A stretch of 30,123 nucleotides of DNA from a virus, in IMG/VR virus record IMGVR_UViG_3300032116_000950, positions 1-30,123 of that record. One strand, written 5' to 3'. A program made the translations under genes and the position numbers. This document shows positions 1 to 30,123 of the stretch, in pieces. Position 1 is the first letter of the stretch. Every line of letters begins with the position of its first letter. Below the pieces are notes generated by a model. That model searched no databases, was not told the origin of the DNA, and saw nothing but the letters and a program-made list of their open reading frames with translations.

Positions 1-215
1 AAAAATCAGTATCTATTGCTGTTGTATAATTACTTGGAGATATAAACCATACAGCAGCCGCTACTCTTACGTTATTTGCACCAAATGTACCAATAGTAAT
101 AGTTCCACCACTTGTTAATCCATTTACTTTATCTTGCTTACCTAATAAAGCATCAAAAACAGCATCCTCACTAGGTGCTTTATCAGTTACTCCATTAGTT
201 ATTGTTTGAGTTATA
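1..215 (-). repeat. Copy A of a 215-bp module shared by two fibre genes
   Basis: Bases 1-215 match 5923-6137 without gaps and with only scattered substitutions; the offset is a constant 5922. The copy may continue beyond the left window edge. The reading frame is the same in both copies, and the encoded peptides differ at 5 of 71 positions, so it is a coding duplication or recombination patch. Confidence 0.9.
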
Positions 216-772
216 TTATCATTTGTTAATATATTTTGAATAGCATTACCATCGTTTTTCCATACTGGATTACCACTAGAATTAGCACCGATAGAACTTT
301 CACTCGCATTTGCAGTAATATTAGCAGATTGATGTTTTAATCCTAAATGTCCATTCCCGCCTGTTCCTTTAACGTGCAAAGATTTTGCATTTAAACTAAA
401 CGTTCCTAAATCAGTATTTTGAGTTGCACCTGTGTATGGAACTTTTGAGCTTAATTGTGAACTGTTTTGAAGCGTAGAAGGTGACACAAATTTATCGGTA
501 TTTGTTCCCGTATTTACTTCTGATTGAGTTGCTTGGTACGGAGTTTCTGTAAACTCCCAAGACGAACCATTTGAATAATACATCCCTAAAGGATAATACG
601 TTCCGCCTATTGAAAATGGAAGCCATTTAGTTCCTTGTGATGCCTCGCACCAATAAAATTTGCCAGATACCGTATTAGGAGCAGGTAAAGCCGAATAATT
701 AGCAACTGTAGTAATAGTAGTGCCACCGCCACCACCCCCACTACCACTAGATTGAAATCCAAAATCATTCAT
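1..772 (-). CDS. Tail fibre / receptor-binding type structural protein (partial, C-terminus outside window)
   Basis: An open frame runs from an ATG at 770-772 leftwards off the window edge (257 codons seen). It starts MNDFGFQSSGS followed by a run of six glycines, a linker type common in modular Bacteroidota phage fibres. Next comes a segment rich in aromatic residues and Gly/Ser (residues ~30-75), then beta-rich low-complexity sequence. Residues ~187-257 are nearly identical to residues ~150-221 of the 395-aa protein at 5396-6583 (5 differences in 71), so the two genes share an exchangeable module. The start lies 12 nt past the stop of the preceding gene in the same transcript. A role in adsorption is inferred from composition and context; no enzymatic domain is seen. 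Confidence 0.7.
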   Translation of the reverse strand, partial: MNDFGFQSSGSGGGGGGTTITTVANYSALPAPNTVSGKFYWCEASQGTKWLPFSIGGTYYPLGMYYSNGSSWEFTETPYQATQSEVNTGTNTDKFVSPSTLQNSSQLSSKVPYTGATQNTDLGTFSLNAKSLHVKGTGGNGHLGLKHQSANITANASESSIGANSSGNPVWKNDGNAIQNILTNDNITQTITNGVTDKAPSEDAVFDALLGKQDKVNGLTSGGTITIGTFGANNVRVAAAVWFISPSNYTTAIDTDF

Positions 773-784
773 TACTTTACGTGT

Positions 785-1126
785 TTAATTAAACTTCCCT
801 TGTCCGTATGCTTTTAATATAATATATGCACAATATGAATCAAAACCTGTTATTTCTTTTTCTAACATTGAATTAACATCATTTAATACGCCTTTCCAAT
901 AGTCATATTCTCCAATACCTTCTAAATTTACTTCATTACTTAATGTAATTAATGCAGCATCTTTAGTTAAAATATTCTTACCTATAAACTCATTTGTTTC
1001 TTTATGATAATAGTTTAAATCACAATTTAAAAAGATAGTTTTTTTTATCTTATCATCTTTAAATTCGATATACTCTATTTCTCTTTTTAATCCCGACTTA
1101 GGGCAAATATCTATTTTTACAATCAT
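785..1126 (-). CDS. Hypothetical protein, 113 aa, in fibre operon
   Basis: Unrecognised soluble protein with mixed alpha/beta composition; the N-terminal half is Lys- and Ile-rich and the C-terminus reads ILKAYGQGKFN. Its ATG (1124-1126) overlaps the stop of the upstream structural gene by one base (TAATG), a strong sign of translational coupling and of the correct start. It sits between two structural genes, so a fibre accessory role (chaperone or small virion protein) is possible but not shown. Confidence 0.75.
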   Translation of the reverse strand: MIVKIDICPKSGLKREIEYIEFKDDKIKKTIFLNCDLNYYHKETNEFIGKNILTKDAALITLSNEVNLEGIGEYDYWKGVLNDVNSMLEKEITGFDSYCAYIILKAYGQGKFN

Positions 1127-2598
1127 TATTCGTGATATAAATTAGGTGATACAACAAATTGTAATACTTGTGATGGCGTAGCAGCTCCCGAAAGAATTTT
1201 AACAATAACCCCAACAAATTCACCAGCATTTACAACTATCGGTGCTTCAAAATCAAATTGAGTTGACGTTCCTTGTTGACCAATTACAGCATTTACAGGT
1301 ATACCAATAACACCTACAGGCTGAATACGTCTTATTTTAGTTGTACCTGTAGTAAAAGAGGCAGATTCTGTTGCCGCTAAAGATACCGATGTAGAACCCC
1401 AAGCTACAGCTACCGCATAGGTAGTAGGAACAGTTGCAGAGTTTGCAGCACCAGCATTTACTAAACCTACCTGTATTCCACGTAAATACATAGTCCTTGC
1501 CGTTTGATTGACACCGCCTAAAGGATTTTGATAACTTGATATGACTATATCTGTTGCAGAAGTGGCAGCAGCATTTAATTGAAATATACCGCCTAAAAAA
1601 GCACCTAAAGCAGCCGTTGTATTTGTTCCTACTGCTGCTGTTGGTAATGCCGTATTAGCCCATTGAATTTGTTGCGCTCCATTTGTAAATGTACCACCAT
1701 CTAATGTTTGTAACCCTAAACCTGTTCCTGCCATTTGACCAGCCCATGTTTTATTAGTTGCAATATCCATTAAAGTTACAGTAACATCTCCAACTTTAAA
1801 TATCATATTTGGAGATGAACCAACTGTACCAGAATTATATTTTTGTATAAATACTGGTAAAGATGTAGATAAAAAAGCTTGTCCTTGACCAACAGGTATC
1901 ATTTGCTCCCCATATAATACATCATCAATCCAATATTCTATTTCTCGTTCTCCTACAACTATACTATATTTTGTATTTGTATTTAAAGGAAAATTAGTTA
2001 TAGTTGTTTCTAATGCTTGTTTAGTGGTAGTTCCAGAGTTATATCTAATACATCCATATAAGCCAGCACTTGTAAATTCAAACCATACACCATCCACAGG
2101 TTCAGCAGCTCCAGTAGCTACACCTAATCCTGCTTGGAAAACTTCATTAGCAGTTGGATAAGCTGTAAACGCCCCTGTAATTTCAGCGCAAACTGGCGCA
2201 GTTCCTATTAATGGAAAATACCTCCATGTTTGTAAATACGCAAAGTTACCTGAAACTGTTGATGTACCAGCAGCATTTACATTTAAGAAACCTGCTGATT
2301 GTGTCATTGTCATAGTAGTAAATGAATGCTTCCATACACCTGTATTTTGAGTAGTAGCGTTAAATGTAGCACTAAACAAAACTGTATCCATACCTACACG
2401 ACTTCTAAAATCTTGTGATACTTCTTGAGATTTTAGATAAGCTTCACCTGTTTTAGAACCAGGGTCATTCTCACTAAAAGCTCTTACGGCACCTACATTA
2501 CCTGGATTTGTAGCTACATCTGTTTCTGTTACTACTTTAGCAGCATTAAAACTATTTACTTCTTGTTCATAAGTTGAACCTTTAACTCTTATACTCAT
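1126..2598 (-). CDS. Virion structural protein, 490 aa, beta-rich
   Basis: Long Ala/Thr/Gly/Asn-rich protein with almost no Lys/Glu-rich helices after residue ~70, typical of beta-sandwich or fibre proteins. The N-terminal ~100 residues contain RAFSENDPGSKTG and a segment around residues 70-90 (RVGMDTVLFSATFNATTQNTG) resembling a structural-protein family I recall from phages of marine and gut Bacteroidota. It overlaps its neighbours by one base at both ends (TAATG at 2598 and 1126). Probably a tail, baseplate or adsorption component; the exact position in the virion cannot be told from sequence. Confidence 0.75.
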   Translation of the reverse strand: MSIRVKGSTYEQEVNSFNAAKVVTETDVATNPGNVGAVRAFSENDPGSKTGEAYLKSQEVSQDFRSRVGMDTVLFSATFNATTQNTGVWKHSFTTMTMTQSAGFLNVNAAGTSTVSGNFAYLQTWRYFPLIGTAPVCAEITGAFTAYPTANEVFQAGLGVATGAAEPVDGVWFEFTSAGLYGCIRYNSGTTTKQALETTITNFPLNTNTKYSIVVGEREIEYWIDDVLYGEQMIPVGQGQAFLSTSLPVFIQKYNSGTVGSSPNMIFKVGDVTVTLMDIATNKTWAGQMAGTGLGLQTLDGGTFTNGAQQIQWANTALPTAAVGTNTTAALGAFLGGIFQLNAAATSATDIVISSYQNPLGGVNQTARTMYLRGIQVGLVNAGAANSATVPTTYAVAVAWGSTSVSLAATESASFTTGTTKIRRIQPVGVIGIPVNAVIGQQGTSTQFDFEAPIVVNAGEFVGVIVKILSGAATPSQVLQFVVSPNLYHE

Positions 2599-3194
2599 TA
2601 TATTATTTCTTTATAAGTTATTTTATATCTTCCCCAAGTTAAATTATGTGCTACTGCAATAATATCAAAACTTGTATTTGGTGTTATGTTATAAACAGAG
2701 GCTATTATGTTTTCTAAATAAACATCTTCATCTGTATGATCAACTCCATCATTTTCTACAAAGCATTGAATCTTAGTAGTCGCTGTAATCCATGGAGCTA
2801 ATACTGTTGTAATTACTAAATCATTTTCAGATAGTACTCCATCATTACCAAAATCTATATTTACACTTCCTGAATGTAAAGCTGCTACTTCTTGTATTAC
2901 TACTAATTCTGCATCAGTTACATAGTTTCTATCAGTACTAGGAGCTATATCAGCTGTTGTAGCATCAGCTCCTGCGGTAACTAAACCTTTACTATCATAA
3001 GTAATTTTAGTTTTAGTTGCTCCTGTAATAGGGGTATTTTCATCTACTTTAGCATCTAAGGCATTTTGTAAATCTGTTTGATTAGCTAAAAAACCTGTAA
3101 TAGTACCCCATATAGAAGAACCACCACCACCTCCTCCACCTTCTTTTGTGGTAGAAGTAAAGATTTTAAATTTTTTAAATAAATTGTTACTCAT
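2598..3194 (-). CDS. Short tail-fibre protein with anchor peptide and poly-Gly linker
   Basis: 198 aa. It starts MSNNLFKKFKIFTS, which closely resembles the start of the 395-aa fibre at 5396-6583 (MANSLFSKVRIFTT), followed by seven glycines. Residues ~28-60 carry the WGTITGFLANQTDLQNALDAK type of repeat that is widespread in phage tail fibres, followed by a Thr/Asp-rich beta region. The layout suggests a short N-terminal virion-docking peptide, a flexible linker and a distal domain. Its ATG overlaps the stop of the small membrane protein upstream by one base. Confidence 0.8.
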   Translation of the reverse strand: MSNNLFKKFKIFTSTTKEGGGGGGGSSIWGTITGFLANQTDLQNALDAKVDENTPITGATKTKITYDSKGLVTAGADATTADIAPSTDRNYVTDAELVVIQEVAALHSGSVNIDFGNDGVLSENDLVITTVLAPWITATTKIQCFVENDGVDHTDEDVYLENIIASVYNITPNTSFDIIAVAHNLTWGRYKITYKEII

Positions 3195-3391
3195 TATTTC
3201 TTAATTTTAGTTTCTAACCATTCTTTTCTCCATTTCCAAATAGTGTATGCCACAGTAATAGCGATACCTAATATTCCAAATATATCTTTATATTGTGATA
3301 AAGTATAACTTCCAATAGTCATAAGTGGTACATCTATTAAATCCAATAGCCTATTTAATTTGTGATGAATAATATCTAGATAATGTTTCAT
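3194..3391 (-). CDS. Small single-pass membrane protein, holin-like candidate
   Basis: 65 aa with one clear hydrophobic segment (about residues 37-52, IFGILGIAITVAYTIW) followed by a strongly basic tail (KWRKEWLETKIKK). Size, single helix and charged C-terminus fit a small holin or other phage membrane protein. No endolysin is recognised beside it, so a lysis role is inferred from topology only. The one-base overlap with the downstream fibre gene supports the reading frame. Confidence 0.6.
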   Translation of the reverse strand: MKHYLDIIHHKLNRLLDLIDVPLMTIGSYTLSQYKDIFGILGIAITVAYTIWKWRKEWLETKIKK

Positions 3392-3422
3392 TGTTCAGTT
3401 TTAACAATTTGTACCATAAAGT

Positions 3423-3509
3423 TTAATATTTTCTTAATTTTTTAATTTCAATCACTTGCTTAGTTTTTTTTAATTCAGTTAGTTCTATTTTTTTAATTAC
3501 TTTTTCCAT
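3423..3509 (-). CDS. Candidate 28-aa basic microprotein
   Basis: A frame too short for ordinary ORF calling fills the gap between the genes at 3194-3391 and 3513-3875: MEKVIKKIELTELKKTKQVI then EIKKLRKY. It starts 3 nt after the upstream stop, matching the packing of this operon, and reads as one amphipathic, Lys-rich helix or coiled coil. The alternative is non-coding AT-rich spacer; the only support is spacing and the absence of any other explanation. Confidence 0.4.
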   Translation of the reverse strand: MEKVIKKIELTELKKTKQVIEIKKLRKY

Positions 3510-3512
3510 AAA

Positions 3513-3875
3513 TTATACATTCATATCTATTGCTCTAATACAATGATTTGGTTTTTTATCTATTTTTTCTAAAAAATTATACCAAAACATACCATTACTA
3601 AATCCTTTTTTAGTCAGGGTTGAAGTTAAGAAATTTTTTCCAATTACGCTACTCATAGTTTCTTTTGGATTACCAAATTTATAACCATCTTTAGTAATCA
3701 GTAATTTATTAGCAATTGGAGCTAGTAAAACATTTAGATACCTATCTTTAGCTAAAGCTAAATCTCTATTGTATTTATTATCATCTTTAATTGTAATAAG
3801 GCTATAAAACCAAGCCCATCGCCTTAGTACCCATATAGCTAGTGTAGCAATTATGTTAAGTAAAAAGCCTATCAT
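3513..3875 (-). CDS. Membrane-anchored hypothetical protein, 120 aa
   Basis: N-terminal hydrophobic helix (about residues 2-18, IGFLLNIIATLAIWVLR), then a soluble alpha-rich domain with RDLALAKDRYLNVLLAPIANK and an NGMFWYNFLEK motif. It lies directly upstream of the holin-like gene, inside the fibre operon. The topology predicts an inner-membrane protein with most of the chain on one side. A role in lysis timing or membrane targeting is possible; the family is not identified. Confidence 0.7.
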   Translation of the reverse strand: MIGFLLNIIATLAIWVLRRWAWFYSLITIKDDNKYNRDLALAKDRYLNVLLAPIANKLLITKDGYKFGNPKETMSSVIGKNFLTSTLTKKGFSNGMFWYNFLEKIDKKPNHCIRAIDMNV

Positions 3876-3885
3876 TATAATCTAA

Positions 3886-4284
3886 TTATAAAATTATTTT
3901 TTCTCTAGTATCTCTTCTTAAAGGATAATTATTTGCTGCATTTAAAGAAAGTATTAATATATTTTCTAAAGTTTCTCTAGCTGGATTAATAATACCTGTG
4001 TAACCTAATGAATTAATAAATCCTGTTAATACAGCAAGTGGCTCTTGTTTCCATCCTTCAACATCATTAATAGTTTCAGGTAAATCTTGTAAAGTGTACC
4101 ATTTTAATTCACTTTTAATTACATTACCGTTTGGATATAATTCACGCTCATGATATTTTACTTTACAAAATAAAACTTCATCAGTTTCTGAAATTTCAGT
4201 ATCTAAACCTGCAAATTTTCTTTGAACTGTCACACCATTTCTCAATTCAGTAAGTGTTATCCATTCATTATTTATTGTTGTCAT
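3886..4284 (-). CDS. Hypothetical protein, 132 aa
   Basis: Soluble mixed alpha/beta protein with a beta-rich N-terminal half (EWITLTELRNGVTVQRKF ... VLFCKVKYHERELYPNG) and a helical C-terminus. It sits 10-13 nt from both neighbours in the same transcript as the beta-helix protein upstream and the membrane protein downstream. No motif allows a function to be named; a small virion or assembly protein is the most economical guess. Confidence 0.7.
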   Translation of the reverse strand: MTTINNEWITLTELRNGVTVQRKFAGLDTEISETDEVLFCKVKYHERELYPNGNVIKSELKWYTLQDLPETINDVEGWKQEPLAVLTGFINSLGYTGIINPARETLENILILSLNAANNYPLRRDTREKIIL

Positions 4285-4297
4285 TTTATATATATAT

Positions 4298-5389
4298 TTA
4301 TTGTATTAACCACCAAGAACCTTGACCTATTTCCCAATTAATTGTATTATTTAAAACACCAAATGAAGACTTAATTGTTTGACCGCCACTACTATCAATC
4401 CAAGTCCCATTTGTATTTTGTACGTTTTGAGTTGCCGCAGGGTTTAAATTAAAATAAGCGTGTGCAGTTGTTGAACTTACTACTGTAATTAAACTTCCAG
4501 ATGCTCCTGTTAACGTTAATGAATTATTAATAGTATATGTTATTCCGTTCTTTAAAGTAATAGTTCTTCCTGCCGTTACACTTGATAAATTTGAAGTAGT
4601 AAATCCTGCTGTTCCTGAAAAAATAACATTTCCCACACTCGCTAAATTTAATGTGGTACAAGTCAATAAACTATTAACTATAACTGTACCTGTTGTAATT
4701 GTTACTATATTCCAATTAATACCATTTGTATCGAGAGTAGTTGATGCCCCGATTGAAAGTGTAGAGCTAGTTGTTATAACGGTACCAGCTATATATGTTA
4801 ATGTTCCTGTGTTAAATTGTAAAGTACCACTTATTGTTATTGTACCAACTGTGTTAATAGTTAATGAATTTTTAAACCCACTTGAAGTCCAAGTGCCAGT
4901 TCCAATAAGTTCAAAAACAGTAGTCCCTCCATTTGTGTTATTCGCTAAAGAACCCCCGATTAACATTTTATTTCCGTTAAAAGTTGCAATGTTTGTAAGA
5001 AAAGAAACAGATCCTGATATAGTTAAATTATCAGCAAGTGTTACAATTTGACTACCTGCTGTCATATTAAAATCTACAGAATTAGGAAATGTTTTACCAT
5101 TTGATGTTATTGTAGAGGTTGCTCCTATTGTTAATTTACTAGTTCCTGAAATAGTCATAGCTGCAACAAATGTTATACTACCATTTACAACAAGAACACC
5201 ATTCATAGTCAATGTGTTTACGTAATTTGTAAAATCAATACCTGCAATTGTAAACGTTGTATTAACTGTTAATTGGCCACTTGTTGCAGTAAATGCAATA
5301 GTATCCGTAGACAAAGGGACTATTCCCCCTACATACGTTGCGCCTGCATTTATATTACCTCCTCCATTAGCTACTGTAAAAACTGCCAT
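4298..5389 (-). CDS. Beta-helix-like fibre or spike protein, 363 aa
   Basis: Almost the whole chain is short beta strands rich in Thr, Ser, Asn, Gly and Ile with recurring TLTI / NGxxT / LTxxGxL rungs, the pattern of a right-handed beta-helix or stacked beta-solenoid. It starts MAVFTVANGGGNINAGATYVGG and ends in a Trp-rich cap (NWEIGQGSWWLIQ). Phage tail spikes and host-binding proteins commonly use this fold. Seen directly: repetitive composition and lack of Cys except one. Inferred: a trimeric spike or adhesive role. Confidence 0.7.
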   Translation of the reverse strand: MAVFTVANGGGNINAGATYVGGIVPLSTDTIAFTATSGQLTVNTTFTIAGIDFTNYVNTLTMNGVLVVNGSITFVAAMTISGTSKLTIGATSTITSNGKTFPNSVDFNMTAGSQIVTLADNLTISGSVSFLTNIATFNGNKMLIGGSLANNTNGGTTVFELIGTGTWTSSGFKNSLTINTVGTITISGTLQFNTGTLTYIAGTVITTSSTLSIGASTTLDTNGINWNIVTITTGTVIVNSLLTCTTLNLASVGNVIFSGTAGFTTSNLSSVTAGRTITLKNGITYTINNSLTLTGASGSLITVVSSTTAHAYFNLNPAATQNVQNTNGTWIDSSGGQTIKSSFGVLNNTINWEIGQGSWWLIQ

Positions 5390-5395
5390 AACTTA

Positions 5396-6583
5396 CTATA
5401 TTGAATATGAATAAACCCAACAATTATAAATTCCTGTAGAAGCATTGTATCTAAAACCTACTGCTAAATTTTTACCTATAATTGTAGTAGTCGGTAACGA
5501 TGCAAAAAAACTTGAAAATTTTGAACCCCATGTTATTGTTCGTGCCACACCATTATCTTTAATGTTTATAATTAAAGATTTAAAGTTTCCGTTAACTCCA
5601 CTTAATCCAGAAGTCATTGAAGTTATATTAGTAGCTAATGCCGTAATATTTACAATATCATAAAGACTTACATCTATTGTTGGGGTTGCAGAAGAAGTAA
5701 TTGTTAAAACTCTTGGGTCTATTTTAGCATAAGTAGATAAATCAGGAGCTACTCCTGCTGCTGAATCTGTTACTAAGATATAACCAATTAACGCTGTATT
5801 AGCAGGTTGTGTTGGTAATGCAGCATATTCACTCTCAGTACCTTCTACTTTTACAATAGTATTTGAAGTATTACCATAAAATCCAACATATCTTTGTAAT
5901 CCTGCTGAACTTAATGCAACTGAAAAATCAGTATCTATTGCTGTTGTGTAATTACTTGGAGATATAAACCATACAGCAGCAGCTACTCTTACGTTATTTG
6001 CACCAAATGTACCAATAGTAATAACCCCGCCACTTGTTAATCCATTTACTTTATCTTGCTTACCTAATAAAGCATCAATAACAGTGTCCTCACTAGGTGC
6101 TTTGTCCGTAACGCCATTAGTGAGTGTTTGAGATATAGGAAAGTCAGATAGTTCTACAGTTTCAATAATATTAGTATATGTTAAATTACTATAATTAATA
6201 GCTTTTATCTTAATAGAATATATTAATGCTACATCAGTATCTGTATAAGTTCCTGATGCTACCCAAGCTCCTGTTGTTTCATTTAAACTAGCAGTTACTA
6301 CCGTACCACCAACTGTTTTAGGACTTTCAAAAGTTGGTTTATTCGAGCCATCAATCTTTGAAAGAATGCAGTTACCCGATAACCCAAATTCCCCTGCGTT
6401 GATAATTGCTCCTGTAGGAATTGTGAGGCTTCCGCTTGCTCCTGACACAATCTCATAATATGTAATTTTGTATTCATTGTTTTCTAAATTTGTTACACGA
6501 CCATTTAAGGTAGGATCAGAACCGCCGCTTCCACTTGAAGGTGTTGTAAATATTCTAACTTTACTAAATAAGGAGTTAGCCAT
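5396..6583 (-). CDS. Modular tail fibre protein, 395 aa
   Basis: Begins with the anchor-like peptide MANSLFSKVRIFTT and a Gly/Ser linker, as in the shorter fibre at 2598-3194. Residues ~25-60 may form a short coiled or beta stalk (DPTLNGRVTNLENNEYK). Residues ~150-221 form the module duplicated in the gene at 1-772. The C-terminal ~110 residues look like a beta-sandwich ending NCWVYSYSI, resembling known phage fibre-tip domains in style. The shared start and shared middle with other genes point to domain shuffling among receptor-binding proteins. Confidence 0.8.
   Translation of the reverse strand: MANSLFSKVRIFTTPSSGSGGSDPTLNGRVTNLENNEYKITYYEIVSGASGSLTIPTGAIINAGEFGLSGNCILSKIDGSNKPTFESPKTVGGTVVTASLNETTGAWVASGTYTDTDVALIYSIKIKAINYSNLTYTNIIETVELSDFPISQTLTNGVTDKAPSEDTVIDALLGKQDKVNGLTSGGVITIGTFGANNVRVAAAVWFISPSNYTTAIDTDFSVALSSAGLQRYVGFYGNTSNTIVKVEGTESEYAALPTQPANTALIGYILVTDSAAGVAPDLSTYAKIDPRVLTITSSATPTIDVSLYDIVNITALATNITSMTSGLSGVNGNFKSLIINIKDNGVARTITWGSKFSSFFASLPTTTIIGKNLAVGFRYNASTGIYNCWVYSYSI
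5923..6137 (-). repeat. Copy B of the 215-bp fibre module
   Basis: Gap-free counterpart of bases 1-215, inside the 395-aa fibre gene. Identity falls off abruptly after 6137, where the two proteins diverge completely, which marks one recombination border. Confidence 0.9.
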
Positions 6584-6588
6584 TATAA

Positions 6589-6939
6589 TTATTTATAATA
6601 TTGTATATTTAATTTATGTGTTCCTGCACCTACTTGAATAGCTCTAAAGTTTTCTAAATTAGGTCTACCTTCAATATCTACACCGTCTAAATTACTTCTT
6701 CTAATACCTGTAGAAGCAGTGGGTAATGTTGTATTACCTAATTCTAAATAACGGATAGCAGGAGTAGTTAAATCTGATTCTACTTCTATTAAAGCATAAG
6801 TAGCATCAGCTGGTACAGTTAATGCTACAGCAGTCCCTCCAACAACTAATTGTTGGTATCCTATTGCTGTTAAATTATATCTTTGTTGTCTAAGTAATTG
6901 ATCTAAATAACTCTTTGACTGATTTCCAAATTGTGACAT
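6589..6939 (-). CDS. Small structural beta-sandwich protein, 116 aa
   Basis: N-terminal helix (MSQFGNQSKSYLDQLLRQQRYN) followed by a compact beta domain with VVGGTAVALTVPADATYALI, GRPNLENFRAIQVGAG and a final HKLNIQYYK. This pattern resembles ~100-aa phage structural proteins from memory. It sits 5 nt upstream of the long fibre gene, suggesting a fibre-associated, head-decoration or adaptor role. No catalytic residues seen. Confidence 0.75.
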   Translation of the reverse strand: MSQFGNQSKSYLDQLLRQQRYNLTAIGYQQLVVGGTAVALTVPADATYALIEVESDLTTPAIRYLELGNTTLPTASTGIRRSNLDGVDIEGRPNLENFRAIQVGAGTHKLNIQYYK

Positions 6940-6949
6940 TGTATTTATT

Positions 6950-7240
6950 TTATTGAGTTAATTGGCAATCACATATATCACATGTTGCCATTATTTGATG
7001 AGCCATTAAATCTTGTTGTTCTTCTGTTAAACAGTTAATTGAATCATTAGTAACATTAATATCTGTACTAAAGTTATAACATCTTAATACTTCTATTTTA
7101 TCATTAAGTAATTTAAGTTTAATTAATTCTTTATCTGCACAACTATTACCTATGGAGTATAGTTTAGATACTTCTTTAGCCTTAGTTGCAGAACAACATA
7201 AGGCATTAGTTAATATTAAATTTAAATTAGACTCTGTCAT
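6950..7240 (-). CDS. Cysteine-rich small protein, 96 aa
   Basis: The frame can be opened at a TTG (7255), but the ATG at 7238-7240 (MTESNLNLILTNALCC) lies 4 nt after the upstream stop and is preferred. The protein is helical with nine cysteines, among them a CC pair near residue 14 and a C-terminal CDICDC cluster. Clustered Cys pairs are unusual for phage cytoplasmic proteins and suggest metal binding or disulfides. The two genes upstream are also Cys-rich, so the three may form one complex. Confidence 0.7.
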   Translation of the reverse strand: MTESNLNLILTNALCCSATKAKEVSKLYSIGNSCADKELIKLKLLNDKIEVLRCYNFSTDINVTNDSINCLTEEQQDLMAHQIMATCDICDCQLTQ

Positions 7241-7244
7241 AAGA

Positions 7245-7739
7245 TTATCCAGCAATCATACTTATATACAAGTAAGTATCGGAAGCAGAATCACCGTTAC
7301 TATCTGTTACAGTACATTTCAGTAAACCAAAAATACCAGCATTACTAGTAGCTATAGCATCAAATGCTTGTGTATATATCCCTATATTAAATAATACATT
7401 ATTTGCTGTAATAGGACTATCAAAAATAAACCATGGAGTTGCACCATCAAATCCCGAGTTTATATTGTCTGCCCATTCCCATAAATAAGTATAAGGAGCT
7501 GTACCACCTGTAGTAGTAGTAAAGGCTCTAGGACCTCCTTCAGTTATTTCTATTGAAGAGATTTTTAAAGTTACACATGAACATGTCCCAGTAGGGCCTT
7601 GAGGACCAGTAGCTCCAGTAGCTCCAGCTGGTCCTGTTGCACCAGGTGCTCCAATAGGTATTGTTAATTCTTTGCAGTTACACATACAAAATTTATTTAA
7701 AAGTTTACATATTAATAATATAAGGTTTTTTTTCATCAT
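7245..7739 (-). CDS. Collagen-like repeat protein with PKD/Ig-like domain
   Basis: The ATG at 7737-7739 overlaps the upstream stop as ATGA and is preferred to an upstream TTG at 7745. After a hydrophobic, Cys-containing N-terminus (MMKKNLILLICKLLNKFCMC) come eight Gly-X-Y triplets (start GAPGATGPAGATGATG), the collagen triple-helix signature. A domain with GGTAPYTYLWEWAD and a final CTVTDSNGDSASDTYLY then follows, as in PKD/SprB-type beta-sandwiches of Bacteroidota surface proteins. This suggests a trimeric stalk with an Ig-like head. The hydrophobic start could be a signal or just an anchor into the particle. Confidence 0.75.
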   Translation of the reverse strand: MMKKNLILLICKLLNKFCMCNCKELTIPIGAPGATGPAGATGATGPQGPTGTCSCVTLKISSIEITEGGPRAFTTTTGGTAPYTYLWEWADNINSGFDGATPWFIFDSPITANNVLFNIGIYTQAFDAIATSNAGIFGLLKCTVTDSNGDSASDTYLYISMIAG

Positions 7740-8308
7740 TTGCAAGTTTTACATCCACTATTTAAGCATAATTTATCAATTATCTTTTTAATGCTTGTAA
7801 ATGTTGCATTATCCCCACATTCTGCGGCATTCTCTAGTGAATCAAACATAGTTTTAGCTTTTAGATATTCTTTTTCAGAATCATCTTGAGGACAACTATC
7901 ACAAGTATTTACATTAGCTAACATATTACTTATACAACATCTCGTATTACAAGTAAAATATTTATAGATTCCTGTAGAATATACTTCATCGTTATCATCT
8001 ACTACAGTATATACAAAGTACCATTGACCATCAGTTATGGTTGTAGGGTTGCCCATATCAGATAATGGAATATTATAAGAAGTTCCTTTTACAATAGAAG
8101 GAAATCCTTCAGCTTTTAAGTCTATAGTATATTCTATATTATCTGGTCCTTTAATTAGTAATGTTGCGGATACTATATTACTTGTAGGTATATTAGGATC
8201 ATCCCAACCACCAAGATTAGCTAGACTATATATTCCAGTATTTTCAGAAAATTGCAATTGTGTACAACCATTGATTACACATATATCAAATTGTAAGTTA
8301 AGTGCCAT
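7736..8308 (-). CDS. Structural protein with beta domain and Cys-rich helical tail, 190 aa
   Basis: Residues ~1-120 look like a beta-sandwich (NIVSATLLIKGPDNIEYTID, TDGQWYFVYTVVDDND). Residues ~120-190 switch to a helical region with many cysteines (CNTRCC, CDSC, CLNSGCKTCK at the very C-terminus). This build resembles conserved Bacteroidota phage proteins of unknown role. It is the first gene after a strong stem-loop terminator and is coupled to the collagen-like gene by ATGA. The Cys pairs could bind zinc or crosslink with the two following Cys-rich products. Confidence 0.75.
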   Translation of the reverse strand: MALNLQFDICVINGCTQLQFSENTGIYSLANLGGWDDPNIPTSNIVSATLLIKGPDNIEYTIDLKAEGFPSIVKGTSYNIPLSDMGNPTTITDGQWYFVYTVVDDNDEVYSTGIYKYFTCNTRCCISNMLANVNTCDSCPQDDSEKEYLKAKTMFDSLENAAECGDNATFTSIKKIIDKLCLNSGCKTCK

Positions 8309-8335
8309 TGATTTTGTTTAATTTGCTTTATAAAT

Positions 8336-8380
8336 AAAGCCCCTGGAAAACTTTAAGGAAGAGAAACCAGGGGCTAATTA
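8336..8380 (-). terminator. Rho-independent terminator after 440-aa structural gene
   Basis: Inverted repeat AGCCCCTGG (8338-8346) / CCAGGGGCT (8367-8375): 9 perfect bp, GC-rich in an AT-rich genome, loop 20 nt. On the minus strand it is followed by TTTATTTAT. It separates the abundant structural genes above from the fibre genes below. Confidence 0.8.
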
Positions 8381-8405
8381 TACTAATTAAGGCTTTAAAG
8401 ATTGA

Positions 8406-8446
8406 CACATCAGAATGATGTGGATTGTAGTCTAAGGACTAGACTA
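8406..8446 (-). other. Two further stem-loops behind the 440-aa gene
   Basis: CACATCA (8406-8412) / TGATGTG (8416-8422), 7 bp with a GAA loop; and TAGTCTA (8428-8434) / TAGACTA (8440-8446), 7 bp with a 5-nt loop that includes the stop codon of the gene. Together with the terminator they make three consecutive hairpins in about 110 nt, perhaps protecting the 3' end of the mRNA. Confidence 0.65.
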
Positions 8447-9766
8447 TGCGATTAATACTGCAGTACTAATTTTAGTTGGAGTTCCAGCTAACCAAGCACC
8501 TATATTAGTAAGTAATTCAACACCTTCTGTTGAGTAACTTCCTGTGTCTAATGTTCTATCAAATGGATCAGCAGAACTAACATTAATAGATGGAGTAGCT
8601 ATAATGATTGCTTTTTGAGCTAATGCTTGAATATCTGCCCCTGAAGTGAAAGTGTTGTCTGCAAAAGTTATAGTTAAAGTATCATAGAAATATTTTACTA
8701 AGAATGCTGTACCTGCTACAACTGCTGTTAAAGGAGATGTGATCACAAATTTAGTAGAACTGATTATGTATTTAATCTCATAAGCAACACTATTTAAAGT
8801 AATTAATTCACCTGCTCTTAAACCTGCTGTAGAAGTAGCAACTTCAACTACATCATATCCTACTGTATTAGCTCCTAATACACCAGTTGATGCTGCAGAT
8901 AAAGCTCCTGTTGGAGTAGTTGCTGCTGCAACAACACTTCCAGATAAATAACCTGTATTAACTACATTAAATTTAACTGCTTGTGCTGGCCATAATCTAC
9001 GGTTAGATAAACCTTCGTATTGGTATTCAAAGTTCTCTTTGTTATAGATTTGATTATAAGTACCTTCTCCATAAGAGTTAGCAGAAATTTGAGTACAAGA
9101 AGTAGATCCAAATCCTGTAGAATCATCTATATGACAAGAGAAATATACACGGTTTTCTTTAAAAGTACTAGATTGAAATTGTTCAATATCTTTAGCTGTA
9201 ATTTCTACACCATAAGCAGTTGCACCAGTTAATCCCATTGCTCCTGAACCATTACCTACTAATAATGCTACAATTAATGATTTAAAACCACTATTATTAA
9301 TATTATCTCTTAATTGAGTTGCAACACTTAATTGTGATGCCGAAACACTAGAAGTAAAGTTAATTCTTAATACTTCTGGACGTTCAGAATATAAAGATTT
9401 ATCATTTTTAAAACGAATACTAGCTGTATAATCAGAAGAAGCATTTACTTCAATTGAACCTGTAGCTAATTTACGATCATATCCAATAGCCCATACTTCA
9501 CGAGATGCTGGAGCATATTTTTCAAAACGTGCAGATTTTACTGCAATACCATTAATTCTCATTGATTTTTTAAATGAACCATCTGAATACGTTTCAGAAA
9601 ACTGAATATCATTTGTTGCTGTTCCTGCTATATAAGGTTCTGCTGCACCTAAAGCTGTTTGATTAGCTTTAAACATACCTAATTTACCTGGAGTTAATGT
9701 GTTTACATCTGTTTGAAATGCACCACCTGTCCCTACGAAAATGTTTGTTACTTTATGAATTGACAT
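8444..9766 (-). CDS. Major virion structural protein, 440 aa (tail or head-associated, unassigned)
   Basis: Long Ala/Thr/Ser-rich protein, predicted mostly beta. Near the middle lies an Ala/Thr-rich stretch (about residues 280-310) that may be an inserted loop. The C-terminal part has SSADPFDRTLDTGSYSTEG followed by a helix ending in TAVLIA. Its position four genes after the capsid protein and its own triple-hairpin 3' end suggest high expression, as for a tail-tube, sheath or ring protein. I do not recognise the family, so the role stays open. Confidence 0.75.
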   Translation of the reverse strand: MSIHKVTNIFVGTGGAFQTDVNTLTPGKLGMFKANQTALGAAEPYIAGTATNDIQFSETYSDGSFKKSMRINGIAVKSARFEKYAPASREVWAIGYDRKLATGSIEVNASSDYTASIRFKNDKSLYSERPEVLRINFTSSVSASQLSVATQLRDNINNSGFKSLIVALLVGNGSGAMGLTGATAYGVEITAKDIEQFQSSTFKENRVYFSCHIDDSTGFGSTSCTQISANSYGEGTYNQIYNKENFEYQYEGLSNRRLWPAQAVKFNVVNTGYLSGSVVAAATTPTGALSAASTGVLGANTVGYDVVEVATSTAGLRAGELITLNSVAYEIKYIISSTKFVITSPLTAVVAGTAFLVKYFYDTLTITFADNTFTSGADIQALAQKAIIIATPSINVSSADPFDRTLDTGSYSTEGVELLTNIGAWLAGTPTKISTAVLIA

Positions 9767-9812
9767 TGTTTTTAATTTTTAAAATTTATTTATTATTTAA
9801 GATATTTATTAA

Positions 9813-10223
9813 TTAGTTTACTACAAAATTAAAAATTAATGCTGTAGTAATATTCCCACCTGTAGCATTAAGATAGCGTATTTTAAAAGACCCTGCTGTA
9901 ATACTTTCAATACTAAAATGTACACCATAAGCGGTTAAGTTTGTTGTATCCATATTTGCAATAACAACGGAATCCGCTTTTACAGCCGAGTTATTTACTG
10001 TAAATACAACATTAGTTGCTGTAGATAAAGACGTTGTATTTGTAGTAATTACACCTTTTGTAGCATTTAATGTTACTTCATTAGTGCGATTAGTTGTTTG
10101 AGTTACTGTACCAGATGTACCATTTACTTCATCAATGATTTCATCAATCTTTGAAGACAGTACTTTGACATTTGGAATTTGTGCTCCTAAGAATTGCTTA
10201 GGGGATGTTTTTGATATTGCCAT
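9813..10223 (-). CDS. Small beta-rich structural protein, decoration/fibre type, 136 aa
   Basis: A short helix-forming start (MAISKTSPKQFLGAQIPNVK ... SSKIDEIIDEVNG) is followed by a Thr/Asn-rich beta-sandwich (NEVTLNATKGVITTNTTSLS ... GGNITTALIFNFVVN). A T-rich repeat followed by an FxVNN strand and a closing strand is frequent in small phage head-decoration or head-fibre proteins; this is pattern recall, not a search result. It lies between the connector-like gene and the 440-aa structural gene. Confidence 0.7.
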   Translation of the reverse strand: MAISKTSPKQFLGAQIPNVKVLSSKIDEIIDEVNGTSGTVTQTTNRTNEVTLNATKGVITTNTTSLSTATNVVFTVNNSAVKADSVVIANMDTTNLTAYGVHFSIESITAGSFKIRYLNATGGNITTALIFNFVVN

Positions 10224-10238
10224 TTTAAATTAAATTTA

Positions 10239-10916
10239 TTATTCGTTAGTGTTATTAATCAAAGGATTAAATGATTGTGTTCTTTTACCCTCTATTCCTT
10301 CTAATGCAATGCTTACTGCGGTGTCTACTAATTCATTATGAATATGTTCTGATAATTCACAAGTAATATTTCCAGATAAACTCATTTTAACAGGTTGTCT
10401 TAAATATCGTAATTGATAATCTACAATTGTACAATTTGATATTAATTCAACTTTTCCTGCTATCATAAGTCTAAGAACTTTTTCATTATTAGGTTTAGCA
10501 AAAGGATCTTTTAAAGATTTAGATGCTTCTAAATGAGTAATTGGTATTACTTCAACTCTTTGTGTTATTGGAGTACCACAATTAGTACAAGTTATTCCAG
10601 CTCTCTCCTGTATAGTAAACCAATGGTTAGTTGGTAAATTTACAAATCTAGCATTAGCATCTATATTGTTTACTGAGTAAGCTAAAGGAGTTAGTATTGT
10701 ATTTTCTGTAATATTCTTTAAATCCTCTGTACGCTTCTGAGTTTCTTCAAAAGATTGTCTTTTAGCATTATTAAAACCATACCTTTGTTTAATTAACCTA
10801 TCCTGAGCATTATTCAATATCAAATCAATCTCTTCAGGTAAGAAGTTAGGATAGTTTAAGGCATCCATTTTATCTAACCTAAATTTAAATTCAATATGAA
10901 ATTGAGATATTGTCAT
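10239..10916 (-). CDS. Head-tail connector / ring-protein-like, 225 aa
   Basis: Starts MTISQFHIEFKFRLDKMDAL and contains PEEIDLILNNAQDRLIKQRYG, the helical opening typical of Bacteroidota phage neck or connector proteins, with QLRYLRQPVKM later (about residues 168-178). A CxNCG pair (residues ~110-114) is present. It is two genes downstream of the major capsid protein, where connector genes are expected. The overlap with the preceding stop is one base (TAATG at 10916). Assignment as ring or adaptor protein is by motif and order only. Confidence 0.65.
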   Translation of the reverse strand: MTISQFHIEFKFRLDKMDALNYPNFLPEEIDLILNNAQDRLIKQRYGFNNAKRQSFEETQKRTEDLKNITENTILTPLAYSVNNIDANARFVNLPTNHWFTIQERAGITCTNCGTPITQRVEVIPITHLEASKSLKDPFAKPNNEKVLRLMIAGKVELISNCTIVDYQLRYLRQPVKMSLSGNITCELSEHIHNELVDTAVSIALEGIEGKRTQSFNPLINNTNE

Positions 10917-11713
10917 TATTCAGCTTTAACTTTCTTTGGTTTTAATTTACTTTCTAAAGCTAATTTAACAGCTTGGTTTTTTAAGTCTGATAAGTAACTT
11001 ACTACTTCATCAGTTGAACTACCTAATAAGTCTTCACCATTATAAAAATAAGTTCCTTTCTTTTTAAGAATACCTTTCTCAATTAAGGCTTCAATTAAAC
11101 CTCTTACTGGAGTATCTTTAGCTGTAGCTAAACGAATAAACTCTTTAGGATCAGATTTAACTTGTTTATACAATTCAGTCTTAACCATAGTTTCAGACAT
11201 TGTATCTACACCTTTCTTACCATAGATTCTCAATAGACCTTTTCTTTCTTCGATAGTTGCATTACTGAAAGCCTCAATAGCTGCAAACTCGAATTCCATT
11301 TTAGCATCTTCAATCTTAGAAGCAGCTTCTGGATCATATATGTAGAATCTAGCTGTAGAGTTTCCAACAACGTCATGCTCTGTATTAGCAATCCAATCAT
11401 GTTGTTGTAACATTCTAAACTTTAATTCATCATAATCATTTACTATATTAAATATAGTCAATTTATCATTTCTTAATCGTACTTCCATATCACCCCAGAA
11501 CTCACCATTTCTAGCACTTAAAGTTCCTTTAGGTAAGTTTAACTTTTCTTCATAATGTTTTTGATCTTCTAAAGACAATCCAGTTTTATACAAACCATTT
11601 TGACTTAGTTGAGCACCTTGAATTACAGTTAAAGTCTTGTTGTAATAAGATTGACCTGAAAATTTGTTTCGTATGATAGGTCTAATAACATACTGTTTTA
11701 ATTGTTCTTCCAT
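10916..11713 (-). CDS. Hypothetical structural-region protein, 265 aa
   Basis: Soluble, alpha-rich in the middle (KIEDAKMEFEFAAIEAFSNA) with basic ends (C-terminus KLKPKKVKAE). The N-terminal part carries SYYNKTLTVIQGAQLS and LPKGTLSARNGEFWGD. The family is conserved in style with proteins seen after the capsid gene of related phages, but no function is known to me. It starts after the capsid terminator, so it may depend on read-through or its own promoter. Confidence 0.75.
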   Translation of the reverse strand: MEEQLKQYVIRPIIRNKFSGQSYYNKTLTVIQGAQLSQNGLYKTGLSLEDQKHYEEKLNLPKGTLSARNGEFWGDMEVRLRNDKLTIFNIVNDYDELKFRMLQQHDWIANTEHDVVGNSTARFYIYDPEAASKIEDAKMEFEFAAIEAFSNATIEERKGLLRIYGKKGVDTMSETMVKTELYKQVKSDPKEFIRLATAKDTPVRGLIEALIEKGILKKKGTYFYNGEDLLGSSTDEVVSYLSDLKNQAVKLALESKLKPKKVKAE

Positions 11714-11746
11714 TGTTTTAATAATTTGCCTTTATTAGTTTAAAAA

Positions 11747-11780
11747 TAAAGAGTGTTTGGGTAAGGTACACTCTTCAAAA
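11747..11780 (-). terminator. Terminator after major capsid gene
   Basis: AAGAGTGT (11749-11756) / ACACTCTT (11768-11775), 8 perfect bp, 11-nt loop. On the minus strand it is followed by TTTATTTTTAAA. It lies about 20 nt after the capsid stop codon, as expected for an attenuating terminator that sets capsid to downstream gene ratios. Confidence 0.75.
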
Positions 11781-11793
11781 CCTTTTATTTTTA

Positions 11794-13245
11794 CTAGCTA
11801 ATGCTAGAAGCATCTAAAATTAATTGAGCCGCATCTGAAGGATCTCTTAACATGATACCACATTCAGTCATTGCTTCAAATGTGTAACCATCTACTGAAC
11901 TTGCAGATGAACCATTCTTCTTAGGTCCATAAGGTCCATACATACCTTCGATGTAAGTTGTTACCATCTCACGATCTTTAGAGTATACTTTTTGAATATT
12001 TGGTTCTCCTTTGTTATAAGACTTAAAGTTTAAGAAAGTTGCTTTGTAAGACTCAGCTGGTTTACCAGTTTGAGGGTGTAACAAACGATTTCTTACAACA
12101 TCATTATAAGGCTTGTATTCTTTTAAAGTAATCTTATCACCATTTAAACCTGTGTAAGTCATGAACTGGCCATGTAACTCTAAGTTTTGTCCTTCACCTG
12201 CAATGAATTTACTATCAACTAAGTTGAAAGCAGATGCACTACGTTTCATAGCTTGATCAAATAAGTTCATGAACTCACGACCACATAATGCTACATACTC
12301 ACGAGGACCATCTTCAGTACCATTGTATGCTAAATCTCCCATGAAATCACGGATAGTTTTCTCATTCAAAGTAGTGTATAAACGTTTGTTACCTGGAGCA
12401 ATTTGAGATTCTAATCCAGCACCAGAATAAATAGTATTTCCTGAAGCACCTTTTAAATCTGTAGTACCGTTAGATTTAACGTTAGATTCACCAAACATTA
12501 AACTAATTTCAATCTCATCCATGAACTGTTTCCAGAATTCCCACTCAGCATATTTTACCCAAGTGTTAGTTTTTTCATTAGTTTCAGGATTTAACATTGA
12601 GATAACCATAACACGGCTGTGAGCAGCACCAGTTACAGAATATTTTTTACGCAATGTAGACATAAAGTTTTCTAACATCATTGGTGTAGCATAGTGAGTT
12701 TCACCAGATGTACGAGAATGATCATGCTCTACTAAGTTGTATTCTTTAGATACCTCTTTACCAACTACTAATAACGCTCCTGGGATTGCTTTAGTAATAT
12801 CAGCAGTAACTAATTGACACACTAAGATGTAATCAGCTCCGTCATAAATTGGTTCAGAAATTACACGAGCTTTATAATCTGGACTGTCAAATAATAAAAC
12901 GTCACCTTCTGAGAACCATTTTTCACCTACACCAATTTTAAAAGTTGTAGCATTGATACCTACTGAAGCAGCAGCATCAAATACTGAACGTGTAATTGAA
13001 ATAGCTTTACGAGAATCTCCAATGATATTCCAACGATATTGGATACCATCAATCTCTTTAGATTTACCCATACCACCTGTTAAGAATGATAGAGCATTTT
13101 TATAACCGTTTTGTTTGTTATAAATACGAGTGATAACTTGACTAGCAATAGCTGGCTCAGTTAAAAAGAAACTAGACAAATGTGAATCTTGAGTAAGACC
13201 CGCATGCCAGTTCATGTTTGTTATTTGTAATGGACTAATTTGCAT
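11794..13245 (-). CDS. Major capsid protein
   Basis: 483 aa. Position after a scaffold-like gene and downstream of TerL and portal, its length and its composition fit an HK97-fold major capsid protein. The C-terminal motif YIEGMYGPYGPKKNGSSASS followed by VDGYTFEAM (residues ~431-459) and ECGIMLRDPSDAAQLI is the kind of ending I recall from Bacteroidota phage capsid proteins. Residues ~195-255 include a conserved-looking segment with NTWVKYAEWEFWKQFMDEIE. The gene ends in its own terminator. A related copy of the C-terminal motif occurs in the 102-aa protein at 19700-20008. Confidence 0.85.
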   Translation of the reverse strand: MQISPLQITNMNWHAGLTQDSHLSSFFLTEPAIASQVITRIYNKQNGYKNALSFLTGGMGKSKEIDGIQYRWNIIGDSRKAISITRSVFDAAASVGINATTFKIGVGEKWFSEGDVLLFDSPDYKARVISEPIYDGADYILVCQLVTADITKAIPGALLVVGKEVSKEYNLVEHDHSRTSGETHYATPMMLENFMSTLRKKYSVTGAAHSRVMVISMLNPETNEKTNTWVKYAEWEFWKQFMDEIEISLMFGESNVKSNGTTDLKGASGNTIYSGAGLESQIAPGNKRLYTTLNEKTIRDFMGDLAYNGTEDGPREYVALCGREFMNLFDQAMKRSASAFNLVDSKFIAGEGQNLELHGQFMTYTGLNGDKITLKEYKPYNDVVRNRLLHPQTGKPAESYKATFLNFKSYNKGEPNIQKVYSKDREMVTTYIEGMYGPYGPKKNGSSASSVDGYTFEAMTECGIMLRDPSDAAQLILDASSIS

Positions 13246-13277
13246 TTTTATTGTTTATATTAAATTAATAATTGTTC

Positions 13278-14408
13278 TTAAATTAAGCCATTATTTAATG
13301 CTTGGCGGAAAGCACTGAAGTTACTTGAAGATTTTTCTTGACTAAAACTATCTGATTGACCAGTTTTTAATTTAGATCTACTATCTCCTTTAAAGTTAGA
13401 TAACTTACTAGCTAACTCTGAACTTACTTTATTCTTTACTTGTTTTTCTAACTTACTCATATCCCAATCATTCATTGCTAAATAAGCATACATAAATTGA
13501 GCATTTTCGTTAGTTTCATTATGCTTCTGTAAACCAGTCTTACCTGATTTATCGGGTTTCATAATGAAGTCCCAAAGATTATCTTTTAATTTGGGAGTTA
13601 ACTTAAACCCTTGAATTTCATCTTTAGAATATAATTTGTCTTTAAACTCCTCATATTGTTTTTTAGCTAAAGCCTTTTGTTCAGCATCATATTTCTTTTG
13701 AACTTCAACTAACTGTTCTTGATAAGACTTTTCAGCATTTTGTAATTTAGTTAAAGCTGTTTTAGCTTTCTTTTCCAATATACCAGAAACTTCATATGTA
13801 TCAAGAGTTTCATTAATTTCTTCTTCATCTTCACCTTGAGCTTTTAAATACTCTTTTAAAACAACTTTTGAATCAGATTCATCTTCTAATTTAAAGTCTG
13901 CCCAAGAACTTTGGTTGTAATAAAGATCCATAAATTGTTTAGGATCTCCACCTGCTTCAACAAATTCTACAAGTTTGTGTACATCTTCAGGTAAACTTTG
14001 TTTATACCTTTCAACTTCTTTCTCAACTGTAGTACTCATTAGTTTTTTTAAACCATCTTCAGAATCTTCAAAAGTTTCTTCATCATAGTCTACTAAACCT
14101 TTATCTCCTAACCAACTTGCAAATACTTTGAGAGAAGAACTCTCTTCAGTAGTTTCTTGTTTAGTCTCAACTTCAGCAACTTCTTCAGGTGCTTTAGTTT
14201 CTTCTTTGGGGATGTCTTTAACAACCTCTTTTGTAACTTCCTTAGTTTCATCAACTGGTGTCACGTCTTCTAGATTTTCAAGTAATGGTTGAGCTACTGA
14301 ATTATTCTCTTTAAAATCTGAAGAATATTCATCATTAAACTGCATTTCCATACCTTCACCAAATGGTGTATCTAGGATATTAAATTCCTTTTGTTTTTCC
14401 TTACTCAT
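13278..14408 (-). CDS. Scaffold-like protein upstream of the capsid gene
   Basis: 376 aa, very acidic and disordered at residues ~35-100 (Glu/Lys/Thr/Val repeats), then a helical segment with a coiled coil (about residues 215-260, KTALTKLQNAEKSYQEQLVE) and a basic Ser-rich C-terminus. Location immediately before the capsid gene, acidic N-terminus, coiled coil and basic C-terminal tail all match tailed-phage scaffolding proteins, which bind the capsid shell through a basic C-terminus. No protease motif is visible in it. Confidence 0.75.
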   Translation of the reverse strand: MSKEKQKEFNILDTPFGEGMEMQFNDEYSSDFKENNSVAQPLLENLEDVTPVDETKEVTKEVVKDIPKEETKAPEEVAEVETKQETTEESSSLKVFASWLGDKGLVDYDEETFEDSEDGLKKLMSTTVEKEVERYKQSLPEDVHKLVEFVEAGGDPKQFMDLYYNQSSWADFKLEDESDSKVVLKEYLKAQGEDEEEINETLDTYEVSGILEKKAKTALTKLQNAEKSYQEQLVEVQKKYDAEQKALAKKQYEEFKDKLYSKDEIQGFKLTPKLKDNLWDFIMKPDKSGKTGLQKHNETNENAQFMYAYLAMNDWDMSKLEKQVKNKVSSELASKLSNFKGDSRSKLKTGQSDSFSQEKSSSNFSAFRQALNNGLI

Positions 14409-14465
14409 GCTTGCCTTATTAGTAATATACTATAAATATAACTGTTTTGGTTATTGTCTCCTAAT

Positions 14466-14497
14466 TTTAAAAGTTAGACAGTTAACTAACTTTTTAT
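14466..14497 (-). terminator. Stem-loop between ferritin and scaffold genes
   Basis: AAAAGTTAG (14469-14477) / CTAACTTTT (14486-14494), 9 perfect bp, 8-nt loop. On the minus strand the 3' arm ends in TTTTAAAATT. It could end the TerL-portal-ferritin transcript partly and leave scaffold-capsid to a separate promoter; AT-rich stem, so strength is uncertain. Confidence 0.6.
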
Positions 14498-14504
14498 AGC
14501 TTTA

Positions 14505-15029
14505 TTATCCTTTTAATTCTGTATCAAATAATCTCATTGCTATCTTATCTTCACCAAAAGCTTCTAATTTATCTATATAAGTTTGAACTTTTCCTAGTTC
14601 TTCTTGTTGTTCAGTTAAGAATTTCATAGCTAATTGATATAATAAATGATTACCATATTTCATAGCATGTGAAGCTAATTCATTACATTGTTGAGTAACC
14701 ATTATTTCATGAGCAAATGATTGTCTAATAATATCAGGTAATCCAGCAAATACTTGAGGAGGTTCTTTTAAAGCCGGTAACTTTGGAGTTACTCCCATAT
14801 CTAAAAGAAAATCTTTAGCCCATTGAGCATGTTTCATCTCATCTTCAGAATCCTTTAACCAGGCTGAAGCTGCTCCAGTATATCCATGATCATTTAACCA
14901 TAAAGACATTATTTGATATAGCCGACTAGAATATTCTTCTTGCTCAATTCTATAATTTAATATATCAATGCATTCTTTAGATGCAAAAGGGTTTTTAACC
15001 CCACCAAGTTTTACTTTAGGTACTTCCAT
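14505..15029 (-). CDS. Ferritin (classical ferroxidase-type), phage-encoded
   Basis: 174 aa, the length of bacterial ferritin A. Ferritins oxidise Fe(II) and store it as mineral in a 24-subunit shell. Compared with E. coli FtnA from memory, all ferroxidase ligands are in place: E31, E64 and H67 (SEDEMKHA), E108 (AHEIMVTQQCNEL), Q141 and E144 (TEQQEE), with Y38 matching the conserved tyrosine. The Dps layout (ligands at the dimer interface) is not seen. An extra ~15-residue N-terminal extension (VKLGGVKNPFASK) precedes helix A. Its ATG overlaps the portal stop as TAATG, so it is translated with the head genes. Whether it forms cages, binds the virion or feeds the host iron pool is unknown. Confidence 0.9.
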   Translation of the reverse strand: MEVPKVKLGGVKNPFASKECIDILNYRIEQEEYSSRLYQIMSLWLNDHGYTGAASAWLKDSEDEMKHAQWAKDFLLDMGVTPKLPALKEPPQVFAGLPDIIRQSFAHEIMVTQQCNELASHAMKYGNHLLYQLAMKFLTEQQEELGKVQTYIDKLEAFGEDKIAMRLFDTELKG

Positions 15030-17608
15030 TATTTTTTAGGTTTATTAGATTTAGCTTTAGCTGCGGCCAACTTCATACGTTCTATCTCCATCTTTTTATT
15101 CATCATATCTTTATCTAAAGCAGCTTTCTTATTAGCTAATTCAATTTGATTCTTATTTTGAATTTTAATTTGTTCAAGTTTCTTATTTTCTAGATCTTGT
15201 TTCATTCTAATCTCTTTATCTTTTTGAGCTAACTGAGCATCATGTTTAGATTTATCATGTCCAATCTTAGATTGTTCTAAGAATGCTTTAGATGATAATT
15301 CTTGTTGTTTTAATGCATTAGCCGCAATCTCTGAAGGATCAGGGATACCATTATCATTTTGATCTAAATCTTGTTGTCTAGCAAATACACCAATCTCAGC
15401 AATTTGAATTTTTGTAGAATTATTAGCTTCAGCAATATATCTTTCTTGATCAAGTTTTAAATGATCTAATTCAACTTGTTCAGCATGCATTTGTTGTTGA
15501 ATAGCTTCAACTTTCATTTCATGCTCTTGTTGAGCTTTAGAACTATCAGCTTGACGTTTATAGAACTCCTCTTCTTTACGTTGTAACAATCTTACAATAT
15601 CTCTAGGAGAATCATTCATTAATGTTTCAACTATTGAAGATAAATCTATTTTTTCAGACTGTAATGCTACTTGAACTAATTGGTCTAACTTAGCTTTTAA
15701 TTCAAGATCTTTAGTATTGTTAGTTACAAATACATTAAACTCTGAATTCTCAAATTCATTCTCTTCTAGGTTAAGCATCTCAATACCCATATCATCTAAG
15801 ACATACTGAGCAACTAATCCTTTCTTATAACATATCTTAGCAACTTCAATCATTGCTGTATAGGCTCTACGTTTAACTTCAGCATGAGCTTCGTACAAAT
15901 ATTCAGTAATTAATGATGATTGATTAACAGATCTTTCTACATTACCAACTAGTTCAGAGTTATTAATAGCACCTAAACGTTGAGGTGTAACACCAGATAC
16001 AAAGGCTACTTGTTGTTTAATGTAATCCAACATATTGATATATTGTTGAATAGATTGACTAAGACTTAAATCAATTGCTTGAAACTGATTAAACTTGTTG
16101 GCCAATTGTCCTGTAGCAGCACCTTTCTTACCTTCCTCAAATGAGTTAATGAATGCAATATTCATCTCTTTAAGATAGTACATCCACTTATCAATATCGA
16201 TACCTTGACTTTGAGGTATCTGAGCTAAGTCCATGATGAACTTCTTACCTTGATCTGAAGCAAATGCTATCTCTAATCTATAAGATATAATATCATATAA
16301 ATATTGATAAGGTTTTAATCTGTCAATTAAACTAACTGATTGAGAGTTAGTAGCTTCATATATAAATCCTGTATAACCTAATCTGCAGTAGTATGGATTA
16401 TCCAATCTACGTCTTTGGTTAGGTTTAGGTTTAATGTCTGTAAATATATCTAATCCAATTTTAACACCTTCCCAAGCTTCATTGATCCAATACCATTCTA
16501 CTTTAGCATCAGGGAAAGCTTCTTTAAATATTCTAGTATTAAAGAATTCATCTACAATCTCTGTATTAACAGTTCCTTCTTCATCAGTCCAAGTTAACTC
16601 ACCAATCTTCTTCATTGATTTCCATTCAACTCTAGTAACTCTAATAGAATAGTTATTACTATTATTTCCATTATAAGCATTAGTTGGAGTAACTCCTGCA
16701 AAAGCATTTTGTCCATTAACTACATCAAACTGAGGTTCAAATCCACCTGCTGTATTAAAAGAACCAAAGGTCCCTCTAGTATAATTTTCTAATTTCTCTA
16801 TATCTGCTTTAGATAGAATATCACCATATTCATCTAAAATAGTATTGATGGCCAACATACGTTCTTCAACTACTGCTATAGCATCATCAATAAAAGTAGT
16901 ATCTCCATCTAGTATCACAGTTAAGTTAACTGGATTAACTCTACGCATAGCTACTTCATCATTCTCAATACCTACCCAATAAATCTCTTCTCCAGCAATT
17001 AAAGCATCTTTCCATCCTTGAGAAAATAATAATCTAGTATTACATTTCTTCTTTAAAGACTTAAGAATCTTGTTAGCTTTAGATTCAATTATATCCGACG
17101 GTGTATATTTTTCATGCTTGATAATTTCTTCCGGTGGAGGTGGTGGATTATTAGGATCTGCATTAGGATCAATTTGATAAGCCAAACCTTGTTGTAAAGC
17201 CTGGAAAATCTTTTCCTTAATTGCTGAAGTCTTTCTGTTAATATCATCTGGAGATTCAGATACCACAATATGATTATCTGGACGTTTAGTTTCCTCACCA
17301 ATAAGTAACTTAATTGGTTCAGAGATGATGTCATAATGTTGAAATCTAGCGGGAAATGTATTTGAAGTATTGATACCCAATGGATCACATATAGTTTCAA
17401 TATCCTTATGGTTGACTTTACCATTATATAAATCGTAGTTAATTAACTTTCTAAGTCTATCAGAACGCAGATTACTACCATTAGTATATCTGTAATTTGA
17501 ATAATAATTAATGCAAGACTTACCCCACTCTTTGTCTTTGCTAGACATAGGTAACTTTTGTTGTGGTAAATTCTGACCACCTAAATTGGCGTATATATCT
17601 TGACTCAT
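15029..17608 (-). CDS. Portal protein
   Basis: 859 aa, the dodecameric ring through which DNA enters the head. Supporting features: position directly after TerL with an ATGA overlap; residues ~35-65 (YYSNYRYTNGSNLRSDRLRK), FPARFQHYDIISEPIKLLIG near residue 100, and the wing/stem region typical of large Bacteroidota phage portals. A Pro-rich stretch (NNPPPPPEE, ~residue 155) lies in the N-terminal third. The C-terminal ~200 residues form a long Gln/Lys/Glu coiled coil with an embedded DxNxDG-like loop (DLDQNDNGIPDPSE, ~747-760). The basic C-terminus ends KSNKPKK. Confidence 0.88.
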   Translation of the reverse strand: MSQDIYANLGGQNLPQQKLPMSSKDKEWGKSCINYYSNYRYTNGSNLRSDRLRKLINYDLYNGKVNHKDIETICDPLGINTSNTFPARFQHYDIISEPIKLLIGEETKRPDNHIVVSESPDDINRKTSAIKEKIFQALQQGLAYQIDPNADPNNPPPPPEEIIKHEKYTPSDIIESKANKILKSLKKKCNTRLLFSQGWKDALIAGEEIYWVGIENDEVAMRRVNPVNLTVILDGDTTFIDDAIAVVEERMLAINTILDEYGDILSKADIEKLENYTRGTFGSFNTAGGFEPQFDVVNGQNAFAGVTPTNAYNGNNSNNYSIRVTRVEWKSMKKIGELTWTDEEGTVNTEIVDEFFNTRIFKEAFPDAKVEWYWINEAWEGVKIGLDIFTDIKPKPNQRRRLDNPYYCRLGYTGFIYEATNSQSVSLIDRLKPYQYLYDIISYRLEIAFASDQGKKFIMDLAQIPQSQGIDIDKWMYYLKEMNIAFINSFEEGKKGAATGQLANKFNQFQAIDLSLSQSIQQYINMLDYIKQQVAFVSGVTPQRLGAINNSELVGNVERSVNQSSLITEYLYEAHAEVKRRAYTAMIEVAKICYKKGLVAQYVLDDMGIEMLNLEENEFENSEFNVFVTNNTKDLELKAKLDQLVQVALQSEKIDLSSIVETLMNDSPRDIVRLLQRKEEEFYKRQADSSKAQQEHEMKVEAIQQQMHAEQVELDHLKLDQERYIAEANNSTKIQIAEIGVFARQQDLDQNDNGIPDPSEIAANALKQQELSSKAFLEQSKIGHDKSKHDAQLAQKDKEIRMKQDLENKKLEQIKIQNKNQIELANKKAALDKDMMNKKMEIERMKLAAAKAKSNKPKK

Positions 17609-19698
17609 TGGTTTGTACTTGTGTTAAATTGGGAATTCTTCCTATTAAATATAAGGCCTTTTTTATAAATTCTTTCTAAGTAATTACTAATAGGGTTAGC
17701 ATCATTTGATAGCTCTTCTACATGTATTCTATGTAATTCATAGGTTTGTAAAATACATAGCATTAACGCAATAACTCTATCTGTATTTATTTCTCTATCA
17801 TAAGCTATTAACTCTTTTAGCAATGGTATAGATTTAATAGTCTGAAATCTAAGTTGTTTAGTTCCTTCTACCTCACCATTAATTTCCTCATATAACCATT
17901 TCTTAAGATATAACTCACACTGATCTTTAATACCCGCCGCACCTCCAGATCCTCTATTCATATGGATACCATATCCACGTTGAACTCTAGAATCCTTAAT
18001 CATATCCTTAATAATACCAGGTTGTTCACACATATATTGTAGAGAGTTCTTTTGTTCAAAGTATACCTTTAAACCTTTTAACTGGTTCTCATACAATACT
18101 TTAGAGTTATAATACATACATAGTTTTCTACATACTTCATAAAACTCTTCTGCAGTATCTGGTCTAGATGTGTATTCAGCAACTATAATATCATGAGTTC
18201 TATCCGCTCTATAAAATCTCTTATAGACAAAGAATGAGCCTAGAGATCCAGATTCTGATTTATCTTGATCATAAGGGTCACATCCTGCAATATATAAGTA
18301 ATTAGGTATCTCACCATTCTCATGTTTCTCAGGGTGTTCCCAAATCACTGCACAGCCATTTGTAGAGAATGATTCTCCTGACTTAGGATCTTTTCTTAAA
18401 GGGAAGTCTGTAATATGAACTAAGTCATCATTAGGTCTCCATTTAACATATCCATCATCAAAGAATAGTTCACCTTTCTGAGCTTGACCTCTAAGACTAG
18501 GAGTATTCTCTAAATGACCTAACCATTCTAACATCTCTGGAGAACCAAAGACATTACCTTTATTTCTTAAAAAAGCTTCTTTCCAAGTACAAGGGAATTG
18601 AGTAGTAATATTATGAATTGCTTTAGGATCTAAACCATGTTTAGCCTTAGCTCTTAAAAAGTCAATATCATCTTGAGCTGCTTCATAGTTAGAGTTACCA
18701 TCTTCATCAACCATAGGTTTTTTATACCATTTAGATTCTGGATTAAGACATAAGCCTAATCTGCCTTTTGTAGCTGAACTAAAGAACCCTATCCTGCCAT
18801 TAGGATTAAATGGATCCTCAAAATCTAACATGTTGTATTTTTCAGGATTAGTAAACATCTCATAGAAATACTTACTCCCTGAATCCATGTCTCCAGAAGA
18901 TCCAAATAACAGAGCTACACCTGTGTATGTACTACCGTCTTTTATAAGGGGTTCAGAGTAACCATATGCATCTACAATGTTTCCAAAAACACCGCATTCG
19001 TCGAGGATTAACCAGTTAGCACTAAGCCCAACACCACTAGTAGGATTATCTTTGTAGCTAATGGCACGCACTTCGGAATTAAACCCCTTCCACACCTTAA
19101 CCCCGCTAACAGTTGCCTGATACCTTGCCTTAATAAAGTCTTTAAGGTCAGGATTTCTTTGCTTTCTGAATTCAGTATTCATATTGATAAAATTTGAATT
19201 ATCAATAACCATATTCATAGTGTTTTGACTAAAGGTGCTGTAAAAAGCACCTATAATTGCTTTACTATCTGGATAGAAATAGAATTCATGTGTACATATT
19301 GCTGCAGCTTTGTAAGACCAACCTTGACGACGACCTTTTACAGCAACTAGTGATTTTTGATTTAGTCTACAATATTCTACCATGTGGAAGAATTCATAAT
19401 CTAAATCTATAAATCTAGGAAAGATTTTAGATTTCTTTCCAGTCTTTTCATTAAGACCTAATATTGGACAGAAGTTTAAATAGAAAAAATGTTGACCAGT
19501 AATATGTTGCCCACAAGAGTTAGTAAATCCATTTAAACATTTATCTCTAACATCTTGCCAGAACTCTACATATTCTATAGTTCCTGGAATAGAGTTAGTA
19601 TATAATCCTGTTCTATTATATTGTTCAGCAAGATATGAAAACTCTTTAGTATTCTTAAAGTAGTCTACACATATTACGTATTTATTGTCATTCAGCAT
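17605..19698 (-). CDS. terL: Terminase large subunit (TerL)
   Basis: 697 aa ATP-driven DNA packaging motor with nuclease. Visible parts in order: adenine-side motif region HITGQHFFYLNFCPI (~65-79), Walker A-like VKGRRQGWSYKAA (~120-132), Walker B WLILDE (~229-234), coupling motif LLFGSSGD (~263-270), then an RNase H-like nuclease with AGCDPYD (D474), VLYENQLKG (E537) and a late Asp before RVIALML (D640). All three acidic nuclease residues are present. It is the first gene of the head operon proper, followed by the portal (4-nt overlap). Confidence 0.95.
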   Translation of the reverse strand: MLNDNKYVICVDYFKNTKEFSYLAEQYNRTGLYTNSIPGTIEYVEFWQDVRDKCLNGFTNSCGQHITGQHFFYLNFCPILGLNEKTGKKSKIFPRFIDLDYEFFHMVEYCRLNQKSLVAVKGRRQGWSYKAAAICTHEFYFYPDSKAIIGAFYSTFSQNTMNMVIDNSNFINMNTEFRKQRNPDLKDFIKARYQATVSGVKVWKGFNSEVRAISYKDNPTSGVGLSANWLILDECGVFGNIVDAYGYSEPLIKDGSTYTGVALLFGSSGDMDSGSKYFYEMFTNPEKYNMLDFEDPFNPNGRIGFFSSATKGRLGLCLNPESKWYKKPMVDEDGNSNYEAAQDDIDFLRAKAKHGLDPKAIHNITTQFPCTWKEAFLRNKGNVFGSPEMLEWLGHLENTPSLRGQAQKGELFFDDGYVKWRPNDDLVHITDFPLRKDPKSGESFSTNGCAVIWEHPEKHENGEIPNYLYIAGCDPYDQDKSESGSLGSFFVYKRFYRADRTHDIIVAEYTSRPDTAEEFYEVCRKLCMYYNSKVLYENQLKGLKVYFEQKNSLQYMCEQPGIIKDMIKDSRVQRGYGIHMNRGSGGAAGIKDQCELYLKKWLYEEINGEVEGTKQLRFQTIKSIPLLKELIAYDREINTDRVIALMLCILQTYELHRIHVEELSNDANPISNYLERIYKKGLIFNRKNSQFNTSTNQ

Positions 19699-19699
19699 A

Positions 19700-20008
19700 T
19701 TAAAACATTATATGTAATTCATAACCATCTACAGCAGATGCTGAACATCCATTTTTATTTTTAAAAGGACTACATACACCTTCAAGATATGATAATACTT
19801 TTATGTCTTCAGGTTTTAAGTTATATTGTTCTAATGTTTTTAATTCATTATCTAATATCCAACTTTGATTTCCTTTAAAATTAATTTCTATTGGTGTATT
19901 ATTACAACCAATAACTAACATGTATCTTTTTATATTTTTTAAATCTAATCCTTTTTTAGATTCATTTAATAAAAAAGTTGAATAATGATTTTCTTTTGTA
20001 AATTCCAT
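19700..20008 (-). CDS. 102-aa protein carrying a capsid C-terminal motif
   Basis: The N-terminal ~70 residues are unrecognised (LDLKNIKRYMLVIGCNNTPI, then an Asn/Leu-rich part). Residues ~71-101 read VLSYLEGVCSPFKNKNGCSA followed by SAVDGYELHIM, closely matching residues ~428-459 of the major capsid protein (VTTYIEGMYGPY... NGSSASSVDGYTFEAM). The shared core NGxSASxVDGY is too specific for chance. It sits 1 nt upstream of TerL, 2 nt after the gene at 20011-20532. Possible roles are a minor capsid element, an assembly regulator that mimics capsid, or an adaptor; none is proven. Confidence 0.8.
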   Translation of the reverse strand: MEFTKENHYSTFLLNESKKGLDLKNIKRYMLVIGCNNTPIEINFKGNQSWILDNELKTLEQYNLKPEDIKVLSYLEGVCSPFKNKNGCSASAVDGYELHIMF

Positions 20009-20010
20009 AA

Positions 20011-20532
20011 TTATTTATCTTCAAACATTCCAAGCTGAGCATCTCCTCTAACTTTATTACCAGATGATTGTTCTTTATTACAATTATCTAAAGCTGATTG
20101 AACAGCTTCTTGCATCTTAGGCATATCTATAATTGCCTTTTGAATTTTAGTAATACTATCCTCATTGTATTCTGCAGTCTTAAAGAACTCCTCCATTTTA
20201 CCAATAGATTCTTGAACAGCTTTAAACAATCTCATTGCAGGAGTAGTATGTATTTTATCGTACATATTAATACAAGCTAAAAGTTCTTCCGTCATTTTAA
20301 ACTTAGGTTCTTTTAAAATATGATCTACAATTAATTTATGCTTATCTACATTACTATGTTGGAAGAATGGTGATTTAAATGAAGCATAATACCAAGTGTA
20401 TTTAATTATGTTAAATGCATGAGTTTTATCTTTAGATTTATCTTTCTCCCACACAGATTTGAATGGTTCTATAACCAAACATTCTGGAGCTACAATAATC
20501 TTACTATCTTTTAAATCTATTATTTTAATCAT
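20011..20532 (-). CDS. Conserved-type protein upstream of TerL, 173 aa
   Basis: Opens MIKIIDLKDSKIIVAPECLV and continues with VWEKDKSKDKTHAFNIIKYT, a helical middle (MRLFKAVQESIGKMEEFFKT) and a terminal GDAQLGMFEDK. I recall proteins with this build next to terminase in many Bacteroidota phages, function unknown. Alpha-rich character, size and position make a small-terminase-like or packaging accessory role conceivable, but there is no visible DNA-binding motif. It is coupled to the metallopeptidase gene by a one-base overlap at 20532. Confidence 0.75.
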   Translation of the reverse strand: MIKIIDLKDSKIIVAPECLVIEPFKSVWEKDKSKDKTHAFNIIKYTWYYASFKSPFFQHSNVDKHKLIVDHILKEPKFKMTEELLACINMYDKIHTTPAMRLFKAVQESIGKMEEFFKTAEYNEDSITKIQKAIIDMPKMQEAVQSALDNCNKEQSSGNKVRGDAQLGMFEDK

Positions 20533-20927
20533 TAATTTTTTAATCTTTTAAATTTAGTATAAGCTTTTTCAAAAAATTCAATTGTTTCACTTAATAAATA
20601 CCCTTGTAGATAAGCATAAGTTTCATTGGCATCTTTTTTCTTAAATATTATATTTTTATGTTCTAAAATATCTTGAGTTAAATGTAATAATTCATGACCT
20701 ATTGTATCAAAGTAATATTTTTTATTTACATCATATTTAACAATTAATACATGTAATCTAGTCTCATATTTAGAAGTAAATTTATTAAAAACACACCCTC
20801 TACATTCAATAAATTCTTCATCAATGTCATATTGTGTTTTTAAATCTTTTTTAACATTGTTAAAATTATCTATGACATAGACACTAACAAGACAACCATA
20901 TATAGGTATTATTAATTCTTTATGCAT
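20532..20927 (-). CDS. HELLH zinc metallopeptidase-like protein
   Basis: The ATG at 20925-20927 is preferred (131 aa); an upstream in-frame start at 20936 is a TTG. The sequence contains the zincin motif GHELLHLTQ (His78, Glu79, His82 counted from this ATG) and, about 20 residues later, DANETYAYLQGYL, whose Glu (~102) is placed as the third zinc ligand of a gluzincin. There is no signal peptide, so it acts inside the cell or particle. Located just before the TerL block, it could be a maturation protease for head proteins or act on a host protein. Confidence 0.75.
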   Translation of the reverse strand: MHKELIIPIYGCLVSVYVIDNFNNVKKDLKTQYDIDEEFIECRGCVFNKFTSKYETRLHVLIVKYDVNKKYYFDTIGHELLHLTQDILEHKNIIFKKKDANETYAYLQGYLLSETIEFFEKAYTKFKRLKN

Positions 20928-21210
20928 ATGTATCAAACTCTACAATAATAGGATTATTTGTTTTTATAGGACATCCATCAATACATGTTGTCTCATCTTT
21001 AAGATTTAAAGATTCTAATAATACTTTTATATCACGATATTTAAAATAGATATTTCTTATCATATTTTCTCTAAAATTAAATTTTGCAGATTCCATTGAA
21101 TAATGCCCCCAATAAAAGCTTAATGTGTTTGTTTTACGATCAACATAACCTGTTAAAAAGGTTTTATCTTTATATATTGCATAATATATTACTAATATCC
21201 AGTATCTCAT
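20920..21210 (-). CDS. Hypothetical protein, 96 aa
   Basis: Starts MRYWILVIYYAIYKDKTFLT, with a short hydrophobic N-terminal strand or weak membrane segment, then charged helical and beta parts (KFNFRENMIRNIYFKYRDIK), and a CIDGC pair near residue 76. It overlaps the following metallopeptidase by 8 nt and the preceding gene by 4 nt (ATGA), which supports both ends. Family not identified. Confidence 0.7.
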   Translation of the reverse strand: MRYWILVIYYAIYKDKTFLTGYVDRKTNTLSFYWGHYSMESAKFNFRENMIRNIYFKYRDIKVLLESLNLKDETTCIDGCPIKTNNPIIVEFDTYA

Positions 21211-21476
21211 TGTCCTAATCCTTTAATAGTAATTGGTGTAAAGTAATTATCTCTTAACTTCTTATAAGGCATATTAATCTTATAGTATTCAGTATCATAT
21301 TTACAAGTAGTAAACTTAGGTACAACCTTACCAGAAGGATTCATATGTTCTTCTATCTGCATACCCTCAGTAATGAATAGCTTCTTTTGAAATATTCTTT
21401 CTGGGACATATCTTGCAATAGATCTACCTCTTTCCTTTATAGGTAATTGAGATATGACTTCTAGTTCTATTATCAT
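21207..21476 (-). CDS. Hypothetical protein, 89 aa
   Basis: Small basic protein with LPIKERGRSIARYVPERIFQ near the N-terminus and KYDTEYYKINMPYKKLRDNY toward the end. Alternating charged and aromatic residues suggest a beta-rich nucleic-acid or protein binder, which is a guess. It ends with a 4-nt overlap into the next gene and starts 1 nt after the previous one, so the frame is well supported. Confidence 0.7.
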   Translation of the reverse strand: MIIELEVISQLPIKERGRSIARYVPERIFQKKLFITEGMQIEEHMNPSGKVVPKFTTCKYDTEYYKINMPYKKLRDNYFTPITIKGLGQ

Positions 21477-21477
21477 A

Positions 21478-21720
21478 TTATTTTAAGTCTTTACTGAATA
21501 ACCATGTTGAATAAGAATAAAATGAATCATTATCTTTTAATTTGATTATAATAAACATTTTAAGTTTCATTTTACGTAATTTGGGTTTAACTAAAGATAT
21601 TACTTTATTTGCTAATTCTGTATCTATTTCTTTAAATAATTTAAAAGAATGGTTTTGAGGTACATTTAAAGTATCTGTAGTATAAACTTTTAATTTATTT
21701 ACCATTTGTTCATTGGACAT
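21478..21720 (-). CDS. Hypothetical protein, 80 aa
   Basis: Lys/Leu-rich with NVPQNHSFKLFKEIDTELAN, KPKLRKMKLKMFIIIKLKDN and a Tyr/Ser/Trp C-terminus. Two starts are possible: ATG at 21720 (22-nt overlap with the zinc-ribbon gene) or ATG at 21705 (7-nt overlap). The shorter overlap is more typical of this genome but both remain open. No function assigned. Confidence 0.65.
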   Translation of the reverse strand: MSNEQMVNKLKVYTTDTLNVPQNHSFKLFKEIDTELANKVISLVKPKLRKMKLKMFIIIKLKDNDSFYSYSTWLFSKDLK

Positions 21721-21899
21721 TTAGAATATTCTGACCTTGTTTTAGCAATTAAAGGACACCCACATTGTGAGCAAGTATTGTTAATATTGTAAAAACAATT
21801 TGAACAAACTACTGCTCTGTCCATAGCTATCTTTTCTACTTTAGGATTTTCCCAAATTACATTGGACCATCCTGAAATAATTTCCATTAATTTACTCAT
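21699..21899 (-). CDS. Small zinc-ribbon protein, 66 aa
   Basis: Two Cys pairs and a C-terminal signature: VVCSNCFYN, CSQCGCPLIAKTRS and KCPMNKW. This CxxC-x(8-9)-CxxCGCPLxAKxRS...KCPxxxW pattern is a zinc ribbon that I recall as widespread in Bacteroidota phages next to packaging genes. An N-terminal amphipathic helix with Trp residues (MSKLMEIISGWSNVIWENPK) precedes it. It probably binds one zinc and contacts DNA or another phage protein; no catalytic residues are seen. Confidence 0.8.
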   Translation of the reverse strand: MSKLMEIISGWSNVIWENPKVEKIAMDRAVVCSNCFYNINNTCSQCGCPLIAKTRSEYSKCPMNKW

Positions 21900-22125
21900 C
21901 TGTCTTAAGTTTTAATCGTTTAATATAATCTTGATTGTAAGCAGTAGGTCTAAACTTACCTAAGTAAATTAACTGAACTACTTTACCCTCTCTATTACTC
22001 ATAGTATTTCTAATTACTCTGAACTGTGAGTCACATATTCTTTCAAGTTCCATTTTAGATAATGTAAAGTCACCCTTAATTTCATCCAATATTTCTTCAT
22101 AGATATTACTTTTTGTTGAGTTCAT
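21892..22125 (-). CDS. HU/IHF-like half-domain protein, 77 aa
   Basis: The order helix - LSKMELERICDSQFRVIRNTM - REGKVVQLIYLGKFRPTA mirrors the N-terminal half of HU/IHF (two helices then the GFGTF-like strand, here YLGKF). The long DNA-clasping beta arm of true HU is missing, so this is a truncated relative or an analogue. It probably dimerises and may bind DNA. Its ATG overlaps the stop of the 53-aa gene upstream (ATGA), and its end overlaps the zinc-ribbon gene by 8 nt. Confidence 0.65.
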   Translation of the reverse strand: MNSTKSNIYEEILDEIKGDFTLSKMELERICDSQFRVIRNTMSNREGKVVQLIYLGKFRPTAYNQDYIKRLKLKTDE

Positions 22126-22283
22126 ATTTTACCTTCTCTATCACTAGTTATATTAAAATGTTTGTCAAATTCTTCAATTTTCATATCCATAATAATACCA
22201 TTTAAACCCATATTTATAAGTTTATTTCTATATGAAAATACTTGAGATTGTAATAATAAATAATCTTTTAATAACTCTTCCAT
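22122..22283 (-). CDS. Small hypothetical protein, 53 aa
   Basis: Recovered from the gap between two clear genes. The frame starts MEELLKDYLLLQSQVFSYRN and ends NITSDREGKI. Its ATG overlaps the upstream stop by one base (TAATG at 22283), and its TGA overlaps the downstream ATG (ATGA at 22122-22125), so both ends are fixed by coupling. Likely one or two helices; perhaps a partner of the winged-helix protein before it. Confidence 0.75.
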   Translation of the reverse strand: MEELLKDYLLLQSQVFSYRNKLINMGLNGIIMDMKIEEFDKHFNITSDREGKI

Positions 22284-22603
22284 TATACAAAACTTAAATT
22301 AACTGAATCATGTTTTAAAATATGTAGAATATTAGGATTAACTTTAAGGGTTAGTCTATCTACTTGTTGTAATACTTTCTTAGTAACTAGTTTTTTAATA
22401 TAGTTATTAAAATTAAACTTATCCATATCTAAGAACATACGAACATCTGTTCTAGTATTCTTATCAATAATAGTTATCTGCTTATCAGCAATAACAACTA
22501 AGATCTCAATCTCTTTATCTGTTAAGTTACCCATAATAGGATTCAACATCTGAATAAGATATTTAGTTTTTTGAGCTATGGGAAGTTTAAGTTTGAATTC
22601 CAT
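22283..22603 (-). CDS. Winged-helix-like DNA-binding protein, 106 aa
   Basis: Helix LTDKEIEILVVIADKQITII, then RMFLDMDKFNFNNYIKKLVT KK and a beta hairpin (VLQQVDRLTLKVNP) give the order helix - turn - recognition helix (NNYIKKLVTKKVL) - wing typical of winged helix-turn-helix domains that separate a conserved boundary (NNYIKKLxxKxVL). Similar small proteins are frequent in Bacteroidota phages. It may regulate phage transcription or assist packaging. One-base overlaps with small genes on both sides. Confidence 0.65.
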   Translation of the reverse strand: MEFKLKLPIAQKTKYLIQMLNPIMGNLTDKEIEILVVIADKQITIIDKNTRTDVRMFLDMDKFNFNNYIKKLVTKKVLQQVDRLTLKVNPNILHILKHDSVNLSFV

Positions 22604-22686
22604 TATTTATCATCTTCAAAATAAGCAGAAATTAATACACTTAATCCTATTACTATAAGTACTAAATTTAAATCGTTTAATTCCAT
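22603..22686 (-). CDS. 27-aa single-helix membrane microprotein
   Basis: Frame MELNDLNLVLIVIGLSVLIS followed by AYFEDDK: a hydrophobic helix of about 16 residues with acidic ends. Its stop overlaps the ATG of the winged-helix gene by one base (TAATG at 22603), the same coupling used by neighbouring genes, which makes it a credible gene despite its size. Role unknown; insertion into the inner membrane is predicted. Confidence 0.6.
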   Translation of the reverse strand: MELNDLNLVLIVIGLSVLISAYFEDDK

Positions 22687-22743
22687 ACATCAAATATAAC
22701 TGATTTAATTATAATAACCAAATAAATTATATAACTAAGTTAA

Positions 22744-23067
22744 TTATCTAGTTATTCCATATTGTATCAATTTATGGGAATCTGGATGCATTGTTAAATA
22801 TCTAACTACTTCCTCATAAAATACAGATTGAAATACTTCTAAATGGTCTACTGTTAGATCATAATTCTTTCTTAAAACAACTTTATTAAATCCTATATCA
22901 ATTTTAGTTGGTTTATACCATAAAGTAAAACATACCCCTTTACCTTCATTTGTTGTCCATTCATCTATTTCAAATCTACCATATCCAGGTTTAGATCTTA
23001 CTTTGCTATCAGCATCTTTGTTTACTATATCTAATAGTTGTTGTATAAACTCTTTACTTATTTCCAT
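22744..23067 (-). CDS. Hypothetical protein, 107 aa
   Basis: The ATG at 23065-23067 (MEISKEFIQQLLDIVNKDAD) is preferred to an in-frame GTG 48 nt upstream because the extension falls in the structured leader. Residues ~29-60 contain GRFEIDEWTTNEGKGVCFTL, followed by beta strands and a helical C-terminus with HPDSHKLIQYG. Soluble, no known motif. It is the first gene after a ~355-nt non-coding stretch, so that stretch may control it. Confidence 0.7.
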   Translation of the reverse strand: MEISKEFIQQLLDIVNKDADSKVRSKPGYGRFEIDEWTTNEGKGVCFTLWYKPTKIDIGFNKVVLRKNYDLTVDHLEVFQSVFYEEVVRYLTMHPDSHKLIQYGITR

Positions 23068-23422
23068 AATTTTTATTTTGAATTGAACACAATATTCCCC
23101 TTCCAGTTTGTACACCAGATGTTAGGATTAATTATAAACTTATATCTATCTGTCTTTAACCGTTCCAGTTACCTGGCCACTGCTTACTTTAACCCTGTTA
23201 ATTCAGGAGGATACTTCATACCTCTTGTAGCAGTTATAGAATTTCATTTATAACCTTTTTTTGTACCTATCGGAGAAACCTCAACCCTTATGTTTAGATG
23301 TTATTTCAATCTCAGAGTTTACTATCCAACTTCTAAGCAAGTGTTAACTTTTTGGGTATTCCTTGCTGAATTACTTCTTCAGTAATAGTACAGTATAAAT
23401 ATAAGCTTTTTCTAGGACACTA
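23068..23422 (-). other. Non-coding stretch with structured-RNA signs
   Basis: No convincing frame of more than about 20 codons on the minus strand; the plus-strand frame here looks like chance. On the minus strand it holds CCAG-GTAA-CTGG (23176-23165), a stem capped by a GNRA tetraloop, ATTACT/AGTAAT and GTTATA/TATAAC hairpins, and patches of higher GC than the neighbours. It could be a 5' leader regulating the 107-aa gene or a small RNA. No tRNA or known riboswitch is recognised. Confidence 0.4.
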
Positions 23423-23608
23423 TCAAATTTCAGGTGTTAAATCTTTAGAAATATCTTTAATTTCTAAATCGGATTCTGGAGTAATTATGGGTGCTTGCCC
23501 TTCTAATGAAGAATCCCACCAAACTATCCCTTTTTCTTTTACCCAATATAGAAATTCTGTAATTTCCATTTGATTAGGTTTTGATTTTAAATCATATACT
23601 AGTTTCAT
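23423..23608 (-). CDS. Hypothetical protein, 61 aa
   Basis: Small acidic protein with a Trp-rich middle (FLYWVKEKGIVWWDSSLEGQ) and an Asp/Glu-rich tail. It begins 1 nt after the stop of the 70-aa gene and is the last gene before the 355-nt non-coding stretch. Function unknown. Confidence 0.65.
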   Translation of the reverse strand: MKLVYDLKSKPNQMEITEFLYWVKEKGIVWWDSSLEGQAPIITPESDLEIKDISKDLTPEI

Positions 23609-23609
23609 A

Positions 23610-23822
23610 TTATTCTTCAGTTATAGGACTAGTCCCAGTTAATAAATAAAACTTATTGATTTTCTCAGCCATGATTAACTTCTCATTGATATGATCCATA
23701 TCCTCATAATCTAGTTTATCGTTATAGTGTTTCTTAGTTACACCCATTTTAAGGTAAATTGATCCATCAGGTAATATACCTATGATTTGATGATCGTTGA
23801 AATTTTTAGATTTTGTTCTCAT
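23610..23822 (-). CDS. Hypothetical protein, 70 aa
   Basis: Starts MRTKSKNFNDHQIIGILPDG with a beta-hairpin-like DGSIYLKMGVTKKHYND segment, then a helix. Its ATG overlaps the upstream stop by one base (TAATG at 23822). The N-terminal basic patch could contact nucleic acid; no family is recognised. Confidence 0.65.
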   Translation of the reverse strand: MRTKSKNFNDHQIIGILPDGSIYLKMGVTKKHYNDKLDYEDMDHINEKLIMAEKINKFYLLTGTSPITEE

Positions 23823-24292
23823 TATTTAATATTTAATTGTTGCATTAGTTTAATTAATTCTGATTTGTTTTTAATTTTAAATCTCATAACCCATTCTCCA
23901 GGTACATAAGATGAATATGCTTGTATTTTAATAACCCAATTATCATCTTGTTGAATTAACCAATAATGAATACCATTGTTAAATCCAAACTCTTCTGTTT
24001 TTTGAAAAGTCATTAATTGTCTTCCTGTAAATGGTGATTTTTTAGAATCTCTTAATTCCCAACCTAAACTTTCTATATCAGATTGGTCTAGGTATTTAAC
24101 TCTAACTGTTCTAATTCCTCCTAATAATTCTTCTTCAAACCAACTATCTGATCTTTCATAATCTGGTCCATCAGATTTATAATCTTGTATTCTCATTTTA
24201 GATTCTTCCCACCTATCTCCATTCATATATTCATATCCAAATCCTACATGAAACTCTTCTATTGTAGGTGTATAGTATAAGTTATTTTCCAT
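23822..24292 (-). CDS. Conserved-type hypothetical protein, 156 aa
   Basis: Opens with TPTIEEFHVGFGYEYMNGDR and contains RVKYLDQSDIESLGWELRDS (residues ~75-95), motifs I recall in proteins found across Bacteroidota phages, with no known activity. The remainder is a beta-rich domain with WVIKIQAYSSYVPGEWVMRF. Soluble. The gene overlaps the 59-aa gene before it by 11 nt. Confidence 0.75.
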   Translation of the reverse strand: MENNLYYTPTIEEFHVGFGYEYMNGDRWEESKMRIQDYKSDGPDYERSDSWFEEELLGGIRTVRVKYLDQSDIESLGWELRDSKKSPFTGRQLMTFQKTEEFGFNNGIHYWLIQQDDNWVIKIQAYSSYVPGEWVMRFKIKNKSELIKLMQQLNIK

Positions 24293-24461
24293 TTGTATAA
24301 TCTTTAGGTAATGTTGATTTATTAGATTGTTTAATTATTGTTTGGTGTAAAGCTTCTTCTAGTCTATAGGTTATAATATCATACAGATGTTTATGTTTAA
24401 TCCTAATATCTACAGGTTCATCTACCCAAAACTGTTGTTGTTTATATTCATTGTTACTCAT
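24282..24461 (-). CDS. Small hypothetical protein, 59 aa
   Basis: Recovered from a stretch that otherwise appears empty. The frame reads MSNNEYKQQQFWVDEPVDIR, continues with a helix containing HLYDIITYRLEEALHQTI and ends KDYTNGK. Its ATG overlaps the upstream stop as ATGA (24458-24461), and its end overlaps the next gene by 11 nt. Both junctions fit the operon style, so it is very probably real. Function unknown. Confidence 0.75.
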   Translation of the reverse strand: MSNNEYKQQQFWVDEPVDIRIKHKHLYDIITYRLEEALHQTIIKQSNKSTLPKDYTNGK

Positions 24462-24640
24462 TGTTGCTCATTGTTAAATAATTGTTCTACTTTAATTCTT
24501 ATTTCTACTTTACCACTAGCACCATTCTTAAATTCTTTCCACTCTTCAATAGGTAAAAATTTAGATTTACTTCCTAAGTAAATAGTTACATTTCCTAATG
24601 GGTGATTATATACAAACATTATTGGGTCTTGTTCTACCAT
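24458..24640 (-). CDS. Hypothetical protein, 60 aa
   Basis: Compact beta-type protein: IMFVYNHPLGNVTIYLGSKS, then EEWKEFKNGASGKVEIRIKV. It overlaps the 71-aa gene upstream by 7 nt and the 59-aa gene downstream by 4 nt. No known family. Confidence 0.65.
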   Translation of the reverse strand: MVEQDPIMFVYNHPLGNVTIYLGSKSKFLPIEEWKEFKNGASGKVEIRIKVEQLFNNEQQ

Positions 24641-24849
24641 GAGAATTGTTCTTTAGGTCCATTAATAAAGTATTCTTCTAATATCTTGTTTCTAGCTATA
24701 ATGTAATCAGCACCAGTTCCTTCTACTCTAGTAGCAGGTTTAATAATATTAGTATATTCTACAGTAGTAACTGTATGTCTTATGACTTCTCCTAACATAA
24801 TAGTAGTATGTTCTAAGTCTGGAGTACGGTGTAATATCTTAATTTCCAT
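24634..24849 (-). CDS. Hypothetical protein, 71 aa
   Basis: Starts MEIKILHRTPDLEHTTIMLG and contains TRVEGTGADYIIARNKILEE. It is the first gene after a 185-nt spacer following the endonuclease VII gene, so a promoter may lie just before it. No function can be named. Confidence 0.65.
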   Translation of the reverse strand: MEIKILHRTPDLEHTTIMLGEVIRHTVTTVEYTNIIKPATRVEGTGADYIIARNKILEEYFINGPKEQFSW

Positions 24850-25034
24850 GATCTAAAGGTAACTAATAATTAACTAATTACCAAATACTCGTCCCAATTA
24901 TCTTATATTTTGGGGACATAGAATATAGCTTTAATAGGTTTCATTTTATGAAAAATTCATGCAAAGTTGTAACAAAAGTAGTAAGTATTTGTTACACGGG
25001 AATGTGTATTATAGTGCATAAATGGGTATGAGAT
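24850..25034 (-). promoter_or_regulatory. 185-nt spacer after endonuclease VII gene
   Basis: No coding frame. On the minus strand it has a small hairpin TACAC/GTGTA (24993-24997 / 25004-25008, GGGAAT loop on the plus strand) and CAACTTTG (24969-24962), one base from the Bacteroidota -7 consensus TAnnTTTG, though no good -33 TTTG is at the right distance. Promoter function is therefore only suggested. Confidence 0.35.
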
Positions 25035-25589
25035 TTAAGATTTATCAGTGTTAGATAGTTTAAGGTATTCTACGGCTTTTAATAATAAAATTGAATTATC
25101 CTTAAACATACCCAATCCTGAATTACAATTAGAGCATAATAAACCCCTTACTAATCCTGTATCATGACAGTGATCTATTGATAATTTTCTATGGTAAGTA
25201 TTACAAATCAAGCAGTTACCTTGTTGAGTACTATACAATTTATCATAATCTTCTATCGTCATATCATAGTTAGATTTTAATTTTTGTTTTCTCTTTCTTA
25301 GAGACTCTTTAATAGGGTTAGCTTTTCTTTTTATTGCTTTGTATTTATTTCTGCATACTTTACAACTAGATTGAGTACTTCCTGTATTTTTATTGATAAT
25401 TGAAAAACAAGATATATCTTTAGATTCTGTACATGTGGTGCATATTTTTAAACCCTCTACAATAGGTTTATGTGGTTTATGACCATATCTACATTCTTTA
25501 CAAAACCCTAAATACCCGTCTTTGTTTACTGAACACTGATTAAAATCAGTAAGTTCTTTTTCTACTTTACATTTTTTACATATTTTCAT
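25035..25589 (-). CDS. Endonuclease VII-type HNH nuclease with twin zinc-ribbon N-terminus
   Basis: 184 aa. The C-terminal half (~120-176) is the phage T4 endonuclease VII fold: GNCLICN (C126, C129), LSIDHCHDTGLVRGLLCSNC (catalytic Asp/His pair, zinc Cys C152/C155), then a helix NSGLGMFKDN. T4 endonuclease VII resolves branched DNA before packaging. The N-terminal ~80 residues hold CxxC pairs at 4/7, 30/33, 50/53 and 76/79, enough for two zinc ribbons and likely DNA binding. It could be the phage's own resolvase or a free-standing homing-type nuclease. First gene of the minus-strand transcript. Confidence 0.88.
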   Translation of the reverse strand: MKICKKCKVEKELTDFNQCSVNKDGYLGFCKECRYGHKPHKPIVEGLKICTTCTESKDISCFSIINKNTGSTQSSCKVCRNKYKAIKRKANPIKESLRKRKQKLKSNYDMTIEDYDKLYSTQQGNCLICNTYHRKLSIDHCHDTGLVRGLLCSNCNSGLGMFKDNSILLLKAVEYLKLSNTDKS

Positions 25590-25759
25590 AATATAAAGAT
25601 AAGCATTATTTAGTTATTTTTACAAATATTAATCACCAAAAATTTTATTTTTTTTCAAAATTTTCAATGTATATAAGGATTTCCAGCACCCCCAATTTCC
25701 ATCCCCCACTAAACTTTGAGAGAAAATCATTTCCTTTATAACTTTAAAACTATCACATT
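25590..25759. promoter_or_regulatory. Divergent promoter region between the two transcription units
   Basis: Genes leave this 170-bp region in both directions, so it must hold promoters for both strands. It contains long A/T tracts (25640-25675) and two runs of five C on the plus strand (25687-25710), rare in this AT-rich DNA. TAAACTTTG near 25713-25721 resembles the -7 element TAnnTTTG with one extra base. A replication origin is also possible; nothing decisive is seen. Confidence 0.5.
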
Positions 25760-25996
25760 ATGAAAACTTTATTAGAGTATTTAAAAGAATTAGGTGCAGT
25801 TAAAGCATCTATTATTGCTGGTCCAAATGGTAAATTTATTAGCTATGAATTAGCTAGTGGTGCTAAAGCTACATTACCAGTTGGTAAAAGGTCTTATGAT
25901 GGTACATTATCAACATTTAATGTATTGATTACTGAAGAGGGACAAGCTATTGCTACTGTCAACTCTTATGTAGAAGAGGAGACTATGTCATTATAG
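25760..25996 (+). CDS. Hypothetical protein, 78 aa, first plus-strand gene
   Basis: An N-terminal helix MKTLLEYLKELGAVKASIIA is followed by a beta-rich domain (GPNGKFISYELASGAKATLP ... STFNVLITEEGQAIATVNSY). The leader before the ATG is A-rich without a Shine-Dalgarno, as usual in Bacteroidota. It is followed by a terminator-like hairpin. First product of the rightward unit, so probably expressed early and strongly; role unknown. Confidence 0.8.
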   Translation: MKTLLEYLKELGAVKASIIAGPNGKFISYELASGAKATLPVGKRSYDGTLSTFNVLITEEGQAIATVNSYVEEETMSL

Positions 25997-26000
25997 TATT

Positions 26001-26030
26001 GAGTGAGAGCCTAGTGCTCTCCTCTTTATT
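26001..26030 (+). terminator. Terminator after the 78-aa gene
   Basis: GAG (26001-26003) plus GAGAGC (26005-26010), loop CTAGT, then GCTCTC (26016-26021) plus CTC (26022-26024): 9 bp with one bulged T, followed by TTTATTTAATT. Partial read-through to the genes behind it is likely. Confidence 0.75.
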
Positions 26031-26073
26031 TAATTCTAATTCAAATCCAATTAACCAATTAACCTTATATATT

Positions 26074-26196
26074 ATGTTAACTCTAACAATAATTCCAAAC
26101 TTATCTAACAAATTATCTGATAATCAGTTAGTTAAATCAATATTCATTTGCTTAGCAATGGATTTTGTTATACTATTAGCTTGTATTAATCTTTAA
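26074..26196 (+). CDS. Small membrane protein, 40 aa
   Basis: The ATG at 26074 is preferred to a TTG at 25999, because the region before it contains the terminator hairpin. The product starts MLTLTIIPNLSNKLSDNQLV and ends with a hydrophobic helix (SIFICLAMDFVILLACINL). Single-pass membrane topology predicted. The A/T-rich leader ending in TTATATATT resembles those of the neighbouring small genes. Confidence 0.55.
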   Translation: MLTLTIIPNLSNKLSDNQLVKSIFICLAMDFVILLACINL

Positions 26197-26212
26197 CAAC
26201 ACTTAAATATAT

Positions 26213-26292
26213 AACTCTCTCCAACTGCTTTGGAGTTAATTGAGATGTTTACATCTTAGTTAAGCTTGTGGAATAGACCACTGAGGAGAGTT
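26213..26292 (+). ncRNA. Cloverleaf-type structured RNA element
   Basis: Closing helix AACTCTC (26213-26219) / GAGAGTT (26286-26292). Inside are three hairpins: CCAA/TTGG (26221-26224 / 26230-26233); a 12-bp arm with two G-U pairs and a TTTA loop (26236-26247 / 26252-26263); and GTGG/CCAC (26268-26271 / 26278-26281). It has tRNA-like shape and size (80 nt) but no T-loop or anticodon arm of normal length, so it is not a tRNA. Fold read by eye. Confidence 0.5.
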
Positions 26293-26304
26293 TATATTTA
26301 ATTT

Positions 26305-26395
26305 AGAGTAATCTACTAGTTTAGTAGGAATTAATGCTCTGAAAGGCTTGAAAACATTGGGAATTATGGAATAGTAGATGGAGTACACTCCTCTC
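26305..26395 (+). ncRNA. Structured element with two exclusive folds
   Basis: ATCTACTA (26311-26318) can pair with TAGTAGAT (26372-26379), 8 bp, or its inner part CTACTA (26313-26318) with the nearer TAGTAG (26322-26327). A GGAGT/ACTCC hairpin (26380-26391) follows. The two pairings exclude each other, as in RNA switches. It forms the rest of the spacer with the cloverleaf and lies before the 63-aa gene; 26396-26507 is A/T-rich leader with nothing further seen. Confidence 0.4.
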
Positions 26396-26507
26396 CCTCA
26401 CCTTTTAACCCTAATCCTAACTTATCCTATAATTATATCCTCTTATATACACATAGCTTAATTAACAACTTATAAACCAATTATTAACCTCTAAAAACTA
26501 TCCAACT

Positions 26508-26699
26508 ATGAACACTTTACAACGTACTACTAAAAATGGTAGACCAATTATCAACAGACAAACTAAATTACCTGAATATGCATTCAGTGTACATAACAGA
26601 TTAAATACTGTTAAACGTGAATTAGGTTATGTAAACAACAAACCTAGTCATGACCAAATTTGGGCATCAATATGTGTTGGTGTCTCACTATTAACCTAA
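26508..26699 (+). CDS. Hypothetical basic protein, 63 aa
   Basis: Starts MNTLQRTTKNGRPIINRQTK, basic, with LNTVKRELGYVNNKPSHDQI and a hydrophobic C-terminus (WASICVGVSLLT). The basic N-terminal half may bind nucleic acid or a protein; no family recognised. Lies between two structured spacers and starts after an A-rich leader. Confidence 0.7.
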   Translation: MNTLQRTTKNGRPIINRQTKLPEYAFSVHNRLNTVKRELGYVNNKPSHDQIWASICVGVSLLT

Positions 26700-26705
26700 C
26701 TAAAT

Positions 26706-26796
26706 ATCTATTACATATTCCACTGTAAACCATTATATAACAAGGACTTGTGCAAGTATCAAGTATTATATTAATGTTTGTGGGTATGTAATAGAT
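26706..26796 (+). ncRNA. Rod-shaped structured RNA, 12-bp closing helix
   Basis: ATCTATTACATA (26706-26717) pairs perfectly with TATGTAATAGAT (26785-26796). The rod continues through CCAC/GTGG (26720-26723 / 26780-26783), AAAC/GTTT (26727-26730 / 26776-26779) and ATTATATAA with one bulge (26732-26740 / 26766-26775), with an ACTT/AAGT tip. A near-continuous double-stranded rod of this kind is a typical RNase III substrate. Confidence 0.5.
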
Positions 26797-26805
26797 TATC
26801 AATAT

Positions 26806-26881
26806 TAAACAGTTAAAGAGTGGCAGATGTAGAAATACATGCAGATTTAGTTTATACTATATGTTTCCGCCTAACTGTTTA
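26806..26881 (+). ncRNA. Three-way-junction RNA with GNRA hairpin
   Basis: TAAACAGTTA (26806-26815) pairs with TAACTGTTTA (26872-26881), 10 bp; then GTGG/CCGC (26820-26823 / 26867-26870); inside are ATGTA-GAAA-TACAT (26827-26840), a stem with a GNRA tetraloop, and TAGT/ACTA (26848-26859). It starts ten bases after the rod element, so the two may form one larger RNA. Confidence 0.5.
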
Positions 26882-26912
26882 TACCAAATTAATCATTTAA
26901 AACTAAATAATT

Positions 26913-27017
26913 ATGAAAACATTTCTATTATTCTGTAAAATGTTACATGTTAAAGAAAATACACATGAATATAATTACAGAAAAATTTACCCTAAATTAA
27001 ATGCTTTAACAAATTAA
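26913..27017 (+). CDS. Small basic protein, 34 aa
   Basis: Frame MKTFLLFCKMLHVKENTHEY ending YPKLNALTN, preceded by an A/T-rich leader like the other plus-strand genes (ACTAAATAATT before the ATG). Too short for standard calling but regularly spaced between the structured element and the next gene. A hydrophobic start followed by basic residues. Function unknown. Confidence 0.45.
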   Translation: MKTFLLFCKMLHVKENTHEYNYRKIYPKLNALTN

Positions 27018-27048
27018 ATAAATTATTAACTAATTAAAAACTATTACA

Positions 27049-27294
27049 ATGGAATCAAACTTATTACACATCATTGGATTCATATCCATATTATTCTATT
27101 TAGGTAATATGATAGCAGACTTTTGTATTGAAAGACCATTATCTGCACACATTGGATATGGATTAATATGTATTGTTACGTCATATTATATTAATCAAAT
27201 ATTAGGACTTACAATATCATTTGTATTTGTAGTCTATTCATTACTAATTCTAACTATTTATGTTGAATCAATTAAATCTAAACGTCATGCCTAA
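27049..27294 (+). CDS. Multi-pass membrane protein, 81 aa
   Basis: Three hydrophobic segments are visible (about residues 5-24, 33-48 and 52-71) separated by short polar turns (CIERPLSAH, YYINQIL), ending in a basic tail (SIKSKRHA). Likely inserted in the inner membrane of the infected cell. Small multi-pass proteins in early phage regions are often superinfection-exclusion or membrane-modifying factors; that is inference only. The next small frame overlaps its stop by 8 nt. Confidence 0.75.
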   Translation: MESNLLHIIGFISILFYLGNMIADFCIERPLSAHIGYGLICIVTSYYINQILGLTISFVFVVYSLLILTIYVESIKSKRHA

Positions 27295-27385
27295 ACTAAC
27301 TAAAGAAGAAATACATTATTACAGATTTCATCAAATATGTTTATCTGAATACACATACCTATATGCTTCAGTATTATACTCTTAA
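27287..27385 (+). CDS. Candidate 32-aa protein overlapping membrane gene
   Basis: The ATG at 27287 lies inside the end of the membrane protein gene (8-nt overlap), and the frame reads MPKLTKEEIHYYRFHQICLS followed by EYTYLYASVLYS. The overlap resembles the coupling on the other strand and the Tyr-rich helix is plausible as a real peptide. The region has no other explanation, but the evidence is only positional. Confidence 0.45.
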   Translation: MPKLTKEEIHYYRFHQICLSEYTYLYASVLYS

Positions 27386-27394
27386 ACAACATTA

Positions 27395-27523
27395 AACAAT
27401 CAACAAGCTCTCATATAATCTAATTAGCTATTTATAGCATTCAGACTTGGTCTATACATTAGTTATATCATCTTGTTAATTGTTGGATAGTCTTGACATA
27501 GACTTAAACTTTGTCAAACAATT
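27395..27523 (+). ncRNA. Multi-branched RNA with switch-like 3' part
   Basis: AACAATCAACAAG (27395-27407) pairs with CTTGTTAATTGTT (27472-27484), 13 bp with one mismatch. Inside is ATATAATCTAAT/ATTAGTTATAT (one bulge; 27413-27424 / 27458-27468) carrying hairpins GCTA-TTTA-TAGC and AGAC-TTG-GTCT. The 3' strand AATTGTT (27478-27484) can instead pair with AACAATT (27517-27523) around a TTGACA/TGTCAA hairpin. The alternative pairing could control the gene starting at 27565. Confidence 0.5.
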
Positions 27524-27564
27524 AATAAATCAATAAATCAATTAACAATTAAAAACAAGAAATC

Positions 27565-27993
27565 ATGTCAAAATTAATCGTAAAATCAAACCCAAACACA
27601 GGCTTAGTAATCAATGTATCTGAAAAAACTCCTAACTGGGGTTCAGTAATGGTAGCAGAAGACAGTTTTGTAATTAATGGTGGAATCATTAATAAACAAA
27701 CTCGTACAGCTTTCTTTAGAGCTGAATTAGCAACTTTAAATGCTATGAACTTGGCAGCAGGTTCAGAATTTCCTATTGAAGGAAAATTAATCCATCGTGA
27801 AGCTACTGCTCCTTTCTATAAAGGACAAAAGCCTAAAACTCAAGGTAAGGATGGTGGTGTATTATTATACAATGGTATGCCTATTTATCGTGAAACAGTA
27901 TTTACTTCAGAAATAGCTGAAGTAGATTTGTTAATCAAACATACTTCTGTAGCTCCAGTTGCAGTAAGTTCTCAACAACCACTTAACTCTTAG
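27565..27993 (+). CDS. Hypothetical protein, 142 aa
   Basis: Beta-rich soluble protein: SKLIVKSNPNTGLVINVSEK, then INKQTRTAFFRAELATLNAM, SEFPIEGKLIHREATAPFY and GGVLLYNGMPIYRETVFTSE, with a Ser/Gln/Val-rich flexible C-terminus (SVAPVAVSSQQPLNS). The strand-rich core with an acidic middle and a loose tail is reminiscent of OB-fold single-strand DNA-binding proteins, but I see no diagnostic motif. Its clean codon use and strong conservation-like composition suggest an abundant early product. A tRNA-like minihelix starts 10 nt after its stop. Confidence 0.75.
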   Translation: MSKLIVKSNPNTGLVINVSEKTPNWGSVMVAEDSFVINGGIINKQTRTAFFRAELATLNAMNLAAGSEFPIEGKLIHREATAPFYKGQKPKTQGKDGGVLLYNGMPIYRETVFTSEIAEVDLLIKHTSVAPVAVSSQQPLNS

Positions 27994-28003
27994 TAGTTAG
28001 TGT

Positions 28004-28049
28004 GAACTAGTTTTGGAATAAAGGAGGGTTCGATTCCCTCCACTAGTTC
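28004..28049 (+). ncRNA. tRNA-like T-arm minihelix
   Basis: GAACTAGT (28004-28011) pairs perfectly with ACTAGTTC (28042-28049), enclosing GGAGGG-TTCGATT-CCCTCC (28023-28041), which is an exact tRNA T arm with the TTCRANN loop. The D and anticodon arms of a tRNA are replaced by an 11-nt strand (TTTGGAATAAA). The GC-rich arm stands out from its surroundings. It may be a tRNA mimic, a fragment left by a lost tRNA, or a processing/terminator signal. Confidence 0.65.
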
Positions 28050-28348
28050 TTATATTGAGTTTATGTGATAGTTTCCTCAATACAGTTTAAGTATTCTGTA
28101 AAAATACTCCTTGTAGGTTAGTTGGTCAAACCTTACTTTAAAATATTGTAACATTAGTTACTAAAGATGATAGTTAGGTGGTGTATTTGGTAGTTCTTAT
28201 ACAACATACTATACGTGAGGTGGTTTAATATCTTTCCACCAGTTAGTCCAAAACTAAAAGATAATATTATATAACTTGTTGAAACAAAGTCTTACTAACT
28301 TTAAAGTAAATAAGTTATATTTTATTTAAAACATTAAAACAATAAATT
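28050..28348 (+). ncRNA. Structured spacer with a tRNA-type D arm
   Basis: Non-coding, ~300 nt. Helices in order: TATTGAG/CTCAATA (28053-28059 / 28076-28082); AGTATT/AATACT (28090-28095 / 28103-28108); GGTT-AGTTGGTCA-AACC (28116-28132), which matches a tRNA D arm including the GG pair; GTAAC-ATTA-GTTAC; GGTGG/CCACC (28219-28223 / 28236-28240); and ATATAACTT/AAGTTATAT (28269-28277 / 28312-28320). No anticodon arm could be fitted between D arm and any T arm, so no tRNA is called. Confidence 0.4.
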
Positions 28349-28525
28349 ATGAAAAATATAATAAAGCTTAAAGAAGTAATGTCATTTAATGAATGTCAAT
28401 ATTTACTTAAAATGAATCCTTGGCAATATGATAATAAAATACTTTACAAAAGAAGAAAGAGACTTAAAAATAAGTATTTTTATTTAATAATTGAAAGAGG
28501 TCATAATCATTGTACAAAAAATTAA
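28349..28525 (+). CDS. Hypothetical basic protein, 58 aa
   Basis: A frame just under usual length cutoffs: MKNIIKLKEVMSFNECQYLL, then KMNPWQYDNKILYKRRKRLK, ending RGHNHCTKN. Strongly basic second half, likely nucleic-acid binding. The leader AATAAATT before the ATG matches neighbouring genes. Its stop lies inside the 5' strand of the next hairpin (28522-28529). Confidence 0.65.
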   Translation: MKNIIKLKEVMSFNECQYLLKMNPWQYDNKILYKRRKRLKNKYFYLIIERGHNHCTKN

Positions 28526-28553
28526 TCAGAGTAACTTTTGTGATACTGATTAA
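28522..28553 (+). other. 8-bp hairpin over the stop of the 58-aa gene
   Basis: TTAATCAG (28522-28529) / CTGATTAA (28546-28553), 16-nt loop. Directly followed by the 12-bp cloverleaf element, so they may stack. Confidence 0.5.
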
Positions 28554-28554
28554 T

Positions 28555-28656
28555 AATAAACTCTTATCCAATTGTAGAATAAATAGTTCAACTGAATTTA
28601 GAACACCTATCTTAAGTAGGAGGTATAGCCAAGGTACAACCTTGTAAGAGTTTATT
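28555..28656 (+). ncRNA. Cloverleaf structured RNA with 12-bp closing helix
   Basis: AATAAACTCTTA (28555-28566) pairs perfectly with TAAGAGTTTATT (28645-28656). Inside are GTTC/GAAC (28586-28589 / 28601-28604), CCTA/TAGG (28606-28609 / 28617-28620) and CAAGGT-ACA-ACCTTG (28630-28644), the last directly abutting the closing helix for coaxial stacking. Same overall plan as the element at 26213-26292 but with no clear sequence similarity to it. Confidence 0.55.
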
Positions 28657-28703
28657 TAAAACAAATTAAAATATAATATCCCTAATAAATATTCTAACAA
28701 AAC

Positions 28704-28812
28704 TTAGTGGTTGTCCATTAACTTGGTAGTTGTATATAATTATTAGTCGTTTTCTCATTATATACACAAATATGAAACCACCAAACAAGTGAGAGGCTTG
28801 TTCTTTTTAAAT
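28704..28812 (+). terminator. Hairpin series ending in a terminator
   Basis: TTAGTGG-TTGT-CCATTAA (28704-28721, one G-U), then a 10-bp arm TGTATATAAT/ATTATATACA (28731-28740 / 28757-28766) closed by TTGGT/ACCAA (28723-28727 / 28780-28784), then AACAAG-TGAGAGG-CTTGTT (28784-28802) followed by CTTTTTAAAT. The last hairpin is a good intrinsic terminator; the two secreted-protein genes follow it. Confidence 0.6.
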
Positions 28813-28851
28813 AATTCAATCAAAATATAAATCAACTAAAACCTAGAAATC

Positions 28852-29328
28852 ATGAAAGAATCAGTGAAAATCAAATTGCTATTTATAAGCTTAATGCTTA
28901 TTGTAATGTCTGCATGTGCATTTGCACAACAATCAGGTTTTGATACTAACATATCTAAAACTAGATCTCAATTAAAACAATTAGAAAAAACTAAAATCAA
29001 ATTAGATTTATCTGTATTTGTAGATGATCAATCAATTGATGATACATCATATGTATTAAATATTGTAAACTACAACAATGGTGTATTAACATCAATGCAT
29101 GTATCTAACAAATTTGTATTATTTTTAGATTACTCTACTGAATATGAAATATCAATAAATTATAAAAATACTAACACTAAAGTAATAATTGTTAATACTG
29201 AAGCTACCTACAATAATTGGTATATTGTAACATCTGTTGCATTAACTTCAGGTGTAAATGATAGGATTTTAGCAGGTGGAATTAAATTTGATTATGAATT
29301 AAACACATTTAAAAAATATAAAAACTAA
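28852..29328 (+). CDS. Secreted or lipid-anchored phage protein, 158 aa
   Basis: A clear signal peptide: MKESVKIKLLFISLMLIVMS followed by ACAFAQQ. An AFA-QQ cut suits signal peptidase I; MSAC could also be a weak lipobox. The mature part has a short helix (KTRSQLKQLEKTK) and a beta-rich domain (LDLSVFVDDQSIDDTS ... NWYIVTSVALTSG, AGGIKFDYELNTFKKYKN). The domain style resembles Bacteroidota envelope proteins. It acts in the periplasm or at the cell surface, perhaps blocking superinfection; host-gene capture is possible. Confidence 0.75.
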   Translation: MKESVKIKLLFISLMLIVMSACAFAQQSGFDTNISKTRSQLKQLEKTKIKLDLSVFVDDQSIDDTSYVLNIVNYNNGVLTSMHVSNKFVLFLDYSTEYEISINYKNTNTKVIIVNTEATYNNWYIVTSVALTSGVNDRILAGGIKFDYELNTFKKYKN

Positions 29329-29373
29329 TTAACGAGTCAGATTAATTTCTGACTCACTTTAAAATAAAATACT

Positions 29374-29787
29374 ATGAATAAAATATTTAAAATTAAATTA
29401 TTGACAATATTATTCTCAATAATTTTAACCAACACATTTAGTCAATCAATAACAACTGAAATAGCACAATATTGTGATTATGATACAACATTAGATTTAT
29501 GGAAAGATTGTACAATGGATTATAATCATACTTCATTATTTGTAATCAATGAACAAGAAACAATGATTACACATATAACAATAGATAATAAATCAACATA
29601 TTATATTACTGATAAAACAGTAGAGTTTAATGAAAAAAAAGAGAAAGTATGGATGTATACAGTAAATAGTGATTTAGGTAAACAATATATTGTTAAAATA
29701 AACCCTATTGCTAGAACTATATTATGTGTATATTCTGTAGATAATGAAATTAAAGGAACTACTTTTACAATTAAATCAATATTTTAA
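29374..29787 (+). CDS. Secreted phage protein, 137 aa
   Basis: Signal peptide MNKIFKIKLLTILFSIILTN followed by TFSQS (likely cut before or after Ser). The mature part is beta-rich with two Cys close together (AQYCDYDTTLDLWKDC) that could form a disulfide outside the cytoplasm. No known domain. It follows the 158-aa secreted protein by 45 nt, which includes a small hairpin (GAGTCAG / CTGACTC at 29334-29354), so the pair is probably co-transcribed and acts together in the envelope. Confidence 0.75.
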   Translation: MNKIFKIKLLTILFSIILTNTFSQSITTEIAQYCDYDTTLDLWKDCTMDYNHTSLFVINEQETMITHITIDNKSTYYITDKTVEFNEKKEKVWMYTVNSDLGKQYIVKINPIARTILCVYSVDNEIKGTTFTIKSIF

Positions 29788-29842
29788 TATTGGTAATTTT
29801 GAGATTGGAGTTAAATGAGCAATTAATTACTTATAACGATTG

Positions 29843-29955
29843 AGTATAAATGAAGTAAACGTGAACAAAGAAGCCTATAGAAGTTGAGCCATTAATCAAC
29901 CATGTGGAGGTGTAATAAACCACAGAAAAAACACCACGTTTATTTCTTTTATACT
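29843..29955 (+). ncRNA. Structured RNA closed by a 21-bp helix
   Basis: Bases 29843-29863 (AGTATAAATGAAGTAAACGTG starts it) pair with 29935-29955: 20 of 21 positions pair, one of them G-U, with one T-T mismatch. Inside are GTTGA/TCAAC (29883-29887 / 29896-29900) and TGTGG/CCACA (29903-29907 / 29920-29924), making a three-way junction. The longest helix in the window; such length is not expected by chance in 113 nt. The rest of the spacer (29956-30038) is A/T-rich leader. Confidence 0.6.
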
Positions 29956-30038
29956 TTGTTATAAAATTGTTTTAATGTTTTAACGTTCTCCAGCTTGTTG
30001 CAGTTGCAGATAATTAATTACTTAATAAAACAAAAATT

Positions 30039-30123
30039 ATGGATATTACAGAAAGAATACATAACGCAATAGAGTGGGCAAATAAACGCCTAACATTACA
30101 AGGTCAAGAACTTTCACAAGAAC
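30039..30123 (+). CDS. Partial coding region at right edge
   Basis: An ATG at 30039 after the usual A-rich leader (AAAACAAAAATT) opens a frame that runs off the window: MDITERIHNAIEWANKRLTL followed by QGQELSQE. It begins with an amphipathic helix. Only 28 codons are visible, too few to name. Confidence 0.6.
   Translation, partial: MDITERIHNAIEWANKRLTLQGQELSQE

Follow-up and report, generated by a model that had tools for sequence, protein, structure and literature searches.

Among the phage RNAs described so far, the C4 antisense RNA may be taken as the first point of reference. It acts in the operon of its origin and has one main target gene within a lysogeny circuit. A different use of processing is found in plant tRNA-snoRNA dicistronic genes, where a tRNA serves to free a downstream noncoding RNA. 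In phages P1 and P7, the precursor of C4 is cut by RNase P (PMC11143913); the C4 target entry is also tabulated in a review where the phage regulatory RNAs covered are largely those of temperate phages, with one or few targets per RNA (PMC12197685). The same review lists sar of P22, OOP and PreS of lambda, and VpdS of VP882, all from temperate phages, as RNAs that base-pair with phage or host messages, with sar blocking translation initiation; none of the RNAs tabulated there is described as targeting a group of early genes of its own phage that share a tag. Protein-based control is represented by T4 RegA, described as one trans-acting factor that binds several early messages where translation starts (PMC3014915). 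For the operator of T4 gene 32, the pseudoknot upstream of the single-strand-binding protein (SSB) gene was considered in a 2010 review to be perhaps the only viral pseudoknot used in translational autoregulation (PMC3014915).

The window analysed here (30,123 nt; IMGVR_UViG_3300032116_000950) is a fragment of a crAss-like phage, and conserved folded RNAs sit between the small genes of its plus-strand cluster. Two of them, E1 and E2, are the subject of this report. We consider it probable that E1 is a trans-acting RNA that base-pairs with early messages of its own phage and represses them; with less confidence, we take E2 for a gene-32-like operator of a probable SSB gene. E1 would resemble C4 as a phage antisense RNA with a processed precursor; unlike C4, it would address several tagged genes, 2-5 in each genome, and it follows a tRNA-like element, whereas C4 is itself the substrate. 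With the plant tRNA-snoRNA genes it would share the layout of a tRNA freeing a downstream RNA, albeit those genes are nuclear and their downstream RNA is unrelated. With RegA, E1 would share the role of a single trans-acting factor for several early messages, RegA being a protein of loose site specificity and E1 an RNA that has a fixed complementary tag.

Folded spacers of the plus-strand cluster

The first-pass annotation had described nearly every spacer of the cluster as folded. Most of the folds it named are indeed stabler than their dinucleotide shuffles, with z-scores that are nominal because the windows had been chosen for folding: -6.85 for 29843-29955 and -4.91 for 26204-26302 (0/200 shuffles equally stable for either), -3.62 for 27388-27484 (1/200), -2.56 for 26706-26796 (3/200), -2.22 for 28553-28658 (6/200), and -2.00 for 26806-26881 (8/200). 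Taken as a whole, spacers 26197-26507, 26700-26911, 27386-27564, and 27994-28348 have z-scores of about -2, spacer 29788-30039 reaches -3.7, and spacer 28526-28851 stays at -0.3; the short spacers 25997-26073 and 29329-29373 are each dominated by a terminator-like hairpin. The richness of the cluster in spacers is real as well, since in nine genomes 24-65% of the cluster lies outside ORFs of at least 45 aa versus 5-7% elsewhere, the former figure being inflated by genes below 45 aa that were scored as noncoding. The minus-strand genes are not quite as free of spacers as had been supposed; positions 23068-23422 form a conserved noncoding stretch of 355 nt. Two candidate promoter signals were tried and rejected, namely the box TANNTTTG (39 observed versus 51 expected) and sigma-70-like sites (64 versus 61.7).

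Folding does not, however, set the cluster apart. After correction for composition, cluster spacers of 12 genomes have a mean z of -2.06 (n = 67) versus -1.93 for other spacers (n = 74; Mann-Whitney p 0.52). Folding energy proves a weak criterion: for the two strongest folds, 26204-26302 and 29843-29955, no relative was detectable in any of 16 related genomes. E1 shows no excess of folding stability (z +0.60), although it is the most conserved element, and folding energy was dropped as the main argument. Among the folds listed in the annotation, E2 alone is conserved throughout the clade, so that the supposed chain of elements does not form one family. The suggestion that phage small RNAs of a new family are present is supported for E1 and E2, whose base pairs covary across relatives and which reach no Rfam family: none of 4227 families matched the window at or above its gathering score.

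The E2 leader and the 142-aa protein

The elements of the E2 region are as follows.

27388..27519, plus strand: E2, conserved leader RNA 5' of the 142-aa gene (12 genomes, covariation)
27388-27484, plus strand: branched junction of E2, with internal loop CUCUC/CAU
27489-27493/27500-27504 (S1) and 27494-27498/27512-27516 (S2), plus strand: H-type pseudoknot of E2
27517..27564, plus strand: A-rich, nearly G-free leader of 48 nt from pseudoknot to start codon, rich in UUAA/UAAA
27565..27993, plus strand: 142-aa protein, probable OB-fold single-strand-binding protein (model pLDDT 85.7)

In the E2 alignment, 33 cells are altered on both sides of a pair (0/500 shuffles), without an excess of extra standard pair types (15 versus 18.3 in shuffles). 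S1 and S2 are complementary in 13 genomes by a hand count in which the strands were chosen; on an unfitted alignment, 88.6% and 78.3% of the cells pair, respectively. E2 thus places an H-type pseudoknot before the gene, as is the case in operators of the T4 gene 32 type. From the pseudoknot to the ATG, the leaders of 13 genomes measure 45-57 nt with 0-2% G, and over their final 45 nt the probability of being unpaired averages 0.64-0.87. UUAA and UAAA together occur with a median of 6, compared with 3 for the 611 other leaders (p 1.7e-6, with related rows). The leader is unstructured and A+U-rich, and its UUAA(A) repeats extend as far as the start codon. The likeness to the T4 gene 32 operator comprises a pseudoknot upstream of an SSB gene, here a probable one, followed by an A+U-rich leader of about 40-57 nt that is unstructured and contains UUAA/UAAA repeats, as far as that operator is described in PMC3014915 and PMC535899. 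It is a likeness of layout only, given that the protein is a different one and that in E2 a branched junction precedes the pseudoknot.

The 142-aa protein is probably an SSB, judging from its structural model. The model has an OB fold with SSB and PriB as nearest, weak matches (best Foldseek E 0.12; VIA-align Z up to 5.9), in a fold list where the absence of a family excludes nothing. No PHROG or Pfam match was obtained for the protein, nor a match in GenBank phages with the G002 homolog as query. By its anatomy, E2 would work like the T4 gene 32 operator, with surplus SSB repressing its own translation; this autoregulatory role is the weakest part of our best explanation. It is quite conceivable that E2 is instead a riboswitch or mRNA stabiliser to which the 142-aa protein does not bind, as the fold matches are weak, other OB-fold proteins (molybdate and tungstate binding) appear in the list, and E2 possesses, besides the pseudoknot, a branched junction whose internal loop is kept. 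Against this speak SSB and PriB, which head or nearly head the lists for two proteins of the same slot, the layout shared with T4 gene 32, and the Pfam SSB profile, which finds no SSB in 7/7 records searched, five of them from this clade.

E1 and the preceding tRNA-like element

Downstream of the 142-aa gene, the following elements are found.

28004..28049, plus strand: tRNA-like minihelix with acceptor-like stem 28004-28011/28042-28049 and T arm 28023-28041, loop TTCGATT
28053..28147, plus strand: E1, conserved structured RNA (12 genomes, covariation, stops in all six frames)
28053-28059/28076-28082, plus strand: P1 of E1, apical loop 28060-28075
28066..28073, plus strand: seed TGATAGTT in the P1 loop, complementary to the pre-start-codon tag, its eight letters identical in 12/12 E1 copies
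28083-28085/28096-28098, plus strand: pseudoknot of E1
28091-28095/28103-28107, plus strand: P2 of E1
28115-28119/28129-28133, plus strand: P3 of E1

E1, laid out as hairpin, pseudoknot, and hairpin, was detected in 12 genomes of one clade with a covariance model built from five sequences. Nine of its 20 pairs are altered on both sides and 98.2% of the cells are paired (0/500 shuffles); extra standard pair types are not in excess (12 versus 13.3 in shuffles), and RNAalifold does not recover P1 unless the alignment is fitted. All six reading frames across E1 are interrupted by stops, and its loops are kept across relatives. More distant phages gave only weak matches to E1 or E2 (about 15-27 bits). 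In bacterial genomes there were three exact pattern matches, two of which score 18.1 and 17.4 bits with the E1 model and the third nothing. A looser viral scan yielded 96 stretches, 80 of them listed, and among 68 new loci one strong match, on the contig of G025 itself. The TROVE protein, the partner expected for a Y-RNA-like element, was found in 0/8 records, and no report of E1 or E2 was among the open-licence PMC papers listed, in listings that were in several cases off topic.

The minihelix lacks both a D arm and an anticodon arm. Its T arm aligns with positions 347-363 only of the tmRNA model (14.5 bits; gathering score 47), and no above-gathering match to tmRNA over the whole model was obtained; the corresponding 17 nt, 28024-28040, are the sole Rfam match in 25600-30123 at E up to 1. 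No tRNA (RF00005) scores above the gathering threshold in the window, while six relatives carry a full tRNA at the equivalent place (42.8-63 bits versus a gathering score of 29; seven sources searched). The element varies in length from 44 to 92 nt, yet it ends exactly 4 nt before P1 in 10/11 genomes measured. RNase P and tRNase Z cut structures of this type, a tRNA or an acceptor-T-arm minihelix. Judged by this arrangement, the 5' end of E1 would be freed by tRNA-type processing, that is, by a cut at the tRNA-like element. The earlier idea that the early transcript is cut into single-gene pieces is backed indirectly at most, and by a different route, at the junction behind the 142-aa gene.

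The tag before start codons and the role of E1

The apical loop of E1, UGAUAGUU, is complementary to AACUAUC(A). AACTATC lies within 25 nt before the start of 36/98 ORFs located upstream of E1 on its strand (34/89 without the window, where the tag was first noticed), versus 0/148 downstream of E1, 1/839 other ORFs of the same genomes, and 0/250 ORFs in five relatives without detectable E1. As the clade is a single lineage, co-occurrence of tag and E1 is close to one evolutionary event and these counts are not independent. Each of the 12 genomes has two to five tagged ORFs; in all, members of 19 blastp families are tagged. Relative to the start codon, 35/36 tags begin between -12 and -7. Of the 210 letter permutations of the tag, AACTATC is the commonest, and the runner-up (21) overlaps it. 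Scanning all 7-mers of the tRNA-like element, E1, and flank against the leaders gave a single peak of complementarity, at the P1 loop. A generic ranking of the most enriched complementary words placed the seed first in G013 only, and such a search was uninformative in relatives without E1. Between loop and leader, no covariation was found for the letters flanking the seed (own versus swapped partners, p 0.19); in G005, one flanking match of the loop is lost. The leader of the 142-aa gene at 27565 is untagged. In the window, the candidate targets are the following.

25746..25758, plus strand: predicted target, leader of the 78-aa gene 25760-25996; duplex with the genome's own loop, 12 pairs, -14.5 kcal/mol
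26495..26502, plus strand: predicted target, leader of the 63-aa gene 26508-26699 (10/12 family members tagged); AACTATC at -12, -8.9 kcal/mol
27038..27048, plus strand: possible target, leader of the 81-aa gene 27049-27294; AAACTATTACA, 11 pairs including one G-U, -11.5 kcal/mol; left out of the tagged count since it lacks AACTATC

E1 shows the complementarity to the ribosome binding region of messages that is expected of an antisense RNA. This complementarity was counted; pairing in the cell, and repression as its direction, would follow from it as proposed. E1 would be transcribed together with the plus-strand gene cluster, its exposed P1 loop would pair with the tags ahead of the start codons of genes upstream, and ribosome entry would be blocked, so that a rising level of E1 would lead to shutdown of the tagged gene set. 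The account in its full extent, with an RNA master regulator freed by tRNA-type processing that silences tagged genes of its own phage beside an independently evolved gene-32-like SSB operator, is offered as tentative.

Other roles of tag and E1 have to be weighed against this. The tag AAAACTATC(A) might be a DNA element, for instance an early promoter for the virion RNA polymerase with very short leaders, the match with the E1 loop being due to chance. Such a polymerase is described as transcribing the early genes of crAss-like phages (PMC7886860, PMC10136315), and both the limitation of the tag to the cluster and its absence from the five relatives would also fit a promoter. We regard this as unlikely in view of the fixed distance to the start codon, as for a translation element, of the lack of a second conserved box within the 40 nt that precede each of 40 tags, and of the position of the tag complement, which coincides with the conserved loop of a conserved RNA. 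Just as unlikely is pairing for another end, be it that E1 activates or protects the messages or that the leaders act as sponge for an E1 whose real targets are host RNAs; the pairing itself is compatible with it, yet the tag is located where a bound RNA hinders the ribosome.

The view of the first-pass annotation that the spacers are stations for RNase III-like cutting or stabilising, giving single-gene pieces, can draw on long helices, good z-scores, and the noncoding-rich cluster. We hold it to be improbable, for the strongest folds are unconserved, cluster spacers fold no better than others, and stability alone would not need the kept loops of E1 and E2. Least probable of all, and by a wide measure doubtful, is that E1, as a kept RNA between genes, acts in cis as a 5' leader of the gene that follows; which ORF comes next varies between genomes, as does the gap to it (24 to 299 nt in the map), whereas the tRNA-like element and the preceding gene are kept.

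If E1 represses in trans as proposed, a phage RNA with tagged early genes of its own would give crAss-like phages a new means of leaving early expression and would be the RNA counterpart of RegA, and the tag gives gene-by-gene testable predictions. The pseudoknot that precedes the probable SSB gene would join gene 32 as a second viral example of such autoregulation. The gene 32 pseudoknot of T4 has a homing endonuclease gene next to it (as described in PMC3014915 and PMC535899), and in G026 an endonuclease-like ORF adjoins E1.

Conserved spacers of the plus-strand cluster

Relatives of the terminase are crAss-like phages at 30-37% identity (among the best 30 of 166 records), and close relatives of the window are present in IMG/VR. 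The comparison set comprises 16 IMG/VR records of such relatives, part of them partial; the label "early" for genes is deduced from where they lie and from knowledge of Crassvirales. The features concerned are the following:

17605-19698, minus strand: terminase gene
27388-27519, plus strand: E2, a structured leader RNA
27565-27993, plus strand: slot gene, encoding a 142-aa protein with a probable OB fold
28053-28147, plus strand: E1, a structured RNA with helices P1 to P3 and a pseudoknot

According to the first-pass annotation, folded RNAs alternate with tiny genes throughout the cluster. All the spacer folds it named exist, and for four of the six no more than 3 of 200 shuffles fold as stably. 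The two strongest, however, are without a blastn relative in 16 genomes, and folding energy does not distinguish spacers of the cluster from other spacers. Noncoding DNA is far denser in the cluster than elsewhere (nine genomes). Conservation points to two other stretches rather than to the strongest folds, namely E2 (blastn identity 71-86% in 11 genomes) and E1 (84-93% in nine genomes); for comparison, identity is 32-67% in several of the cluster's protein families.

Structures of E1 and E2 and the slot gene

A covariance model built from five sequences finds one strong E1 copy in each of 12 genomes, i.e., the window and 11 of 28 records (E < 1e-10 for the records), while the remaining 17, fragments or more distant phages, give some weak matches of up to 27.3 bits. 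After fitting to the model, the alignment has 11 distinct rows; 98.2% of its cells are paired, and two-sided changes occur in 9 of its 20 pairs. Because of this fit, the counts for P1 to P3 favour the structure. The pairing values are reached by 0 of 500 shuffles, and slid structures pair at 35-50%. Covariation sits in P1 (five pairs) and P2 (three pairs), P3 being nearly invariant. On an unfitted alignment, in which the 5' strand of P1 is misplaced, RNAalifold keeps P2 and P3 and misses P1. The pseudoknot, which is absent from the covariance model, is based on one covarying pair and a hand count.

The E2 spacer, upstream of the slot gene, folds into a three-way junction, to which some genomes add a hairpin, and then an H-type pseudoknot; the internal loop CUCUC/CAU of the junction is invariant. 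In the unfitted MAFFT alignment, 93.8% of the cells are paired and two-sided changes occur in 33 of them (0 of 500 shuffles); pairs showing such changes are not in excess over shuffles (8 versus 6.2; 83 of 500). Visual inspection shows four rows shifted out of register at the pseudoknot. RNAalifold gives seven covarying pairs. The hand count is biased towards pairing, as strands were picked per genome; swapped partners still pair at 39-62% within the pseudoknot and at 47-93% in the rest of E2, the 93% of the closing helix making that helix barely informative. Covarying pairs in relatives, a check named by the first-pass annotation, were found for both elements, and it is well supported that E1 and E2 are conserved structured RNAs.

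With the model of the 142-aa slot protein (pLDDT 85.7), the first 21 Foldseek rows are SSB and PriB chains (best E 0.12). These also fill most VIA-align rows, next to molybdate and tungstate binders, with Z up to 5.9; according to the tool's warning, Z below 8 may reflect no more than a common arrangement. The slot protein of the relative G003 is a different one of 117 aa, with no sequence relation detected, and its poorer model (pLDDT 65) is matched by arcadin-1 (E 0.0065) and then by PriB and SSB chains (from E 0.014 on). The Pfam SSB profile found no SSB in any of seven records. The leader between pseudoknot and slot gene (45-57 nt) is A-rich, with many UUAA and UAAA motifs. The T4 gene 32 operator has the same layout of pseudoknot, A-rich leader and SSB gene, the latter being predicted here, and by this analogy E2 might be an SSB operator.

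Complementarity of the E1 loop to gene leaders

All 12 E1 copies carry UGAUAGUU in their P1 loop; the initial regular expression required this sequence, and the model search, free of that requirement, found no others. The complementary tag AACTATC was first spotted in the leader of gene 25760 of the window, the other 11 genomes forming the test set. It lies at most 25 nt before the start in 36 of 98 same-strand ORFs upstream of E1 (34 of 89 with the window excluded), 0 of 148 downstream, 1 of 839 other ORFs of the same genomes and 0 of 250 in five relatives (G016, G017, G020, G022 and G024); some counted ORFs are spurious because they are simple calls of at least 30 aa. AACTATCA occurs in 21 leaders upstream of E1 and in none downstream, of other ORFs or in those five relatives. 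Tags start at -12 (17), -11 (5), -10 (9), -7 (4) and -24 (1), and tagged members are found in 19 blastp families; none of the 12 genomes has a tag before its slot gene, which lies between E2 and E1.

Duplexes with the own loop at -8 kcal/mol or better are formed by 46 of 98 upstream, 15 of 148 downstream and 67 of 839 other leaders. A 7-mer scan across the tRNA-like element, E1 and flank has a single peak, the P1 loop, with GATAGTT scoring in 36 of 98 upstream, 0 of 148 downstream and 3 of 838 other leaders. Two points speak against the tag: no covariation between loop and leaders was found in the letters beside the seed (p 0.19), and the tagged genomes are one lineage. The complementarity itself is well supported; repression of the tagged genes through it is moderately supported and, if borne out, would constitute a new form of phage antisense regulation.

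The tRNA-like element lies directly 3' of the stop codon of the gene preceding E1. It matches Rfam tRNA in six relatives (seven sources searched) and is called a tRNA by ARAGORN in G026; in G002, ARAGORN places a tRNA-Gln some 130 nt upstream of E1. Four genomes (the window, G021, G012 and G025) retain no more of the element than acceptor stem and T arm. Its length is 44, 46, 74 or 92 nt, yet its 3' end lies exactly 4 nt upstream of P1 in 10 of the 11 genomes measured (G002 left out), the exception being G026 with an ORF in between. RNase P is described as cutting acceptor/T-stem/T-loop model substrates at the proper site (PMC11143913). Similar cutting at the tRNA-like element may release E1. 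The more distant G017 has the homologous gene followed by what by eye is a terminator-like hairpin with a T run. The ORF of G026 (L119, 8120-8629; 169 aa), located exactly between element and E1, appears by eye to encode an HNH-type homing endonuclease.

Other conserved noncoding stretches and RNA genes

Located 3' of E1, 28148-28330 is 94.5% identical to G003 only (blastn, 16 genomes) and includes TGATAGTT once more, at 28168-28175. For the noncoding stretch 28690-28848, before gene 28852, 11 of 16 genomes give blastn matches, which are 25-155 nt long. On the minus strand, about 330 nt between small genes (23087-23415) are conserved in 14 aligned genomes, some of them without E1. RNAalifold gives 33 pairs there, 17 with changes on both sides; folding energy is not in excess (z -0.30 and +0.12) and no meaningful match was found in Rfam or among phage records. 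The stretch is possibly a new large phage RNA.

Two relatives have a tmRNA gene (L130 12175-12563 in G025; L127 15974-16360 in G012), for which ARAGORN predicts in both cases a tag of 33 residues that ends in ELLAA; that of L130 scores 56 bits in Rfam, with tRNA matches 3' of it. In one relative, a group I intron is matched at 78.3 bits (L108 9372-9629, G021). The short spacers 8309-8443, 11714-11793 and 14409-14504 between minus-strand genes reach 82-95% identity across seven to nine relatives and are perhaps late promoters or terminators.
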